Assembly (NCBI GenBank): GCA_902786245.1 | Contig: CADABS010000002.1 | Location: 1 to 64,000 of the forward strand | Length of the DNA stretch: 64,000 nt | Direction: 5' to 3' | Origin: an uncultured Erysipelotrichaceae bacterium | GTDB lineage: Bacteria; Bacillota_I; Bacilli_A; Erysipelotrichales; Erysipelotrichaceae | Shown: one piece after another, positions 1 to 64,000 of the stretch | Layout: the number at the start of each line of letters is the position of its first letter | Position numbering within the stretch: position 1 is the first letter of the stretch | The notes under the pieces: generated by a model | The model's database searches: none | The model's input: the letters and a program-made list of their open reading frames with translations, nothing else | What the model was told of the DNA's origin: nothing | Made by a program: the position numbers and the translations under genes

Positions 1-196
1 CACCGCGCAGGCATCCGGCCAGGATGACTCTGAGATTCTGGGCAAACAGACCGAACAGGAATATGACAAAGCACAGCGAAGCTGCCTGGATGATCTGTCT
101 GTCTGTCGTGAAGAATGTCGGGAAAATGTTTCTTCCCAGCAATGTGAATATCATCAGGAATAAAGACAGATACAAACAATATATCTGATGCGTTAT
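1..196 (-). pseudogene. MATE-family efflux transporter fragment (remnant, runs off the left edge)
   Basis: Read on the minus strand, this stretch is open from the window edge to an in-frame TAG at 197-199. It gives about 65 residues that look like the second half of a MATE multidrug/Na+ antiporter: a hydrophobic helix, then FFTTDRQIIQAA and the family-typical RVILAGCLRG. In the family this segment lies around residues 340-420. The several hundred upstream residues that should precede it are missing: the stop codon sits directly upstream, and no good start with a ribosome binding site is visible. I infer a decayed or truncated gene; the C-terminal end lies outside the window. A frameshift or sequence error cannot be excluded. 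Confidence 0.5.
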
Positions 197-458
197 CTAC
201 TGCTGTCAGCTATCTGCCGGCCATATATGTAACATATACACAGTATGATAGTGTTGAGTCATACTATTCTTCCTATGAGGGGGTGTATTATCATAAATGT
301 ATCAATCTGAATCGAAGGCTCCGCTTCAATTCTTCAACCGCAACACCTGCTGTATATCTGTCAAATGGTTCCTGGTTTGATCCGATCCGCCCGTAAATAA
401 ACAAAGCAGCACCTGCATTGTACATTCTTGATATGGTCATTGCTGGAGGTTTTACGGT
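197..458. other. Gene-poor intergenic stretch
   Basis: No convincing gene is seen here. It is more AT-rich than its surroundings and has an inverted repeat, AGTATGA/TCATACT, at 252-275. A 74-codon minus-strand reading frame (291-515) contains YNAGAALF, which loosely recalls the MATE motif before the first conserved LRxxGDS. It may be another piece of the broken transporter to its left, but the match is too weak to call. The last bases carry the ribosome binding site of the next gene (GGAGG, 445-449). Confidence 0.4.
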
Positions 459-1106
459 ATGAATACGATATTTACTGATTTCAGAAATCTGTTTCTTCGC
501 AGTCTTCCGGTGCATGTTCTGCTGTTTGCGGCGATCCTGTATTCAGGTCAGCTGATGAACCTGAATGCACCGCCGAATCCGGCAGCGGCTGTGATTACCG
601 CCATAGCGGTTCTCGGTTCATTTTCTGTCTGTCTGATCGTACAGGCGGTTCTGTTTATGAGACGGTATCTGAACCGGACAATAGCATCTGACCCGATGAA
701 GGTATCGCTGGCTATGGCATTGGCAGAAGGGATTCTTCTGACTATTGCATTCCTCCTGTTCAGAAGCAGGATCGCCGCAACCGCATGGCCGGCATATCTG
801 CTGAATATCATTGAACCGGGACTGTCAGAGCTCAGTGTTCTTTCTGTCATTCTTCTGATTTTTTCAGGAGCAGTACAGACCTATGCTTTGATCTTTCTGT
901 CAGTCTGTGCAGGTGCTTGTTTCAGGTCGCACCGGTATATTGCGTCTTTTGGGGCAATGGTATTGGTTTCGGCATTGCTGTATGTGCTGCCGGGAAGACC
1001 GGCAATGTCGCATATCGCAATTGCCATATGCAGAAATATCATTCTGGCTGTGGTCATGTATTACAGTGCTTTGCAGATCGTGCAGAGAAAGCAGCTGGCA
1101 GTGTGA
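459..1106 (+). CDS. Hypothetical polytopic membrane protein, 215 aa
   Basis: The start ATG follows a GGAGG ribosome binding site by 9 bases. The protein is strongly hydrophobic, with about six predicted membrane helices: near residues 15-32, 43-67, 82-100, 122-150, 160-178 and 185-205. No signal-peptide cleavage site and no catalytic motif are visible, and I do not recognise the family. It stands alone between the MATE remnant and a pair of hairpins at 1195-1294, so it is probably a single-gene unit. The function is unknown; only the membrane location is well supported. Confidence 0.75.
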   Translation: MNTIFTDFRNLFLRSLPVHVLLFAAILYSGQLMNLNAPPNPAAAVITAIAVLGSFSVCLIVQAVLFMRRYLNRTIASDPMKVSLAMALAEGILLTIAFLLFRSRIAATAWPAYLLNIIEPGLSELSVLSVILLIFSGAVQTYALIFLSVCAGACFRSHRYIASFGAMVLVSALLYVLPGRPAMSHIAIAICRNIILAVVMYYSALQIVQRKQLAV

Positions 1107-1194
1107 ATCAAGTAAACAGCTGCAGTATGGTAATGCTGATCAACTGAAAGAAATTTTGAATGGGACAGTCATTTGGCGGTCATGAATGAACAGC

Positions 1195-1236
1195 AAGAGG
1201 ATGTGCCGGGATTCACCAGACGGAGCATCCTCTTTT
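1195..1236 (+). terminator. Hairpin 1 in the 459-1106 / RpiR intergenic region
   Basis: AAGAGGATG (1195-1203) pairs with CATCCTCTT (1226-1234), with an inner CCG/CGG pair, followed by TTTTAAAA. The T-tract is short. Its 3' arm could instead pair with the 5' arm of the next hairpin. Confidence 0.5.
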
Positions 1237-1257
1237 AAAACATTGACAGAAATTATG

Positions 1258-1294
1258 ACAGAGGACAGGAATGTTTCTTATCCTCTGTTTTTCT
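1258..1294 (+). terminator. Hairpin 2 with T-tract, upstream of the RpiR gene
   Basis: ACAGAGGA (1258-1265) pairs with TCCTCTGT (1281-1288) and is followed by a TTTTTCT tract, a good intrinsic-terminator shape. It ends about 55 bases before the RpiR start. It either terminates the upstream gene or, together with hairpin 1, forms an attenuator. Confidence 0.55.
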
Positions 1295-1347
1295 CATATC
1301 CTGATCATGCGGCGATGCGGTATCATATGGTTACCTGGAGAATACAC

Positions 1348-2124
1348 ATGATTTATGACAAACTGCCGGTCGTGATCCTGAGTGCACTGGCATCGGAAAA
1401 GAAAGACGCGACAAACAGCTGGATTGCATCATGGATCCTTGAACATCTGGAGGAAGCTTCCTCTATGGGAATCAAGCAGATTGCAGAGGCATGCCATGTC
1501 GGCACCGGTTCGGTCTCCCGTTTCTGCAAAGATATCGGATTCAATGATTTCGCGGAATTCCGGGAAGCGCTGCTGCGGACGGATGCGCATTTTGAAAGAA
1601 CAGACGCATCCTCTTTTGAGGCGAGGAGAAATGCCTGGCTCACGCATGTCAGCGGTGCCATGAAAACAGCGGCGGAATCAATATCACAGAAACAGATCCA
1701 TAAGCTCTGCGAAGACATGCGGAAATATGAAAAGATTGCGGTATTCGGCATGCTGAAGGGAATATCGGCAGCCATTGCGATGCAGGTGGATATGCGCATG
1801 CTCGGACGGCATGTGCATACATCGGTTTCCTATGCGGAACAGACGGAATATCTGAAGCAGGCGGGAAAAGATACGCTGATCATCATCTTCTCCTATACCG
1901 GATCATATTTTTCCTATGACCGTTTCCGGGGATCTGAAAAGCATCTGGTTCTGCCGAAAATCTGGATGATCTGCGGCAGTGCACAGAAACAGCCTGCATA
2001 TGTGGATGAAGTGATTCTGTTTCAGTCGGAACAGGATCAGATCGGACATCCTTACCAGCTGCAGACAGTGGAAAGCATTCTGATGCAGGAATATGCCGCC
2101 ATGAAAGAAGAGGAAAAGCAATGA
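1348..2124 (+). CDS. MurR/RpiR-family transcriptional regulator, 258 aa
   Basis: This is a DNA-binding regulator of the RpiR family, which usually senses phosphosugars. An N-terminal helix-turn-helix covers about residues 1-75; IKQIAEACHVGTGSVSRFCK is the typical HTH_6 segment. A SIS-like sugar-phosphate fold follows at about 110-245, with AVFGMLKG and LIIIFSYTGSYF as its strands and loops. The SIS part is divergent and slightly short. I chose ATG 1348 because CTGGAG lies 7 bases upstream and the HTH begins there; the frame is open further upstream to 1186. The stop overlaps the start of the next gene (ATGA), so it is probably cotranscribed with the rRNA methyltransferase. No sugar-metabolism neighbour identifies the ligand. 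Confidence 0.85.
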   Translation: MIYDKLPVVILSALASEKKDATNSWIASWILEHLEEASSMGIKQIAEACHVGTGSVSRFCKDIGFNDFAEFREALLRTDAHFERTDASSFEARRNAWLTHVSGAMKTAAESISQKQIHKLCEDMRKYEKIAVFGMLKGISAAIAMQVDMRMLGRHVHTSVSYAEQTEYLKQAGKDTLIIIFSYTGSYFSYDRFRGSEKHLVLPKIWMICGSAQKQPAYVDEVILFQSEQDQIGHPYQLQTVESILMQEYAAMKEEEKQ

Positions 2125-3326
2125 ATATATACCCGAAAGTAATCATCGATGAAACCGGAGCCGGTTTTCTGAAAAAAGGACAGATGTGGATGTACCGCAA
2201 TAACCTTGTCTTAGCCGATCCTGTACTGAAGACAGGCGGTATCGCTTCGGTATGGACGGAAACAGATGAATATCTCGGTGCCGGCTTTTACTCTGCAAAC
2301 AGCCATGTGACCGTGCGTCTGCTTACGGTGAAAGAAGATACCGTCATCGATGAAGCATGGTTTGAAGAGCGGATGCGCAGAGCCTGGGAATACCGGAAGA
2401 CGGTCATGCATGACAATCTGACCTGCTGCCGGATCATTTTCGGCGAAGCGGATCTGCTGCCGGGACTGACCGCGGACAGATACAACGATGTTCTGGTGAC
2501 CCAGATCACTTCTGCCGGCATGGAACAGCGCAAGGACATGCTCTATGAAACACTGCTGCAGATCCTGCGGGAAGACGGCCAGGATGTCAAAGCGGTCTAT
2601 GAACGCAATGATGTACAGGTCCGTGTAAAAGAAGGACTGTCTCTGTACAAGGGCTTCTGGAGAGATACCGCAGAGACGGAAACGGTCATCAGTGAAAACG
2701 GTCTGCTGCTGCGCGTCGATATGGAAAACGGCCAGAAGACCGGATATTTCCTCGATCAGAAAAACAACCGGATGCTTGTCAGACAGATGGCAAAGGGCAA
2801 AAAACTGCTGGACTGCTTTACCCATACCGGCGGCTTTGCACTGAATGCCGCAAAGGGCGGTGCAGCTTCCGTTACGGCAGTCGATGTATCGGCTTCCGCC
2901 CTGGATCAGGCAAGACATAATGCACAGCTGAACGGTCTGCAGGATATCGTTTCCTTTGTACAGGCAGATGTCTTTGATTATCTTGACAGCCTGCAGCCGG
3001 GTGCTTTTGATGTGATCATTCTCGATCCTCCGGCATTTACCAAATCCCGGAAGACCGTCATGCAGGCATATAATGGATACAAGCGCATCAACCGCAGAGC
3101 GATGGAACTGCTGGAAGAGGGCGGATACCTGATTACATGCAGCTGCTCGAGATTCATGGAAACAGACAGCTTCGAAGCGATGCTGAGGGAAGCAGCTTCA
3201 GAGGCAGGGGTATTGCTGCGGCAGATCTCCTGTACCCAGCAGAGCCCGGACCATCCGGTTCTCTGGACCATGGCAGAGACATCCTATCTGAAGTTCTATA
3301 TGATGCAGATCGAAAAGAAACAATAG
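2121..3326 (+). CDS. rlmI: Class I SAM-dependent rRNA (cytosine-C5) methyltransferase, RlmI-like, 401 aa
   Basis: Expected to methylate a cytosine of 23S rRNA using S-adenosylmethionine. The N-terminal part (about 1-80) is PUA-like and starts with the GAGFLKKGQMWMYRN type of segment. A linker domain follows, then a Rossmann methyltransferase domain from about 190. Visible motifs are KTGYFLDQKNNR, LDCFTHTGGFALNAA (SAM loop), VILDPPAFTKSR (motif IV) and ITCSCSRFM. Length fits the RlmI/YccW family (about 390-400 aa). The gene overlaps the RpiR gene by 4 bases and is followed after 19 bases by the TIR-like gene, so all may share one transcript. The family call is firm; the exact target nucleotide is inferred from homology. 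Confidence 0.88.
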   Translation: MNIYPKVIIDETGAGFLKKGQMWMYRNNLVLADPVLKTGGIASVWTETDEYLGAGFYSANSHVTVRLLTVKEDTVIDEAWFEERMRRAWEYRKTVMHDNLTCCRIIFGEADLLPGLTADRYNDVLVTQITSAGMEQRKDMLYETLLQILREDGQDVKAVYERNDVQVRVKEGLSLYKGFWRDTAETETVISENGLLLRVDMENGQKTGYFLDQKNNRMLVRQMAKGKKLLDCFTHTGGFALNAAKGGAASVTAVDVSASALDQARHNAQLNGLQDIVSFVQADVFDYLDSLQPGAFDVIILDPPAFTKSRKTVMQAYNGYKRINRRAMELLEEGGYLITCSCSRFMETDSFEAMLREAASEAGVLLRQISCTQQSPDHPVLWTMAETSYLKFYMMQIEKKQ

Positions 3327-3345
3327 CCGGTGCAGGCTGGAAAGG

Positions 3346-5727
3346 GTGATCAGATTGCAGAGAGGGAAAACAATCGTTCTGATCTATGACAGTTCTGTTT
3401 CAGAATCTGTTCATGAAATATCAGACCGGCTTGTTTCGGAACATCTGGCGGAAAAGACACAGGAGCTTTCGGCCTGTTCCGCTTCCGGGATCATTTCAGA
3501 GACCTTTGACGGGTCAGAGAAGATCGTCAGTAATTCGGCGGTCATTTTCGTGACGAATGAAATGCTGGATGAGCCGGATTTCCGGGAGATGATCCAGAAC
3601 CTTCCGGAGGAATACAGGCTGATCCCGGTCGGCTGGCCGCGCCAGATTGCCATGAACACAGTCCCGCTCAGACTGGCAGATATCAATTTTGTCATTCCCA
3701 ATGAATATCTGTATGAGAATATCCGGGATTCCCTGCTCACCGATCCCCATTTCTACAGCGTCAGAAACCAGCTGATGATGAAACTGAACCAGTGGAAGCA
3801 GTCCGCTTCGGACGCGCATCTGCTGGCAGACAGGAAAACGATCGAACAGTACCGGACATTGATTTCCGGCAAACTTACCCAGGAACATGATTCCTATCTG
3901 AAAAAGCAGCTGAGAGAGATCCTTGCGTATCTGGACGCGTCCATGAATTACAGCAGACGGATCAGAAGGGCGGCTGTACTGCGCTGGACTTTCCGCATCC
4001 TCCTGATCATAGCATCGCTCGCAGCGCTGACTGTATTCTATCCGCGCATCAACCGGGCATCGAAGCGGAACACTTCCTCTTCCATCAGCGATTCGGTCTA
4101 TGCCGATGTGATCAATACGGTGCTGGACACGGAAGTCATAACAAATCAGTATGATTCGGGTGACCACAGATATACTGCCTACCGGCGGATCACGGAAAGC
4201 CTGAACCGGGTATGGCCGCTGAGCCCGCTTGGCTTCAACTATCTGCCGCAGATCACGGATGTATCCGCGCCGTCCGGCTCACAATATGTCTGGACAGCCG
4301 ATGACAGCGGTACCGTAAGCGTCTGGAACACCTTCACAGGCGAAAGAACAGAGAAATACAGACCGGTCAGAAATGCCCTGTGCGCATTGGCGGTTTCATC
4401 GGACCAGGCAACGGCCGTAACGATCGATGATACGGGCATGATCTTTCTTTTCCAGGACAGCAGCTGGCAGAAAACAGATATGATCACAAAGGCCGATCTA
4501 TCGCAGGTGCAGTGTCAGTGCACGGACAGCGCATTCATCATCTATGACGGCAAGACGATTGAACTCTATGCAATTGAAAATGATCATGCTGTACTGGAAC
4601 AGGAAATCGTATCGGAACAGATCTTCGCGGCAGAACTGTCTGACAGCGGAGACGTATGCTATGCGGCTTCGGAAAACGACAGACTGGCAATTCATCAAAA
4701 CACGGATTCATTGGCAGCGGATCTGCCGGTATCCGATGTTCTCCTGTGCGGTCTTTTTGGATCCGATGCGGTCCTCTGTCTGAAAAACGGACAGGTATAT
4801 CACATAACAGACGGTGAAACAGAAATACTGCCTCTGCATCTGGAAGAGCCGGCTGCCCTGATCCCGGTCAGCGATTCCGTCATCCTGTACCATGACCGTA
4901 AGCTTGGAACTCATTTCTATGACATCCGTGACAGGTATGATTACGGGCAGTTCTTCGACCGGATAGAATCATTTGACAGTATCTCTGCAGACCGGGATCT
5001 GGTCCTGTTCCGCACAGCAGAAATGATCATCCCGTTCAGTCTGGAGGATATCCTTCCCGCGGATGAGATTCATACAGCGGATATCACCGAAGTCTTTGAC
5101 AGCCATACAGCCGAATGTTCTGAAGGGAAGGTATCAAAGGCCCGGATCACGGACCATGGTGTGATCGTCCTTGACAGCAGCCTGAGTGACCGGGGGTATA
5201 TCATGATGGATCCTGCCGGCTATCTCAGTGATGATACCGGCTATGTGATCAATGAATACTATGATGGCATACCGGAAACCTATAGCATATTTGAAGAAAG
5301 CACGTTCTATGGCGTGGATGGTGTTCCGACAGTTATCGGCCTGCGTTTTACCGCTGCTAATGAACTGAATGAACATGATTTTAATTATGTCCTGGTCGGT
5401 ATGGATAACGGCACATTCACGGAATATGGCATTGATAATGATACCGCAGGTATTTTCCTGACATCCCGGACAGAAATACCATCCCGTTCCGCCATTACGT
5501 CTGTTTCTGTCTACGGAAACGGGTATCTGCTGGAAGATGAAACCGGAAGAACCTGGTCTGTGCGCAGCGGCGTCAATTCCGAGACAGTCACCGGAGCCTA
5601 TGCGGTATTGAAAGAGAAACTTCGCTGTGCCATGCCGAAACAGATCATCCAGCAGCTGTCTGACGCAACTGCTGAAGGACTGGACCTGAAGACGTATCCG
5701 GGAAGTGACGGAAAGGGGTGGAAATAA
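3346..5727 (+). CDS. Membrane-anchored protein with degenerate TIR-like N-terminus and extracytoplasmic beta-propeller, 793 aa
   Basis: Seen: a cytoplasmic N-terminal domain (1-115) with TIR-like alternating strands (TIVLIYDSS; AVIFVTNEML followed by FREM), a helical linker (125-205), positive residues RRIRRAA, one membrane helix at about 213-232, then about 550 residues rich in beta-propeller-type repeats such as YVWTADDSGTVSVWNT. The arrangement and positive-inside rule predict propeller outside, TIR-like domain inside. The usual TIR box 1 (SYSxxD) is missing, so this copy may be a scaffold or regulatory partner of the canonical TIR protein 1 base downstream. Start: GTG 3346 is used, but GGAAAGGG is better spaced for TTG 3355. 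Whether it has enzymatic activity cannot be seen; it could also simply be a sensor of unknown fold. Confidence 0.7.
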   Translation: MIRLQRGKTIVLIYDSSVSESVHEISDRLVSEHLAEKTQELSACSASGIISETFDGSEKIVSNSAVIFVTNEMLDEPDFREMIQNLPEEYRLIPVGWPRQIAMNTVPLRLADINFVIPNEYLYENIRDSLLTDPHFYSVRNQLMMKLNQWKQSASDAHLLADRKTIEQYRTLISGKLTQEHDSYLKKQLREILAYLDASMNYSRRIRRAAVLRWTFRILLIIASLAALTVFYPRINRASKRNTSSSISDSVYADVINTVLDTEVITNQYDSGDHRYTAYRRITESLNRVWPLSPLGFNYLPQITDVSAPSGSQYVWTADDSGTVSVWNTFTGERTEKYRPVRNALCALAVSSDQATAVTIDDTGMIFLFQDSSWQKTDMITKADLSQVQCQCTDSAFIIYDGKTIELYAIENDHAVLEQEIVSEQIFAAELSDSGDVCYAASENDRLAIHQNTDSLAADLPVSDVLLCGLFGSDAVLCLKNGQVYHITDGETEILPLHLEEPAALIPVSDSVILYHDRKLGTHFYDIRDRYDYGQFFDRIESFDSISADRDLVLFRTAEMIIPFSLEDILPADEIHTADITEVFDSHTAECSEGKVSKARITDHGVIVLDSSLSDRGYIMMDPAGYLSDDTGYVINEYYDGIPETYSIFEESTFYGVDGVPTVIGLRFTAANELNEHDFNYVLVGMDNGTFTEYGIDNDTAGIFLTSRTEIPSRSAITSVSVYGNGYLLEDETGRTWSVRSGVNSETVTGAYAVLKEKLRCAMPKQIIQQLSDATAEGLDLKTYPGSDGKGWK

Positions 5728-5728
5728 T

Positions 5729-7939
5729 ATGAACCATATCTTTGTATCCTATTCCCGCAAAGATGAAGCGGCCGTCACAAAAGTCGTTTCCGCCCTGAAG
5801 GAAAAGGGGTATCCGATCTGGCAGGATACTTCCGGACCGGCCAGCGGTATTCCGTTTTCCACCAAATGGTTTGATATTATCGAGGAAGCGGTTTATTCCG
5901 CAAGCGGCGCCATCATCTTTCATTCGGAAAACTGGGAAGCGTCGGGACCCTGTCAGGATGAATATGAACTGATGAGGAAAACCGGAAAAGAAGACTGTCT
6001 GATGGTCATTGAAACAGCAGAGATCGAAGATCGTTTTGAACAGATTCTGAAAGACGCAGAAGATTTTATCGACTGGATCCGGCGCAGCCAGGGCTATAAC
6101 TTCAGAACACTGGTCTTTTCCTCCGCGTACGCAATGAAAAACGGCGCTGATCCATACCAGCTGGTAGAAACCCATAACGGCATAAAATCGGGATTCCAGT
6201 ACATGCTTCTGGTCATCGGGATGTTTTTTGAACGGAAAGATCTGAAAGAGTATGATCCGGAATTCTTCCCGTATATTGACCGCTATCTGAAATTCGCCGT
6301 GCGGACCGCGCTGACAAGAGCGTTCAGCCTGGTACTCGGGCTTGTTCTGATTGGGATGATTGCCATCCCTGTATTGTCGGCACGGAATGAAATACACCAG
6401 GGAGAATTCCGAATGAAGAGCGCTCTGGACGATTACAGTACGGTCAGGAATATGCAGGATCTGAGATACAAAAATCTGATCACGGCAATTGATGTATACA
6501 ATAATTCGCACGCATTTAATGCGATCATGGATACCATTCCTTCTGTCATTGCCAATGCGGCACAGCTGCAGAACACGGACATGCCGGCAATCGTCAGTAT
6601 GGATAATGATCCGGCATATTTCACTCGGAAAACCAGCGGATCATCTGAACGATACTCTGTATCATTCTCTGAAACTGCAGGCGCATTCTATATAGAAGAT
6701 CATCTTCAGAATACCGTTCAGACATTAAATACGCCCTCACCGGTTACCGGGCACGCCTGGAATCATGACGGAACAGTTCTGGCATATGTCTGCGGCAGGA
6801 AGATCTTCGTTTTCTGTCCATCCGCCGGCACGCCGCCGATGCGTCTTACCGAAAGCACCTATCCGGTATCGGAAATCGGTTTCTATGAAATCGAAGGAAA
6901 AGAAATGGCCGCCGCCGTACAGGATTCTCTGACATTATTCTATGAGATCCCGTTTGAAATGCAGACCCTGCATGGGAAAACGATCAGATCCGGATATCTG
7001 ATCTCATCCGGGGATGCAGTATATGTTTCAGACAATACCGTTTATATGAACCATGACAACACAGAAACAGCTGCGGATGTATTGCCCGAAGGGGCAGTGC
7101 CGGATGAACTGACTGTCTGCAAGGATGCGTATCTGGCGGTGACGTATGATCTGGGCAGTGAACATCATCTGCTGATCTGCAGTTCTGCGGATCAGACCGT
7201 GATCAGTGATACGCTCCTGCCCGGACCGCTGAACGGTATCGTCTTTTCGGAAGACGGCAGCGCTGTTTTCGGATACAGCGGAAATGAACTGTTCAGGATC
7301 AGCTGTGCCGACGGCACAATCATAAACAGGAAGACCGGCGATCCGGTGCTAGCAATCTGTCCGTACGGTGACGGTATCGCAGTCCATACCGGTTTATCCG
7401 CTTCCATATATGATACGAATCTGAAAACAAAAAAGAAGAATACCGTCAGTATTTCACAGGCTCCGGACCGTACTGATTTTGAAATGACATCCGCCGGTGA
7501 ACATCTCTTTGCGTCATCCGTTTCCCCGGGAAGGTATATCTCGTTTGATCATATTGATATGACGGAAAAGAACAATGAAACAGTATACTTTGACGCCCTG
7601 CAGGACTATGCCGGGATCAGCGTCCTGTCCGCCAGTGAAGATGAACGGTATATCCTGTTCGGCTATGACGACGGGACTGTCAGGATCTTCCAGGATAACG
7701 GACAGTATTTGATCTATGAAGACAGACTAATCTCTGAACAAATCATCGATCTGAAATATGACAGCAGCACTCGTACCATGACCATTCTCGGTGTATCCGG
7801 CAGTATCTATCGCTTACAGATCGAAATGCCTGCCCTGGATACGGAATACGTTGGAACTACGATCGAAGGTATGCAGGCAATCAGCGACATGCTGGTGGAA
7901 AAGGGGGACAGGTATTTTCAGGGAATCGTCATTGATTAG
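5729..7939 (+). CDS. TIR domain - transmembrane - beta-propeller protein, 736 aa
   Basis: The N-terminal 130 residues form a clear TIR domain: box 1 FVSYSRKD (5-12), box 2 YPIWQDTSGPASG (28-40), and a CxxE element GPCQDEYE with Glu78 in the position of the catalytic glutamate of NAD-cleaving bacterial TIRs. A basic stretch and one membrane helix (about 197-217) follow. About 500 residues of WD40-like propeller blades come next, e.g. GYDDGTVRIFQDNG. Predicted topology: TIR in the cytoplasm, propeller outside the membrane. The gene starts 1 base after the related upstream gene, with AAAGGGG 10 bases before the ATG. Known: bacterial TIRs often act in NAD-depleting immune signalling. Inferred: this pair is a transmembrane sensor/effector module. 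NADase activity is not proven by sequence. Confidence 0.82.
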   Translation: MNHIFVSYSRKDEAAVTKVVSALKEKGYPIWQDTSGPASGIPFSTKWFDIIEEAVYSASGAIIFHSENWEASGPCQDEYELMRKTGKEDCLMVIETAEIEDRFEQILKDAEDFIDWIRRSQGYNFRTLVFSSAYAMKNGADPYQLVETHNGIKSGFQYMLLVIGMFFERKDLKEYDPEFFPYIDRYLKFAVRTALTRAFSLVLGLVLIGMIAIPVLSARNEIHQGEFRMKSALDDYSTVRNMQDLRYKNLITAIDVYNNSHAFNAIMDTIPSVIANAAQLQNTDMPAIVSMDNDPAYFTRKTSGSSERYSVSFSETAGAFYIEDHLQNTVQTLNTPSPVTGHAWNHDGTVLAYVCGRKIFVFCPSAGTPPMRLTESTYPVSEIGFYEIEGKEMAAAVQDSLTLFYEIPFEMQTLHGKTIRSGYLISSGDAVYVSDNTVYMNHDNTETAADVLPEGAVPDELTVCKDAYLAVTYDLGSEHHLLICSSADQTVISDTLLPGPLNGIVFSEDGSAVFGYSGNELFRISCADGTIINRKTGDPVLAICPYGDGIAVHTGLSASIYDTNLKTKKKNTVSISQAPDRTDFEMTSAGEHLFASSVSPGRYISFDHIDMTEKNNETVYFDALQDYAGISVLSASEDERYILFGYDDGTVRIFQDNGQYLIYEDRLISEQIIDLKYDSSTRTMTILGVSGSIYRLQIEMPALDTEYVGTTIEGMQAISDMLVEKGDRYFQGIVID

Positions 7940-8007
7940 ACGGGACAGGGATGCATAGCCATACCCTTTGAATGCAGAAATATGTGGCCACAGCAGGTAT
8001 GGACATG

Positions 8008-8036
8008 AAAAAAAGCCTTTGTTTAAAGGCTTTTTG
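8008..8036. terminator. Bidirectional terminator between the TIR gene and tRNA-Ser
   Basis: AAAAAGCCTTT and AAAGGCTTTTT flank a GTTT loop. A-tract and T-tract on the two sides allow termination of both the + strand TIR operon and the minus-strand tRNA. Confidence 0.8.
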
Positions 8037-8041
8037 AGTTA

Positions 8042-8132
8042 TGGCGCAGGAACAGGGATTTGAACCCTGGCGCCGTGTTACCGACCTACAAGCTTTCCAA
8101 GCCTGCCCCTTCAACCGCTTGGGTATTCCTGC
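8042..8132 (-). tRNA. tRNA-Ser (anticodon GGA)
   Basis: On the minus strand, GCAGGAA (8132-8126) pairs with TTCCTGC (8052-8046) as the acceptor stem. The anticodon stem CAGGC/GCTTG encloses TTGGAAA, giving anticodon GGA (Ser, codon UCC). A long variable arm and GGTTCAAAT T-loop fit a class II tRNA-Ser. The 3' CCA is encoded (comp. 8044-8042). Length is 91 bases. Confidence 0.95.
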
Positions 8133-8228
8133 ACGCAATTGAAATGCTTATTCATGTTATCATATTTTTCTGAAAATGAAAGGTATTTTTAAGGGAATTT
8201 GCATTTTGTTGTGATATTCTCTGAGTAT

Positions 8229-9128
8229 ATGGCAAAGAAGAACAGCGATACACCGGATTTTCTCTTTATTGAAAAGATCATCATCATGATCCTTGCGCTT
8301 TTCGCATGGCTCTGCACAGTTCTTGCGGTACGCCAGGGCTTTTATCTGATGCGCAGGAAGGATCAGACAGAACCTGCGCAGACTGTGGAAAAGACGGAGA
8401 CAGAAGAATTCAGACAGGATCAGACAGTCCTGAAACCGACGCCGGATGCCGGCTGGCAGTATGCCGATGAGACGCTGTTTCTGGGCGATTCCAATACCGT
8501 CCGGCTGATGCAGTATTACCGGGAAGACGGTGAAACATATACGAATATCGCCAATACCATTGCGGTTGCCGGCATGGGAGCGGACGCAATCTCTACTTTG
8601 CCCTGCATGCAGTTTGAAACCGGTGTATATACAATGATCGATGCGGCAGCGATGCTGCAGCCCAAGCGGATCATTCTGACATTCGGAACAAACAACCTCG
8701 GCTGGTATACCGCGCAGGACTTTGCGGCTGTCTATGCAGATCAGATCCGTCTTCTGCAGGCAGCCTGGCCGTATGCGGATATCATCGTCAATTCCATCTA
8801 TCCCTTTGCCCAGAATACAACCTATACCAGTCTGTCCATGGACGATGTGCTTGCCTTCAATGAAGCCATCATCCGGATGTGTGAAGAAAACGGCTGGAAA
8901 TATCTGAATTCCTTTGAAGCACTGACCGACAGTGACAGCGGCTATATCAGAATGGAATATATCGATACCTTCGACGGTCTGCATCTGAATGAAAAAGGCG
9001 TGCAGGCAGTGATGGAGTATGTCCGTACGCATGCATATGAGACGGAAGACAGAAGAGGGCCGCTTGCGGAAATACCGCTGATCTACGGACCGCTGACAGA
9101 ACTGCTGACACAGAACGCGGGCAATTGA
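8229..9128 (+). CDS. Membrane-anchored SGNH/GDSL-type hydrolase, 299 aa
   Basis: An N-terminal membrane helix (about residues 17-37) is followed by a charged linker and an SGNH hydrolase domain. Block I is LFLGDSNT (Ser nucleophile), a block III-like TFGTNNLG carries the oxyanion Asn, and the Asp/His block is DGLHLN. Such enzymes are usually esterases or O-deacetylases acting on cell-surface glycans; that use here is inferred from the anchor. Start is uncertain. ATG 8229 has no ribosome binding site but lies 8 bases after a TGn-type -10 (TATTCT, 8215-8220); an upstream in-frame TTG at 8199 is too close to AAGGGA. A terminator at 9163-9188 ends this single-gene unit. Confidence 0.82.
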   Translation: MAKKNSDTPDFLFIEKIIIMILALFAWLCTVLAVRQGFYLMRRKDQTEPAQTVEKTETEEFRQDQTVLKPTPDAGWQYADETLFLGDSNTVRLMQYYREDGETYTNIANTIAVAGMGADAISTLPCMQFETGVYTMIDAAAMLQPKRIILTFGTNNLGWYTAQDFAAVYADQIRLLQAAWPYADIIVNSIYPFAQNTTYTSLSMDDVLAFNEAIIRMCEENGWKYLNSFEALTDSDSGYIRMEYIDTFDGLHLNEKGVQAVMEYVRTHAYETEDRRGPLAEIPLIYGPLTELLTQNAGN

Positions 9129-9162
9129 ACATATCGGATGAAATATACTGTTTTATGTACAG

Positions 9163-9188
9163 GAACACGGTTTTCCCGTGTTCTTTTT
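9163..9188 (+). terminator. Terminator after the SGNH hydrolase gene
   Basis: GAACACGG (9163-9170) pairs with CCGTGTTC (9176-9183), followed by TTTTT. Confidence 0.85.
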
Positions 9189-9202
9189 CTCTGCAAACAT
9201 CC

Positions 9203-9208
9203 TATAAT
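9203..9208 (+). promoter_or_regulatory. -10 box (TATAAT) of the glycerol-3-phosphate dehydrogenase operon
   Basis: A perfect TATAAT lies 31 bases before the ATG at 9240, with AGGAAGGA as ribosome binding site between them. The -35 region overlaps the preceding terminator and is weak (GTTCTT-like, 17-base spacer). Confidence 0.6.
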
Positions 9209-9239
9209 AGAGTACGGACAACAGGAAGGAACAGATCAT

Positions 9240-10673
9240 ATGTATGACGTTTTGATTATCGGAGCGGGCATTACCGGTACGATGCTGGCGTATGAACTTT
9301 CACAGTATCAGCTGCGCATCGCTCTGATTGAAAAAGAAAACGATATAGCGGACGGGGCGACAATGGCCAATTCCGCGATCGTTCATACGGGCTATGACCC
9401 GAAAGACGAAACGATGAAAGCGAAGATGAATGTCGAAGGCGCCCGCCGCTATGAAAAGCTGTGCCGGGACCTTGGCTGCAAATACAAGACCGTCGGCGCT
9501 TTTATCGCTGCCTGCGGCGAAGAAGAGGAAGCGCAGCTGGATATTCTGGCAGGCCGGGCTGACAGACGGGACATTCCGTACCGCTGGCTGAGCGGCGATG
9601 AAGCCAGAGCAGAAGAAAAGAATCTCAGTGACAATGTCACCAAAGTACTGGACTTCTATACGACTGCGGTCATCTATCCGTGGGAAGTTGCCTGCGCATG
9701 TGCCGAAACAGCCGTCAATAACGGCGCAAAGCTGTATCTCAATTCCCCGTGCACGGGCATTGAGAAAACGGACGGCGGCTACATCGTCCATACACCCGAA
9801 CAGGATCTGCTGGCAAAGACCGTCGTCAATGCGGCCGGTGTCTATGCCGATCAGATTGCGAAGATGGTCAATGAGGATCCGGGATTTGCCATTACGCCGC
9901 GGCGGGGCGAATACTATGTTCTCGACCAGGATGCGGATTTCGTGAACCATATCATTTTCCCGGTACCTTCGGAAGCCAAGGGAAAAGGCGTTCTGGCTGT
10001 TCCGACCGTATACGGCAATACGCTGATCGGTCCCAACAGCGACTATGTTGATGATAAGGATGACAACGGAACCTCCTTTGACGGCCTTGCCTATGTCCGT
10101 GCCAACATCTCCAAGACGATGAAGAATGTGCCGCTGAACCGCTCAATCCGGACATTCTCCGGACTGCGGCCGACCAGTTCCGATCCGGACTTCATCATCC
10201 GCGAAGATGACGAAGCAGAAGGCTTCTTCCATATCGCCTCGATCGAGTCGCCGGGTCTGGCATCCGCACCGGGCATTGCGGCCTATGTTGCGGAAGAACT
10301 GATCGCAAAGCGGATCCCGCTGATTAAAGATCCGGAAGCGGTCATGACCAGAGAAGCACCCGTCGTTCTTTCGGAACTCAGCGAAGAAGAGCGCAGCGAA
10401 CTGATCAGGAAGAATCCGCTGTACGGACGCATCATCTGCCGCTGTGAACAGGTATCCGAAGGCGAAATCGTCGACTGCATTCACCGCACCTGCGGCGCAG
10501 CGACCGTCAAAGGTGTCAAGAAACGTGTACGTCCCGGCATGGGAAGATGCCAGGGCGGCTTCTGCGAACCGCTCGTACTCGGAATCCTTTCCCGTGAACT
10601 GGGCATTCCGATGACGGAAGTGGTACTGGATTCTCTGAAATCCAGAATCCTGGAAAGCGAGAACCGATCATGA
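9240..10673 (+). CDS. FAD-dependent oxidoreductase, GlpA-like glycerol-3-phosphate dehydrogenase, 477 aa
   Basis: Likely oxidises sn-glycerol 3-phosphate to dihydroxyacetone phosphate with FAD, as the catalytic subunit of an anaerobic dehydrogenase. The N-terminus is a dinucleotide-binding fold (LIIGAGITGTMLAYEL, residues 5-19) of the DAO family. The C-terminal 80 residues form a BFD-like [2Fe-2S] domain with ICRCEQ and GMGRCQGGFCE cysteines, as in GlpA. I start at ATG 9240 because AGGAAGGA lies just upstream and the FAD motif follows at once. The stop overlaps the start of the next oxidoreductase by 4 bases. This gene-oxidoreductase-DUF1667 order is common in anaerobic Firmicutes. Other substrates, such as 2-hydroxyacids, are possible. 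Confidence 0.85.
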   Translation: MYDVLIIGAGITGTMLAYELSQYQLRIALIEKENDIADGATMANSAIVHTGYDPKDETMKAKMNVEGARRYEKLCRDLGCKYKTVGAFIAACGEEEEAQLDILAGRADRRDIPYRWLSGDEARAEEKNLSDNVTKVLDFYTTAVIYPWEVACACAETAVNNGAKLYLNSPCTGIEKTDGGYIVHTPEQDLLAKTVVNAAGVYADQIAKMVNEDPGFAITPRRGEYYVLDQDADFVNHIIFPVPSEAKGKGVLAVPTVYGNTLIGPNSDYVDDKDDNGTSFDGLAYVRANISKTMKNVPLNRSIRTFSGLRPTSSDPDFIIREDDEAEGFFHIASIESPGLASAPGIAAYVAEELIAKRIPLIKDPEAVMTREAPVVLSELSEEERSELIRKNPLYGRIICRCEQVSEGEIVDCIHRTCGAATVKGVKKRVRPGMGRCQGGFCEPLVLGILSRELGIPMTEVVLDSLKSRILESENRS

Positions 10674-11932
10674 GAAACTATCAGGCAGTAATTATCGGCG
10701 GCGGCAGTGCCGGACTCTCCGCCGCAGTGACATTGAAGAAAAACGGCATTGAAGACATCGTCGTCATCGAAAAAGACATGGAACCGGGCGGAATCCTGGA
10801 ACAGTGCATCCATAACGGCTTCGGTCTGCAGACATTCAAGGAACAGCTCTCCGGTCCTGCCTATGCTGAGCGCTATGTGCGCATGGCCCGTGAGCTGAAC
10901 GTCGATATCAAACTGAATACGATGGTCACAAAGCTGACGGCGGACCGCCATATCAGTTATGTCAATCCTTCCGAAGGCGCAGTCACGGTCAGCGCGGATG
11001 CGGTGATCCTGGCAGTCGGATGCTACGAAAGGGCAAGAGGTGCGATCAATATCACCGGCACCAGACCCGCCGGTGTCTATACCGCCGGCCAGGCCCAGCG
11101 CTATCTGAATATCGAAGGATATCTGGTCGGAAAGAAAGTATTCATTCTCGGATCGGGCGACATCGGTCTGATCATGGCGAGAAGAATGACCCTGGAAGGT
11201 GCAGAGGTGCTCGGTGTTGCTGAGATCATGCCGTATTCCAACGGTCTGCCCCGCAATATCAAGCAGTGTCTGGAAGACTTCGGCATTCCGCTGTATCTGT
11301 CCCATACCGTCACAAAGACATACGGCAGAGACAGACTGGAAGGAATCGATATCGCCCAGGTCGGTCCTGACCGCAATCCCATCGAAGGAACCACGCAGCA
11401 CTTCGATGTCGATACGCTGCTTCTTTCCGTCGGTCTGATTCCCGAGAATCATCTGGCCGATGAAGCAGGCATCCGCATGGATCCGGTGACCCGCGGACCG
11501 GTCGTCGATGATTATTACATGACCAGTGCCGACGGCATCTTTGCCTGCGGCAACGGTCTGCATGTCCATGACCTTGTCGACTTTGTCTCTCTGCAGGCAG
11601 AGCGGGCAGCCCTCGGTGCCGTGAAATATCTGCAGCGGGAAGGAAAAGCCCGCGGCAATACCATCAAAGTACGTCCCGGGGAAGGCGTCAGCTACACCGT
11701 ACCTGCCTGTGTCCATCCGGAAGATCCGTCCGGCAATGTGGAATTCTTCTTCCGGGTCAGAAAGCCGATGGACGAAGCCGTGCTGGAAATCAGAAGCGGC
11801 GATAAGGTATTACGAACGCTGAAGAAGAGAAAACTGATGCCCTCGGAGATGGAAAGGGCACTTATTACGGAAAAGGAAATCGCGGCGCTGCGTGAAGAAG
11901 TCACGATCGCCGTCAGGGAGGTGCAGGCATGA
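10670..11932 (+). CDS. NAD(P)/FAD-dependent oxidoreductase, partner of the GlpA-like protein, 420 aa
   Basis: A pyridine-nucleotide-disulfide-type flavoprotein. It has an FAD motif near the start (VIIGGGSAGLSAAVTLKK), a second Rossmann motif for NAD(P) near residue 155-170 (VFILGSGDIGLIMARR), and an FAD-closing segment (GIFACGNGLHVHD, about 282-294). The redox-active CxxxxC pair of disulfide reductases is absent; the closest is a lone EQCIHNG. Probably it passes electrons from the GlpA-like subunit to NAD or another carrier, in place of GlpB. It overlaps both neighbours by 4 bases, consistent with tight translational coupling and a stable complex. Confidence 0.85.
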   Translation: MRNYQAVIIGGGSAGLSAAVTLKKNGIEDIVVIEKDMEPGGILEQCIHNGFGLQTFKEQLSGPAYAERYVRMARELNVDIKLNTMVTKLTADRHISYVNPSEGAVTVSADAVILAVGCYERARGAINITGTRPAGVYTAGQAQRYLNIEGYLVGKKVFILGSGDIGLIMARRMTLEGAEVLGVAEIMPYSNGLPRNIKQCLEDFGIPLYLSHTVTKTYGRDRLEGIDIAQVGPDRNPIEGTTQHFDVDTLLLSVGLIPENHLADEAGIRMDPVTRGPVVDDYYMTSADGIFACGNGLHVHDLVDFVSLQAERAALGAVKYLQREGKARGNTIKVRPGEGVSYTVPACVHPEDPSGNVEFFFRVRKPMDEAVLEIRSGDKVLRTLKKRKLMPSEMERALITEKEIAALREEVTIAVREVQA

Positions 11933-12294
11933 TCACAAAAGAACTCATCTGTGTCAACTGTCCGATGGGATGCCGGCTGAAGGTGGAAATGGAAGGAAAA
12001 GAGATTCTTTCCATTACCGGCAACACCTGTCCCAGAGGTGCGGAATACGCTGCCCAGGAATGCGTACGGCCGATGCGCATCCTGACTTCGACCGTAAAGA
12101 TCGATCACGGTACCCACCGGGTCCTGCCGGTCATCACCGACAAAGCGATTCCGCTGGATCTGATGTTCAAGGCCATGGACGAGGTCCGCACGGTCCGTGT
12201 CACGGCACCGGTTGCGGAAGGACAAGTGCTCGTGCATGATCTGATCGGCAGCGGCGCCGACCTGATCGCATCCAGATCGATGGAAAAAAACTGA
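11929..12294 (+). CDS. DUF1667 cysteine-rich protein of the glycerol-3-phosphate dehydrogenase operon, 121 aa
   Basis: A small protein whose N-terminal half carries ICVNCPMGCRL and later NTCPRGAEYAAQEC. This cysteine pattern is typical of DUF1667 and probably binds an Fe-S cluster or zinc. The second half (PVITDKAIPLDLMF) matches the family's conserved PV..~...~P motif. In many anaerobes this family always follows the two flavoproteins found here, so I infer it is the third, electron-transferring subunit and that GlpC is not needed. No signal peptide or membrane helix is seen. A terminator starts at the stop codon. Confidence 0.82.
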   Translation: MITKELICVNCPMGCRLKVEMEGKEILSITGNTCPRGAEYAAQECVRPMRILTSTVKIDHGTHRVLPVITDKAIPLDLMFKAMDEVRTVRVTAPVAEGQVLVHDLIGSGADLIASRSMEKN

Positions 12295-12313
12295 ACCGGG
12301 AAACCGGTTTTTT
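12294..12313 (+). terminator. Terminator of the glycerol-3-phosphate dehydrogenase operon
   Basis: AACCGG and CCGGTT flank a GAAA tetraloop, followed by a six-base T-run. The hairpin begins at the stop codon of the DUF1667 gene. Confidence 0.85.
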
Positions 12314-12337
12314 CTGTGAAGAAAAGCAGGTGCGTCA

Positions 12338-12343
12338 TATAAT
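12338..12343 (+). promoter_or_regulatory. -10 box (TATAAT) for yfhO
   Basis: A perfect TATAAT 30 bases upstream of the yfhO ATG, just after the preceding terminator. No clear -35 hexamer is seen. Confidence 0.5.
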
Positions 12344-12373
12344 GTTATTCAGATAGTTCAAGGGGATTCAGGT

Positions 12374-15100
12374 ATGGCAGAGACAAAAAGAAAAGGCATT
12401 CTTCTGCAGGCACTGAGCGCGTTTGCGCTGACATTTGCGGCAGTGCTTGCAATCTTTGCGCTTCAGGGCGTATTCACACAGGGCAGATCGCTGCTGGTTT
12501 CAGACGGCTATGTGCAGTATTACCAGCTGACGCTGTATTACAAGCAGATCCTCAGCGGCGCCCGTTCATCTGTATATACGTTCTCGACCGGCACCGGCAT
12601 GGGTGTCCTGCCGACCGTAGCCTATTACCTGATGAGCCCGTTCAATCTGTTCTATAGCTTCATTCCGGACGGATCGGTGCAGCTCTGGATGCATATCTTC
12701 ATCATGATCAAGATCGCGCTGTCCGCCATGACGATGTATATTCTGCTGGCTTCGGAACATGACCGCACCCCGGCGGTGCTTCTGCTGGCATTTTCCTTCA
12801 TGTATGCACTGTGCGGATGGGCAGTGGGATACTGCTACGAAGTCATCTGGACAGATCATCTGTATCTGTTGCCGCTGGTGACGCTCGGACTCAACCGCCT
12901 GGTTGCGGGAAAATCTCCCTGGCTGTATGTCTGTTCCGTATTCATGGCGATCATGTGCAGCTATTACCTCGGCTATATGTTCTGCATCTTCTCTCTGCTC
13001 TATTTCATCGTCCGGGTACATACCCATACCGAAAATGCCAAAGAGCGGGGTGAAAGGTGGATGACATTCCTGCTTTCGTCTCTCGGTGCGGGTCTTTCGA
13101 CGATGTTCATCATGTGGCCGACGGTCCGGTCCATGGCTTCCGACTCCGGCCGCATGGCCAAGAGCCTGCCGTTCCGGATCGACTTCTTCGGACCGGAAGC
13201 GCTGTCCAAGATATTCTTTGCAACCTCTGATCCGGACTATATCAACATGACCAACGGCTATCTGTATCACGGCATTTCCACGGTGATCCTGAGCGGTGCA
13301 TATTTCTTCAATCCGGCCGTTCCGGCTTCAGAGAGAAAATGGAACGGACTGCTCTTCGGCATACTGTATCTCTCGCTGATCTTTGCGCCGCTGTATTATA
13401 TCTGGCATGCGCTGACCATTCCTTCCTGTCTTGCCGGAAGATTTACCTTCATCGTTTCCTTTGTATCGGTCCTGCTGGCAGTACAGTCCTTTGATAAGCG
13501 CAGAAAGGCGCCGGTCTATGCTTATCTGATTCCGGCCGGTGTACTGACCCTGCTGGGAGTGATCTATGCGATCCGTTCGGTGGACTATGTCTCCTGGATA
13601 TCGATCGGTGCGACCGTGCTGTTTGCCTGGATCTATGCATTCCTCTTCAGCCGGCCCGGAAAGATGCCTCAGGCCGTCATCCTGGTCATGGCGGCGGTCA
13701 TGATCATTGAATCGTTCATCAACGGTGCAGCGATGCTGAAGGCATGGGATAAAGAAGACTTCAGAATCATCAATACCTACAATGAAAGAAAGAAACAGGA
13801 ACTGTCCGTGATCCAGGATGATTCCTTCTACCGGGTCGCCGACGGAGCTGCCTATTCCTCGCTGGAAAGCATGAACATCGGCTATAACGGATCGACGACA
13901 TTCCTGTCGTCCCTGACCAATTCCTTCCCGACGGTCGCCAATCTGCTCGGGTATCCGGACCGTCTGAATTCCTACTGGTATTCCGATGACGCCACCGAGA
14001 TCACGGATATCTTCCTCGATCATAAATATGTCATCTCGGACGGATCGAGAAACATGTACGAAACGGTTTCGCAGTATACGATCGAAGCCGGACACAACGG
14101 TCTGCAGCTGCAGAATCCCGACAGGACCCGGCTGATCCAGAGAAATGACATGGTCTTCGGCATCGGTGTGATGACCGTCTCTGCCGAAGCCGAGCCGTTT
14201 GACGAAAATGAAAATACCCTGGACTATCAGAACCGCCTGTTCAAAGCCATGACCGGACTGGATGAAGATGTGCTCAGAACCGTGCCGATGAATGCGTCCG
14301 CAGACAATACATGGACATATACCGCGGATGAAAACAGCGATTATTATCTCTATGCCCGTACCGACAGAAAGTTCAATTACCTGATCAAGGTATGGCTCAA
14401 CGGTAAGATGATCCGCTCCTATGATACGGAATGCAATCCGCTGATGCTGAACTATGTCCATCTCAGCCGGGCCCAGGGAAACTGCGAACTGAAGATCGAG
14501 ATGGATGAAAATACCGTCTGGCATGATGATCCGAAACTGTATGTGCTCGACGCGGAAGTGCTGAACAAAGGTGTACGCATCCTGCAGAGCCGTTCGTTCA
14601 AGCTGACGGAACTCTCGGAGGGAGGCATCCTGAAAGGTACGGCAGGCGCTTCTGCCCAGGCGCCGTATCTCTATCTTTCCATTCCCTATGAAAGAGGATT
14701 CAGCGCACTGGTCGACGGCCAGCCGGCTGAAATCATCCGGATGTACAACGGCATGACCGGCATTGAGATGACACCGGGCGAACATACGGTCGAGCTGCGC
14801 TTCTCCGTGATTGCGAAAAACCAGGGTCTGATCCTGTGCGCCATCGGCATTCTCTGTCTGATCGTTACATTCCTGCTGGGAGGCAGACTTGCAAAGAGAA
14901 CGGGAAGATTCTTCGCTTCCCATGAGAAGATGCTGCACAGACTGTCCATCAGTTCTGTTGCACTGGTACTTGGAGGGGTCTATGCGGTGGACTTCCTGTA
15001 CGGATACAACCGGGCATGGCGGCCGGTCATGATCGCACTGCCGCTGCTGGCAGCCGGTACCTATGCGCTCTTCCGCTTCAGAAGAAAAAATACAATATGA
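12374..15100 (+). CDS. yfhO: YfhO-family membrane protein, 908 aa
   Basis: A large polytopic membrane protein with a GT-C-like layout. Some 11-12 helices lie in residues 1-450, followed by an extracytoplasmic region (about 450-800) and two or three C-terminal helices, ending in RFRRKN. The early segment with LLVSDGYVQYYQ is a YfhO hallmark and contains the acidic residue expected in the first external loop of GT-C transferases. YfhO/CsbB-type systems glycosylate lipoteichoic acid or other surface polymers outside the membrane, and this protein is probably the transferase. AAGGGG sits 8 bases before the ATG. It is flanked by terminators on both sides, so it is a single-gene unit. The acceptor is not evident. 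Confidence 0.85.
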   Translation: MAETKRKGILLQALSAFALTFAAVLAIFALQGVFTQGRSLLVSDGYVQYYQLTLYYKQILSGARSSVYTFSTGTGMGVLPTVAYYLMSPFNLFYSFIPDGSVQLWMHIFIMIKIALSAMTMYILLASEHDRTPAVLLLAFSFMYALCGWAVGYCYEVIWTDHLYLLPLVTLGLNRLVAGKSPWLYVCSVFMAIMCSYYLGYMFCIFSLLYFIVRVHTHTENAKERGERWMTFLLSSLGAGLSTMFIMWPTVRSMASDSGRMAKSLPFRIDFFGPEALSKIFFATSDPDYINMTNGYLYHGISTVILSGAYFFNPAVPASERKWNGLLFGILYLSLIFAPLYYIWHALTIPSCLAGRFTFIVSFVSVLLAVQSFDKRRKAPVYAYLIPAGVLTLLGVIYAIRSVDYVSWISIGATVLFAWIYAFLFSRPGKMPQAVILVMAAVMIIESFINGAAMLKAWDKEDFRIINTYNERKKQELSVIQDDSFYRVADGAAYSSLESMNIGYNGSTTFLSSLTNSFPTVANLLGYPDRLNSYWYSDDATEITDIFLDHKYVISDGSRNMYETVSQYTIEAGHNGLQLQNPDRTRLIQRNDMVFGIGVMTVSAEAEPFDENENTLDYQNRLFKAMTGLDEDVLRTVPMNASADNTWTYTADENSDYYLYARTDRKFNYLIKVWLNGKMIRSYDTECNPLMLNYVHLSRAQGNCELKIEMDENTVWHDDPKLYVLDAEVLNKGVRILQSRSFKLTELSEGGILKGTAGASAQAPYLYLSIPYERGFSALVDGQPAEIIRMYNGMTGIEMTPGEHTVELRFSVIAKNQGLILCAIGILCLIVTFLLGGRLAKRTGRFFASHEKMLHRLSISSVALVLGGVYAVDFLYGYNRAWRPVMIALPLLAAGTYALFRFRRKNTI

Positions 15101-15105
15101 TCTCT

Positions 15106-15127
15106 GCCGGCTTCGGCCGGCTTTTTT
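15106..15127 (+). terminator. Terminator after yfhO
   Basis: GCCGG and CCGGC flank a CTTCGG loop, followed by a run of six T. Confidence 0.88.
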
Positions 15128-15231
15128 CATTGTCTGTACAGATTTGTTCACAGAAAGTTCATATTGCGCTCAGTTCTTCCACAGAAACCTCCTGTAATCT
15201 CATACCTGTAAAAACAAAGGAGGTACACTTC

Positions 15232-16014
15232 ATGAGTGAGATGAAGAAAGAAGTGATCGATGTCTTCCAGAGAGTTGAAGACAAATACCCGATGACAAAG
15301 GCGCAGGCGAGGGAACTGCTGGAAGCCATGAAAGACCATATCACGGAAGATGCGTACTTCCGCTATACGGTCCGCTCCGTATACTTCGACAATGATGACA
15401 GCCAGCTCGTCATCCGCAGTCTGATGAAGCCGAAATACAAGATGAAGCTGCGGCTGCGCTGCTATGGCGAACCGGAAGGAAATACACCGGTCTTCCTGGA
15501 GACGAAAAAGAAATACGGCGACATCGTATACAAGAAACGGATCCAGCTGAGCGAAGAGGAAGCAGAAGATTACATCGGCTGCGGCATCATGCATCATGTG
15601 CAGAACAACACGGCATCCGAGATCGATTATCTGATGAATTATTACAATCTCAGCCCGAAAGTATATATCGCATATGACCGGCAGTGCTACTCCAGCCGCA
15701 GCGAGAGAGATGTGCGGATCACCTTTGACTACAACGTCCGCTACCGGCTGGACAATGTCGATCTGCATGAATACGGCAGTGAAGAACAGCTGACCGATGA
15801 TGACACGGTCATCATGGAAGTCAAAGCCATGGACCGCTACCCGATGTGGCTGGTCAGACTGCTCAGCGAACGGAAAATGTACCGGCAGTCTTTCTCAAAG
15901 TACGCAAGGATCTACAGTCTCAATCAGAATGAAATGAACCCGCAGCACAGCGATGCATATGCATACAACGCAATCAGTCAGAAGGAGAAAATGTTATGTT
16001 CAGTTCAGTATTGA
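15232..16014 (+). CDS. VTC-domain protein (polyphosphate polymerase family), 260 aa
   Basis: The protein is almost entirely a VTC (triphosphate-tunnel) domain. It shows the basic strand motifs of the tunnel (KYKMKLRLRCY, near 65-75), ETKKKYGDIVYKKR (near 84-97), and the acidic VIMEVKAM near residue 200. Eukaryotic VTC4 makes polyphosphate from ATP. The bacterial proteins are thought to do the same or to bind polyphosphate; the activity is inferred here. It lacks an SPX domain and membrane helices. A perfect AAAGGAGG precedes ATG 15232. The 3' end overlaps the DUF4956 membrane protein gene by 19 bases. VTC and DUF4956 are a recurrent pair, so they probably form one membrane complex. Confidence 0.85.
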   Translation: MSEMKKEVIDVFQRVEDKYPMTKAQARELLEAMKDHITEDAYFRYTVRSVYFDNDDSQLVIRSLMKPKYKMKLRLRCYGEPEGNTPVFLETKKKYGDIVYKKRIQLSEEEAEDYIGCGIMHHVQNNTASEIDYLMNYYNLSPKVYIAYDRQCYSSRSERDVRITFDYNVRYRLDNVDLHEYGSEEQLTDDDTVIMEVKAMDRYPMWLVRLLSERKMYRQSFSKYARIYSLNQNEMNPQHSDAYAYNAISQKEKMLCSVQY

Positions 16015-16670
16015 CAGGAATTACATCATCGATGTCGGCAGTCAGCGTCATGATCTGCCTGGCCGCTTCACTTGCCTGCGGCCTCATCGTTGCATTGACA
16101 TACCGTGCCTGTGAGCACGCAACCAAGAGCTTCTCAGTGACGCTGGCACTTCTGCCGGCAATCGTCCAGATGATCATCCTGATGGTCAACGGCAACCTCG
16201 GCGCCGGCGTTGCGGTAGCCGGCAGCTTCTCGCTTGTCCGCTTCCGTTCTCTGCCCGGCAAAGCCAGCGATATCCTGATCATCTTCCTGGCCATGGGCCT
16301 GGGTCTGGCGACGGGAATGGGATATGTATACTTCGCACTTGCGGCAGCGGTCATTCTCTCGGCCGTCTTCTTCATCTGTGCAAAGGCTTCGTTCCTCGAT
16401 GCGGATCCTGCCTGCAGAAACATCCGGATCACGATTCCGGAAGATCTCGACTACGTTTCCGTATTCACGGATGTCTTCGGAAGATATGCATCGAAGTCTT
16501 CCCTGGAAAGCGTCAGAACGATCAATCTCGGCACGATGTATCAGGTCGAATATACACTGCATCTCAAAGATGCATCCCAGGAAAAGAACATGATCGATGA
16601 GATCCGCGTCAGAAACGGAAATCTGCCGGTCATCTGTTCCAGAGCCGCCACCATTGCGGCGGAGCTGTAA
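15996..16670 (+). CDS. DUF4956 membrane protein, partner of the VTC protein, 224 aa
   Basis: The first 130 residues hold four membrane helices (about 14-33, 42-60, 64-80, 86-125), containing the family-typical AGSFSLVRFRSLPGKASDI segment with conserved Arg residues. A cytoplasmic alpha/beta domain of about 90 residues follows. The function of DUF4956 is unknown. Its constant proximity to VTC-domain genes suggests it anchors the polymerase or passes the polymer through the membrane. AAGGAG lies 8 bases before the ATG, inside the end of the VTC gene, so translation is coupled. A strong terminator follows. Confidence 0.85.
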   Translation: MFSSVLTGITSSMSAVSVMICLAASLACGLIVALTYRACEHATKSFSVTLALLPAIVQMIILMVNGNLGAGVAVAGSFSLVRFRSLPGKASDILIIFLAMGLGLATGMGYVYFALAAAVILSAVFFICAKASFLDADPACRNIRITIPEDLDYVSVFTDVFGRYASKSSLESVRTINLGTMYQVEYTLHLKDASQEKNMIDEIRVRNGNLPVICSRAATIAAEL

Positions 16671-16696
16671 GGCTTCAGGAATCATATACTCATTTG

Positions 16697-16723
16697 CGGC
16701 ATGGGCTCCGTGCCGTTTTTTTT
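16697..16723 (+). terminator. Terminator of the VTC-DUF4956 operon
   Basis: CGGCATGG (16697-16704) pairs with CCGTGCCG (16708-16715) around a GCT loop, followed by eight T. Confidence 0.9.
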
Positions 16724-16736
16724 CTGAGTGAAACAA

Positions 16737-16765
16737 TTGTCGGACTGCAGCTTCAGTGATACGAT
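16737..16765 (+). promoter_or_regulatory. Promoter with extended -10, apparently leaderless
   Basis: TTGTCG (16737-16742), a 17-base spacer ending in TGA, then TACGAT (16760-16765). The ATG at 16773 is exactly where transcription should begin, 7 bases after the -10, and there is no ribosome binding site. Confidence 0.55.
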
Positions 16766-16772
16766 TTCACAT

Positions 16773-17606
16773 ATGGCTTATATATCTGCAATACTGACTG
16801 CAGGTCTGGTTCTGTTCGGTGTCGCGTATACTTTTCTGGGATACAATGTCCGTTTCCTCAACAAGGTGACGGAGATGCGCACCGCAAAGAAGACGACCGA
16901 AAATATGAAAGATGAATCACAGCTGCGCGGACAGCGCTTTTATGTTCACAGGGACCGAAGGGATGTCCGGGTGAATCTCTACCGCATGCATGAGGATCTG
17001 CCGCTGATGTTCTTTGCCCATGGCGGACATTTCATCGATGAAGATGCCGATCTCTATGATGATCTGTGCGCAGAGATGGCAGAGGAACTGCACTGTGCGG
17101 TGGTTTCCATCAATTATTCCAAGATCGGAGCCCATGCTTCGACCTATCCCCAGCAGGAGATCCGGGATGTCATTCTCTATTTCTGCACGCATGAGAAGGA
17201 ATTCGGCATCCGGGCTCAGCATCCGGTGATGGCAGGCATGGAAGCAGGGGCATATCTGATCCTGCAGGCCGGCATTCATGCGGTTCAGTCCGGCATCATC
17301 GCGTCCGGATACATTCTGATCGATCCGTTTATTGACTACGTCTGTATTTCTCTGGCCAAAGCCCGCCAGCATCCTTCACCGTCTGTTCTGCTGTTTTCCG
17401 GCAGTGAAAACCAGGACGCAAAAGAAGAATATCTGCGGGCGCTGGAAGAAAACGGAATCGATACCGAAGTGCTGAATGTGATTCTCCATGACCGCATACT
17501 GATGAACACGGAAGAAAACCCGGAAGTGCAGTCTGTCCGTGAACAGACCGTGGAATGGCTGAAAGAAGCAGCCGGACCGCTGTTTTCTGCCGCAAAAATA
17601 CGATGA
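16773..17606 (+). CDS. Membrane-anchored alpha/beta-hydrolase-fold protein without the catalytic serine, 277 aa
   Basis: After an N-terminal helix (residues 3-22), the sequence follows the hormone-sensitive-lipase type of alpha/beta hydrolase. It has an oxyanion loop FFAHGGHF, then CAVVSINYS and PQQEIRDV. At the nucleophile elbow, where GxSxG is expected, it reads MAGMEAGAY: the serine is replaced by glutamate. A C-terminal LHDRIL supplies a possible histidine. Expected result: no ordinary esterase activity, so it may be a binding or regulatory pseudoenzyme. The start is taken at ATG 16773 on the promoter evidence; GTG 16728 is an alternative. It lies 19 bases before the ABC exporter gene and is probably cotranscribed with it. 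Confidence 0.72.
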   Translation: MAYISAILTAGLVLFGVAYTFLGYNVRFLNKVTEMRTAKKTTENMKDESQLRGQRFYVHRDRRDVRVNLYRMHEDLPLMFFAHGGHFIDEDADLYDDLCAEMAEELHCAVVSINYSKIGAHASTYPQQEIRDVILYFCTHEKEFGIRAQHPVMAGMEAGAYLILQAGIHAVQSGIIASGYILIDPFIDYVCISLAKARQHPSPSVLLFSGSENQDAKEEYLRALEENGIDTEVLNVILHDRILMNTEENPEVQSVREQTVEWLKEAAGPLFSAAKIR

Positions 17607-17625
17607 CCATACAGGAGGAAGAGCC

Positions 17626-19467
17626 ATGACGATGCGCGGACCCGGACAAAGAGGCGGGAAGTTCATGACCGAAGAGGAAAAGAAGAATGCGCCGAAAGTG
17701 ACAAAAGAACTGGTGGTGCGTGTCTTTTCCTATCTGAAACCCTACTGGAAACAGATGGCGGCTGTCCTCGGGGCAATCATCGTTTCATCTGTCCTGTCCA
17801 TCTATCCCTCCATCCTGACCGGAAAGATCATCGATGACGGTCTGATCAAAAGAGACCTGAACATGCTCATCCGGCTGATCCTTCTTTCGCTGGCGGTGAC
17901 CTTCGGATCCAATCTGATCGGGGTGCTGGAATCTTATATGAACACCTGGATCGCCCAGCATATCACCTTTGACATGCGCAACCAGATGTTTGCCCATCTG
18001 CAGCAGATGTCGCACCGTTTCTTCACGGAGAACAGCCAGGGCGATATCATCACCCGGATGACTTCGGATATCGGCGGTGTGCAGCAGGTGATCACCAGTA
18101 CCTTTTCTTCGATCCTTTCCAATACGATCACGCTGATCGTTGCCCTTTTGGCAATGTTCCGGATGAACTGGGTGCTGGCCGTCACCGGCATTATCATCGT
18201 GCCGCTGTTTGCCATCCCGACCCGCAGAGCCGGCCGGACCCGCTGGGAACTGACAAGGGAATCGCAGGAATGCAATGATCAGATCAACGGCATTCTCAAT
18301 GAAACGATGTCGGTATCCGGTCAGCTGCTGGTCAAGCTCTTCGGCATGGAACAGTTCGAATACCGCAAATACAGAAAAGCCAATGAAAAGATGATCCGGC
18401 TCAACATCCGTGAATCCATGGCCGGCCGCTGGTTCCGGGTCGTCATGAGCACGGTCGCATCGGTCGGACCGATGCTGCTGTATCTGATCGGCGGCATTCT
18501 GATGATGAAATATGATTCCGATCTTACGGTCGGCGATATTACGGTCATGGTCACGCTGCTGGGAAGAATGTACGGACCGGTCAACCAGCTCCTCAATATC
18601 CAGGTCGACTGGCTCCGTTCCATGGCGATGTTCACCCGTATCTTCGAATACTTTGACATGCCCGTGGAAATCGCCAATGCCGAAAATGCCCTGGTTCCGG
18701 AAAAGACGGAAGGCAATATCCGCTTTGACCATGTATTCTTCCGCTACAGCGAAGAGCGCATGATCCTGAAAGATGTCAGCTTTGAACTCAAGGCAGGCAA
18801 TTCCATTGCCATCGTCGGACCTTCCGGCTCCGGCAAATCGACCATGATCAATCTGATTCCCCGTCTGTACGATGTGACAGAGGGAGCCGTATACTTTGAT
18901 GAACACGATGTGCGCAGTCTGGATCTGGCATATCTGCGCTCGAATATCGGCGTCGTCACCCAGGATACCTATCTGTTCAACGGAACGATCCGGGAAAACC
19001 TGATGTATGCCAATGTTCATGCGACAGTTGAGCAGATGGAAGAAGCCTGCCGCAAAGCGAATATTCATGACTTTATCATGGCCCAGGAAAAGGGATATGA
19101 TACAGAGGTGGGCAACCGCGGACTGAAACTTTCGGGCGGCGAGAAACAGAGAATCTCGATTGCCCGGGTACTGCTGAAAGACCCGGCTGTGCTGATCTTT
19201 GACGAAGCGACTGCTTCGCTCGATTCGATTTCGGAAAAAGCGATCCAGGATGCGATCGATCCGCTGATCGAGAGCCGTACGAGCATTCTGATCGCGCACC
19301 GTCTTTCGACGATCCTTGCGGCGGATGAGATCCTTGTCGTCAAGGGCGGAGAAATTCTGGAAAGAGGCACGCACAAAGAACTTGTCAAGGCAGACGGTGT
19401 CTATACGGAACTGTACAATACCCAGTTCAAGCCGCAGATCGCCACGGAAACAGAAGAGGTACAATAA
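17626..19467 (+). CDS. ABC transporter, fused permease/ATPase (exporter type), 613 aa
   Basis: A half-transporter with six membrane helices in residues 35-340 and an ATPase domain from about 365. Walker A is GPSGSGKST (about 397-405), the signature LSGGEKQR (about 502-509), Walker B VLIFDEATASLD and the H-loop IAHRLST. It probably works as a homodimer exporting lipids, peptides or drugs (MsbA/LmrA/BmrA group); the substrate is unknown. AGGAGGAA precedes the first ATG; a second ATG at 17665 is possible. It is followed after 1 base by the amidohydrolase gene, so 16773-22844 may be one transcript. Confidence 0.9.
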   Translation: MTMRGPGQRGGKFMTEEEKKNAPKVTKELVVRVFSYLKPYWKQMAAVLGAIIVSSVLSIYPSILTGKIIDDGLIKRDLNMLIRLILLSLAVTFGSNLIGVLESYMNTWIAQHITFDMRNQMFAHLQQMSHRFFTENSQGDIITRMTSDIGGVQQVITSTFSSILSNTITLIVALLAMFRMNWVLAVTGIIIVPLFAIPTRRAGRTRWELTRESQECNDQINGILNETMSVSGQLLVKLFGMEQFEYRKYRKANEKMIRLNIRESMAGRWFRVVMSTVASVGPMLLYLIGGILMMKYDSDLTVGDITVMVTLLGRMYGPVNQLLNIQVDWLRSMAMFTRIFEYFDMPVEIANAENALVPEKTEGNIRFDHVFFRYSEERMILKDVSFELKAGNSIAIVGPSGSGKSTMINLIPRLYDVTEGAVYFDEHDVRSLDLAYLRSNIGVVTQDTYLFNGTIRENLMYANVHATVEQMEEACRKANIHDFIMAQEKGYDTEVGNRGLKLSGGEKQRISIARVLLKDPAVLIFDEATASLDSISEKAIQDAIDPLIESRTSILIAHRLSTILAADEILVVKGGEILERGTHKELVKADGVYTELYNTQFKPQIATETEEVQ

Positions 19468-19468
19468 C

Positions 19469-21007
19469 ATGACAGTATTCATTCACACAGAACTGTATAA
19501 CCGGAATGACGATGCGTTCATCGTCAGAGGCAATACTTTTGAAGCATTCGGCAGTACGGAGGAAATGCTTGCCCGGGCATTGCCGGAAGAAGAAATCATC
19601 GACCTGAAAGGGCACTATGTCGTGCCCGGATTCGTCGATTCGCATATGCATCTGCTGGAATTCGGCAAATACCTGAGCGAAGAACAGCTGTCCGGCTTTG
19701 CGGATACCGGTGAAATCACAGCATATCTGAAAAAGCGCATTTCCGCATACGGTCCGGGACAGTGGATGATCGGCCGGGGCTACCGGGGTGATCTGACAAA
19801 GCAGATGCTCGATGAAATCAGCACGGATATTCCGATCGTTCTGACCCGGGTATGCGGACATGTCCTGACGGCAAATTCAAAAGCCCTTGCCGAAGCAGGC
19901 ATCACGGAAGATATGGAAACAGAAGGCGGCAGGGTTCATTTCGATACCGGCGTCTTCGAGGAAAATGCGCTCGAACTGATCCGCTCAAAGATTCCGGCAC
20001 CGGACGATGCCCAGATCGAAGCCTGGCTGCACAAAGGCGCAGAATACTGTGCACAGCACGGCATCACCGCGGTCGGCTCGGATGACTTTATCTCTGTCAC
20101 AAAGGACTGGCACCGCATTCTCAAATGCATGGAAAATCTCTCCTGGAAAGAAGAACTCCCTGTCCGTATCCAGGAACAGTGCGAGTTTCCTTCCGTCAAA
20201 GAATTCGCGAAGTTCCTCGATGAAGGCTATACCTACGATGTCGGCAATGATTTCTTCCGGATCGGACCGCTGAAGCTGACCTGCGACGGTTCGCTGGGAG
20301 GAAGGACGGCAGCCCTGTCCAAGCCCTACAGCGATATGCCGGAAACAAGCGGATATATGACGATGAGCGATGAAGATATCGAACTGCATATCGAACTGGC
20401 AAACCGGTTCAACATGCCGGCGATCTGCCATGCCATCGGCGATGAAACGGTTGAGCATATCCTGGATATCTTCGATGAAACCGTACTGCCTGGAAATCCT
20501 CTGGGCCATGGACTGGTGCACTGTCAGATCATGCGTCCTTCCCAGATCAAAAGGGTGATCGAAAAGAAATATACATGCTATATCCAGTCGCAGTTCATCA
20601 GCAGCGATGCGCCGGTGCTCAATGCCCGGGTCGGTGCCAAGCGGGCAGAGACATCCTATCCGTTTAAGACCCTGACAGAGGGAACCCTTACCAGCAACGG
20701 CAGCGATGCCCCGGTGGAAATGCCTGATCCGCTGTACGGCATGCGGATGGCAGTGACCAGAACTGCACCGGACGGATCAGCAATGAATCCGGATGAATGC
20801 ATGTCCGTTGCCCAGGCGATGGATACGTATATATCCAATGGCTATAAGCAGCTGGCGATGGATGACAGATGCGGAAAACTGGAAGAAGGATATCCGGCGG
20901 ATTTTGCGGTCATCGACGGCAATATCCTGAAAACAGAGCCGGAGAAACTGGACAGTCTCAGTGTCACGATGACAGTCCTGAACGGCCGGACGGTATTTGA
21001 AAAATGA
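19469..21007 (+). CDS. YtcJ-like metal-dependent amidohydrolase, 512 aa
   Basis: A TIM-barrel amidohydrolase of the YtcJ/Amidohydro_3 group. It has the metal-binding HxH in PGFVDSHMHLLEFG (about residues 54-67), the family motif CDGSLGGRTAAL near residue 272, a metal-site histidine in MPAICHAIGDE, and a final strand NGSDAPVE. Small N- and C-terminal beta-sandwich parts flank the barrel, ending in VLNGRTVFEK. The substrate class (N-acyl or cyclic amides) cannot be read from sequence. AGAGGT lies before ATG 19469, and the stop overlaps the next start by 4 bases. Confidence 0.87.
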   Translation: MTVFIHTELYNRNDDAFIVRGNTFEAFGSTEEMLARALPEEEIIDLKGHYVVPGFVDSHMHLLEFGKYLSEEQLSGFADTGEITAYLKKRISAYGPGQWMIGRGYRGDLTKQMLDEISTDIPIVLTRVCGHVLTANSKALAEAGITEDMETEGGRVHFDTGVFEENALELIRSKIPAPDDAQIEAWLHKGAEYCAQHGITAVGSDDFISVTKDWHRILKCMENLSWKEELPVRIQEQCEFPSVKEFAKFLDEGYTYDVGNDFFRIGPLKLTCDGSLGGRTAALSKPYSDMPETSGYMTMSDEDIELHIELANRFNMPAICHAIGDETVEHILDIFDETVLPGNPLGHGLVHCQIMRPSQIKRVIEKKYTCYIQSQFISSDAPVLNARVGAKRAETSYPFKTLTEGTLTSNGSDAPVEMPDPLYGMRMAVTRTAPDGSAMNPDECMSVAQAMDTYISNGYKQLAMDDRCGKLEEGYPADFAVIDGNILKTEPEKLDSLSVTMTVLNGRTVFEK

Positions 21008-21537
21008 TCCGGGCGATCCGCAGAGACGATATCGCCGCATGTCTTGCCATATATAATCCGTATATCGAGCACAGCACGGCGACATTCGAGACTGAGCTTC
21101 TTTCCCTGGGAGAATTCACGGAAAGAGTTGAAAAGATCACGGCAGTCTATCCCTGGATCGTCGAAGAAACAGACGGGGAAATTGCGGGCTATGCGTATCT
21201 GAGCGCATTCAACGAGCGGAAGGCCTATCAGTGGACGGCCGATCTTGCCATCTATGTGGATGAGAAGAAACGGCACAGCGGCTGCGGTTCGCGGCTGATG
21301 GAGGCAATCCTGGCAAAGGCGGAAGAACTCGGCTATTACCAGATCGTATCGCTGATCACCTCCGGCAATGCGGCCTCGGCTGCGATCCATACGAAATACG
21401 GCTTCCGGCTGATTGCGCATTTTGATGCGATCGGCAACAAAAACGGCGAATGGCTGGGTGTGGACTACTGGCTTCTGCAGCTGCGCAGTCCCGAAGAGGA
21501 TCCGGCCGATCCGCTGCTCTGCACAGCAACTCTATGA
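21004..21537 (+). CDS. GNAT N-acetyltransferase, phosphinothricin acetyltransferase (PAT)-like, 177 aa
   Basis: The full length matches the PAT family. It has the typical N-terminus MIRAIRRDDIAACLAIYN, the substrate-side TATFET, the beta-bulge AYQWTADLAIYVDE, and the acetyl-CoA loop KKRHSGCGSRLM (Q/RxxGxG/A form). Such enzymes acetylate the amino group of small molecules such as methionine derivatives or glufosinate. Overlaps of 4 bases on both sides place it in an operon between the amidohydrolase and hflX. The true substrate is unknown. Confidence 0.87.
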   Translation: MIRAIRRDDIAACLAIYNPYIEHSTATFETELLSLGEFTERVEKITAVYPWIVEETDGEIAGYAYLSAFNERKAYQWTADLAIYVDEKKRHSGCGSRLMEAILAKAEELGYYQIVSLITSGNAASAAIHTKYGFRLIAHFDAIGNKNGEWLGVDYWLLQLRSPEEDPADPLLCTATL

Positions 21538-22844
21538 AAAAAGCAATTCTGGCAGGCATCAGCCTGAAAAACAATACAGGTGAATTTGAAGAACAGATGC
21601 GGGAAACCGCATCTCTTTGCCATGCGGCCGGACTGGAGGTCATCGATACCATTACCCAGCAGTCCCGCTCGCTCGATCCGGATACTGCTTTCCGCAGCGG
21701 CAAGCTGCAGGAACTCGCAGTTCTGTGCAAAGAGACGGACCCGGATCTGATCGTCTTTCACAATGGTCTGCGCATCCAGATGCAGCAGCGCATCCATGAA
21801 GCCTGCGGTGTCAATGTCATCGACCGGACTTCTCTGATTCTCGATATATTCGCCTCCAGAGCCCGCTCGAAGCAGGCAAAGCTGCAGGTGGAACTGGCCC
21901 GTCTGCAGTATGATCTGCCCCGGGTGCTGCATTCGCAGGCAGATGAAAGCGGACATGAAAGAGGCGGTTCGGCCTATAACCGCGGTGCCGGTGAAATGCG
22001 CAGTGCCCTGGTGGAAAGACGCTATGCCTCCCGGATCGCGGCACTGAAAAAGGAACTGGCCTCGATCGACCGGCAGATCATGGCGGATGAGCGCCGCCGG
22101 ACAAAAACAATGATGCGCCGGGCAGCTCTGGTCGGCTATACCAATGCCGGCAAGAGCAGTCTGCTCAATGCCCTGATGGACCGGAGCGAATCGAGCGGAA
22201 AGAGCGTCATGGAAGAAGACATGCTGTTTGCGACCCTGGATACAAGCGTCCGCAGGATCCGCAGAAACGGAAGATCCATGCTTATCTATGACACAGTCGG
22301 ATTTGTTTCGGATCTGCCGCATACCCTGATCGATGCATTCCATTCCACCCTCAACAGCGCCCGCCAGGCAGATCTGCTGATCCATGTCATCGATGTATCC
22401 GATGAAAGCTGGCCCCTCAAGGCGGAAATCACGGAACAGACCCTGGCGGAAATCGGGGCAGGGGACATTCCGGTGCTCAGGGTCTACAACAAAACCGATC
22501 TCTGCCGGGAAAGGCCGGATGTTTCCGGCTGTGCCGTATCCTGCCGGACAAAAGAAGGCATTGATGATCTGCTGCAGGAGATCTCACGGAGACTCTATCC
22601 GGCTGAGGAAACCGTGCTTTGCCGGATTCCCTATGATAAGATATCAATGACAGATGCCTACCGCAGTGTGCTGGCAGTCGAAATGCTGCAGGCAGATGAA
22701 GAGTCCATGATCATCAGGATCACGGGACCGAAGCGCTACTGCGATGCATTCAGAATGTATAGATTGGAGAATGATCATTATGACACAGACAGTATGGGAC
22801 AAACTGAACAAGAAGGAACTGAAGAAGCTGATGGACTTCAATGA
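21534..22844 (+). CDS. hflX: GTPase HflX, 436 aa
   Basis: A ribosome-associated GTPase that splits or rescues stalled ribosomes. The N-terminal HflX-specific domain contains FRSGKLQEL and VIDRTSLILDIFASRA. A coiled linker with RGGSAYNRGAGE follows. The G domain has G1 GYTNAGKSS (near residue 200), G2/G3 DTSVR and DTVGFVSDLP, and G4 NKTDL. The start ATG overlaps the previous stop (ATGA). The 3' end runs 65 bases into the M18 aminopeptidase gene, giving an unusual acidic tail (QTEQEGTEEADG). A stop codon may have been lost, since the conserved domain ends before the overlap. Confidence 0.92.
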   Translation: MKKAILAGISLKNNTGEFEEQMRETASLCHAAGLEVIDTITQQSRSLDPDTAFRSGKLQELAVLCKETDPDLIVFHNGLRIQMQQRIHEACGVNVIDRTSLILDIFASRARSKQAKLQVELARLQYDLPRVLHSQADESGHERGGSAYNRGAGEMRSALVERRYASRIAALKKELASIDRQIMADERRRTKTMMRRAALVGYTNAGKSSLLNALMDRSESSGKSVMEEDMLFATLDTSVRRIRRNGRSMLIYDTVGFVSDLPHTLIDAFHSTLNSARQADLLIHVIDVSDESWPLKAEITEQTLAEIGAGDIPVLRVYNKTDLCRERPDVSGCAVSCRTKEGIDDLLQEISRRLYPAEETVLCRIPYDKISMTDAYRSVLAVEMLQADEESMIIRITGPKRYCDAFRMYRLENDHYDTDSMGQTEQEGTEEADGLQ

Positions 22845-24147
22845 GGAATACCGTCAGTTCCTCTCTGTTTCCAAAACCGAGCGCACATTCACGGACAACA
22901 GCATAAAGCTGGCAGAAGAAGCCGGATTTGTGAACATTGACAGCGTTAAGAAGATCAAAAAGGGAGACCGGATCTATTCCGTGAACAGAGGCAAGAATAT
23001 CTGTCTGTTCGTCATCGGTTCGCAGCCGCTGACGGAGGGCATGAACATTCTCGGTGCGCATATCGATTCGCCGCGTCTGGATCTGAAGCAGAAGCCGCTG
23101 TTTGAAAAAGACGGCCTGGTTCTGCTCGATACACATTACTACGGCGGTATCAAGAAGTATCAGTGGGTAGCCCGTCCGATGGCACTGGTCGGTGTCGTAT
23201 GCAAGAAAGACGGCACCGTGATCAATATCAATATCGGCGACAAGCCGGGCGATCCGGTTGTCGGCATCTCCGATCTGCTTGTCCATCTGTCCGCAAAACA
23301 GCTTGAAAAACCCGGACGCACGGTCGTCGAGGGAGAAAAACTCGATGTACTGGCAGGTTCGATTCCGGCGAAAGACGAAGAAAAGGAACCGGTCCGGAAG
23401 TATTTCCTGGAACTGCTGAAAAACGAATATGACATTGAAGAAGATGACTTCATTTCCGCCGAGATCGAAGTCGTTCCGGCCGGTGAAGCAAGAGACTACG
23501 GTCTGGACCGTTCGATGATCCTGGGATACGGCCATGATGACAGAGTCTGCGGCTATACATCGATGCGGGCGATCATGGATATGAAGACACCGAAGCGCAC
23601 TTCCTGCTGCATTCTCGTCGACAAGGAAGAAATCGGCTCGGTCGGTGCCACCGGCATGCAGAGCAGATATTTCGAACAGACGGTGATCCAGCTGCTCGAG
23701 ATGCAGGGCTTTGAAAAGCTTTCCGATGTATCCCGTACATTCCGCAATTCCCGGATGCTTTCCTCGGATGTATCGATTGCCTTTGACCCGAACTATCCGG
23801 AAGTCATGGAACCCAAGAACAGCGCTTATTTCGGCAAGGGCATCTGCTTCAACAAGTTTACCGGCCGCGGCGGCAAGGGCGGCTCGAACGATGCCAATCC
23901 GGAATTCATCGCCAAGGTGCGCAGAGTCATGGATGACAACAACGTCATGTTCCAGACCTGCGAGCTCGGTGCAGTCGATGTGGGCGGCGGCGGAACGATT
24001 GCCTATATTCTGGCAGATCTGAACATGGATGTGCTCGATGCCGGCATCTGCGTACAGAACATGCACGCACCGTATGAAACGGTATCGAAAGCGGATGTAT
24101 ATGAGGCATACCGCGGCTACGCGGCATTCCTGAAAGATATGGACTGA
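22780..24147 (+). CDS. M18-family aminopeptidase, 455 aa
   Basis: A cytoplasmic zinc aminopeptidase of the aspartyl/aminopeptidase I group, trimming N-terminal residues from peptides. Metal and catalytic motifs are visible: LGAHIDSPRLDLK (His/Asp), GHDDRVCGYTSM (bridging Asp), VDKEEIGSVGATG (catalytic and metal Glu), and a C-terminal MHAPYETV (His). Length fits the family. ATG 22780 is preceded by GGAGA with 9 bases spacing; this start lies inside the end of hflX, so the two are translationally linked. Confidence 0.9.
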   Translation: MTQTVWDKLNKKELKKLMDFNEEYRQFLSVSKTERTFTDNSIKLAEEAGFVNIDSVKKIKKGDRIYSVNRGKNICLFVIGSQPLTEGMNILGAHIDSPRLDLKQKPLFEKDGLVLLDTHYYGGIKKYQWVARPMALVGVVCKKDGTVININIGDKPGDPVVGISDLLVHLSAKQLEKPGRTVVEGEKLDVLAGSIPAKDEEKEPVRKYFLELLKNEYDIEEDDFISAEIEVVPAGEARDYGLDRSMILGYGHDDRVCGYTSMRAIMDMKTPKRTSCCILVDKEEIGSVGATGMQSRYFEQTVIQLLEMQGFEKLSDVSRTFRNSRMLSSDVSIAFDPNYPEVMEPKNSAYFGKGICFNKFTGRGGKGGSNDANPEFIAKVRRVMDDNNVMFQTCELGAVDVGGGGTIAYILADLNMDVLDAGICVQNMHAPYETVSKADVYEAYRGYAAFLKDMD

Positions 24148-24182
24148 TTCAGTATTGCAGCAAGAAAAGGGAGGACGGCGGC

Positions 24183-25439
24183 ATGCATATAACATTCTAT
24201 TTTGTGCGCCATGGCGAAACAGAGTTCAACCGCAGGGGAAGACTGCAGGGAGTCTGCGATTCACCGCTTTCCCGCAATGGCGTCCGCCAGGCGGCAGCGG
24301 CAGCGGAAGCACTCAGCGATGTATATTTCGACAGAGCGTTCACTTCCCCCAGCGAACGGGCGATGGATACGGCTGAAGCGATTCTCAGAGGCCGTGAGAT
24401 CAAAGCGGTCATCGAGGAAGATCTGCATGAATTTGATTTCGGAAGTCTCGAGGGGACGCGTTTCACTTCGCATCCCGATGAGATCAGAAGATATTATGAA
24501 AACAGGGATTTCTCCGGTGTGGACGGCGAGACAAAGGGACGGATGGAAAACCGGGTCCGGGAGGTATTCCGGAAGATCATCCATCAGTGCGAAGACAATG
24601 ACCGGGTGCTGATCGCATCGCACGGCATGTTTGAATCCTTTGTCATGTATGCGCTGATCGGCGATACGGAAAGAACCTATGAAAAGCAGTGTGAAGAGAA
24701 CAACCGCGATGCCTATCCAAACGGCTCGATCATGATCTTCACCTACGATGACGGCGAATACAGGCTTGCGGCCAAGCCGGCAGAGCCGATGGATTTCAAA
24801 GATTATATCCAGCCGAAACATGTTTCGTTCTATTATGTCAGACACGGCGAAACACTGTTCAACCGCTGGAACCGGATGCAGGGCTCTTCCGACTCGCCTC
24901 TGACGGCAGCCGGCATTGCCCAGGCGGAAGCTGCCCGGGAAGCGCTGAAGCGCATTCCGTTTACGGCAGTCTATGCTTCACCTTCCGGCAGGACGCGGCG
25001 GACAGCGGAGATCATTGCCGGTCCGCACGGACTGGACGTGATCCTGGAAAAGGGACTCAAGGAAGTCAATTTCGGCGACTTTGAGGCAGTTGTCCGGGAT
25101 TCATGGGTGAAGGAAATCAACGAACGGCATATGGAAGAAAGATGGGATGATATCGGCGGCGAATCGATGGCGGATATCAATGAGCGCATCAGCCGGACGC
25201 TGAAGACGATCGCCGCAAAGGCCAAAGACGGCGACAGAGTCCTGCTGGTATCGCACGGAACCTATTATCTGAATCTGCTCCATCATATCTTCGGCATCGA
25301 CCGGGATGCGTATTTCGAGCAGCGGCGCAGACAGGGAAGGCAGGGCATGCCCAACGGCGGCATCTTTACCTTTGACTATGACAACGGCCGCTTCCGGATC
25401 CGCGACTTCATGGTTTCCCCGGAAGATTTCAGAGACTGA
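24183..25439 (+). CDS. Tandem histidine-phosphatase protein with two complete domains, 418 aa
   Basis: Two phosphoglycerate-mutase-like domains lie in one chain. Domain 1 (1-205) has FVRHGETEFN with the phospho-acceptor His10, LHEFDFG with the acid Glu83, and ASHGM with His147. Domain 2 (212-418) has YVRHGETLFN (His221), LKEVNFG (Glu294) and VSHGT (His358). Both sites look intact, so both may be active. Family members dephosphorylate small phosphorylated metabolites; the substrate is unknown. GGGAGG precedes the ATG. A terminator follows directly, so transcription from the hflX region probably ends here. Two-domain forms are uncommon compared with single domains of about 200 aa. Confidence 0.88.
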   Translation: MHITFYFVRHGETEFNRRGRLQGVCDSPLSRNGVRQAAAAAEALSDVYFDRAFTSPSERAMDTAEAILRGREIKAVIEEDLHEFDFGSLEGTRFTSHPDEIRRYYENRDFSGVDGETKGRMENRVREVFRKIIHQCEDNDRVLIASHGMFESFVMYALIGDTERTYEKQCEENNRDAYPNGSIMIFTYDDGEYRLAAKPAEPMDFKDYIQPKHVSFYYVRHGETLFNRWNRMQGSSDSPLTAAGIAQAEAAREALKRIPFTAVYASPSGRTRRTAEIIAGPHGLDVILEKGLKEVNFGDFEAVVRDSWVKEINERHMEERWDDIGGESMADINERISRTLKTIAAKAKDGDRVLLVSHGTYYLNLLHHIFGIDRDAYFEQRRRQGRQGMPNGGIFTFDYDNGRFRIRDFMVSPEDFRD

Positions 25440-25445
25440 ACAGCG

Positions 25446-25470
25446 AAAGACCGGTAAGCCGGTCTTTTTT
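25446..25470 (+). terminator. Terminator after the tandem phosphatase gene
   Basis: AAAGACCGG and CCGGTCTTT flank a TAAG loop, followed by more T. Confidence 0.9.
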
Positions 25471-25569
25471 AACGGGCAGTCAGAAATGCGTTTTCCGTCA
25501 TTGTCCGTGGTACAATACTTTCATTGTCAGAAAGGAACCGGAGGAAAGCGGCTGATCAGCCGTACATTG

Positions 25570-25725
25570 ATGAAACTGTCCAGGGGATTATGGGGATGGA
25601 TCATTTCCCGCCGGATGTCTACGCCGGCGGACTGCAGCCGGGTCTTTGTCCTGCAGGACAGAAAGCAGGTTCAGGAAAAAGCAGGTTTTCAGACAAATGA
25701 AGCAGGATGTGCTGCTGTCAGATGA
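25570..25725 (+). CDS. Possible small ORF, 51 aa, doubtful
   Basis: In the 266-base gap between the terminator at 25470 and the double-GNAT gene, an ATG-initiated frame encodes a basic 51-residue peptide (MKLSRGLWGWIIS...). A TGG-TACAAT extended -10 lies near 25510. No ribosome binding site is at proper distance (GGAGGAAAG is about 25 bases upstream), and a CGGCTGATCAGCCG hairpin lies between. It may be only the leader of the next gene. No family is recognised. Confidence 0.2.
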   Translation: MKLSRGLWGWIISRRMSTPADCSRVFVLQDRKQVQEKAGFQTNEAGCAAVR

Positions 25726-25736
25726 CGGAGGTAACT

Positions 25737-26687
25737 ATGGAAATTGTACCCGCAGAATATAAAGACATTGCATCGCTGTCCGCATTTGCGTCAAGGATCG
25801 TGCGTGAACATTTCACGCCGCTGATCGGCGCAGAACAGAATGAATATATGATCCGGCGGTTTCAGTCACCGGAAGCACTGCAGGAAGCATTTGAGAGCGG
25901 ATACCGCTACTATTGGGTCAAAGATGACGGAAAGGATGCCGGCTTTCTGGCATATCAGGTCCGTCCCGATCATCTCTATCTGTCCAAGTTCTATACGGAT
26001 GCGCCGTTCCGGGGCAGGCATCTGGCCAAAAAGATGCTGGATTTTGTCATTGCCCGGGCGGAAGAAGAAAACCGCAGCGTGATCCGCCTGAATGTAAACA
26101 AAGACAATGCCGGACCGGTTGCGGTCTACCGGCACCTCGGCTTTGCGGTGACTTCGTTTGAGAAAAACGATATCGGAAACGGATTCGTCATGGACGATTA
26201 TGTCATGGAATATTATCTGAATCATGATTTCCGGATCAAAGACGGTACGGGATATCTGGATGAGATCCGGCAGCTGATCATTGAGTATACGGCATTTCTC
26301 GGCAGAGACCTGAGCTTTCAGGATCTTGAAGGAGAGATGAAAGACCTTGCGGCCAAGTATTCCGGCAGCCAGGGCGAGATCCTTGCGGCAGTGAACCGGC
26401 AGGGAGAAGTAGGCGGATGCGTTGCCTATCACCGCCATAATGACAGCCGCTGTGAGATGAAGCGTCTGTTTGTCCGTCCGCAGTACCGCCGTCTTCATAT
26501 CGGAGATATGCTGGCAGGGGAGATCAAAGCCCATGCCAGGGAAGCAGGCTATACGGAGATGGTACTGGATACGATCGAACCGCTGCAGGCTGCGATCCGC
26601 CTCTATCACAAACAGGGTTTTGCGGAATGCGGAGCATATTATGACAACCCCATGGACGATGTCATTTACATGTCATGTGCGCTTTGA
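25737..26687 (+). CDS. Two-domain GNAT acetyltransferase, 316 aa
   Basis: Two GNAT folds lie in one chain. Domain 1 (about 1-165) has the CoA-binding loop APFRGRHLAKKML and NKDNAGPVAVYRHLGF. Domain 2 (about 175-316) has LFVRPQYRRLHIGDMLAGEI and AAIRLYHKQGF. Both loops keep the Q/RxxG-like pattern; the second is less ideal (RRLHIG). The substrates are unknown; fusion suggests either a diacetylated substrate or one catalytic and one structural half. CGGAGG precedes ATG 25737. The gene probably starts a new transcription unit running into the HAD genes. Confidence 0.85.
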   Translation: MEIVPAEYKDIASLSAFASRIVREHFTPLIGAEQNEYMIRRFQSPEALQEAFESGYRYYWVKDDGKDAGFLAYQVRPDHLYLSKFYTDAPFRGRHLAKKMLDFVIARAEEENRSVIRLNVNKDNAGPVAVYRHLGFAVTSFEKNDIGNGFVMDDYVMEYYLNHDFRIKDGTGYLDEIRQLIIEYTAFLGRDLSFQDLEGEMKDLAAKYSGSQGEILAAVNRQGEVGGCVAYHRHNDSRCEMKRLFVRPQYRRLHIGDMLAGEIKAHAREAGYTEMVLDTIEPLQAAIRLYHKQGFAECGAYYDNPMDDVIYMSCAL

Positions 26688-26721
26688 TATGGTATGATTT
26701 TGATAAATCAGGAGAATGCTT

Positions 26722-27558
26722 ATGATCGACAGAATTTCAGTTCTGACTGCAGATATTGATGATACACTGTGCCCCAAAGGAGGCACGCTGATGCCTTTGA
26801 CCAGAAGCGCGATCCAGCGCATGCATGCCCAGGGCGTCCTGTTTGGACCGGCCAGCGGCAGACCGATGGACCGGCGGATCCTGGCAAAAGCGGAAGAATG
26901 GGAACTCGGGTTTCCTTTTGACTTTGCCATCGGCATGAACGGCGGCGAACTGTATGACCTGAGCGACGGAACGATCGAGAAGTTCTATCCGCTGCAGCCT
27001 GATCAGATCAGGACGATCGTTGAATTTCTGGAGAAGATGGACCTGAACCCGCTTGTCTATGTCAGCGGCTATGACCATATCGCAGCTCTGCGGATGGATG
27101 ACTTCCTGGCGGATTCGCAGCGGCGCAATCATTCCCATGTCGTCACCGGCGAAGCCCGCTTCATGTATGAAGTTCCGACCGGCAAGATCGAAGTGCATAT
27201 TCTGCCGGAGCAGATGCCGCAGCTGATCGAAGAGGCCGAAAAACATGCCGATCCGGACTGGACATGGGTCAAGACGTTCGAAGGATACGGCCATGTGACG
27301 ATCGAGTTCCTCAATCCCCGTGTCAATAAGGGTGTCGCCCTGAAGCGCTACAGCGAAAAGCACAATATCCCGCTGTCGGAATTCATCGCTTTCGGCGATA
27401 TGGAAAACGATATCGGTCTGCTGCAGGAAGCTGCCTGGGGCGTATGCCTGCTGAACGGATCGGATGCGGTCAAGGCAATTGCGGATGATATTACCGAATA
27501 CGATGTCGCCAATGACGGCGTCGGCAGATATCTGGAAAAACACTGGTTCTCGCGGTGA
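26722..27558 (+). CDS. Cof-type HAD-superfamily phosphatase, 278 aa
   Basis: A HAD hydrolase of subclass IIB. Motif I is TADIDDTLCP (nucleophile Asp and acid/base Asp), motif II GPASGRP, motif III the Lys in NKGVALKRYSE, and motif IV FGDMENDIGLL. The C2 cap domain lies between about residues 80 and 195. Such enzymes dephosphorylate sugar phosphates or cofactors such as FMN or PLP; the substrate is not predictable. ATG 26722 is preferred over ATG 26716 because AGGAG is 7 bases upstream of it. A TGG-TATGAT extended -10 lies at 26690-26698. Confidence 0.88.
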   Translation: MIDRISVLTADIDDTLCPKGGTLMPLTRSAIQRMHAQGVLFGPASGRPMDRRILAKAEEWELGFPFDFAIGMNGGELYDLSDGTIEKFYPLQPDQIRTIVEFLEKMDLNPLVYVSGYDHIAALRMDDFLADSQRRNHSHVVTGEARFMYEVPTGKIEVHILPEQMPQLIEEAEKHADPDWTWVKTFEGYGHVTIEFLNPRVNKGVALKRYSEKHNIPLSEFIAFGDMENDIGLLQEAAWGVCLLNGSDAVKAIADDITEYDVANDGVGRYLEKHWFSR

Positions 27559-27573
27559 ATAGAAGGAGTCATG

Positions 27574-27840
27574 ATGGACAGGATCACATTTGATTTTGAA
27601 AATGAGACGATTCGGATCGAAAACAACGATGTGCGCTATGAGCAGCCGGTACCCGGACTCAGGGAAAGCAAGGGACGGATCCTGATGAATGCCGGGATCA
27701 TGACCCTGGATATGGAAGACATGAAGCAGATCGTCGAAGACTTCCAGAACGGCGTCATCGATCAGGAAGAGTTCGCCGAGCGTACATTTGAAGTCATCAT
27801 GGATACGGTGAAATCGCAGCTTCATGATGAACTGAACTGA
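27574..27840 (+). CDS. Hypothetical small acidic protein, 88 aa
   Basis: A short soluble acidic protein beginning MDRITFDFENETIRIENND. It has no signal peptide, cysteines or membrane helix. Predicted structure is a beta-rich first half and a helical second half (MEDMKQIVEDFQNG). AAGGAG is placed 5 bases before ATG 27574, better than ATG 27571. It is 15 bases after the Cof phosphatase gene and ends in a terminator, so it is cotranscribed with that gene. I recognise no family; codon use resembles the neighbours, so it is probably real. Confidence 0.65.
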   Translation: MDRITFDFENETIRIENNDVRYEQPVPGLRESKGRILMNAGIMTLDMEDMKQIVEDFQNGVIDQEEFAERTFEVIMDTVKSQLHDELN

Positions 27841-27842
27841 AC

Positions 27843-27865
27843 GGATGCACTGCGCATCCTTTTTT
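27843..27865 (+). terminator. Terminator after the small acidic protein gene
   Basis: GGATGC and GCATCC flank ACTGC, followed by six T. It lies immediately before the next HAD gene, whose ribosome binding site follows the T-run. Confidence 0.75.
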
Positions 27866-27877
27866 GCGGAGAAATAT

Positions 27878-28549
27878 ATGAAAAAGATAAGCACGGTGAT
27901 CTTCGATGTGGACGGAACCCTGCTCAATACCGAACAGCTCTGGGGCGAAGCCTGGCAGATGATTGCGGACAGGTATGACTGTCCTTCCTTCCGCCATGAC
28001 TATGTCACAGGCATTTCCGGAAAGCAGCTGGAAAAGGTCCTGAAGGAACATACCCCGGATATTCCGGATGAACAGAGAGAAAAGATGCTGAAAGAGGCCA
28101 GAGAAACCGGCATGTCACTGATCAGAGAACATGTACAGGCACTGCCCGGTGTCATGGAAACACTGCAGGAATTGAAAAAGGACGGATACCGGCTGGCGGC
28201 TGCCACATCGACACCCCGGTCTCTGACCATGGAAAGACTGGCTAAGACAGATCTTCTGCCATGGTTTGAGGAAATGATCTGCGGCGATGAAGTATCCGCG
28301 AAAAAGCCGGATCCGGAAATCTATGTAAAAATTATGGCAAAGATGCATGTCTCAGCGGCGGAAACGGCAGTGATCGAAGATACATCCTTCGGTGTGGAAG
28401 CGGCCTGGCGGGCCGGCTGCGATGTCATCATGGTGCCGTCTGTCAATCCTGCCTCACAGGCAGACAGACAGCGGGCGGTGAAGACGGTTTCCGGGATGTC
28501 CCCTGCACTGGCGGAAATCCGTACTTTATACGCTCCGGCAGGACAGTAA
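27878..28549 (+). CDS. HAD-superfamily hydrolase, beta-phosphoglucomutase-like, 223 aa
   Basis: HAD subclass IA with a helical C1 cap. Motif I is VIFDVDGTLLNTE, motif II AAATSTP, motif III SAKKPDPEIY, and motif IV VIEDTSFGVEAA. The second Asp after the nucleophile (DVD) fits phosphatases and phosphoglucomutases. The general role is dephosphorylation or isomerisation of a sugar phosphate. The start is at ATG 27878, after GCGGAG. No clear terminator follows; the downstream 115 bases carry the nifJ promoter. Confidence 0.87.
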   Translation: MKKISTVIFDVDGTLLNTEQLWGEAWQMIADRYDCPSFRHDYVTGISGKQLEKVLKEHTPDIPDEQREKMLKEARETGMSLIREHVQALPGVMETLQELKKDGYRLAAATSTPRSLTMERLAKTDLLPWFEEMICGDEVSAKKPDPEIYVKIMAKMHVSAAETAVIEDTSFGVEAAWRAGCDVIMVPSVNPASQADRQRAVKTVSGMSPALAEIRTLYAPAGQ

Positions 28550-28633
28550 AAAAAATTTTGATTGTATGGCGGCTGTGCGGAAATGTCAATGTGAATGTGT
28601 GAAAGCTCTATATATTTTTAGGGTTTGCTGGAG

Positions 28634-28639
28634 TATAAT
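28634..28639 (+). promoter_or_regulatory. -10 box (TATAAT) of nifJ
   Basis: A perfect TATAAT sits 25 bases before the nifJ ATG, within an AT-rich block (28607-28645). No consensus -35 is seen at the right distance. A TGTGAATGTGTGAA element just upstream could be a regulator site, but this is weak. Confidence 0.55.
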
Positions 28640-28664
28640 ATAACAGGCAAAAACAGGAGGAAAT

Positions 28665-31600
28665 ATGAGTACTGAAAACAAAAAGGTTTTCGAAGCCATG
28701 GATGGCAATACTGCGACTGCTCACAGCGCGTATGCGTTTACAGAAGTTGCCGGTATTTATCCCATCACTCCGTCATCACCGATGGCGGAAAATGTCGATG
28801 CTTGGGCGACTGCAGGACGTACCAATGTATTCGGCGACAAGGTAAAAGTAGTTGAAATGCAGGCTGAAGGCGGCGCTGCCGGCGCTGTTCACGGTGCTCT
28901 GCAGGCAGGTGCTCTGGCTGCTACATTCACAGCATCCCAGGGTCTGCTGCTGATGATCCCGAACCTGTACAAACTGAAGGGTGAATTACTGCCGGGTGTC
29001 GTTCATGTTGCGGCAAGATCTCTTGCTACACATACACTGAGCATCTTCGGCGACCACCAGGACGTTTATGCATGCCGTCAGACCGGTATAGTCATGATGT
29101 GCTCGCACTCCGTTCAGGACTGTATGGACCTGGCCGGCGCAGCGCACCTGATCGCCATTGACGGTTCTGTACCTGTCATGCACTTCTTCGACGGTTTCCG
29201 TACTTCTCACGAAATCGACAAGATCGAAGTCATGGACTATGACTTCCTGAAATCTCTGCTCCCGATGGACAAGGTCGAAGCATTCCGCAAGAAGGCTCTG
29301 AACCCGCACGGAAACGCAATTACCCGCGGCGGCTCCCAGAACGATGACATCTACTTCCAGGCTGCTGAAGCACAGAACAAGCATTATGAAGCAGTTCCGG
29401 ATATCGCTGCCAAGTACTTCAAGGCAATCAGCGATCATACGGGCCGTGAATATGCTCCGTTCGTATATGTCGGCGCACCGGATGCTGAGCGCGTCATCAT
29501 CGCTATGGGCTCTGTCACAGATACAATCACAGAAACGATCAACACGCTCGTTGCCCGCGGCGAAAAGGTCGGTCTGATCAAGGTTTATCTGTACCGTCCG
29601 TTCTCCCAGAAGTATCTGGAATCCGTACTGCCGGCAACTGTCAAGAAGATCGCTGTTCTCGACCGTTCCAAGGAACAGGGCGCAAGAGAACCGCTGTATC
29701 TGGATGTCTGCTATGCACTGCGCAAGCACACAGATCTGACAATCGTAGGCGGCCGTTACGGTCTGTCCTCCAAGGACACGAACCCTTCGCACATCAATGC
29801 AGTTTATGAAGAACTGAAGAAGGATGAACCGAAGGAAGAATTCACGATCGGCATCGAAGACGATGTAACAAATCTGTCTCTGGCACCGGTTGATATCACG
29901 GTTGATGCGGATTACACAAGCTGTCTGTTCTATGGTCTGGGTTCCGACGGTACTGTCGGTGCAAACAAGAGCACTGTCAAGATCATCGGCAACAACACGG
30001 ATCTGTACTCTCAGGCATATTTCGCATATGACTCCAAGAAGGCCGGCGGCGTTACACGTTCGCATCTGCGTTTCGGCAAGAGCCCGATCCACAGCCCGTA
30101 CTATATCAACAAGGCTGACTTTATTTCCTGCTCACTGGAATCCTACTGCTATAAGTTCGATATGATCCGCGACCTGAAGGAAGGCGGAACATTCCTGCTC
30201 AACACCACTATGGACGCTTCCGAAGTTGAAAACAGACTTCCGAACCGTCTGCTGGCTCAGCTGGCAAAGAAGAAGGCGAAGTTCTATATCATTAACGCCA
30301 ACCAGATTGCTCTGGAAACACATATGGGCCGTCATACAAATACGATCCTGCAGAGTGCATTCTTCGCTCTGAATGAACAGATCATGCCGTATGACAAGTC
30401 TGTCGAACTGATGAAGGACAGTGCCCGTCACACATATGCCCGTAAGGGTGAAGATGTTGTAAACAACAACATCGCTGCCATCGACAGAGGCAAGAGCGGT
30501 CTCGTTGAGATCGAAGTCAAGCCGGAATGGGAGAATCTGACTTACAATGCATCCCTGATCATCCCGACAGGCGATGAATACTTCGATAACAACCTGCAGA
30601 GAATCAACTCTCTGGAAGGCTATGACATGCCTGTTTCTTCCTTCCTGAAGTACGGTGTTCTCGACGGATCCATTCCGGAGAATGTCGCATTCCGTGAGAA
30701 GAGAAACATCGCTGCGCAGGTTCCGGTATGGGATGCTGCAAAGTGCGTTGAGTGCGGTCAGTGTGCATTCGCATGTCCGCATGCTACGATCCGTCCGTTC
30801 CTGCTGACACCGGAAGAAGCTGCCAAGGCGAAGGAAATCGCTGAAGCCAACGGCGTTGACTTCCAGACAAAGGAACCGACACCTCTGTACAAGGGTGCCA
30901 AGGATGACGGTCTGGTTTACAGAATCCAGCTGTCCACAATGAACTGCGTAGGCTGCGGCGTATGTCTGACAGTATGTCCGACAAAGGCTCTGAGTGCGGC
31001 AGATGTCGTTACACAGACAAACCAGGAACCGGTCGCAGATTATCTGTACAAGGAAACAGAGTACAAGCCGCAGTATGTTGCCAACAGCAACACTGTTCAG
31101 GCAGTTTCTCTGATGATGCCTTACTTCGAAGTCAGCGGATGCTGCCCGGGCTGCGGCGAAGCTCCGTACTACAGACTGGCTTCCCAGCTGTTCGGCAAAG
31201 ACATGCTCGTTGCCAACGCTACCGGCTGTACAATGATCTACTGCTCGTCCACACCTTCCACACCGTTCGTAACGGATAAGGATGACAATGGTGTCGCATG
31301 GGCTAACTCGCTGTTCGAAGACAACGCTGAATACGGCTTCGGTATGGCAATTGCACAGTCCTACAAGTCCTCCAAGATCCTCAAGGTCATGGAAGACAAC
31401 CTCGATGCAGTTGAGCCTGAACTGAAGGCTTGCTTCGAGACATACATGGCTGCCAAGGATGACAGAGATGCACAGAGAGCTGTCAAGGACAAGCTCGTCG
31501 CTGCTGTCAAGGCTTCCTCCAATGAGAACGTCAAGGTTCTCCTGGATATGGAAAGAGATCTCGTCGGCAAGTCCGTATGGATCGTCGGCGGTGACGGATG

Positions 31601-32222
31601 GGCATATGATATCGGCTACGGCGGACTTGATCATGTCATGGCAAACAACCTGAATGTCAACGTTCTCGTACTGGATACAGAAGTCTACTCCAACACAGGC
31701 GGACAGTCCTCCAAGTCTTCCCAGGCTGCTTCCATCGCGAAGTTCGCTGCCGGCGGCAAGGCTATGGCTAAGAAGGACCTCGGACAGATCGTTATGGAAT
31801 ACGGTCACTGCTATGTCGCATCCGTATCCATGGGCGCTAACCAGATGCAGACGATCAAGGCTCTGAAAGAAGCTGAAAGCTATGACGGACCTTCCATCGT
31901 TATCGCATACTGCCCGTGTGCTGAACAGGGTATCAAGGGCGGTCTGGTCAAGGCACCGCTGGTACAGAAGGCAGCTGTTGAATGCGGCTATGTCACACTG
32001 TACCGTTATGACCCGCGTCTTGAAAAACCGCTGCAGATCGATTCCAAGGAACCGAACTGGGACAAGTTCCATGACTTCCTGATGAACGAGGCTCGTTACT
32101 TCAACCTGCCGAAGATCAGAGGAACAGAAGCTGCGGAAGAAGCATTCGCAAAGACGCTGTCTGATGCAAAGACACGTTACACGAAGCTCGTCAACAAGGC
32201 TAAGATCCAGGACGCTGAATAA
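28665..32222 (+). CDS. nifJ: Pyruvate:ferredoxin (flavodoxin) oxidoreductase, single-chain, 1185 aa
   Basis: Converts pyruvate and CoA to acetyl-CoA and CO2, reducing ferredoxin; the central step of anaerobic fermentation, in the cytoplasm. Domain order is complete: the pyruvate-binding N-terminal domain (AYAFTEVAGIYPITPSSPMA), the transketolase-C-like domain II, the gamma domain, two [4Fe-4S] motifs CVECGQCAFACP (about 693) and CVGCGVCLTVCP (about 760), the proximal cluster cysteines CCPGCGE (about 825), and the TPP site GDGWAYDIGYGG (about 975) with SNTGGQSSKSS. AGGAGG precedes the ATG. Codon use is visibly different from neighbours, with many GCT and GTT codons, as in highly expressed genes. 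Single-gene unit closed by a terminator. Confidence 0.97.
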   Translation: MSTENKKVFEAMDGNTATAHSAYAFTEVAGIYPITPSSPMAENVDAWATAGRTNVFGDKVKVVEMQAEGGAAGAVHGALQAGALAATFTASQGLLLMIPNLYKLKGELLPGVVHVAARSLATHTLSIFGDHQDVYACRQTGIVMMCSHSVQDCMDLAGAAHLIAIDGSVPVMHFFDGFRTSHEIDKIEVMDYDFLKSLLPMDKVEAFRKKALNPHGNAITRGGSQNDDIYFQAAEAQNKHYEAVPDIAAKYFKAISDHTGREYAPFVYVGAPDAERVIIAMGSVTDTITETINTLVARGEKVGLIKVYLYRPFSQKYLESVLPATVKKIAVLDRSKEQGAREPLYLDVCYALRKHTDLTIVGGRYGLSSKDTNPSHINAVYEELKKDEPKEEFTIGIEDDVTNLSLAPVDITVDADYTSCLFYGLGSDGTVGANKSTVKIIGNNTDLYSQAYFAYDSKKAGGVTRSHLRFGKSPIHSPYYINKADFISCSLESYCYKFDMIRDLKEGGTFLLNTTMDASEVENRLPNRLLAQLAKKKAKFYIINANQIALETHMGRHTNTILQSAFFALNEQIMPYDKSVELMKDSARHTYARKGEDVVNNNIAAIDRGKSGLVEIEVKPEWENLTYNASLIIPTGDEYFDNNLQRINSLEGYDMPVSSFLKYGVLDGSIPENVAFREKRNIAAQVPVWDAAKCVECGQCAFACPHATIRPFLLTPEEAAKAKEIAEANGVDFQTKEPTPLYKGAKDDGLVYRIQLSTMNCVGCGVCLTVCPTKALSAADVVTQTNQEPVADYLYKETEYKPQYVANSNTVQAVSLMMPYFEVSGCCPGCGEAPYYRLASQLFGKDMLVANATGCTMIYCSSTPSTPFVTDKDDNGVAWANSLFEDNAEYGFGMAIAQSYKSSKILKVMEDNLDAVEPELKACFETYMAAKDDRDAQRAVKDKLVAAVKASSNENVKVLLDMERDLVGKSVWIVGGDGWAYDIGYGGLDHVMANNLNVNVLVLDTEVYSNTGGQSSKSSQAASIAKFAAGGKAMAKKDLGQIVMEYGHCYVASVSMGANQMQTIKALKEAESYDGPSIVIAYCPCAEQGIKGGLVKAPLVQKAAVECGYVTLYRYDPRLEKPLQIDSKEPNWDKFHDFLMNEARYFNLPKIRGTEAAEEAFAKTLSDAKTRYTKLVNKAKIQDAE

Positions 32223-32245
32223 GCGCATCTGAATGAATCAGACAG

Positions 32246-32274
32246 GAGACAGTCAGAAATGGCTGTCTCTTTTT
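32246..32274 (+). terminator. Terminator after nifJ
   Basis: GAGACAG (32246-32252) pairs with CTGTCTC (32263-32269), followed by TTTTT. Confidence 0.88.
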
Positions 32275-32348
32275 CTGTATGTGTTTTCTGCGGTTCATAT
32301 GATTCGTACGGGATATGAAACTGTGGCATAATGATGCAGGAAAGAAGA

Positions 32349-34121
32349 ATGATTATGAAAGTACTGTTCTGGATATTTTTTGTTCTGCTGAACTGTCTGT
32401 TTACAGCTGTTCTTGAACTGAATAAAAATACGATGCCCGGCTGGGTGATGCTTGTCACCTGGATCATTGTCTGGCTGCTGTTCTACCGCAGAAGGGTTGT
32501 GCATATGCAATGGTTTGTGAAAGGTCTTGCCTGGATCAGCTATATCGGTGTATTCGCATTGATTCTCCGGCTGACATGGCCTCCGGTCAGGGCAGTGCCG
32601 GCTGTGAATCATAAGAATCCCGTTTCAACAGATGTCTATGAAACACAGTACGGTCCGGTATCCGGCGTCTTCAGTCAGGATCAGAGTATTGAGGTATTTG
32701 CGGGTATCCCGTATGCAGCGCCGCCGGTGGATGAACTGCGCTGGAAAGCACCGCAGGATCCGGAATCCTGGACAGAAGTACGGGTCTGCGATCATTTCGC
32801 GCCGATGTCGATGCAGAGCACGAATCTGCCGATCTATAACTCACTGGCACAGATCATCGGCTGCCACGATTATCAGATTTCTCTGCATGACAATTACCGG
32901 GAACCGGTATCCGAAGACAGTCTGTATCTGAATATATGGAAACCGGCAGGGGATGTGAAGGACTGTCCGGTGGCTGTCTATATTCATGGCGGATCGCTGC
33001 AGACAGGACAGCCATGGTATGCGGACTACAGCGGTGAAGGCTATGCGAAGGACGGTGTCATCTGTGTCAATATGGGCTACCGTCTCGGTGTGTTCGGATT
33101 CCTTGCGGATGAACAGGCTCTGAAAGAAGACGGAACCTCCGGCAATTACGGTCTGCTCGATCAGATCAAGGCGCTGCAGTGGGTCAAAGACAATATCGCA
33201 TCGTTCGGCGGCGATCCGGACAATGTCACGGTCATCGGCGAATCCGCCGGTGCGGTATGCGTGGACGCATTATGCGTCAGTCCATTGGCATCCGGTCTGT
33301 TTGACAGAGCCATCCTGGAAAGCAGTACGGTATCTTCCGTACAGCCTCCGCACTCGTACCGGACACTGGAAGAAGCACTGGCATCTTCAAAAGAACTGCT
33401 GGCCCGGTACAATTGTGCATCGCTCGATGATCTGCGGAAAATTCCCGCGGAACAGATCGTCGGGGAACAGGAAACACAGCATCATGTGACCATTGACGGT
33501 ACGGTCCTGCCGGACAGTCCGTATGCGCTGCGCCGGAGCGGCGTGCATAACGAAAGCGCATTGCTGCATGGATTCAATACCGAAGAAAGCGGACCGTTCA
33601 TCATCTTCTCCCATGCGTCCATGAAGAACTACAAAGACAGGATCAGAACCTTTTTCGGTGAATACGCCGATGAAGTACTTGCCCTGTATCCGGCGAAGAA
33701 CGATATTGAAGCAGACCGGTACTGGGCACAGATCTACGGTGCAGTATTCTTCAATTATTCCCATTACTGCCTGAACCGTCTGGCAGTGGAATCGGATATA
33801 CCGGTCTATGAATATCTGTTCTCAAAGCACAACGGACGTCTTTCGAGCTGGCACAGCGGCGAGATGGTCTATACGTTCGGTGTCATTCCCGAAGGATCGA
33901 AGCTCTATGACGCATATGACCGTCAGCTCAGTGATATAATGCATGCATACTGGGTCCGCTTTGTCACGGACGGTGACCCGAACAGCCCTGATCTGCCTTT
34001 ATGGCAGGTCAATACCGACAGTCAGCGCATGATGGAATTCGGCGATGAAGTGCGGATGATCCATGAACCGTATCTGAAACTGTATGAAATCATGGACCGG
34101 ATGCAGGGATTTGAATCATGA
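32349..34121 (+). CDS. Membrane-anchored type-B carboxylesterase, 590 aa
   Basis: Three membrane helices lie in the first 80 residues (about 3-20, 30-46 and 61-79). A complete carboxylesterase B domain (about 95-585) follows. The oxyanion loop is YIHGGSLQTG, the nucleophile elbow VIGESAGAV (Ser about 299), the acid HGFNTEESGPF (Glu about 410), and the base SSWHSGEM (His about 500). It probably hydrolyses esters outside the cell or at the membrane surface. Type-B esterases with a three-helix anchor are unusual; most are soluble or have a signal peptide. ATG 32349 was chosen because AGGA is 7 bases upstream; ATG 32331 and 32355 are alternatives. The peptidase gene follows after 13 bases. Confidence 0.87.
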   Translation: MIMKVLFWIFFVLLNCLFTAVLELNKNTMPGWVMLVTWIIVWLLFYRRRVVHMQWFVKGLAWISYIGVFALILRLTWPPVRAVPAVNHKNPVSTDVYETQYGPVSGVFSQDQSIEVFAGIPYAAPPVDELRWKAPQDPESWTEVRVCDHFAPMSMQSTNLPIYNSLAQIIGCHDYQISLHDNYREPVSEDSLYLNIWKPAGDVKDCPVAVYIHGGSLQTGQPWYADYSGEGYAKDGVICVNMGYRLGVFGFLADEQALKEDGTSGNYGLLDQIKALQWVKDNIASFGGDPDNVTVIGESAGAVCVDALCVSPLASGLFDRAILESSTVSSVQPPHSYRTLEEALASSKELLARYNCASLDDLRKIPAEQIVGEQETQHHVTIDGTVLPDSPYALRRSGVHNESALLHGFNTEESGPFIIFSHASMKNYKDRIRTFFGEYADEVLALYPAKNDIEADRYWAQIYGAVFFNYSHYCLNRLAVESDIPVYEYLFSKHNGRLSSWHSGEMVYTFGVIPEGSKLYDAYDRQLSDIMHAYWVRFVTDGDPNSPDLPLWQVNTDSQRMMEFGDEVRMIHEPYLKLYEIMDRMQGFES

Positions 34122-34134
34122 AAGGGGAATATCC

Positions 34135-35193
34135 ATGGAAGAACTTCTGAAACAGCTTCTGGAACTGCCCGGGGCCTGCGGTCAGGAACAGGCAGTCATC
34201 TCGTTTATCAAAGACAGACTGAACTCAATAGCAGATGAGATCTGCGTTAACGGGCTCGGCGATCTGATCGTTACGAAAAAAGGCGCCTTTGACGGACCGG
34301 TACTGGCAGTCAGCGCCCATGCGGACGAAGTCGGATTCATTATCAAAAAGATCGAGAAGAACGGACTGCTGCGGTTTGAGAAACTCGGAGGCCATGATGA
34401 CAGGATCCTGCTGTCGCAGAAGGTATTCGTCTGGGGTGAAAACGGGGCACTGCCCGGTGTGATCGGTACGATCAGCGCCCATATGCAGAAGTTTGACAAT
34501 ACTTCTGTGATCCGCCATTACAGAGAACTGTATATCGATATCGGTGCGGCCGATGCCGAAGAAGCAGCTGCGCTGGGTGTCAGGACCGGCGATCAGGTTA
34601 CCTGGGATACACCGTATACAAAAGCAGGAAAGAACCGCGCTTTCGGCCATGCATTTGATGACCGCTGCGGCTGTGCACTGCTGATCAGTGCCTTTGAAAA
34701 TACAGACTTCTCGAAGGTACACGGAACGCTTGTCGGCATTTTCTCGACCCAGGAGGAAGTCGGACTGCGGGGTGCCCATGCGGCTGCGGACACGGTCCAT
34801 GCGGACGTCGCTCTTGCAGTTGATACGACCGCTGTCTCCGATACACCGGAAGCGATGATGGACAATACGCTGGCTCTTGGAAAAGGAGCCGGCATCAAGG
34901 TCATGGACGGCAGTCTTCTGGCCGCAAAGAGCGTCTGGAGATTCATGCAGAAACTGGCGGAAGATAACAGTATTCCGTACCAGATGGAAATCTTCACAGG
35001 TATCGGCACCGATGCCGGTGCACTGCATATGGCAGCCGGCGGCGTGCCTTCCGGTGTCATTTCCGTACCCAGCCGCTATGCCCATTCCAGCATTGAGATG
35101 ATCGACCTTGGCGATTTCAAAGCCTGTGCGGATCTGCTGGAGGCATTCCTGTACGGCATGAAAGAAAAAGAGCAGTTCGGATTTCTGCTCTGA
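34135..35193 (+). CDS. M42-family metallopeptidase (glutamyl aminopeptidase/endoglucanase-like), 352 aa
   Basis: A cytoplasmic di-zinc aminopeptidase that usually assembles as a tetrahedral dodecamer. Motifs are AVSAHADEVGFII (metal His/Asp), HAFDDRCGCALL (bridging Asp), STQEEVGLRGA (catalytic and metal Glu), AVDTTAVSD (Asp) and SRYAHSSIEMI (His). All expected ligands are present. ATG 34135 follows AAAGGGG. It is cotranscribed with the esterase and closed by a terminator at 35207. Confidence 0.9.
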   Translation: MEELLKQLLELPGACGQEQAVISFIKDRLNSIADEICVNGLGDLIVTKKGAFDGPVLAVSAHADEVGFIIKKIEKNGLLRFEKLGGHDDRILLSQKVFVWGENGALPGVIGTISAHMQKFDNTSVIRHYRELYIDIGAADAEEAAALGVRTGDQVTWDTPYTKAGKNRAFGHAFDDRCGCALLISAFENTDFSKVHGTLVGIFSTQEEVGLRGAHAAADTVHADVALAVDTTAVSDTPEAMMDNTLALGKGAGIKVMDGSLLAAKSVWRFMQKLAEDNSIPYQMEIFTGIGTDAGALHMAAGGVPSGVISVPSRYAHSSIEMIDLGDFKACADLLEAFLYGMKEKEQFGFLL

Positions 35194-35206
35194 ATGAAAC
35201 GGTGAA

Positions 35207-35232
35207 GGGATGTGCAACAGCGCATCTCTTTT
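35207..35232 (+). terminator. Terminator between convergent M42 peptidase and glycosyltransferase genes
   Basis: GGGATGTGC (35207-35215) pairs, with two G-T wobbles, with GCGCATCTC (35220-35228), followed by TTTT. The T-run touches the stop codon of the minus-strand gene. Confidence 0.75.
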
Positions 35233-36250
35233 ATTGTGCCTGCGCGGATCTGCGCAGAACGGATTCATAGACTGCTTTCAGCTGCTGGCCGATGATTCTG
35301 ATATTCCGGTCGGCAGCTACCTGGTATCCGCCGCTGCCGGTACGGGGCAGTCTTCCTTCAATCACGCCCCGCAGGATCGTCTCGAAATCTTTATTGCATG
35401 TGCCGAGCCAGCAGTTTTTGCCGGAAACGGCCCAGGCATCATAGGCACCGATATCGCGCAGCACGGCCGTCTGTCCGGAGGCGAGTGCTTCCAGAACGAC
35501 AATGCCTTCCGTTTCTTCATAGGAAGGAAAGAAGAACGCATCGGCACCGGAGAAGGCACCTTTGATGATATCGCCGCTGATATATCCGGGCAGTATGACA
35601 TTATCCGGTTTTCTGTCCAGTGCCTTGATGACTTTGGAAGACAGCAGGATCCTGGAAAGACTGCCGAACCAGATGAATGTGTATTCCGGCATGTTCCGGG
35701 CAACTTCCATGAAATCGATCAGTCCTTTGCGCTCAAACAGCAGACCGACGCTGATGATGACCTTTTCCTGCGGGGAGAGATGGAAATATTCACGGAATGC
35801 ATTTTCCCGCTCGGTGTCTTTTGCATAGTCTTCCAGGCAGATGCCGTTGGAGATGGCATAGACCGGCATCTTCAGACCGTATCCCTCCAGCAGCCGTTTG
35901 GAATAGGGGGTCGGGGTGATCAGGGCATCGGCGGAACGGTACAGCGAAACGATCCGGTGGTTGAAAAAAGGCGCAACCAGATTGGAGAAATTAAAGCTGT
36001 TCCGGAAATCCTCTTTGGTGGAATGGGCATGGTAAATGACAGGTTTTCCCATTTTCCTGGCATTATGGATAACGATCTGCGAAGCTGCACCGGTTGTATT
36101 GATATGCAGAATGTCATAATCCTGCGAACGCGGATTGGTCGCATAGTCGATGCCGGCATATTCGAGCGCCTGTTTCTGATGGCGCATGGCCCGTCCGATT
36201 CCCGACTGTCCGATCAGTTCTTCATCTTCGAAATACAGCAGTACTTTCAT
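35231..36250 (-). CDS. GT4 glycosyltransferase, CpoA/LafB-like glycolipid synthase, 339 aa
   Basis: The N-terminus (MKVLLYFEDEELIGQSGIGR, then HQKQALEYAGIDY and DILHINT) closely resembles streptococcal CpoA/LafB, which adds the second sugar to monoglucosyl-diacylglycerol, the lipoteichoic acid anchor. The GT-B C-terminal half has ISVGLLFERKG and the GT4 nucleotide-sugar motif PSYEETEGIVVLEALA (EX7E form). It is a peripheral membrane enzyme without clear helices. It is divergent from the flippase-like gene and LafA-like gene, which supports one glycolipid pathway. On the opposite strand, the same DNA is open for 354 codons, but that frame has no recognisable protein. The sugar transferred (glucose or galactose) is not evident. 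Confidence 0.85.
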   Translation of the reverse strand: MKVLLYFEDEELIGQSGIGRAMRHQKQALEYAGIDYATNPRSQDYDILHINTTGAASQIVIHNARKMGKPVIYHAHSTKEDFRNSFNFSNLVAPFFNHRIVSLYRSADALITPTPYSKRLLEGYGLKMPVYAISNGICLEDYAKDTERENAFREYFHLSPQEKVIISVGLLFERKGLIDFMEVARNMPEYTFIWFGSLSRILLSSKVIKALDRKPDNVILPGYISGDIIKGAFSGADAFFFPSYEETEGIVVLEALASGQTAVLRDIGAYDAWAVSGKNCWLGTCNKDFETILRGVIEGRLPRTGSGGYQVAADRNIRIIGQQLKAVYESVLRRSAQAQ

Positions 36251-36301
36251 AAGTTCCTCACAGAGACATTGTAATATATCTGTTCCTGATCAGTTTTTTA
36301 A

Positions 36302-36318
36302 GAATCTTTGAAAGATTC
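36302..36318. promoter_or_regulatory. 17-base palindrome in the divergent intergenic region
   Basis: GAATCTTTGAAAGATTC is perfectly symmetric about position 36310. It lies between the two divergently transcribed glycolipid genes. There is no T-tract on either side in the right orientation for termination, so an operator is more likely than a terminator. Confidence 0.4.
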
Positions 36319-36409
36319 CCGTGAACGATAGAACAGTGCCCAACGAAATTATATTATAAAAACGGGCTTCTGCCACCAGATGTTGAAAGGGCGCCAACGC
36401 TGCAGATGA

Positions 36410-36437
36410 ATGACTGTGCGTACGGCAGGAGTATAAT
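36410..36437 (+). promoter_or_regulatory. Promoter of the flippase-like/LafA-RecX operon
   Basis: ATGACT (36410-36415), a 16-base spacer, and TATAAT (36432-36437). The ATG at 36444 follows 6 bases later, so transcripts from this promoter would be nearly leaderless. An AGGAG at 36427-36431 would serve only longer transcripts. Confidence 0.55.
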
Positions 36438-36443
36438 GGATAT

Positions 36444-37553
36444 ATGAAGAACAAACTGAAGGAATGGATGCGTTCACCCGCATTCAATATAGGACTGATC
36501 GTGCTCCTGACGGGCTGCGTTCTTTTTGTGACGGTCCGCCATGACGGGAAAGAAATCTTTTCCGTGCTGCGCTCGGTCAGTATCCCCGGACTCATCGGCA
36601 TCATCTGCCTGATGATCTTTGAAAGAGTACTGCATGGCTGGGGTCTGAAATACGAATGCAATCAGGCCCATCCCCATTACACGCTGAAACAGGGCTTTCT
36701 CAATGCATATACAGCCGGACTGTTCTGCGGTATCACACCGGGTGCCAGCGGCGGTCAGATCGCCCAGGCATTTCTGTTTCACCGGCAGGGGATCCCGGCA
36801 GCCCATTCCGCCGGTATACTATGGCTTGATTTCATCGTGTATCAGTCGGTGATGACGCTGTTCGTGCTGTTCCTGCTGATCATGCGTTTTCATTATTTCT
36901 ACAGCAATTATTCACAGTTCTTCCTGATCGTTCTGGGCGGATTTGCCATCAGCTCCGCAATCATCGTATTTCTCTGGCTGCTTACCCGCTCGCCGAAGTT
37001 CTATACATGGCTGACGACGAAGGGCATTCATATCGCTTCAAAGCTGCATATCGTCAGGGATGAAGAAGCCGCTCTGCGGAAACTGGACGGACTGCTGCAG
37101 GATTTTGCCCGTGAGCTCGTCGTGCTGCAGACCCATAAAAAGATGATCTGGCTGCTTGGACTGGAAAATCTGACCCGGCTTGTCATATACTACAGTGTGC
37201 CGTACTTCTGTGCCAAAGCACTGCATATCCCGATCGGGCCGGAGAGGCTTCTGGATATCATATCGCTGAGTTCTTTTGTGGCAATGGTCAATGCATTTCT
37301 GCCGATGCCCGGTTCCAGCGGCGGTACGGAAGCGACATTTGTGCTGATGTTTTCGACGATATTTGATACAGTAGATGCAGTATCAATCATGCTGCTGTGG
37401 CGGTTTGTGACATACTATCAGACACTGATCATCGGTACATGCGCATATCTCTATGCCAAATCTCTGCCGCCGGTGCCCATCAGCGAAAAAGAAATCGCTG
37501 TGCCGCGGACATATACCTCTGCAGCGATGAACAACGAAGGAGAATCTGAATGA
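36444..37553 (+). CDS. Flippase-like (UPF0104/MprF N-terminal type) membrane protein, 369 aa
   Basis: A polytopic protein with about eight membrane helices. It has the family features GLKYECNQAH, GLFCGITPGASGGQIAQAFL (about residues 90-110) and a near C-terminal MVNAFLPMPGSSGGTEATF. This domain is shared with the flippase part of MprF lysyl-phosphatidylglycerol synthase. Placed between two glycolipid glycosyltransferases, it probably moves the diglycosyl-diacylglycerol across the membrane. The stop overlaps the LafA-like start by 4 bases. The transported lipid is inferred, not shown. Confidence 0.85.
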   Translation: MKNKLKEWMRSPAFNIGLIVLLTGCVLFVTVRHDGKEIFSVLRSVSIPGLIGIICLMIFERVLHGWGLKYECNQAHPHYTLKQGFLNAYTAGLFCGITPGASGGQIAQAFLFHRQGIPAAHSAGILWLDFIVYQSVMTLFVLFLLIMRFHYFYSNYSQFFLIVLGGFAISSAIIVFLWLLTRSPKFYTWLTTKGIHIASKLHIVRDEEAALRKLDGLLQDFARELVVLQTHKKMIWLLGLENLTRLVIYYSVPYFCAKALHIPIGPERLLDIISLSSFVAMVNAFLPMPGSSGGTEATFVLMFSTIFDTVDAVSIMLLWRFVTYYQTLIIGTCAYLYAKSLPPVPISEKEIAVPRTYTSAAMNNEGESE

Positions 37554-39547
37554 GAATAGGACTGTTTTCAGACACGTTTCCGCCGGATATCAACGGCGTT
37601 GCCAACAGTACGAATATTCTGTACCGTGAACTGACAGAACACGGCCACGATGTATACGTGGTTGCGACATATAACGGCCTGATGGGCTATGAATGGGATG
37701 AGACCGGCCATATCCTGCGGCTTGCCGGTGTGAAGCTGAAGTTTCTCTATGGCTATAATCTGACCGGACCGATCCATGAAGAAGCCCTGCGGGAAATCGA
37801 AAAGCTGCATCTGGATATCATCCATGTGCAGACCGAATTCGGCGTCGGCATGTTTGCGCGGATCTGCGCAAGACGCCTCGATATACCGATCGTTTCAACC
37901 TATCATACGACCTATGAAGACTATACCCATTATCTGAATTTCCTGCATTCGGAGATACTCGACGGCTGGATGAAGAAGGGCGTCGCCATTGCCTCAAGAC
38001 TGGTCGGCGACAGCACCGATGAAGTCATCACCCCGAGCGAAAAGACAAAGGAACTGCTGGAGGGATACCGGGTATCGCGGGAAATCGAAGTGATTCCGAC
38101 CGGTCTGCCGCTGGACAGCTTTTCGCCGGACCTGCTCAATCCTGAGCTGTATACGGAAATACGCAGGGAATTCGGCTTCAGTGAAAAGGACAGGGTCATC
38201 ATCTATGTCGGCCGTCTGGCGGAAGAAAAAGCCCTGGATCTTGTTATCCGGGGATTTGCCGAGGCAGATAAACGGAAAATACCGGTGAAGCTGCTGATCG
38301 TCGGCGGCGGACCTGATTTCGGTCATCTGCAGGAGATGGCAGAACAGCTCGGCATTTCAGACATGGTCCGGCTGGCCGGTCCGCGGCCTGCCAACCAGGT
38401 TCCGGATTTCTACCGGGCTGCCAATGCTTTTGTCTCTGCCAGCCTTTCGGAAACACAGGGCATGACATTCATCGAAGCGCTCGCTTCCGGACTGCCGCTG
38501 TTTGCCCGCAGGGATGAAGTTCTCGCCGATCTGCTGATCGATGGAGAGACCGGCTGGTATTTTTCCTCGCCGGAGGACTTTGCGGACCGTCTGGAACAGT
38601 TTGTCCGACTGAGCGATGCGGAGCTTTCCGCGATTTCTCAAAGATGCGTACAGCAGGTAAAGCCGTACAGCTCCGAAATCTTCTTTCAGAACATCATCCA
38701 GGTATATGAAAGAGTCATCCGGGACCATACGGAAAGCGTGACCGTCACAAAGACAGCACTGAAGGATACCTATGTCGATGTGACCGTGGAAGACAGCAGC
38801 CGCAAAGAGACCGGGTATCAGATCAGTCTGGATGATTATGATGTCCAGAACCTGAAGGCCGGCATGAAACTGAACGGCACTGCCGTACAGAAACTGCACA
38901 GCCTCAGTCTGATTGCCCGTACCTACCAGAGATGCATCCGCAAGCTTGCCGCAAAGGACCGCAGCGAAGCGGAGATGCGCACCTGGATCAAAGAGAATAC
39001 CGAATGCGGTGCAGAGCAGACGGATACGGTCATCGGACGTCTGAAGAAGCACGGATATATCGATGATGAGCGCTACTGCGAAAGCACGGTCAGATCGATG
39101 AGCGCTTCGCTGCACGGTCCCCGCCGGATCCATGATGATCTGAAGAAGAAGGGCATAGATGAAAGTCTGATCGAAAAGAATCTGGATGAAATCAGCGGAC
39201 AGCAGCCGGATCATGCCATGCAGTATGCCCGTAAGGTCATGCGCACGCATGAAGGCGGATCGGTCCGCCGGCTGATCAGCACCCTGCGCACCAAGCTGCT
39301 GCAGCAGGGCTATGAAGGCGCAATGATCGACCGGGTGATCAGTGAAATCGATTTTGCCGGCATTGAAGAAAAAGAAACAGAGAATCTGCGGGCAGCCGCT
39401 GCCAAAGCAGTCCGGCACTATAAGCGGAAATACGCGGGAAACGAACTGAAGAAACGCGTATATGCATCCTGCGCACAGCAGGGATATGACCATGAAGATA
39501 TTCAGAAGGTCATGGAAGAAACGGAGTGGAATGATGGTCAAAATTAA
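37550..39547 (+). CDS. LafA-like GT4 glycosyltransferase fused to a complete RecX, 665 aa
   Basis: Residues 1-390 form a GT-B glycosyltransferase resembling diacylglycerol alpha-glucosyltransferase: MRIGLFSDTFPPDINGVAN, VSTYHTTYEDYTHY, IYVGRLAEEKALD and SASLSETQGMTFIEALA. Residues 397-665 read as a full RecX, the modulator of RecA filaments: a beta-rich start VTVTKTALKDTYVDVTVED, then IARTYQRCIRKLAAKDRSEAEM and RLKKHGYIDDERYCESTVRS, and HGPRRIHDDLKKKGI. The frame is unbroken. A GTG at 38738 stands where RecX proteins normally begin, with GGAAAG close before it, so a separate RecX might also be made. I find no other recX in the window. The glucosyl-lipid role is supported by both upstream genes. 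Confidence 0.87.
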   Translation: MRIGLFSDTFPPDINGVANSTNILYRELTEHGHDVYVVATYNGLMGYEWDETGHILRLAGVKLKFLYGYNLTGPIHEEALREIEKLHLDIIHVQTEFGVGMFARICARRLDIPIVSTYHTTYEDYTHYLNFLHSEILDGWMKKGVAIASRLVGDSTDEVITPSEKTKELLEGYRVSREIEVIPTGLPLDSFSPDLLNPELYTEIRREFGFSEKDRVIIYVGRLAEEKALDLVIRGFAEADKRKIPVKLLIVGGGPDFGHLQEMAEQLGISDMVRLAGPRPANQVPDFYRAANAFVSASLSETQGMTFIEALASGLPLFARRDEVLADLLIDGETGWYFSSPEDFADRLEQFVRLSDAELSAISQRCVQQVKPYSSEIFFQNIIQVYERVIRDHTESVTVTKTALKDTYVDVTVEDSSRKETGYQISLDDYDVQNLKAGMKLNGTAVQKLHSLSLIARTYQRCIRKLAAKDRSEAEMRTWIKENTECGAEQTDTVIGRLKKHGYIDDERYCESTVRSMSASLHGPRRIHDDLKKKGIDESLIEKNLDEISGQQPDHAMQYARKVMRTHEGGSVRRLISTLRTKLLQQGYEGAMIDRVISEIDFAGIEEKETENLRAAAAKAVRHYKRKYAGNELKKRVYASCAQQGYDHEDIQKVMEETEWNDGQN

Positions 39548-40475
39548 AGATATGAAAGAAAGAGAGCGGTATGATATTCCGCTGCTCGTCAAGGAATGCA
39601 GAAACGGAACAACTTCCAAAGGCGCTCCATATCTGAATCTGGTACTGCAGGACAGCTCCGGAACGATCGACGCAAAATACTGGGATGTCAAACCGGCCGA
39701 TCTTGAGGTTGTCAAGACCGGAAGGATCGTGCAGTTTGCCTTTGATGTCCTGCTGTATAACGGCAGCCTGCAGCTGCGGGTCGCCCGGGCTTCCGCCATT
39801 GATGAAAACCAGGTGAAACTGGAAGAATATCTGATCTCGGCAGCCCAGCCCGAAGAAGCGCGCCGGCGCAGCCTGGATGAATATCTCGGGTCGATCCGGA
39901 ATGAGAATTACCGGAAGCTCGTCACCGGTCTGCTGGAACTGATCGGCGACCGCTATTTCTCCTATCCGGCAGCGTCCCGGATCCATCACAGCTATCTCGG
40001 CGGTCTGTCCGAGCATTCGCTTTCGATGGCATCGATGGCAGAGGATATCTGCCGCCATTATCCCCAGCTGAACCACGATCTGCTGATTTCCGGCGCTCTG
40101 ATCCATGATATCGGCAAGACCGCGGAAATGAGCGGAGCGGTATCGACGGAATATACACTGGAAGGAAAACTGGAAGGGCATATCTCTCTGGCCAACGGCT
40201 GGCTGACGGAAGTCGCTGCCCGTCTGGATCTGGATGATACCGAGGAATGCATTCTTCTGCATCATATGATCCTTTCCCATCACGGACACTATGAATTCGG
40301 TTCACCGGTTCTGCCGATGGTCATGGAAGCGGAAGTGCTGAGCCTGATCGACAATCTCGATGCGAGAATGAACACGATCACCCATGCCCTGGAATCCACG
40401 CCGGCAGGAGGCTGGACATCCAAGCTGTTCGCTCTGGAAAACAGACAGTTCTATAAGCCGAAGAAAGCGCAGTAA
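39531..40475 (+). CDS. yhaM: 3'-5' exoribonuclease YhaM (OB fold + HD domain), 314 aa
   Basis: An N-terminal OB-fold nucleic-acid-binding part (residues 1-90, GTIDAKYWDVKPADLEVVKT) is followed by an HD phosphohydrolase domain with HHSYLGGLSEHSLSMA and ALIHDIGKTAE (metal-binding HD) and LLHHMILSHHG. YhaM/CbfI trims RNA and DNA ends in Firmicutes. ATG 39531 and ATG 39534 are both usable with GGAG upstream. The start lies 17 bases inside the end of the GT-RecX gene, so the genes are coupled. Length matches the family (about 314 aa). Confidence 0.9.
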   Translation: MMVKIKDMKERERYDIPLLVKECRNGTTSKGAPYLNLVLQDSSGTIDAKYWDVKPADLEVVKTGRIVQFAFDVLLYNGSLQLRVARASAIDENQVKLEEYLISAAQPEEARRRSLDEYLGSIRNENYRKLVTGLLELIGDRYFSYPAASRIHHSYLGGLSEHSLSMASMAEDICRHYPQLNHDLLISGALIHDIGKTAEMSGAVSTEYTLEGKLEGHISLANGWLTEVAARLDLDDTEECILLHHMILSHHGHYEFGSPVLPMVMEAEVLSLIDNLDARMNTITHALESTPAGGWTSKLFALENRQFYKPKKAQ

Positions 40476-40482
40476 TCACGGT

Positions 40483-41793
40483 ATGGATATACGTTTGAAA
40501 ATCGTACAGCTGGCGCATGCGCTGCTGCAGAAGGCGGGAAGGGGCGGATCGTTTCCCGGTACGCTGGCACTGAAAATGGATCCGGATTTCATTCAGAAAT
40601 TCAAAATGCCGCCGGTCGTGATCCTGGTCACCGGAACCAACGGCAAGACGACGACCAACAATCTGATTGCGGAATCGCTGCGGGCAGCCGGACTCAGAAC
40701 CATCAACAACCGCCGGGGCGACAATCTCAATGTCGGCATCGCTTCGCTGCTGGCGGCTTCCTCTGACAGCGATTTCAATATCCGGGCGGATGCGGCGGTC
40801 ATTGAAGTCGATGAACTGACGCTCTACCGGCAGTTCAAAAACCTGAAGCCGACCCATCTGATCGTCAATAACTTCTTCCGCGACCAGCTCGACCGGGCCG
40901 GAGAGATGGAAACGATCATCCGGCGGATCCAGGAAGTTACGGAAGATTTTGACGGGCATATCATCCTGAACGGAGATGATCCCAATACGCTGCGGATCGC
41001 GGATACCGCCCACCGGGCAAAGATCAGCTATTTCTCCGTCGGACGCAATGCGCTCTCCAGAGAACAGACGGATGAGGCATCGGAAGGAAAGTTCTGTCCG
41101 CGCTGCGGCAGAGCGCTGCAGTATGAATACTATCAGTATTCCCATATCGGACGCTTTCACTGTCCCTATGACCATTTCGGTGTGATCGAGCCGGATGTAT
41201 ACATTGAAAAAGCAGACTTCGGAAACCAGACATTCACCTGGCAGGGGAAGGAATTCCATACCTTCCTGAACACCATCTACGGTGTCTATAACTGTGCCGG
41301 TGTACTGGCGGTGATGAAGACGCTGCGTCTGGATCCGTCCTTTGCCGATCAGGTGTTCTCCACCTTTGAAATCAAAGAGGGAAGAAACGAACGCTTTGAA
41401 CTGTCCGAGCCGTGCTATATCAATCTGATCAAGAATCCGACCGGAACGAATGAAACGATGAAATACATCACCGGCCGCAGCGAAGACATGAACCTGTGCA
41501 TCCTGCTCAATGACAACGACCAGGACGGACACGATGTCAGCTGGATCTGGGATGCCCATTTTGAAAGACTGAACATTCCCAATATCAAAACGATCGTATG
41601 TTCGGGCTTAAGAGCCTACGACATGGCTCTGCGTCTGAAATACGAAGGCCTGGAAGACCGGATCATCGTCATCGAAAACGCGAAGGACGCGGTGCACTGG
41701 CTGAATGAACAGCATATGCTCAGCTATATCATGGCGACCTATACCGCGCTGCATTCGACCCGCGCTCTGCTGCGCCGGGAGGCTGGAAAATGA
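40483..41793 (+). CDS. murT: Lipid II isoglutaminyl synthase subunit MurT, 436 aa
   Basis: With GatD, amidates the alpha-carboxylate of D-Glu in lipid II, using ATP and glutamine-derived ammonia. It is a Mur-ligase-like protein: P-loop VTGTNGKTTTNN (about 49-60), DELTLYRQFK, NNFFRDQLDRAGEME, a zinc ribbon with CPRCG (about 206) and CPYD (about 227), and a C-terminal DUF1727 domain with NPTGTNE and WIWDAHFE. ATG 40483 lies 7 bases after the yhaM stop; the ribosome binding site is weak (CACGGT). The stop overlaps gatD by 4 bases. Confidence 0.93.
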   Translation: MDIRLKIVQLAHALLQKAGRGGSFPGTLALKMDPDFIQKFKMPPVVILVTGTNGKTTTNNLIAESLRAAGLRTINNRRGDNLNVGIASLLAASSDSDFNIRADAAVIEVDELTLYRQFKNLKPTHLIVNNFFRDQLDRAGEMETIIRRIQEVTEDFDGHIILNGDDPNTLRIADTAHRAKISYFSVGRNALSREQTDEASEGKFCPRCGRALQYEYYQYSHIGRFHCPYDHFGVIEPDVYIEKADFGNQTFTWQGKEFHTFLNTIYGVYNCAGVLAVMKTLRLDPSFADQVFSTFEIKEGRNERFELSEPCYINLIKNPTGTNETMKYITGRSEDMNLCILLNDNDQDGHDVSWIWDAHFERLNIPNIKTIVCSGLRAYDMALRLKYEGLEDRIIVIENAKDAVHWLNEQHMLSYIMATYTALHSTRALLRREAGK

Positions 41794-42521
41794 AACTGAA
41801 AATACTATGGATGTATCATGATCTGATGGATCTGTACGGCGACAAGGGCAATGCCGAAGTGCTGAGAGTCCGGGCGCAGAAGCGGAATATCGAATGCACG
41901 GTCGATACATGCACATTGGGCCAGAAGGCGGATATTGCGGACTATGATCTGTTCTTCATGGGCGGCGGCGCTGACCATGAACAGTCGCTGATCTATGAAG
42001 ACCTGATCGCAAGGAAGCAGAACATCATCGATGCCATGCACAGCGGCACCGCATTTCTGCTGATCTGCGGCGGCTACCAGCTCTTCGGACAGTACTACCG
42101 CGACCAGGACGGAAAGACGATCGACGGTCTGGGCATTTTCGATTATTACACCGAGTCCACGGACCGCGATCACCGCTGTATCGGCAATATCGCAGTGGAA
42201 ACGACGATGGACGGAAAAACCTTCAAAGCAGTCGGCTTTGAAAACCATGGCGGCCAGACAAAGAATGTCAGCACACCCTTCGGCAGAGTTCTCAGCGGAC
42301 AGGGAAATACCTTCGGGAATGAATACGAAGGATTCATGAACGGCCAGGTGCTGGCGACATATATGCACGGACCGCTGCTGCCGAAGAATCCGATGATCGC
42401 CGATGCGCTGATCGCCAGAGCGCTGAAAAAGAACTATGGCCATGTGGAACTTGCACCGATCGACGATACACTGGAAAACAAGGCAAGGGAAACGATGCTG
42501 AAAAGACTCAAAGCATTATGA
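41790..42521 (+). CDS. gatD: Lipid II isoglutaminyl synthase glutaminase subunit GatD, 243 aa
   Basis: A class I CobB/CobQ-like glutamine amidotransferase that supplies ammonia to MurT. Motifs are FFMGGGADHEQSL, FLLICGGYQLFG with the nucleophile Cys (about 93), GFENHGGQT, and ATYMHGPLLPKNP with the His (about 192). The partner murT overlaps by 4 bases. A long palindromic terminator starts at the stop codon. Confidence 0.93.
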   Translation: MKLKILWMYHDLMDLYGDKGNAEVLRVRAQKRNIECTVDTCTLGQKADIADYDLFFMGGGADHEQSLIYEDLIARKQNIIDAMHSGTAFLLICGGYQLFGQYYRDQDGKTIDGLGIFDYYTESTDRDHRCIGNIAVETTMDGKTFKAVGFENHGGQTKNVSTPFGRVLSGQGNTFGNEYEGFMNGQVLATYMHGPLLPKNPMIADALIARALKKNYGHVELAPIDDTLENKARETMLKRLKAL

Positions 42522-42549
42522 GAAGGGACAATTGTTCCTTCTTTTTTTG
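42521..42549 (+). terminator. Terminator of the murT-gatD operon
   Basis: A 22-base near-perfect palindrome (AGAAGGGACAA / TTGTTCCTTCT, one G-T pair) is followed by seven T. Confidence 0.88.
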
Positions 42550-42556
42550 CTACAAT
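42548..42556 (+). promoter_or_regulatory. Extended -10 of the CoA-transferase gene
   Basis: TGC-TACAAT directly follows the T-run of the preceding terminator. The ATG at 42600 is 43 bases downstream, with ACGGAG in the leader. No good -35 is seen. Confidence 0.5.
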
Positions 42557-42599
42557 GAAGACGGATGACCATGTATGCGCATGGAACGGAGAAAATATC

Positions 42600-43931
42600 A
42601 TGAATACCTATGTACAGGAATATATGGCCAAGCTGCGTACGCCGCAGCAGGCTGTACATGCCGTGAAAAGCGGCGACTGGGTCGACTACAGCACCAATGT
42701 CTGCTTTCCTGTCCTTCTCGATGCGGCATTGGCAGAACGGAAAGAAGAATTATATGACGTCAAGATCCGCGGCAATCTTTCCTTCGGACCGGTCAGAGCA
42801 GCGGAATGCGATCCTGAACGGACACATTTCATATACAACAGCTGGCACTGCTCCGCCTATGAAAGGCAGCTGTGCGACCGGGGATTATGCAATTACATAC
42901 CGATGATCTTCCGCAATGTCGTGCCTTACTACCGCCATTTTCTGACTGTCAATGTGGCGATGATGTGCGTAACCCCGATGGACCGTCACGGCTATTTCAA
43001 TCTGTCCTGTGCTACCGGTGTCGCCAGAGGCATTCTCGATAAAGCGGATATCGTGATTCTTGAAGTCAATGAACATCTGCCGAAGATATACGGCGGTTTT
43101 GAGGAAAGCATTCACATCAGCGATGTCGATTATGTGGTTGAGGGTCCGCATGATCCGCTGCCGGAGTTTCCGATTCCCGAAGCATCAGAAGCGGATATTG
43201 CCATCGCGGAACATATTCTGCCGTATATCAGAGACGGTGCGACGCTGCAGCTGGGCATCGGTGCACTGCCCAATGTCGTCGGAAAGATGTTGTGCCGTTC
43301 TGATCTGAAAGATCTGGGCATGCATACGGAACTGTGCGGAGATGCCTATTATGAACTGTTTAAGGCAGGCAAGCTGACCAACCGGAAAAAGACCTACCAG
43401 CCCCATAAAGGCGTCACCGGCATGGTCTTCGGATCGCATGCATTATATGACTGGGCCGATGAGAATCCCGGCGTCATTGCCGAGCCGCTGGAATATGTCA
43501 ATGCGGCGGAAGTCATTGCCCTGCAGGAAAACATGGTGGCGATCAATAACTGCATTTCGATCGATCTCTACGGTCAGACCGGAGCAGAAAGCGCAGGATT
43601 CCGCCATATCAGCGGCACCGGCGGACAGCTCGATTATCTGACCGGGGCAGCGATGTCGAGGGGCGGCAAGGCCTTTGCATGCATGACATCGACCTATACC
43701 GACAAGCAGGGAAAAGTCCATTCCCGCATCGTACCGTATTTCAAAGGCGATATCGTAACGATCCCGCGAAGCCAGGATCACTTCGTCGTTACCGAATACG
43801 GAGCGGTCAACCTGGCCGGAAGAACGACCTGGGAACGAGCGGAGATGCTTATATCGATTGCCCATCCGGATTTCCGCCAGGAACTGATCGAAGCGGCCCA
43901 AAAGCAGAACATCTGGCGCTCACGCAGATAA
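42600..43931 (+). CDS. Acetyl-CoA hydrolase/CoA-transferase family protein (acetate- or butyrate-type), 443 aa
   Basis: Transfers CoA between acyl groups, typically butyryl-CoA or 4-hydroxybutyryl-CoA and acetate, in anaerobic energy metabolism. It is a two-domain enzyme: the N-terminal half has [18 protein letters not shown], and the C-terminal half [23 protein letters not shown] with the likely catalytic Glu244, and [12 protein letters not shown]. Length fits the family of about 430-450 aa. Together with nifJ it points to acetyl-CoA-based fermentation. The choice between butyryl, hydroxybutyryl and succinyl substrates cannot be made from sequence alone. Own promoter and terminator. Confidence 0.88.
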
Positions 43932-43945
43932 ACCAGAGGATACAG

Positions 43946-43967
43946 GCCTTCCCCGGAAGGCTTTTTT
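43946..43967 (+). terminator. Terminator after the CoA-transferase gene
   Basis: GCCTTC and GAAGGC flank a CCCG loop, followed by six T. Confidence 0.9.
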
Positions 43968-44011
43968 ACGGTGACAGTGCTATACTGAGAATACATGCGG
44001 AGGTAAAGACA

Positions 44012-45328
44012 ATGCCTGAAGTAAGTATCATTGTTCCTGTTTATAATGCCGAAAAGGCCATCGGGAGATGTGTCGACAGTATCCTGCACCAGGAGTATAC
44101 GGATATCGAAGTCATTCTGATCGATGACGGATCCAGAGACGGCAGCCCGGCCCTGCTGGATGCCATGGCGGAAAAAGACAGCCGGGTCAGAGTCATCCAT
44201 CAGGAGAATGCGGGGGTTTCCGCAGCCCGCAACCATGCCCTTGATATCGCGCAGGGTACCTATATCCAGTTCCTCGATGCGGACGACTGGATTCCGGAAG
44301 ATTCCACCAAGCTTCTGGTCCGGACGATGCAGGAAAAAGAATGCGACCTGACCGTTGCCTCGTTCTACCGGGTGGTCGGCGATCTGCTTTCCGTCAAGTC
44401 CAGTATCAGCACCGAGAAGGTACTGACCCTGCGGCAGTATGCCGATCTGATGATGGAAGCACCGTCGGACTACTATTTCGGCGTTCTCTGGAACAAGCTC
44501 TACAAACGGCAGATCATCGAAGAGAATCATATCCGCATGGATGAATCTCTGAGTTTCTGCGAAGATTTCGTATTCAATCTGGAATATCTGCTTCATGTCG
44601 CAACCATCGCACCGCTGCAGGCACCGGTCTATTATTACGTCCGTACCGAAGGATCGCTGGTTGCCAAGAATCTGACCCTGTCCAGGATCGTGCAGATGAA
44701 GACCGGTGTATTCCAGTATTACAACGATTTCTACAAGAATATTCTCGACGAAGAGACATACCGGGCCCAGCGTCTGAATATCGCCAGGTTCCTGATCGAT
44801 GCGGCCCGAGATGACATGACCGTGCCGATCATGCCGGGGACGATGAAGGTCGGCGAAGAAACGGTCCGGGTTCCTTATCATGCCCGTGAGGACAGCGTCC
44901 AGACGGCGCTGTATTATATGAGCCGCATGTATGAACGCTATCTCCATACGCTGGCGATGCGCTATGATCTGACCCTGAAGGATATCCGGGTCTTTGATGC
45001 GGTGCGCAAGGCAGTGCAGCCATGCGGTCAGAACGAAGCTGCTGATTTCACCGGCTTTACCCCGATCAGCGTACTGGCATCGATGGAGAAACTGCATGCC
45101 AGAGGCTATCTCGATCTGCAGGTGGATGCCGGCACGATGCATGCCTCGGTCACGGAAAAAGGAAATGCATTCTGCAGTGAGCTGGATACCGTGCAGATGG
45201 ATCTGATGAATGCCTGCTTTGAAGTCATCTCCAAAGAAGAGAAATACGAATGGCTGCGTCTGACCCATGCGGTCAGTGCCGGCCTGCGGAAGAAACTGGT
45301 GAAGGATGAAGCAGATGGACAGGAATGA
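44012..45328 (+). CDS. GT2 glycosyltransferase with C-terminal winged-helix domain, 438 aa
   Basis: Residues 1-215 form a GT-A family 2 transferase: VSIIVPVYNAEKAIGRC, LIDDGSRDGS, VSAARNHALD, and the metal/sugar motif FLDADDW. After a linker of about 100 residues, residues 318-425 look like a MarR-type winged helix: YDLTLKDIRVFDAVRK, FTGFTPISVLASMEKLHARG (helix-turn-helix) and HASVTEKGNAF (wing). Such a combination is rare. It may act as a DNA- or protein-binding module tying glycan synthesis to regulation, or be a repurposed fold. A TATACT -10 lies about 30 bases upstream and GGAGG precedes the ATG. The end overlaps the GH3 gene by 14 bases. Confidence 0.83.
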   Translation: MPEVSIIVPVYNAEKAIGRCVDSILHQEYTDIEVILIDDGSRDGSPALLDAMAEKDSRVRVIHQENAGVSAARNHALDIAQGTYIQFLDADDWIPEDSTKLLVRTMQEKECDLTVASFYRVVGDLLSVKSSISTEKVLTLRQYADLMMEAPSDYYFGVLWNKLYKRQIIEENHIRMDESLSFCEDFVFNLEYLLHVATIAPLQAPVYYYVRTEGSLVAKNLTLSRIVQMKTGVFQYYNDFYKNILDEETYRAQRLNIARFLIDAARDDMTVPIMPGTMKVGEETVRVPYHAREDSVQTALYYMSRMYERYLHTLAMRYDLTLKDIRVFDAVRKAVQPCGQNEAADFTGFTPISVLASMEKLHARGYLDLQVDAGTMHASVTEKGNAFCSELDTVQMDLMNACFEVISKEEKYEWLRLTHAVSAGLRKKLVKDEADGQE

Positions 45329-47600
45329 ATTCAGAAAAACAGCATCGTCATTTGCCGGCCTGAACAAATGGCAGATCGCTTCCGATGATGACGGGATCCT
45401 GACGACGGCAGACGGTCCCCATGGTCTGCGTGTCGAAGAGTCCGATACACTCGGTTTCCCCGTATCCAGAAAGGCAGTCGCCTATCCGGCTGCCTGTGCA
45501 AGTGCCTGCAGTTTTGATAAAGAACTGCTGCAGGAGACGGGGGAGAGCCTGGCCAGAGACTGCATCGAAGCAGGGGTAGGGATGCTGCTGGGACCCGGCG
45601 TCAATCATAAAAGAGATCCGCTGTGCGGAAGAAACTTTGAATATTTCTCCGAGGACCCGGTCCTCTCCGGCGAACTGGCCGCAGCCTATATCAAGGGTCT
45701 GCAGAAAAACGGCGTGTCCGCCTGTATCAAGCACTTTGCCGGCAACAACCGCGAATATCTGCGCAATACCTATGACAGCGTCATCGATGAGCGGACGCTG
45801 CGGGAAATCTATCTCCGTCAGTTTGAGATTGCCGTCAAGAAAAGCCATCCCTGGGCCATCATGACCGCGTACAACCGGCTCAACGGCAACTACTGCGCGG
45901 AAAACAGAGAACTGATGGATACCGCAAGAAGCTGGGGATTTGACGGTGCATTCATCTCCGACTGGGGCGGTGTCAGCGATCCGGTCGCTTCGGTGCGCAG
46001 CGGTCTGAATGTTATGATGCCCGGCGGCAATACCGGTATTGAAGAACGGGTTGAGAAGGCCTATGAAAAAGGCCTGGTTACCGAGGCGCGCATCAATGAG
46101 GAAAGCACCTGTATGCGTCAGCTGATCGCCCGTACATCGGCTCCCCTCAAAAAGACGGAATATGATCTTTCCTTCCAGCATGACATCGCGCTGAAAGCTG
46201 CCTGTGAAAGCATTGTTCTGGCAAAGAATGACGGAATTCTGCCGCTCCGTGAAAACGAAACAGTCGCTCTGATCGGCACCAATGCCAAAACTCCGTACAG
46301 CCAGGGTCTTGGCTCCAGCCGGGTCAATGCGCATTATGAACATACTTTGTTCGACTGTCTGCGCAGCCGTCATACTTCGTTCTACTATGCCGATGAAAAC
46401 GACGGTGCCTATGCCTGTGCCATTGCCGCAAAGGCGGATAAGGTGATCTTCATCACCGGACAGAAAGAAAAGGAATCCGAGACGTATGACAGGCGGGATA
46501 TGAAACTCGATGCGCAGGTCAATGCACTGATTTCCCGGCTCAGCACCATCAATCCGGATATGATCGTAATCGTACAGTCGGGCAGTCCGGTGGAAATGCC
46601 CTGGCTTGATCAGGTGAAGGCAGTGCTTCTGCCGTATCTTTCCGGCAGTATGGGTGCCCGGGCCCTCGATATGATCCTGTATGGAGATGTCTGTCCGTCC
46701 GGCCGTCTGGCCGAGACATGGCCGCTGCGCTATGAAGATACGCCGCTGTTCACCCAGGACCGCCAGGCTCCGGTCATTCCCTATACGGAAATGCTGTGCA
46801 CCGGCTACCGCTGGTATGATACGCTGGATATTCCTGCCGCATTCCCGTTCGGACACGGCCTGTCCTATACATCGTTTGAATGGTCGGATCTGAAATGCAC
46901 AGTGACAGACAGCGGCATCGATGTTTCCCTGAAGGTAAAGAATACCGGTTCCTGCCGGGGACGCGATGTTGTGCAGATCTATGTCTCCATGCCGCAAAGC
47001 CGTATCTTCCGGCCGAAGAAAGAACTGAAGGATTTCGGCAGTATTGAACTGGAACCGGGAGAAGAAGACCGTCTTCATTTCCTGCTGGATCATGACCGTC
47101 TTTCGTTCTTTGATACGCAAAGACATGCCTGGACGCTGGAAGAAGGCGATCTGACAGTCATGGCCGGCGCATCGGTATGCGACATCCGCCTGCAGGAAAC
47201 CGTGCATGTGACAGGGGAAAAGGAAGTCTTTTCTTCGGTATACAGACCGGATCAGGAAACACTGCATGATCTGCATCTGTTTGAGAAGGCATACGGAAAA
47301 CAGGTGCCGGCACAGATGAAGCAGGGCATGTTCGATGCGGACAGCGTCCTCATGGATTTTGCCCATACCGCATCCGGACGGCTGGCCATGAAAATGATCG
47401 ATTATATCTTTGACCATACCGATATTGTCGAAGGAATCGACAGAGAAGTGATCTATACGACACCGATCCGGCAGATGGTCATGGTATCCGACCGGCTGAC
47501 ATGGGACACGGTCGACGGCATCACGGATATACTCAACGGCAGAGTCTTTGCGGGCATCCGGAAGGTTCTGGCAGATATCCACAGAAACAGAAAACGGTGA
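45315..47600 (+). CDS. Glycoside hydrolase family 3 (beta-glucosidase-like), 761 aa
   Basis: Hydrolyses beta-linked sugars from oligosaccharide or glycoside ends. Domain order: GH3 N-terminal barrel with TTADGPHGLR, CIKHFAGNN and the nucleophile in FISDWGGVSDP (Asp216), the alpha/beta sandwich domain (about 300-520), a fibronectin-like domain (about 545-630) with DVVQIYVSMP, and a 130-residue C-terminal extension. No signal peptide is present, so it should act in the cytoplasm on imported sugars. ATG 45315 is preferred over ATG 45306 because GAAGGA is 8 bases upstream. It overlaps the GT2 gene, so both are in one transcript. Confidence 0.9.
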   Translation: MDRNEFRKTASSFAGLNKWQIASDDDGILTTADGPHGLRVEESDTLGFPVSRKAVAYPAACASACSFDKELLQETGESLARDCIEAGVGMLLGPGVNHKRDPLCGRNFEYFSEDPVLSGELAAAYIKGLQKNGVSACIKHFAGNNREYLRNTYDSVIDERTLREIYLRQFEIAVKKSHPWAIMTAYNRLNGNYCAENRELMDTARSWGFDGAFISDWGGVSDPVASVRSGLNVMMPGGNTGIEERVEKAYEKGLVTEARINEESTCMRQLIARTSAPLKKTEYDLSFQHDIALKAACESIVLAKNDGILPLRENETVALIGTNAKTPYSQGLGSSRVNAHYEHTLFDCLRSRHTSFYYADENDGAYACAIAAKADKVIFITGQKEKESETYDRRDMKLDAQVNALISRLSTINPDMIVIVQSGSPVEMPWLDQVKAVLLPYLSGSMGARALDMILYGDVCPSGRLAETWPLRYEDTPLFTQDRQAPVIPYTEMLCTGYRWYDTLDIPAAFPFGHGLSYTSFEWSDLKCTVTDSGIDVSLKVKNTGSCRGRDVVQIYVSMPQSRIFRPKKELKDFGSIELEPGEEDRLHFLLDHDRLSFFDTQRHAWTLEEGDLTVMAGASVCDIRLQETVHVTGEKEVFSSVYRPDQETLHDLHLFEKAYGKQVPAQMKQGMFDADSVLMDFAHTASGRLAMKMIDYIFDHTDIVEGIDREVIYTTPIRQMVMVSDRLTWDTVDGITDILNGRVFAGIRKVLADIHRNRKR

Positions 47601-47607
47601 ATGCATG

Positions 47608-47635
47608 AAAAAAGAAGATCGTCTGATCTTCTTTT
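47608..47635. terminator. Bidirectional terminator between GH3 and Nudix genes
   Basis: AAAAGAAGATC and GATCTTCTTTT flank GTCT. A- and T-tracts on the two sides serve the convergent genes. Confidence 0.88.
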
Positions 47636-47640
47636 GTGTA

Positions 47641-48147
47641 TCAGAATGACTGATAGATCCTTGACTTCAGGCGTACCTGATAGCCTTTCATCCGGCAGTA
47701 TTCCTCAAGGATATCGCGGTGTACGGCAACGATGTCATAGCGGTAGAGCTCTTCGATCGGTACCCAGCACAGTTCAATGCTTTCATCGCCGCAGACGGTT
47801 TCCGGGGCGGTGAACAGATCGACATAGTATCCCATGGAAACGATCCGGTAGATATTGCCTTCGACAAAGGACACGATACGGGTCGGATCATCGAACATGC
47901 GCAGATCGCGCAGCTGTGCTTCGCTGACATGAATGCCGGTTTCGTCGAATGTCTTGCGGGCGGCGCACTGACGGAAGGTTTCATCCGCATGGATATCGCC
48001 GGAGACGATTCCCCACATGAAGTTGTCCTGCCGGTGTTCCAGAAGGACCTTATGATCCGCAGAGATGACGACACCGACGCCGAAGCGCGGCTTGCGGTTG
48101 GGCTCCGGTGCCAGAGAATCGTGGAGATAGTACAGAGCGGTTGCCAT
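47641..48147 (-). CDS. Nudix-fold hydrolase with altered Nudix box, 168 aa
   Basis: The protein has the Nudix fold with RFGVGVVISADHKVLLEHR and a Nudix box starting at GDIHADE. The central REUxEE core reads RKTFDE: the first catalytic Glu is Lys and one of the metal-binding Glu is Asp. Activity toward nucleoside diphosphate derivatives may therefore be weak, or the substrate may differ. It is encoded 2 bases after the HIT-family gene, so the two are one operon, and both belong to nucleotide-housekeeping families. A terminator follows at 47635. Confidence 0.82.
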   Translation of the reverse strand: MATALYYLHDSLAPEPNRKPRFGVGVVISADHKVLLEHRQDNFMWGIVSGDIHADETFRQCAARKTFDETGIHVSEAQLRDLRMFDDPTRIVSFVEGNIYRIVSMGYYVDLFTAPETVCGDESIELCWVPIEELYRYDIVAVHRDILEEYCRMKGYQVRLKSRIYQSF

Positions 48148-48149
48148 GC

Positions 48150-48545
48150 TCAGCCTCTGACCAGTGCCAGGACAGCGTCCAGATCCTGTTCCTCAGAAGG
48201 GTTGAAGGCAATCGTGATACTGTCATTTTCCGTATAGCGGGGAATGATATGGAAGTGCAGATGATCCACGGTCTGACCGGCAGTCTCACCGCAGTTGTTC
48301 AGTACATTGGCACCGGCTGCTCCGGTGTTTTCAACGATCTGCTTTGTCAGTCTGCGGACAGCTTCCGTGCACTGTGATACTGTTTCCGCATCTGCTTCGA
48401 TGATATTGCGGCAGTGCTTCTTCGGCATGACGAGCGTATGGCCTTTGGTTACCTGGGAGATATCGAGAATGGCGAGGACATTTTCATCCTCATATATCTT
48501 TTTGGACGGGATCTTTCCGTCAATAATGTCACAGAAAATACACAT
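48150..48545 (-). CDS. HIT-family (Hint-like) nucleotide hydrolase, 131 aa
   Basis: A small histidine-triad protein that removes groups linked to AMP, for example from adenosine phosphoramidates. Visible are the zinc-type pair MCIFCDIID, IYEDENVLAILDIS, GHTLVMPKKH, and the triad VDHLHFHIIPRY. GGAGG lies before ATG 48545; the frame is open 12 codons further upstream but has no better start. Its promoter is a TGG-TATAAT extended -10. Confidence 0.92.
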   Translation of the reverse strand: MCIFCDIIDGKIPSKKIYEDENVLAILDISQVTKGHTLVMPKKHCRNIIEADAETVSQCTEAVRRLTKQIVENTGAAGANVLNNCGETAGQTVDHLHFHIIPRYTENDSITIAFNPSEEQDLDAVLALVRG

Positions 48546-48567
48546 ATTGGTTAATCCTCCGAGAACG

Positions 48568-48576
48568 ATTATACCA
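48568..48576 (-). promoter_or_regulatory. Extended -10 promoter of the HIT-Nudix operon
   Basis: On the minus strand TGG-TATAAT lies 22 bases before the HIT ATG, immediately after the terminator of the upstream foldase gene. Confidence 0.65.
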
Positions 48577-48583
48577 CGCATAT

Positions 48584-48610
48584 GAAAAAAAGCAGACCTT
48601 GCGTCTGCTC
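48584..48610 (-). terminator. Terminator of the foldase operon
   Basis: On the minus strand AGCAGAC and GTCTGCT flank GCAAG, followed by a run of T, just after the stop codon at 48611-48613. Confidence 0.88.
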
Positions 48611-49510
48611 TTACTGCTCTGCTGCAGCGGTGTCCGTATCCGTCTGATCCTGGACCAGATTGGAAGGATAATCAGCGGCTACCGCATCATACAGCGTTTT
48701 GTCATAGATGTGGAAATCGTATTTCTTGAACCAGTAGGCGGTTGCGTCATTCTGTACCTGGGTAATGGATTCCAGGGTGGTAGCGACTTCGTCTTTGAAC
48801 TTGGCCGGATCATTTTCATCGATATGCATGACGACATAGGAAGCGCCGTCGCTGGCCGGAACCATCGTCCATCCGTCATCCGGCGAACCGCTGTTGAGAA
48901 CTGTGCGGACTGCCGAGTCGACAGAACTGGATTCGATCGTATAGACCTGGGATTTGCCGGTGCTTGTGGAATTGTTTTCCTTGGCGGCTGTTTCCGGATC
49001 CTTGGAACCGTCCTTCAGTGCGCTCAGTGCCTTGTTCGCATCATCCTGGCTTGTGAAAGAAAGCAGGGTGGCTTTGACCGGTGAATACAGGACCGAAACG
49101 ATATCAAAGTTTTCATCGATATATTTAGAAGTCAGCTCAGCTGCCTGCAGACTCGGAATCAGATAGTCATCTCTGTATTCGTCTTCCGTCATGCCGATCA
49201 GTTCAAGGTGCTTGGCAAATGTATCGCCGTAGTATTCTTTGTAGTTGTTCAGCGTTGTCTGGGCGGATTCTTTCATTTCATCCGTCACATCGATTTCCAA
49301 TCTGGCAATCAGCCGGCTGGCATCGTTGATTGCGGCAGCGGCACCGTTCATGCGGTTCATCATGCTGTAGACATCGCCTTTGGTTACGGATTTGTTTCCG
49401 ACAGTCATCAGGACTTCGGAACTGTCAGGCAGCTTCGCCTGGGCATCTTTACAGCCGGTCAGTACCGAGAGGGCAAGCAGAGATGCAAGTGCAATATTCG
49501 TCTTTTTCAT
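48611..49510 (-). CDS. PrsA-like foldase lipoprotein, 299 aa
   Basis: An extracytoplasmic lipoprotein. The signal peptide MKKTNIALASLLALSVLTGC has a lipobox LTGC and +1 Cys20. The body has a SurA/PrsA-like N-terminal helical part (ITDEMKESAQ-type helices, EDEYRDDYLIPSLQAAELT) and a parvulin-like region with ATLLSFTSQDDANKALSAL. The parvulin core is divergent, so the isomerase function may be lost and chaperone activity kept. It follows another foldase by 14 bases, so the two are one operon that probably helps exported proteins fold. Confidence 0.82.
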   Translation of the reverse strand: MKKTNIALASLLALSVLTGCKDAQAKLPDSSEVLMTVGNKSVTKGDVYSMMNRMNGAAAAINDASRLIARLEIDVTDEMKESAQTTLNNYKEYYGDTFAKHLELIGMTEDEYRDDYLIPSLQAAELTSKYIDENFDIVSVLYSPVKATLLSFTSQDDANKALSALKDGSKDPETAAKENNSTSTGKSQVYTIESSSVDSAVRTVLNSGSPDDGWTMVPASDGASYVVMHIDENDPAKFKDEVATTLESITQVQNDATAYWFKKYDFHIYDKTLYDAVAADYPSNLVQDQTDTDTAAAEQ

Positions 49511-49524
49511 GTCCTGCTTCCTCC

Positions 49525-50493
49525 TCAGTCCTCAGTGACGCCGAGGCTGTCTTTGATGGTATTCTCAAGCGTTTCGTCGCCCTTGAAGTCCATGCCGAGT
49601 TCTTCAGCCTTGGCCCAGATTGCTCTGTTTGTCAGCGTTGTGTCATAGTAGCTGACCAGATCCATGTACGGATCGGATTCCGTGTTTTCCGCTTCCAGTG
49701 TTTCCGGTGTTGCGGCTGTGCACATGATCCGGAAATAGCCGAAGTTGTCCGAACGCACCCAGTCGGAGACAGCGCCTTCGTTCAGGGCCAGGGCTGCTTC
49801 CAGGAATGCGGAATCCAGAGAAGAAGTATTCTTGTCGATAATGCCTAGCACGCCGCCGGTTGAAGCGGTGGAAGTGTCTTCGCTGTAGGCGATCGCCGCA
49901 TCGGCGAAGGTGCCTGTCTTCAGCGCGTCATCGACTGCCTGCATGCGTTTCTTTTCGTCTTCCGTCGGCTCAGCGGTGATTTTATCCGGATTCTCATACT
50001 GGATCAGGATATAGGAGATGCCGCGGATCTTGAGATCATCGAAGTTCGCCTTGGCGTAGTCTGCGCTGAGCTCATTGATCTTCAGCATCGTCAGCAGATA
50101 GCTTTCCAGATCATCGTAGCCGGTATCTGCCAGAGCGGTATTGAGATATGTCTGCCAGGAACTTCCGTAGTTGTTCTGGAAGTTGGCAATGATGGAATCC
50201 GCCTGCGCAGATGCGTTTTCCTTCAGGGTATCGGTCGTTTCAACGCCGCCGTCCGCAACTGCCTTTTCAAACAGTGAGATCAGTGTGTTGGAACCGTTAT
50301 TTCTGTACAGTTCATCATAGAATTCAGAAGCGGTGACATCTTCGCCGCTGACCGCGTAGACGACATCCTCTCCGTTGACGGTTTTGCCTTTCAGTTTGCC
50401 TTTGTTCGTATCGTATATGTAATAGATACTGATCCCCGCAAAGACCAGTACAACCAGCATAACGAACCAGTTCTTTTTCAAGAGATTGCTCAT
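49525..50493 (-). CDS. Membrane-anchored PpiC-type peptidyl-prolyl isomerase (PrsA-like), 322 aa
   Basis: An N-terminal membrane helix (about residues 9-26, no lipobox cysteine) anchors the protein outside the cell membrane. Residues 45-140 form the chaperone-like helical part. The region 150-260 resembles a parvulin rotamase: GISYILIQYENPD, AAIAYSEDTSTASTGGVLG and AFLEAALALNEGAVSDWVRS. It assists folding of secreted proteins together with the next gene. AGGAGG precedes the ATG, and a good TTGCAT-17-TATAAT promoter lies upstream. Confidence 0.85.
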   Translation of the reverse strand: MSNLLKKNWFVMLVVLVFAGISIYYIYDTNKGKLKGKTVNGEDVVYAVSGEDVTASEFYDELYRNNGSNTLISLFEKAVADGGVETTDTLKENASAQADSIIANFQNNYGSSWQTYLNTALADTGYDDLESYLLTMLKINELSADYAKANFDDLKIRGISYILIQYENPDKITAEPTEDEKKRMQAVDDALKTGTFADAAIAYSEDTSTASTGGVLGIIDKNTSSLDSAFLEAALALNEGAVSDWVRSDNFGYFRIMCTAATPETLEAENTESDPYMDLVSYYDTTLTNRAIWAKAEELGMDFKGDETLENTIKDSLGVTED

Positions 50494-50526
50494 ATAGCCT
50501 CCTTATTTAAAAAAAAGCGCCATCTC

Positions 50527-50555
50527 ATTATAGGATAACAGCGTAACAAATGCAA
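50527..50555 (-). promoter_or_regulatory. Promoter of the foldase operon
   Basis: On the minus strand TTGCAT (50555-50550), a 17-base spacer and TATAAT (50532-50527), 34 bases before the ATG at 50493. Confidence 0.75.
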
Positions 50556-50606
50556 TTTATCGATTCTGAATTGTATGTGAACAGGGAAATATGGCTTATA
50601 ATTGTA

Positions 50607-50639
50607 TTTCAACACGAAAACCGTGAATGATGTTATAAT
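50607..50639 (+). promoter_or_regulatory. suf operon promoter region with inverted repeat
   Basis: TGT-TATAAT (extended -10, 50631-50639) lies 33 bases before sufC. Upstream, CACG-AAAAC-CGTG forms an inverted repeat that would overlap the -35 position, as expected for a repressor site. A second TATAAT is at 50597-50602. Confidence 0.5.
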
Positions 50640-50671
50640 CCATTGCGGTTATATATAAGCAAAGGTGACAG

Positions 50672-51511
50672 ATGATGAAAACACTTGAAATCAAAGACCT
50701 CCATGTCAGCGTGGAAGGCAAGGAAATACTGAAGGGACTGGATCTGACAGTCAATGAGAATGAAGTGCATGCCCTGATGGGTCCCAACGGCAACGGCAAG
50801 TCGACCCTGCTGGCCGCAATCATGGGCAATCCGAAATACACCGTCACACAAGGCTCGATCATGTATGACGGAAAGGACCTGCTGGCGATGCCGGTCAATG
50901 AGCGCAGTGTTGCCGGACTGTTTCTGGCAATGCAGTATCCCCAGGAGATCCCGGGCGTAACCAACAGCGACTTCCTGCGGGCGGCGATGAATGTCCGCCG
51001 GGAATCGCCGGTGCCGCTGTTTACATTCATCAAGGCGATGGAAAAGACGATCAATGATCTGCAGATGAAAGAAGATCTTGCCCACCGCTTCCTGAATGAA
51101 GGATTCTCCGGCGGTGAAAAGAAGAGAAATGAAATCGTGCAGATGGAACTGCTGAAGCCGTCTCTTTCGATGCTCGATGAGATCGACAGCGGTCTGGATG
51201 TCGATGCCATCCGCATTGTCGCGGATGCCCTGAACAATCTGCGTTCCGAAACAGGCATGTCGATGATCGTCGTATCGCACTATGAGCGTTTCCTCGAGCT
51301 CATCAAGCCTGCATTCACGCATGTTCTGGTCGACGGAAAGATCGTCATGAGCGGTGGTCCGGACCTGGCCCAGAAGATCGACAGCGAAGGCTATGACTGG
51401 ATCTATAAAGAACTGGATATTGTACCGGCAGCGGAAGCACAGGCTCCCCGGAAGGTGACTTCCATCGGTACATGCGCCGTCCGTGAAAGCGTCAGAGGAG
51501 CTTCGAAATGA
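50672..51511 (+). CDS. sufC: Fe-S cluster assembly ATPase SufC, 279 aa
   Basis: The ABC-type ATPase of the SUF scaffold complex. Walker A is GPNGNGKST, the modified signature GFSGGEKKRNE, and Walker B LSMLDEIDSGLD, all typical of SufC. It is about 25 residues longer than usual because of a C-terminal tail after YDWIYKEL that includes EAQAPRKVTSIGTC. It leads the sufCDSUB operon, overlapping sufD by 4 bases. AAAGG precedes ATG 50672 (or 50675). Confidence 0.95.
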   Translation: MMKTLEIKDLHVSVEGKEILKGLDLTVNENEVHALMGPNGNGKSTLLAAIMGNPKYTVTQGSIMYDGKDLLAMPVNERSVAGLFLAMQYPQEIPGVTNSDFLRAAMNVRRESPVPLFTFIKAMEKTINDLQMKEDLAHRFLNEGFSGGEKKRNEIVQMELLKPSLSMLDEIDSGLDVDAIRIVADALNNLRSETGMSMIVVSHYERFLELIKPAFTHVLVDGKIVMSGGPDLAQKIDSEGYDWIYKELDIVPAAEAQAPRKVTSIGTCAVRESVRGASK

Positions 51512-52305
51512 TACCGGTCCGCACAGATACGGATATCTTTCTGCCGGAAGGATACAGCGAGTATCAGATCGATACGGACAGAGAGATCGAACTGACGCTG
51601 CGGGGCAGGGGAAACTGCGACGCATATATTGAAATCCGGAAGGCGTCGAAACTGAGGATCCGCACCTTTACAGAGGAAGATGCACATATCAGCATTCTGC
51701 TCTGGAATGTATGCGGGACGGAAATCGTTACAGATGAAAGCCATGCGGTGGACCGCAACGGCGATCTGACACTTGCCTACGGCGAGTGCAATAAAGCATC
51801 CACGAAGCGCGATGCATATGTGGTGCTGCGCAAAGAAGGCGCCCATGCCCTGGTTTCCAGCGCTTCGCTTGTTTCTGACCATAAGAACATGCATCTGCAG
51901 GTCGTCAATGAAGCGCCGCATACGCTCGGCGAGATCAGAAACTTCGCCGTTGTCCTGAAGACAGGCGTTCTGATGATTGATGCCATCGGCAAGATCGTCA
52001 AAGGCGCATACGGTTCACAGAGCCATCAGACCAGCCGGGCCCTGAGTTTTGAAGACGGACAGAGATCGACGATCCTGCCGGAGCTGCTGATCGATGAAAA
52101 CGATGTGCAGGCAAGCCACGCCATGTCGATCGGCAGGATGGATGAAGACCAGCTGTACTATATGATGTCCCGCGGTCTTTCCATCGAACAGTGCACGACA
52201 CTGGTATCCACCGGATACCTGATGCCGGTCACCGAAGTCATTGCCAATGAAGAACTGAAGGAGAAACTCCGTCAGGAACTGGAAAGGAAAATATCAGAAT
52301 TATGA
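51508..52305 (+). CDS. sufD: Fe-S cluster assembly protein SufD (short form), 265 aa
   Basis: The SUF_FeS_sp/UPF0051 beta-helix protein that with SufB and SufC forms the Fe-S scaffold. The core and end are clear: SGSQSHQTSRALSFEDGQ-like segment (residues about 165-190), LLIDENDVQASHAMSIGRMDEDQLYYMMSRGLS. At 265 aa it is much shorter than the usual 400-440 aa and lacks most of the N-terminal helical domain. No frameshift is visible, so the short form seems genuine. ATGA overlaps with sufC and sufS. Confidence 0.88.
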   Translation: MIPVRTDTDIFLPEGYSEYQIDTDREIELTLRGRGNCDAYIEIRKASKLRIRTFTEEDAHISILLWNVCGTEIVTDESHAVDRNGDLTLAYGECNKASTKRDAYVVLRKEGAHALVSSASLVSDHKNMHLQVVNEAPHTLGEIRNFAVVLKTGVLMIDAIGKIVKGAYGSQSHQTSRALSFEDGQRSTILPELLIDENDVQASHAMSIGRMDEDQLYYMMSRGLSIEQCTTLVSTGYLMPVTEVIANEELKEKLRQELERKISEL

Positions 52306-53519
52306 TCGATGTCAGCCGTATCAGAAATGATTTTCCGATGATCAGAAACAATCCGGATCTGATCTATTTTGACAACGGCGCAACGTCTTTCAAGCCGCAG
52401 TGTGTCATTGATGCGGTCATGGATTTCTATACCGTACATACTTCGAATGTGCACCGCGGCGATTATGCGATTGCGGCGCAGAATGACAGACTGTATGACG
52501 AAGCGAGAAAATCCGTTGCGAAACTGATCGGCGCAGAGGCGAAGGAAATCGTTTTTACCCATAACATCACGGCTTCCATCAATCAGGCAGTCTACGGTCT
52601 GCGGAATCTGGTAAAGGCCGGCGATACGATCCTGGTATCGGAAGCCGAGCATGCGTCCAATCTGCTGCCATGGTTCCGCCTGGCAAAGGAAAAGGATCTG
52701 AAGATCGAATATATCCCGCTCGATGCCGAAGCGAATATGACGGTTGAAGGCTTCCGCTCGGCCATGCATGAAGGTGTTAAAATCGTTGCGGCAGCCCAGG
52801 TCACCAATGTCCTCGGCTCGGTCCAGCCGGTCCGCGAGATCACGGAAATCGCCCACAGCTATGGGGCAGTGGTATTCTGCGACGGCGCCCAGGCAGTGCC
52901 GCATATGAAGGTCGATGTGAAGGAACTCGGCGTTGATCTGTACGGCTTCAGCGCCCATAAGATGTGCGGCCCTTCCGGGGTCGGTGTTCTGTACGGCAGA
53001 TATGATCTTCTGCAGCAGATGGATCCGGTGTTCATGGGCGGCGATATGAATGCCCGCTTCCATAAAGACACAACAGTCCTGCTGAAAGAGGCACCGGTGA
53101 AGTTTGAAGCCGGCACCCCGAATATCGAAGGCATCATCGGCACCGGCCGGGCAGCGGAATATCTGATGGAAATCGGTCTGGACAATATTCATGCATATGA
53201 AAAGGAACTGCGGGCGTATTTCATGGAAAAACTCTCGCAGCTGGACAATATAGAAATCTATAACCCGGACAATGTATACGGACCAATCGACTTCAATGCG
53301 AAAGGTCTGTTTGCCCAGGATGCGGCAGGATACCTGGCCAGCCGCAATATCGCGGTACGCTCAGGCAATCACTGTGCAAAGATCCTGCACAATGTCATCG
53401 GCACGGATCAGACGATCCGGGCATCTCTGTATTTTTACAACACAAAAGAGGAATGCGACCGTTTTGTGGAAGCGGCGAAAGATATCACGCTTGAAAATGC
53501 GGTCGGTATATTCTTCTGA
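52302..53519 (+). CDS. sufS: Cysteine desulfurase SufS, 405 aa
   Basis: A PLP enzyme that takes sulfur from cysteine for Fe-S clusters. It has YFDNGATSFKP, FTHNITASINQ, the PLP-lysine segment FSAHKMCGPSGVG and the active-site cysteine loop VRSGNHCAK. The order with sufU is the Gram-positive arrangement in which SufU is the zinc-dependent sulfur acceptor. The 3' end is 9 bases before sufU. Confidence 0.95.
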   Translation: MIDVSRIRNDFPMIRNNPDLIYFDNGATSFKPQCVIDAVMDFYTVHTSNVHRGDYAIAAQNDRLYDEARKSVAKLIGAEAKEIVFTHNITASINQAVYGLRNLVKAGDTILVSEAEHASNLLPWFRLAKEKDLKIEYIPLDAEANMTVEGFRSAMHEGVKIVAAAQVTNVLGSVQPVREITEIAHSYGAVVFCDGAQAVPHMKVDVKELGVDLYGFSAHKMCGPSGVGVLYGRYDLLQQMDPVFMGGDMNARFHKDTTVLLKEAPVKFEAGTPNIEGIIGTGRAAEYLMEIGLDNIHAYEKELRAYFMEKLSQLDNIEIYNPDNVYGPIDFNAKGLFAQDAAGYLASRNIAVRSGNHCAKILHNVIGTDQTIRASLYFYNTKEECDRFVEAAKDITLENAVGIFF

Positions 53520-53528
53520 GGAGGCAGT

Positions 53529-53984
53529 ATGAGCAATGTGAACAGTCTGCTGAATGATCCGGCGATCCTGCGCGAGCTGATCATGGATCATTATCAGTAT
53601 CCCCACCATCACGGTCTGGTGGAAGATGAGAATTACGCTTCGGTGCATATGGCAAGCGACAGCTGCATCGATGATATTACGGTGCAGTCGCTGATCAGAG
53701 ACGGCAAAGTCGAAGATATCCGCTTTGACGGTGTCGCCTGCACGATTTCAACGGCCAGCACATCCATGATGACAGATCTTCTGCGGGGCAAAAGCGTGGA
53801 AGAAGCACAGGCCATCATCGATACATATTTCGCCATGATCGAGGCAAAGGAATATGATCCGGATGTACTGGAAGAAGCCGTTGCTTTCCAGAATGTATAC
53901 AAGCAGGCAAACCGTATCAAATGCGCAACGATCGGCTGGAAGGCCATGGACCAGATGATCGCAGAAAGCGAGAACAAGGGATGA
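53529..53984 (+). CDS. sufU: Sulfur-transfer protein SufU, 151 aa
   Basis: The NifU/IscU-like zinc protein that accepts sulfur from SufS. Cysteine positions are kept: [23 protein letters not shown] and [10 protein letters not shown]; the first site has Ile where the usual CGD motif has Gly. The start begins 9 bases after sufS with GAGGAGG upstream, and the stop overlaps sufB (ATGA). Confidence 0.95.
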
Positions 53985-55396
53985 GCGAAAGAAACCAGAA
54001 CAATGAAGCCATCTTTTCCCAGGATGACTATAAATACGGTTTTCATGACGATGTCGAATCGATCATCGATACCGGCAAAGGTCTGACCGAGGAAATCGTA
54101 CGGCAGATCTCGGCATACAAGAACGAACCGGAGTGGATGACGGAATTCCGGGTCAAAGCGTTCCATACCTTCGAAGCCATGGAGATGCCCAAATGGGGAC
54201 CGGATCTGTCGGAAATCGATTTCCAGGATTTCACCTATTATAAAAAAGTATCCCAGGATGCGGAAAAGAGCTGGGAAGACGTTCCCGAGGAAGTCAAGAA
54301 TACATTTGAAAAACTCGGCATTCCCGAGGCGGAGCGCAAATATCTGGCCGGTGTAACGACCCAGTATGAATCGGAAGCGGTCTATCACAACATGCTGGAT
54401 GAAGTGCAGTCCAAGGGTGTCATCTTCCTCGATATCGACAGTGCCCTGAAAGAATATCCGGATATTTTCCGGAAGTATTTCGCAACGATCGTTCCGGTGA
54501 CGGACAATAAGCTGGCAGCCCTCAACAGTGCCGTCTGGTCGGGCGGATCGTTTATCTATGTCCCCAAAGGGGTCAAGCTGGAAAAGCCGCTGCAGTCGTA
54601 TTTCCGGATCAATTCGGAATCGATGGGACAGTTTGAACGCTCGATCATCATCGTCGATGACGGCGCCGAGTGTTCCTATGTCGAAGGCTGCACCGCACCG
54701 CAGTATTCCAAGGATTCCATGCATGCGGCAGTGGTTGAGGTATTCGTCGGAGAAGGGGCCAAATGCCGCTATTCCTCCGTCCAGAACTGGTCGAACAACA
54801 TCCTCAATCTGGTCACCAAGAGAGCCAGGGTGGAAGCCCACGGCACAATGGAATGGATCGACGGAAACATCGGTTCGCGCATTTCCATGAAATATCCGGC
54901 CTGCATTCTGGCCGGTGAATATGCCCACGGCATGTGCATTTCGATCGCGGTCGGCTCCAAAGGACAGTTCCAGGATACCGGTGCGAAGATGATCCATCTG
55001 GCACCGTATACCTCTTCTTCGATCGTTTCGAAGTCCATCTCCAGAAACGGCGGCGTGACGAATTTCCGCGACTGGATCCGGTTTACACCCAGAGCAGACC
55101 ATGCCCGCACAAAGATCGAATGCGATACGCTGATCCTCGACAATATTTCCAGAAGCGATACGATTCCGCTGAATATCAATGAAAACAGCACATCGACGAT
55201 GGAACACGAGGCGAAAGTCTCGAAGATTTCCGAAGATGAACTGTTCTATCTGATGTCCAGAGGTCTTTCGGAACAGCAGGCGACAGAGATGATCGTCATG
55301 GGATTCCTGGAGCCGTTTACCAGAGAACTGCCGATGGAATATGCGGTTGAGCTCAACCAGCTGCTCAAGATCGACATGAGCGGATCGATCGGCTGA
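53981..55396 (+). CDS. sufB: Fe-S cluster assembly protein SufB, 471 aa
   Basis: The main scaffold subunit of SufBC2D. It has the SufB N-terminal region ([15 protein letters not shown]), the core beta-helix with [15 protein letters not shown] and [16 protein letters not shown], and the C-terminal end [19 protein letters not shown]. Length is normal for the family. It overlaps sufU by 4 bases and shares one base with the following cyclo-ligase gene. Confidence 0.96.
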
Positions 55397-55917
55397 TGGA
55401 CAAAAACACAGCCCGCAGAAAAGGCCTTGCCGCAAGAGCCGCTCTGACAGAAAAACAGCGGGAAGAGAAAAACGCAGTCCTCTATGAAAAAGCCATGAAG
55501 CTGGCGGAAAACTGCAGCTGTATCGGCTGCTATGTCTCAATGAAGGATGAAGCGGATACGCACAGGCTGATCAATGCCCTGATCAAAGCCGGAAAAACCG
55601 TCGCAGTCCCCAGAGTCACCGGCTCTACGCTGCGCTTTTATAAGATCCATAGCCTGCAGGATCTGCAGGAAGGAACATTCCATGTCATGGAACCGGCGGA
55701 AATAAATCCCTGTATGCCGGAAGAAACCGATCTGATGTTTGTGCCGCTGTCTGCTTTTGACAGCCGGGGAAACAGGACCGGATACGGCAGAGGCTATTAT
55801 GATTCCGTACTGGCGCAGTGCCGGTACAAAGCAGGCCTTGCCTATGCGGAACAGGAAATGGATGCGATCGAAGCAGATCCATGGGATATTCCGCTCGATG
55901 AAATTATCTGTGCATAA
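55396..55917 (+). CDS. 5-formyltetrahydrofolate cyclo-ligase, 173 aa
   Basis: Converts 5-formyl-THF to 5,10-methenyl-THF with ATP, returning it to one-carbon metabolism. It has the N-terminal RRKGLAARAAL segment and the signature PLSAFDSRGNRTGYGRGYYD near residue 115-135. Its start shares a base with the sufB stop (TGATG), so it is cotranscribed with the suf operon, probably as a passenger. A terminator starts at its stop codon. Confidence 0.92.
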   Translation: MDKNTARRKGLAARAALTEKQREEKNAVLYEKAMKLAENCSCIGCYVSMKDEADTHRLINALIKAGKTVAVPRVTGSTLRFYKIHSLQDLQEGTFHVMEPAEINPCMPEETDLMFVPLSAFDSRGNRTGYGRGYYDSVLAQCRYKAGLAYAEQEMDAIEADPWDIPLDEIICA

Positions 55918-55937
55918 GACGGCTGATGCCGTCTTTT
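55916..55937 (+). terminator. Terminator of the suf operon
   Basis: AAGACGGC and GCCGTCTT flank TGAT, followed by TT. Confidence 0.82.
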
Positions 55938-55958
55938 GTGTCAGAAGAATCCGCTTTC

Positions 55959-55967
55959 TGATACAAT
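55959..55967 (+). promoter_or_regulatory. Extended -10 promoter, apparently leaderless
   Basis: TGA-TACAAT (55959-55967) ends 7 bases before ATG 55975, so transcription should begin at or next to the start codon. No ribosome binding site is present. Confidence 0.5.
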
Positions 55968-55974
55968 CATGAAT

Positions 55975-56673
55975 ATGATACGGACGGTTTTCTATGACAT
56001 CGGCTGGACCCTGGTCAGACCTGCCAGCGGCGACTGGACTTTTACAAAGCGGTTCTTTGAAGTCTTTCCTGCGGTTTCACCGGATGATCTGAAGATACGG
56101 AAATTCCGTGATGCCTTATCGGAAGCGTTCCGGCCGCTGCGGGAAAACCCCGGCATGAAAGATATCGCTGAGCAGAAAGAACGCTATACGGTGTTCTATA
56201 AAACATTCTGTTCGCTGTACAATCTGCCATGCGATGATCATACAGCCGCTGATCTGGCCCAGGATATTTCCTGCAATGACCGGAATATGCTCGCACTGGA
56301 TACGGTCTATGAAACCCTGGACGCACTGAAAAGGGCAGGGATCCGGCTGCAGCTGATTTCCGATACATGGCCGAATATCGAAACACAGATGGATGCGCTG
56401 CATCTGACAGATTACTTCGACCACTGTACATACAGCTACCGGCTCGGTACGAACAAGCCGAGTCCCATGATGTATGCGGATGCCCTGGAACACTGCGGAT
56501 GTTCACCGAGGGAGTGTCTGTTCATCGATGACATACCTGCCAATCTGGAAGGGGCGGAGAAATTCGGTATCCGGGGAATCCAGTCCCTGGCTGATCCCGG
56601 CCGCAAAAGCGATCCCCGATTTCCCGGCATTGCAAGACCCTATGATCTCATCAGACTTCTGCAGGAGGAGTAG
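55975..56673 (+). CDS. HAD-superfamily hydrolase, 232 aa
   Basis: HAD subclass IA. Motif I is FYDIGWTLVRP; the second Asp of the usual DxD is replaced by Gly (DIG), so the acid/base step may be altered. Motif II is LISDTWPN, motif III NKPSPMMY, and motif IV FIDDIPANLEGA. The substrate is unknown. Two in-frame ATGs (55969 and 55975) lack a ribosome binding site; 55975 fits the -10 spacing. The corA-like gene follows after 5 bases, with AGGAGG at the end of this gene. Confidence 0.83.
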   Translation: MIRTVFYDIGWTLVRPASGDWTFTKRFFEVFPAVSPDDLKIRKFRDALSEAFRPLRENPGMKDIAEQKERYTVFYKTFCSLYNLPCDDHTAADLAQDISCNDRNMLALDTVYETLDALKRAGIRLQLISDTWPNIETQMDALHLTDYFDHCTYSYRLGTNKPSPMMYADALEHCGCSPRECLFIDDIPANLEGAEKFGIRGIQSLADPGRKSDPRFPGIARPYDLIRLLQEE

Positions 56674-56678
56674 AATAT

Positions 56679-57599
56679 ATGCCTTATTACAAAATCGAAG
56701 AGACGCTGCGTGAATGCGTCAAAGAAGAAATCCATGACGGAGCAGCACCGTTTGTCGCAGTGATGAGCGTTGATGAATACCGCAATGCCCGGGATTCATT
56801 CCAGATGGGTATCGACATCGATATCGATCTAAACAATGTCCGCGATACAAAGGCAATCGTCAACTATGATTCCCTGACGGGCACACTGAACATTCCCGAT
56901 CACGAACAGTTTTCCAAGGATAAGTTCAAGGTGATCTATGCCCTGGATGAAAGGGGCATTGTCATTATCGACAACGGTACCTATGCCGAAAGAATCGTGC
57001 AGGAGATCCATGACAAGCGGCACTGGAAGCTGCCTTCCCTGGAACGGTTCATCTATGATTTCCTGGAAGCGACGATCCGCAATGACATGTCTCTGCTGGA
57101 GACGATCGAACAGGATCTTTCCGGCATAGAAGATTCGATCATGAAAGGCGAAATCGAAAAGTATCCGGTCCAGCTCAATGATATCCGGGCAGGACTTCTT
57201 GACATGCATACACATTATGAACATCTGATCGATCTGGCCAAGGAATTCGAGGAAAACGAGAACGAATTCTTCGATGAGGAGAATCTGCGCTATTTCCGTC
57301 TGTTCTCGGAGCGGGTCATGCGTCTGCAGGACAATGTCAGCGAACTGCGGGATTATAGCGTTCAGCTGCGCGATCTGGTATCAGGTCAGCTGAGCATCAA
57401 GCAGAACAATATCATGACGCTGTTGACGATCATCACCACCATATTCATGCCATTGACGCTCATTGCCGGATGGTACGGCATGAACTTCGTCTATATGCCG
57501 GAACTGCATACCCCCTGGGGATATCCGACCGTCATTATCATTTCTCTGCTGATCATCGTTCTGAGCCTGATCTGGTTCAGAAAAAACAAATGGCTGTAA
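56679..57599 (+). CDS. corA: CorA-family divalent cation (Mg2+/Co2+) transporter, 306 aa
   Basis: The N-terminal cytoplasmic domain (about 1-240), with the long helix IEKYPVQLNDIRAGLLDMH, is followed by two membrane helices (about 245-265 and 278-297). The selectivity motif is YGMNF between them, with positive residues at the very end (RKNKWL). This is the complete CorA plan; the protein forms a pentameric channel. AGGAGG lies just before the ATG and belongs to the end of the HAD gene, with which it is cotranscribed. Confidence 0.93.
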   Translation: MPYYKIEETLRECVKEEIHDGAAPFVAVMSVDEYRNARDSFQMGIDIDIDLNNVRDTKAIVNYDSLTGTLNIPDHEQFSKDKFKVIYALDERGIVIIDNGTYAERIVQEIHDKRHWKLPSLERFIYDFLEATIRNDMSLLETIEQDLSGIEDSIMKGEIEKYPVQLNDIRAGLLDMHTHYEHLIDLAKEFEENENEFFDEENLRYFRLFSERVMRLQDNVSELRDYSVQLRDLVSGQLSIKQNNIMTLLTIITTIFMPLTLIAGWYGMNFVYMPELHTPWGYPTVIIISLLIIVLSLIWFRKNKWL

Positions 57600-57626
57600 A
57601 TCTGTGCAGCCCGGACTGCCTGTTTG

Positions 57627-57635
57627 TGCTAATAT
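57627..57635 (+). promoter_or_regulatory. Extended -10 of tRNA-Val
   Basis: TGC-TAATAT lies 10 bases before the tRNA 5' end. A matching -35 is not evident. Confidence 0.5.
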
Positions 57636-57645
57636 ATACAGGTAC

Positions 57646-57718
57646 GGAGGCTTAGCTCAGCTGGGAGAGCGCACCCTTCACAGGGGTGATGTCGCAGGTT
57701 CGAGTCCTGTAGCCTCCA
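57646..57718 (+). tRNA. tRNA-Val (anticodon CAC)
   Basis: Acceptor stem GGAGGCT/AGCCTCC, D-arm GCTC/GAGC, anticodon stem CACCC/GGGTG around TTCACAG (anticodon CAC, Val, codon GUG), T-arm with TTCGAGT. 73 bases. The 3' CCA is not encoded, unlike the tRNA-Ser in this window. Confidence 0.94.
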
Positions 57719-57724
57719 TAGAAT

Positions 57725-57780
57725 AAAAGCCGACAGCCGGTTTCGCAGTATTGCGGCAGATTCCGGACTGCCGGCTTTTT
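57725..57780 (+). terminator. Long imperfect hairpin after tRNA-Val
   Basis: AAAAGCCG pairs with CGGCTTTT, with a further CAG/CTG block and an inner CGCA/TGCG hairpin. The trailing T-run suggests a terminator for the tRNA transcript. Confidence 0.65.
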
Positions 57781-57929
57781 CTATGCATTGATGGGAAACA
57801 TCCGTATATATTCCGGTATGGAGTTTTTGAATCAACCTGAGAGCTCAAGTGTCTCCTCATGAAGCAATAAAGCCGGTCAAATCGGCCTCATGCGGCTTTA
57901 GAACGCCTGATCAGGTTATGCTGTCCGGG
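57781..57929. other. Gene-free stretch between tRNA-Val and proC terminator
   Basis: No gene is supported. Short minus-strand frames that run back through the tRNA encode only the well-known artefact peptide of antisense tRNA. An AAAGCCG/CGGCTTT inverted repeat (about 57870-57899) is present without a T-tract. Confidence 0.4.
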
Positions 57930-57957
57930 AAAAAAACACATACCGCAGGGGTATGTG
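57930..57957 (-). terminator. Terminator of proC
   Basis: On the minus strand CACATACC and GGTATGTG form the stem, followed by six T. Confidence 0.88.
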
Positions 57958-57966
57958 CATTTGGAG

Positions 57967-58776
57967 TTATCTGCCGAGTTCTTCTGCCCGGTGAATGCAT
58001 TTCTGGTTGGCGTCGTGGATGATCTGATCGAGGTTTCTGCTCTTGAGTTCATTGATTGCTTCGATCGTTGTACCGCCTTTGGAACAGACTTCATCAATGA
58101 ATTCATCGATCGGTGTCGGGGCATTCTTTTCCAGAAGCTCGCCGGCGCCGATGACGGTCTGTACCAGCAGGGCTCTGGCATCCTGTTCATCCATGCCGCG
58201 GGCAACTGCGTCGTTGAGAATGCACTGGGTGAAATAATAGACATAGGCCGGAATACTGCCGTGGACCGCGACAACATTGTTCATCATCTCTTCGGGGATC
58301 GTTCTTGTCGTACCCATGGAATTGAAGAGCTGGAAGACGAAATCATAATCATCTGCCTTGCAGTTGGCGGACATGCACAGGGCAGTGGCGCCTTCATTGA
58401 TCTGCAACGGTGTATTCGGCATGGCACGGATCACCGGCGCATTGTTCAGTTTTTCCTGCAGATGGCTGATGGAAACACCTGTAACGATCGAGAGCAGACA
58501 GTTGATATCCGCGTCTTTGAGAGAATCCGTAACTGCTTCGCACTGCTGCGGAGTTACCGCCAGCAGCGTGATATGCGATTTATCCGCAACTTCTTTTTCA
58601 TTGGCGAGAAGTTCAAATCCTTCCCGGCGGCAGATATCCTGTACTTCCGCGGAGGGGTCATATACAGCGATCTGGAAACGTTCGAGATATTCCTTGCGGA
58701 CGGCACCGCGGGCAATTGCCAGTCCCATATGTCCGCATCCGATGAGGCCGAGGGTGTATTTTCTGTTGATTCGCAT
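57967..58776 (-). CDS. proC: Pyrroline-5-carboxylate reductase, 269 aa
   Basis: Last step of proline synthesis: reduces pyrroline-5-carboxylate with NAD(P)H. The Rossmann motif LGLIGCGHMGLAIARG is at residues 9-24, followed by VIRAMPNTPLQINEGATAL and the C-terminal AGELLEKNAPTPIDEFIDEVCSKGG region (SPGGTT in most homologues; here CSKGGTT). Length is normal. AAAGGTG lies before the ATG. Transcribed alone on the minus strand, divergent from priA. Confidence 0.93.
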   Translation of the reverse strand: MRINRKYTLGLIGCGHMGLAIARGAVRKEYLERFQIAVYDPSAEVQDICRREGFELLANEKEVADKSHITLLAVTPQQCEAVTDSLKDADINCLLSIVTGVSISHLQEKLNNAPVIRAMPNTPLQINEGATALCMSANCKADDYDFVFQLFNSMGTTRTIPEEMMNNVVAVHGSIPAYVYYFTQCILNDAVARGMDEQDARALLVQTVIGAGELLEKNAPTPIDEFIDEVCSKGGTTIEAINELKSRNLDQIIHDANQKCIHRAEELGR

Positions 58777-58947
58777 TGTTTTTCACCTTTCTTTCAGTAC
58801 GTCTTTAATTCATCATAAAGGCATTGTCAGCGGATTTCCAGTCATCTTCTTCCGGGCAATATGACATTTTTGAAGAATTGGTCTGCGGCCCAGGGTATGC
58901 AGGCGGAAGCGAAATATACTACAATGGTCATCGGAAGAGGGAACGGT

Positions 58948-61110
58948 ATGTATATTGTGGAATGCTGGATCGAACATCCGGTACGTCAGCTTGACAGAAC
59001 CTATACGTATACGGCAGAACAGGAAGTGCCCGCCGGATGCAGAGTCCGGGTCAATTTTGCCGGCCGCAGTCTGATCGGCTTTGCGGAAAGCTGCACATAT
59101 ACACAGGAAACGCAGGAAGAAATCAATGCCCGCCTGCAGATGAAAATCAAACCGGTCGATGAAGTCCTTGACAGCAGTCCGCTGATTACGGAGGAACTGC
59201 ATGAAATGGCTTTATGGATGAAAGAACAGACGCTTTCTCCCACCATTGCATGCTTTCAGGCGATGCTGCCGGCAAAGATCAAGCCGTCTTCCAACCGTAC
59301 GAAGATCGTGACGGAAAAATGGCTGGAGGCGACCGAGAATACTGCAGCGCTGACGGTAAAGCAGCTGGAATGCTACCGGTATGCGCTGGACCATATGCCG
59401 ATCAGATACAGCGACCTGCGGAAAGCATATCCCTCCCAGGCCCGTATTCTGATTGAAAAGGGACTGCTGCGGACCGTTGAAAAAGAACGGGAAGCATCCG
59501 GTGCCGGAGAAACAATGCGTTCGCAGCCGCTTCCGCTGACACCTTTGCAGAAAGCAGCGATGGATGAAATCGAAAATACCCATGATGCTGTCTATCTGAT
59601 CCGCGGGGTAACCGGATCGGGCAAGACGGAAGTCTATCTGCAGCTGGCCGCAAAGGCACTGGAAGCCGGACGGCAGGTGCTGATCCTGGTGCCGGAGATC
59701 GGTCTGACGCCGCAGATGATCGAACGGGTGACTTCCCGTTTCGGTACGGATCTTGCGATCTATCACAGCGCTCTCAGCGATCAGGAAAAATATGAGCAGT
59801 ACCGGATGGTCATGACCGGACGGGCCAGAGTCGTCGTCGGCACCCGGAGTGCGGTATTCCTGCCGTTTCATGATCTCGGACTGATCGTCATGGATGAAGA
59901 ACATGACGCATCCTATAAACAGGATACACAGCCTGCCTATCACTGCCGCGATGCGGTGATCTGGCGGGGCAGATACCATGCGTGTAAAGTGCTTCTCGGC
60001 TCGGCGACGCCGTCTCTGGACAGCTATGCGAGGGCTTTGAAGAATGTCTATCATCTGATCGTGATGGATCAGAGAATCAATGAATCCGTGCCGGCGGTCA
60101 GCGTTGTCGCCATGAAAGATGCGCTGAAGAAAGACGGCGGCTATATCCTTTCACAGCCGCTGAAGCAGGCCATGGCAGAACGCTTTGCCCGGAATGAACA
60201 GGTCATTCTGCTTCTCAACCGCAGAGGCTATACGCCGGTGCTGCGCTGCCGCAGCTGCCAGGAAGTCATTCCGTGCCCCCATTGCGACATGGCAATGAGC
60301 TGGCACAGGGATGAGAACCGGCTGAAATGCCATACATGCGGTACGGAGATGCGGCTGACGGATACATGTCCTTCCTGCGGCAGCAGAGAAGGTTTTACCA
60401 GCTACGGATTCGGAACCCAGCGTCTGGAACAGGAAGTGCAGAGTGCCTTTCCCGGGATCCGTACCCTGCGCATGGACGCGGATACGACCCGGACCAAGGG
60501 AAGCCATGGCGGTCTTTTGAAGAAATTCGGTGACGGAGAAGCAGATGTGCTGCTGGGAACCCAGATGATCGCCAAGGGACTGGACTTTGCCAATGTAACG
60601 CTGGTCGGTGTCATCAACGGCGACAACGGCATGAACCGGCCGGATTTCCGCAGCTGCGAAGTGACGTTCGATCTGCTGATGCAGGCAGCCGGACGCAGCG
60701 GAAGAGCCGATAAAGAAGGGGAAGTCATCTTCCAGGTATTCAATCCGGATCATTATGCCGTACAGGCAGCTGCTAAACAGGATTATGAAATGTTCTTCGT
60801 CAACGAAATGCGTTTCCGCCATGCCGGAGCTTATCCGCCGTATACCTATATGATTTCTCTGACCGTCAGCGCTTCTTCCCAGGCGGAATGCGAACGGACG
60901 GCTTATGCGATGAAAGAAGGGATCCGCGGCAGTTTCCGGACCATCGGCATTATCTCACTGCCCCGGATCAAGGACAGATGCCGCTGCCGGATCGTTCTGA
61001 AGGGAAAGGATCTGGATGAGATGCGGGAAGCTGTAAAGAAGTTTACGGAGCAGACGGAAGTCAGTCTGAAAGGACTGAAGATCGATATCAATCCGCTTGT
61101 ACTGGAGTAG
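58948..61110 (+). CDS. priA: Primosomal replication restart helicase PriA, 720 aa
   Basis: Restarts stalled replication forks by loading the replicative helicase. The 3'BD domain starts with YIVECWIEHPVRQLDRTYTY. The helicase core has Walker A RGVTGSGKTEVYL (about 216-228), DEEH box VMDEEHDASYKQ (about 314), and the zinc-binding insert with CRSC, CPHC, CHTC and CPSC pairs (about 433-475). I start at ATG 58948, because AGAGG lies 8 bases upstream and homology begins there; the frame is open to ATG 58861. A TACAAT -10 lies at 58920-58925. The rsmB ATG follows 4 bases after the stop. Confidence 0.94.
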   Translation: MYIVECWIEHPVRQLDRTYTYTAEQEVPAGCRVRVNFAGRSLIGFAESCTYTQETQEEINARLQMKIKPVDEVLDSSPLITEELHEMALWMKEQTLSPTIACFQAMLPAKIKPSSNRTKIVTEKWLEATENTAALTVKQLECYRYALDHMPIRYSDLRKAYPSQARILIEKGLLRTVEKEREASGAGETMRSQPLPLTPLQKAAMDEIENTHDAVYLIRGVTGSGKTEVYLQLAAKALEAGRQVLILVPEIGLTPQMIERVTSRFGTDLAIYHSALSDQEKYEQYRMVMTGRARVVVGTRSAVFLPFHDLGLIVMDEEHDASYKQDTQPAYHCRDAVIWRGRYHACKVLLGSATPSLDSYARALKNVYHLIVMDQRINESVPAVSVVAMKDALKKDGGYILSQPLKQAMAERFARNEQVILLLNRRGYTPVLRCRSCQEVIPCPHCDMAMSWHRDENRLKCHTCGTEMRLTDTCPSCGSREGFTSYGFGTQRLEQEVQSAFPGIRTLRMDADTTRTKGSHGGLLKKFGDGEADVLLGTQMIAKGLDFANVTLVGVINGDNGMNRPDFRSCEVTFDLLMQAAGRSGRADKEGEVIFQVFNPDHYAVQAAAKQDYEMFFVNEMRFRHAGAYPPYTYMISLTVSASSQAECERTAYAMKEGIRGSFRTIGIISLPRIKDRCRCRIVLKGKDLDEMREAVKKFTEQTEVSLKGLKIDINPLVLE

Positions 61111-61114
61111 AACA

Positions 61115-62320
61115 ATGACCGACAGCAGACAGGAAATACTGAATATACTGATGCGGGTGCAGCGGGACGGCAGCTATGCCTCACTGCTGATCCGCAGTGC
61201 GGATATCGATGAAAAGGATATCGGCTTTGTCACGGAAACCGTATACGGCACGATCCGCAATTATGCTCTTCTGGAATACCAGTGGCACCGTTTTGCGAAG
61301 AAGGCCGATCTCAGAACGGCGCTGTTACTGGATATGACGCTCTATCAGATGCATTTCATGGAATCGGTACCGGCATATGCGGCTGTGCATGAAGCCGTCG
61401 CCATGGCGGATAAAAACAAGCGGGGCTTTGTCAATGCCGTGCTCCGCAGCATCCAGCGGGAAGGGTGGCAGGAGCCGGAAGAACTGTCCGTACGCCTGTC
61501 CCATCCGGAATGGATCCTGAAGATGTGGAGTGCGCATTACGGTGCCGATACCGCAGAAGCGATAGCCATGCATGATCAGCAGCCCTCAGCTGTCTGCGGC
61601 CGGATGAATACGCTGCTTGCGGACAGACAGCAGCTGATGGAAGAAGGCTTTTCATTCCTTGCACATGACTGCGTTGTATGCGGTCAGCCGATCCAGCGCA
61701 CCGATGCATTCAGAAGCGGAAAGGTCATCATCCAGGGACGCTCCTCCCAGGAAGTCGTCCGGTTTCTGCAGGCAGAGCCGGGGATGAAGGTCCTGGATCT
61801 CTGCGCAGCCCCGGGCACCAAGACACAGCAGATCGCCTGTGCCATGGAAAACCGCGGTGAAATCACCGCCTGCGATATCTATGAACAGCGGACGAAGCTG
61901 ATCAGCGATCTGATGGCAAAGACCGGGGTATCGATCTGTCAGACAAAGGTGAACGATGCATCAAAACCCGGTGCGTTTGCAGAGAAATCCTTCGACCGCA
62001 TCCTGATGGATGTGCCGTGCTCGGGTCTTGGCGATCTGTCGCATAAACCGGAGATCCGCTGGCATCTGCAGCCGCAGGATATCGATGCACTCGTATCGCT
62101 GCAGAAGCAGATCCTCGATGCCGGCTGTGCCTATGTCAGGGAAAACGGCATTCTTGTCTACAGTACATGCACGCTGAACCGCAAGGAAAACGAAGCGCAG
62201 ATCATGTCATTTCTGCAGCGCCATCCCGAATTTGAAAAAGAAGAAGAAAGGACGATATTCCCTCAGGATCTTGACAGCGACGGGTTTTATGTCTGCCGCC
62301 TGCGCAGAAAACCGCTCTGA
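61115..62320 (+). CDS. rsmB: 16S rRNA (cytosine-967-C5) methyltransferase RsmB, 401 aa
   Basis: The N-terminal NusB-like helical domain (residues 1-125) is followed by a SAM methyltransferase: LDLCAAPGTKTQQIA, DVPCSGLGDL (catalytic PC) and VYSTCTLNRKENE (catalytic TC). Methylates C967 of 16S rRNA. CTGGAG lies before ATG 61115. In most Firmicutes the def and fmt genes separate priA from rsmB; here the two are directly adjacent. Confidence 0.94.
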   Translation: MTDSRQEILNILMRVQRDGSYASLLIRSADIDEKDIGFVTETVYGTIRNYALLEYQWHRFAKKADLRTALLLDMTLYQMHFMESVPAYAAVHEAVAMADKNKRGFVNAVLRSIQREGWQEPEELSVRLSHPEWILKMWSAHYGADTAEAIAMHDQQPSAVCGRMNTLLADRQQLMEEGFSFLAHDCVVCGQPIQRTDAFRSGKVIIQGRSSQEVVRFLQAEPGMKVLDLCAAPGTKTQQIACAMENRGEITACDIYEQRTKLISDLMAKTGVSICQTKVNDASKPGAFAEKSFDRILMDVPCSGLGDLSHKPEIRWHLQPQDIDALVSLQKQILDAGCAYVRENGILVYSTCTLNRKENEAQIMSFLQRHPEFEKEEERTIFPQDLDSDGFYVCRLRRKPL

Positions 62321-62346
62321 TTTATAGATGAACCTGTGCGGATTCA

Positions 62347-62355
62347 TGGTAAACT
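62347..62355 (+). promoter_or_regulatory. Possible extended -10 before rlmN
   Basis: TGG-TAAACT ends 7 bases before the rlmN ATG. The hexamer is only 4/6 to consensus, and no ribosome binding site is present, so a leaderless transcript is possible. Confidence 0.3.
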
Positions 62356-62362
62356 GTTATAT

Positions 62363-63409
62363 ATGCGTTCTATTTATGATCTGAACCTGAAACAGATGGA
62401 AGAAATGCTTGCCGGATACGGTCAGAAGCCATACCGTGCCAAGCAGATTTTTGCCTGGCTCTACCGTAAGAGAGTCAGTGATTTCAGTGAAATGACAGAC
62501 CTGCCCCAGTCTCTGATCGAAAAGATCCGGCAGGATTATTCAATGGAGCCGGTACATGAAATCGCCCGGCAGACGGCCCGTGACGGGACGGTCAAATACC
62601 TGTTTGAGATGAAAGACGGCGCTTCCGTGGAAGCAGTCCTGATGCATTTTCATTTCGGCGACAGTCTCTGCGTTTCTTCACAGATCGGCTGCAACATGGG
62701 CTGTACGTTCTGTGCCAGCGGCCTGCTGAAAAAACAGCGTGATCTGACCGCTGCCGAGATGACCGGGGAAGTCCTGTATGTACAGAAAGAACTCGACCGT
62801 ATTGGCGGCAGGGTCGACAATATCGTGATCATGGGCACCGGTGAACCGTTTGACAATTATGACAATGTAATGCGTTTCTGCGAGATCATCAACAGCGATC
62901 ACGGTCTGGCCATCGGGGCAAGGCATATTACGATCTCTACCTGCGGCATCGTCCCGCGGATCAATGATTTCGCCAAAGGCCATTATCAGTACAATCTTGC
63001 GGTATCTCTGCATGCGTCCAATGATGAACTGCGCCGGCAGCTGATGCCGATCGACCGGGCCTGGCCGCTGGATGTGCTGATGGATGCACTGAAAAACTAC
63101 AGCCAGGACAATCACCGCCGGCTGACCTTTGAATATATTCTTCTTTCCGGTGTCAATGATTCCGATGCCCATGCAAAGGAACTTGCGGATCTGATCCGGG
63201 GCATGAATGCCTATATCAATCTGATTCCCTACAACCAGGTTGATGAGAACGGATACCGCTCCGTGGATGAGAAGAAGGCGCTGCATTTTTATGATGTTCT
63301 CATGAAACACGGCGTCAAGGCGACCCTTCGTTCGCGCCATGGCGATGATATCGACGCAGCCTGCGGACAGCTCAGGGCCAAACACGAGAGGAACAAAGAC
63401 AGTCAATGA
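62363..63409 (+). CDS. rlmN: 23S rRNA (adenine-2503-C2) methyltransferase RlmN, 348 aa
   Basis: A radical-SAM enzyme that methylates A2503 of 23S rRNA and A37 of some tRNAs. The [4Fe-4S] motif is IGCNMGCTFCASG (about 110-117), followed by MGTGEPFDNYDNV and STCGIVPRI. The C-terminal catalytic Cys lies in DIDAACGQL (about 333), so both methyl-transfer cysteines are present. ATG 62363 is preferred; GTG 62336 is an in-frame alternative with no better ribosome binding site. The stop overlaps the phosphatase start (ATGA). Confidence 0.94.
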   Translation: MRSIYDLNLKQMEEMLAGYGQKPYRAKQIFAWLYRKRVSDFSEMTDLPQSLIEKIRQDYSMEPVHEIARQTARDGTVKYLFEMKDGASVEAVLMHFHFGDSLCVSSQIGCNMGCTFCASGLLKKQRDLTAAEMTGEVLYVQKELDRIGGRVDNIVIMGTGEPFDNYDNVMRFCEIINSDHGLAIGARHITISTCGIVPRINDFAKGHYQYNLAVSLHASNDELRRQLMPIDRAWPLDVLMDALKNYSQDNHRRLTFEYILLSGVNDSDAHAKELADLIRGMNAYINLIPYNQVDENGYRSVDEKKALHFYDVLMKHGVKATLRSRHGDDIDAACGQLRAKHERNKDSQ

Positions 63410-64000
63410 AATACTATGGAATCACGGACAGGGGACTGATCCGTAAGAATAACCAGGACAGTTATGTCATCGCGACAAGCGGTGCCGGCGATGTTTTTGC
63501 GATCGTCGCAGACGGAATCGGCGGCAATCTGGGCGGTGACATCGCTTCCCGCATGGCGGTTTCCCATTTTTCCAGAGCATTTGCGGATAATGAGGGATTC
63601 AGCAGCGAAGAAGAAGTCAGAACATGGATCCGCAGGGAAATGGATGCGGCCAATACGGCGATCTTTGAATACGGAAACAAGCGTCCCGCCCTCAAGGGCA
63701 TGGGGACGACTTTCTGCGGTGCCCTGATTTCCTCCCTGGGTATTTTCATTGTCAATATCGGCGATTCCCGGGCATATGCATGGTATGAAGACCGGCGTAT
63801 GTCACAGCTGACAATGGATCACAATCTTGTCAATGATATGATCATGCATGGCGAACTGACACCGGAGCAGGCAGTGAACTATCCCCGCCGCAATGTTCTG
63901 ACAAACGCTCTGGGTGTCTGGGAGAATGTCCGCAGCGACATCGATGTCCATCATGAGAAAATGGAAGGACTGCTGCTGTGCAGCGACGGTCTGCACGGCT
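63406..64000 (+). CDS. PP2C-family Ser/Thr phosphatase (PrpC/Stp-like), 5' part, cut by window end
   Basis: The first 198 residues of a PPM phosphatase are visible. Metal-binding Asp motifs are DRGLIRKNNQDSY and VADGIGGNLGGD, followed by GMGTTFCGALI, VNIGDSRAYAW and LLCSDGLHG. Known partners PrkC and RsgA usually follow; here they would lie beyond the window. It reverses Ser/Thr phosphorylation by a PASTA-type kinase controlling cell-wall growth. Overlaps rlmN by 4 bases. Confidence 0.93.
   Translation, partial: MKYYGITDRGLIRKNNQDSYVIATSGAGDVFAIVADGIGGNLGGDIASRMAVSHFSRAFADNEGFSSEEEVRTWIRREMDAANTAIFEYGNKRPALKGMGTTFCGALISSLGIFIVNIGDSRAYAWYEDRRMSQLTMDHNLVNDMIMHGELTPEQAVNYPRRNVLTNALGVWENVRSDIDVHHEKMEGLLLCSDGLHG

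Follow-up and report, generated by a model that had tools for sequence, protein, structure and literature searches.

A glycolipid-type glycosyltransferase joined in frame to RecX in the Erysipelotrichales

The window, a stretch of 64,000 nucleotides from an uncultured Erysipelotrichaceae bacterium, contains on its forward strand a fused gene (37550..39547) in which a GT4 glycolipid glycosyltransferase (GT) runs in frame into RecX, as identified by ORF, translation, Pfam, NCBIfam and conservation. The gene is best read, with a probability of roughly 75%, as encoding an ancient, operon-derived bifunctional polypeptide of ~75 kDa whose two functional domains act independently within one chain. 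The N-terminal half would be a retaining GT4 enzyme making a membrane glycolipid, and the C-terminal half an ordinary Firmicutes RecX limiting or remodelling RecA filaments. The joint would give coupled production of the two, with RecX passively riding on an enzyme of the membrane surface. The halves are probably independent, since several relatives have split them or lost one of them.

The ORF comprises 665 codons from ATG to TAA and is open in the window sequence, with no stop near codons 390-397. The continuous frame from GT4 into a complete RecX, read by the initial annotation, was thus confirmed by the ORF and also by Pfam and fold. The GT half covers residues 1-394 (37550..38731, forward strand) and has, according to Pfam, structure match and alignment, a GT-B fold with the EX7E motif at E301/E309. 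The RecX half covers residues 397-665 (38738..39544, forward strand) and consists, by Pfam and fold, of a beta region, a long helix and three-helix repeats. The Pfam GT domains span residues 14-355 above their gathering scores, and RecX_HTH1 (459-498), RecX_HTH2 (505-543) and RecX_HTH3 (608-655) score 42.7, 43.2 and 36.6 bits against a gathering cut-off of 26 each.

The AlphaFold2 model of the whole fused protein, built with an alignment of fused homologues as input, had a pLDDT of 88.5 and a pTM of 0.66; the latter value makes the orientation of one half to the other unreliable. In the model the GT closes with a helix at 375-394 and a beta strand at 397 opens RecX, leaving practically no linker between them; the initially proposed boundaries, 1-390 and 397-665, agree with this. 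Modelled alone, the RecX half reached a pLDDT of 95.8 and matched the solved RecX structure 3d5l with Z 16.5 (197 residues, rmsd 2.8, the N-terminal beta part included), 3e3v with Z 15.2 and 3c1d with Z 13.1. As modelled, it therefore has the RecX fold over its whole known length. The NCBIfam RecX equivalog NF010733 gave 134 bits over residues 433-659, below its cut-off of 240, which reflects sequence divergence in a domain that has the RecX fold and passes in Pfam. Control of RecA by this half is predicted from fold and family. The fused gene is the sole RecX of the source genome, and a RecA gene is present on another contig.

The GT half matched MshA, BshA, PimA and PimB' with Z 31-36, and the modelled GT-B fold together with EX7E identifies it as a GT4 retaining glycosyltransferase. 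Its best NCBIfam model was the alpha-monoglucosyl-diacylglycerol synthase (MGS) NF049988 with 221 bits over residues 1-395, under the curated equivalog cut-off of 400 bits, and it is consequently called MGS-like only. The product is most likely alpha-monoglucosyl-diacylglycerol or a close glycolipid, extended by the adjacent IagA/BgsA enzyme; the exact compound can only be predicted, as the score is 221 of 400 bits. That the product would be a glycolipid despite the sub-cut-off model is suggested by the flippase and IagA/BgsA neighbours.

Directly upstream lies a flippase-like gene (LPG_synthase_TM; 36444..37553, forward strand; PF03706, 134 bits), which shares a 4-nt ATGA overlap with the fused gene and is by synteny present also in most fused loci and in the sister groups. 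A gene for a yhaM-like 3'-5' exoribonuclease (39534..40475, forward strand) overlaps the fused gene at its 3' end; it was assigned by synteny and by NF010007 at 320 bits, under the cut-off of 460. A yhaM gene was found next to recX in every locus whose flank downstream of recX was read. The divergent gene at 35231..36250 (reverse strand) encodes an IagA/BgsA-family glycolipid glucosyltransferase of the second step (NF053513, 470.6 bits, over the cut-off of 460). The gene run ends in murT and gatD-like genes for lipid II amidation (40456..42521, forward strand; PF08353, PF07685) and is closed by a terminator-like stem at 42520-42543 found in the terminator scan.

In the region 36348-42543 of the window, the IagA/BgsA gene and the flippase are separated by divergent promoter-like sites, and the run of flippase, GT-RecX, yhaM, murT and gatD follows. 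The overlapping genes and the terminal stem place recX and the RNase gene inside an envelope operon. The linkage of recX to yhaM outlasts that of GT to recX, as yhaM (39462-40475 in the window) lies directly behind recX and overlaps it, whether the locus is fused, split or RecX-only, and likewise in the sister families f8, f10 and f19. The B. subtilis-type LexA box CGAACNNNNGTTCG, a consensus that may not be that of this order, had only chance-level matches, for which reason SOS control of recX by such a box was dropped. A LexA-type box was absent from the intergenic region upstream of 36444, the nearest one being at 36125 within the divergent gene.

A profile constructed from 21 fused proteins was searched over 316 Erysipelotrichales genomes and found matches in 304 of them. 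In 234 of the 316 genomes, covering both families of the order, a single match extended over both halves at E <= 1e-189; chance is excluded as an explanation, since all these carry the identical fusion. Carriers include type-strain isolates, and named isolates with the fusion are, among others, Bulleidia extructa W1219, Amedibacillus dolichus DSM 3991, Holdemanella porci, Faecalicoccus acidiformans DSM 26963, Sharpea azabuensis DSM 18934, Breznakia pachnodae and Erysipelothrix sp. HDW6A, the last with a complete chromosome. Among 395 genomes of the class, the fusion was confined to the order, and in the others the GT is unfused and 380-480 aa long. A search over the phylum gave matches from this class only; outside the class, the contig matches in Lachnospiraceae and Clostridia were loci with the GT alone and no fusion. 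A plasmid search with the RecX half returned distant RecX only, and a PHROGs search weak generic matches only.

The search of related genomes called for by the initial annotation thus recovered the fusion as the prevailing state, together with split versions in sister families and in the window's own genus. Close relatives do not all have separate genes, though some of the same genus do. V385 and V399 lay 14 residues apart in all 71 of the fused ORFs examined, E301 and E309 of EX7E were invariant in all 71, and so were D470, D506 and G587 of RecX. The median dN/dS was 0.07 for the GT and 0.06 for RecX in the five usable close pairs, indicating purifying selection. The fusion has been conserved for long in most genera, and the joint could matter.

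The sister families f8, f10 and f19 retain the order flippase-GT-recX-yhaM with GT and recX as separate genes. The start of their recX falls within the GT gene and is without exception in the +1 frame. The overlap of the two genes is 23 nt in most f8 and f19 pairs, and the GGAGG-like ribosome site of recX sits in Glu-Val codons of the GT. In loci L073-L078 and L090, the overlap is conserved (mostly 23 nt) and the recX ribosome site is embedded in GT codons. The junction of the fused gene, the 14 residues from V385 to V399 (38702..38746, forward strand), corresponds in the alignment to this GT/recX overlap. The spacing of homologous codons across it is 34-46 nt in sister pairs against 42 in all fused genes, so that a small indel in the overlap fuses GT and recX. 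The ancestor would then have had flippase, GT, recX and yhaM, with the start of recX embedded, in the +1 frame, in the 3' end of the GT gene, and one small frameshift in the overlap would have joined the two in the common ancestor of the Erysipelotrichales. That two neighbouring genes lost their boundary, one of the possibilities first raised, is therefore supported as the origin, in the form of an ancient frameshift in an overlap and not of a recent stop loss.

A single fusion event is indicated, because the junction is identical in both families, and this identity is a better argument for it than the trees. The tree of concatenated GT, RecX and YhaM agrees weakly with a single origin, with 57% SH-aLRT for the split between order and sister families (f1 99, f2 100). 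The tree of YhaM alone does not distinguish a monophyletic from a non-monophyletic order. The sequence of L068, which is frameshift-damaged, belongs to the Erysipelotrichales.

An origin by frameshift in an overlap, like the repeated re-splitting and one-sided loss described below, is also what would be expected if the joint were neutral, a frozen accident of overlapping genes whose selective value is only to keep both frames open. Such neutrality is a serious but less favoured possibility. The junction itself hints at constraint: the RecX halves of the 71 diverse fused sequences have a mean identity of only 29%, yet zero indels were found at the junction.

Within the order, GT and recX have been separated in several ways. 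In the window's own genus they are re-split in L052, L064 and L067 as adjacent and overlapping genes, and elsewhere in the family the same arrangement was found in L095 and L096. Among the 80 low-scoring genomes, 63 had RecX, and 38 of these, a few of them contig ends, were without a GT of the same family at E <= 1e-60. In the RecX-only loci recX is still directly before yhaM, and the GT has therefore been removed in place. The opposite loss is represented by G211 (locus L091), with an intact GT and no RecX found. On the tree built from YhaM, fused lineages changed on several occasions to another state, at least six times to RecX-only, three times to a stub and five times to split genes; the RecX-only locus L107 is there the sister of the stub locus L069.

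The second glycolipid enzyme IagA/BgsA (NF053513) was present in 128 of the 234 fused genomes and in 1 of the 38 RecX-only genomes, a comparison given without a p-value since the RecX-only lineages group together in the tree, and each of the 38 genomes cannot be counted as an event of its own. The GT half thus follows the glycolipid pathway, and RecX is kept for itself. G177 and G196, considered as cases of truncated GT or lost RecX, were rejected as contig ends, and the broken GT frames of G001 and G045 were left out of the decay evidence. In G179 and G183, near-complete genomes of the family, there were no candidates for either half, by masked sequence or double loss.

Other proteins were also encountered around these loci. 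L105:5000-6277 (G271) encodes a RecX with three amphipathic-looking N-terminal repeats of ~30 aa (AASAAREIGAPISQSIGRIYSNV and similar) in the usual place of the GT, an extension with no Pfam match. In L109:4277-6115 (G117), a GT4 of 612 aa with a C-terminal VTT (DedA-like) membrane domain lies beside an IagA/BgsA gene; G117 belongs to the window's genus and its recX is free. In L174, from an uncultured Clostridia MAG, a GT of the same family lies in a 773-aa frame which may carry another C-terminal domain.

These separations bear on whether the GT half could be a functional anchor that tethers RecX near membrane-associated RecA, with a spatial or lipid-state coupling to the envelope. The retention of the fusion in 234 genomes of one order, the two rigid domains modelled without a linker and the repeats that L105 has instead of a GT would all fit such a role, and E. 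coli RecA, in its bundles and storage bodies, associates with anionic phospholipids of the inner membrane (PMC6363387). Against it stand the many lineages in which RecX is not attached to a membrane enzyme or the genes are re-split, and the RecX of B. subtilis, a free protein of 264 aa that is active on the nucleoid (PMC3527212). The RecX-only relatives argue against a tether being essential, and this role of the GT half is unlikely. Slightly less likely still is the form in which RecA filament control would take place at the membrane or respond to it, the lineages that lost the GT having replaced the anchor, maybe with the L105 repeats, or changed the action of RecX. An obligate signalling link is not part of the preferred reading of two independent domains, given the lineages in which the genes are re-split, RecX persists after loss of the GT or a dead stub of the GT remains on RecX. 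The proposal of a true bifunctional protein accordingly stands as regards the single fused protein, given the gap-free junction in 71 of 71, the loss of ribosome sites and the in-frame stubs, but not as regards a tie between envelope synthesis and DNA repair, since several lineages have separated the halves again or lost one of them.

Ribosome sites were evaluated by predicted duplex energy with the anti-SD, for which the 5% quantile of the background was -6.3 kcal/mol. The GT starts of fused genes paired at about -9 kcal/mol (-8.8 at the ORF start in the window), most recX starts of the sister groups at -7 to -10 kcal/mol, and most yhaM starts within the 3' ends of fused genes at about -6 to -12 kcal/mol. 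The in-frame junction starts of the fused genes were mostly weaker than -4 kcal/mol and not conserved in position. Because the recX site is strong in sister pairs and weak in fused genes, the recX start has decayed after the fusion, and because it is lost from the fused genes, the product is likely to be one ~75 kDa protein and not two.

At three loci (L104, L108 and L069), decayed GT stubs beginning with the GT's own MRIG start are in frame with RecX. They scored 28.3, 13.2 and 6.7 bits, respectively, against the GT profile, while shuffled sequences reached at most 3.8. By their sequences they are shortened, catalytically dead GTs, the match of L069 being the weakest. Only translation of RecX from the GT start would lead one to expect that a dead stub is retained in frame.

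Release of RecX as a second product, by internal initiation (e.g. at GTG 38738) or by proteolysis, is improbable. The recX genes of the sister groups do begin with GTG inside the GT gene, and moderate junction sites exist in a few fused genes (-6.5 in L031 and L036, -9.5 in L038). The GTG first proposed as internal RecX start (38738..38740, forward strand) has, however, a duplex energy of only -4.0 kcal/mol, most other fused genes lack a start codon at this position, and the stubs stay in frame as if the GT start were the only one; that earlier proposal thus found no support.

An assembly or sequencing error merging two genes, conceivable as the window comes from a 102-contig draft, is ruled out for practical purposes by the identical junction in hundreds of genomes, complete isolate genomes included.

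A fusion of RecX with a glycosyltransferase was not found described in the open-access literature, subscription papers being outside this scope, and it is apparently undescribed before. Both halves belong to known families; the combination is new and order-defining, and does not make a new system. Through it, a whole order of host-associated (gut, oral) bacteria has its only RecX attached C-terminally to a membrane glycolipid enzyme, a fusion that standard annotation of either half would miss. The natural series of overlapping pair, fusion, re-split genes, dead stub and RecX alone offers a direct test of the value of the fusion, and the fusion also makes it possible to test whether RecA control is linked to the membrane.

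In comparison to known systems, the RecX half shares with Firmicutes RecX (B. subtilis YfhG, L. reuteri-type 3d5l, L. salivarius 3e3v) the length of ~265 aa, the N-terminal beta region, the three-helix repeats, the signature residues and the occurrence as single RecX of the genome, but differs in being the C-terminal half of a 665-aa glycosyltransferase protein. The B. subtilis study found Firmicutes RecX proteins to be 212-272 aa long and their genes to lack a conserved context (PMC3527212), whereas here the length is 665 aa and a GT-recX-yhaM neighbourhood is conserved over at least five families. With the GT4 glycolipid synthases (MGS, LafA/BgsB type; PimA/PimB') the GT half shares the GT-B fold and EX7E, and it is MGS-like also in its best NCBIfam model and in having a second enzyme of the IagA/BgsA family and a flippase as neighbours; unlike MGS, it scores below the cut-off and has RecX as a C-terminal extension. 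The GT4-VTT fusion of L109 resembles the fused gene in its glycolipid-type GT4, extra C-terminal domain and adjacent IagA/BgsA gene, but has the VTT membrane domain in place of RecX and stands in for the GT where recX is free. The overlapping GT-recX pairs of f8, f10 and f19 have the same gene order, neighbours and junction region as the fused gene, and differ from it in their two frames and in the strong ribosome site of their own recX.
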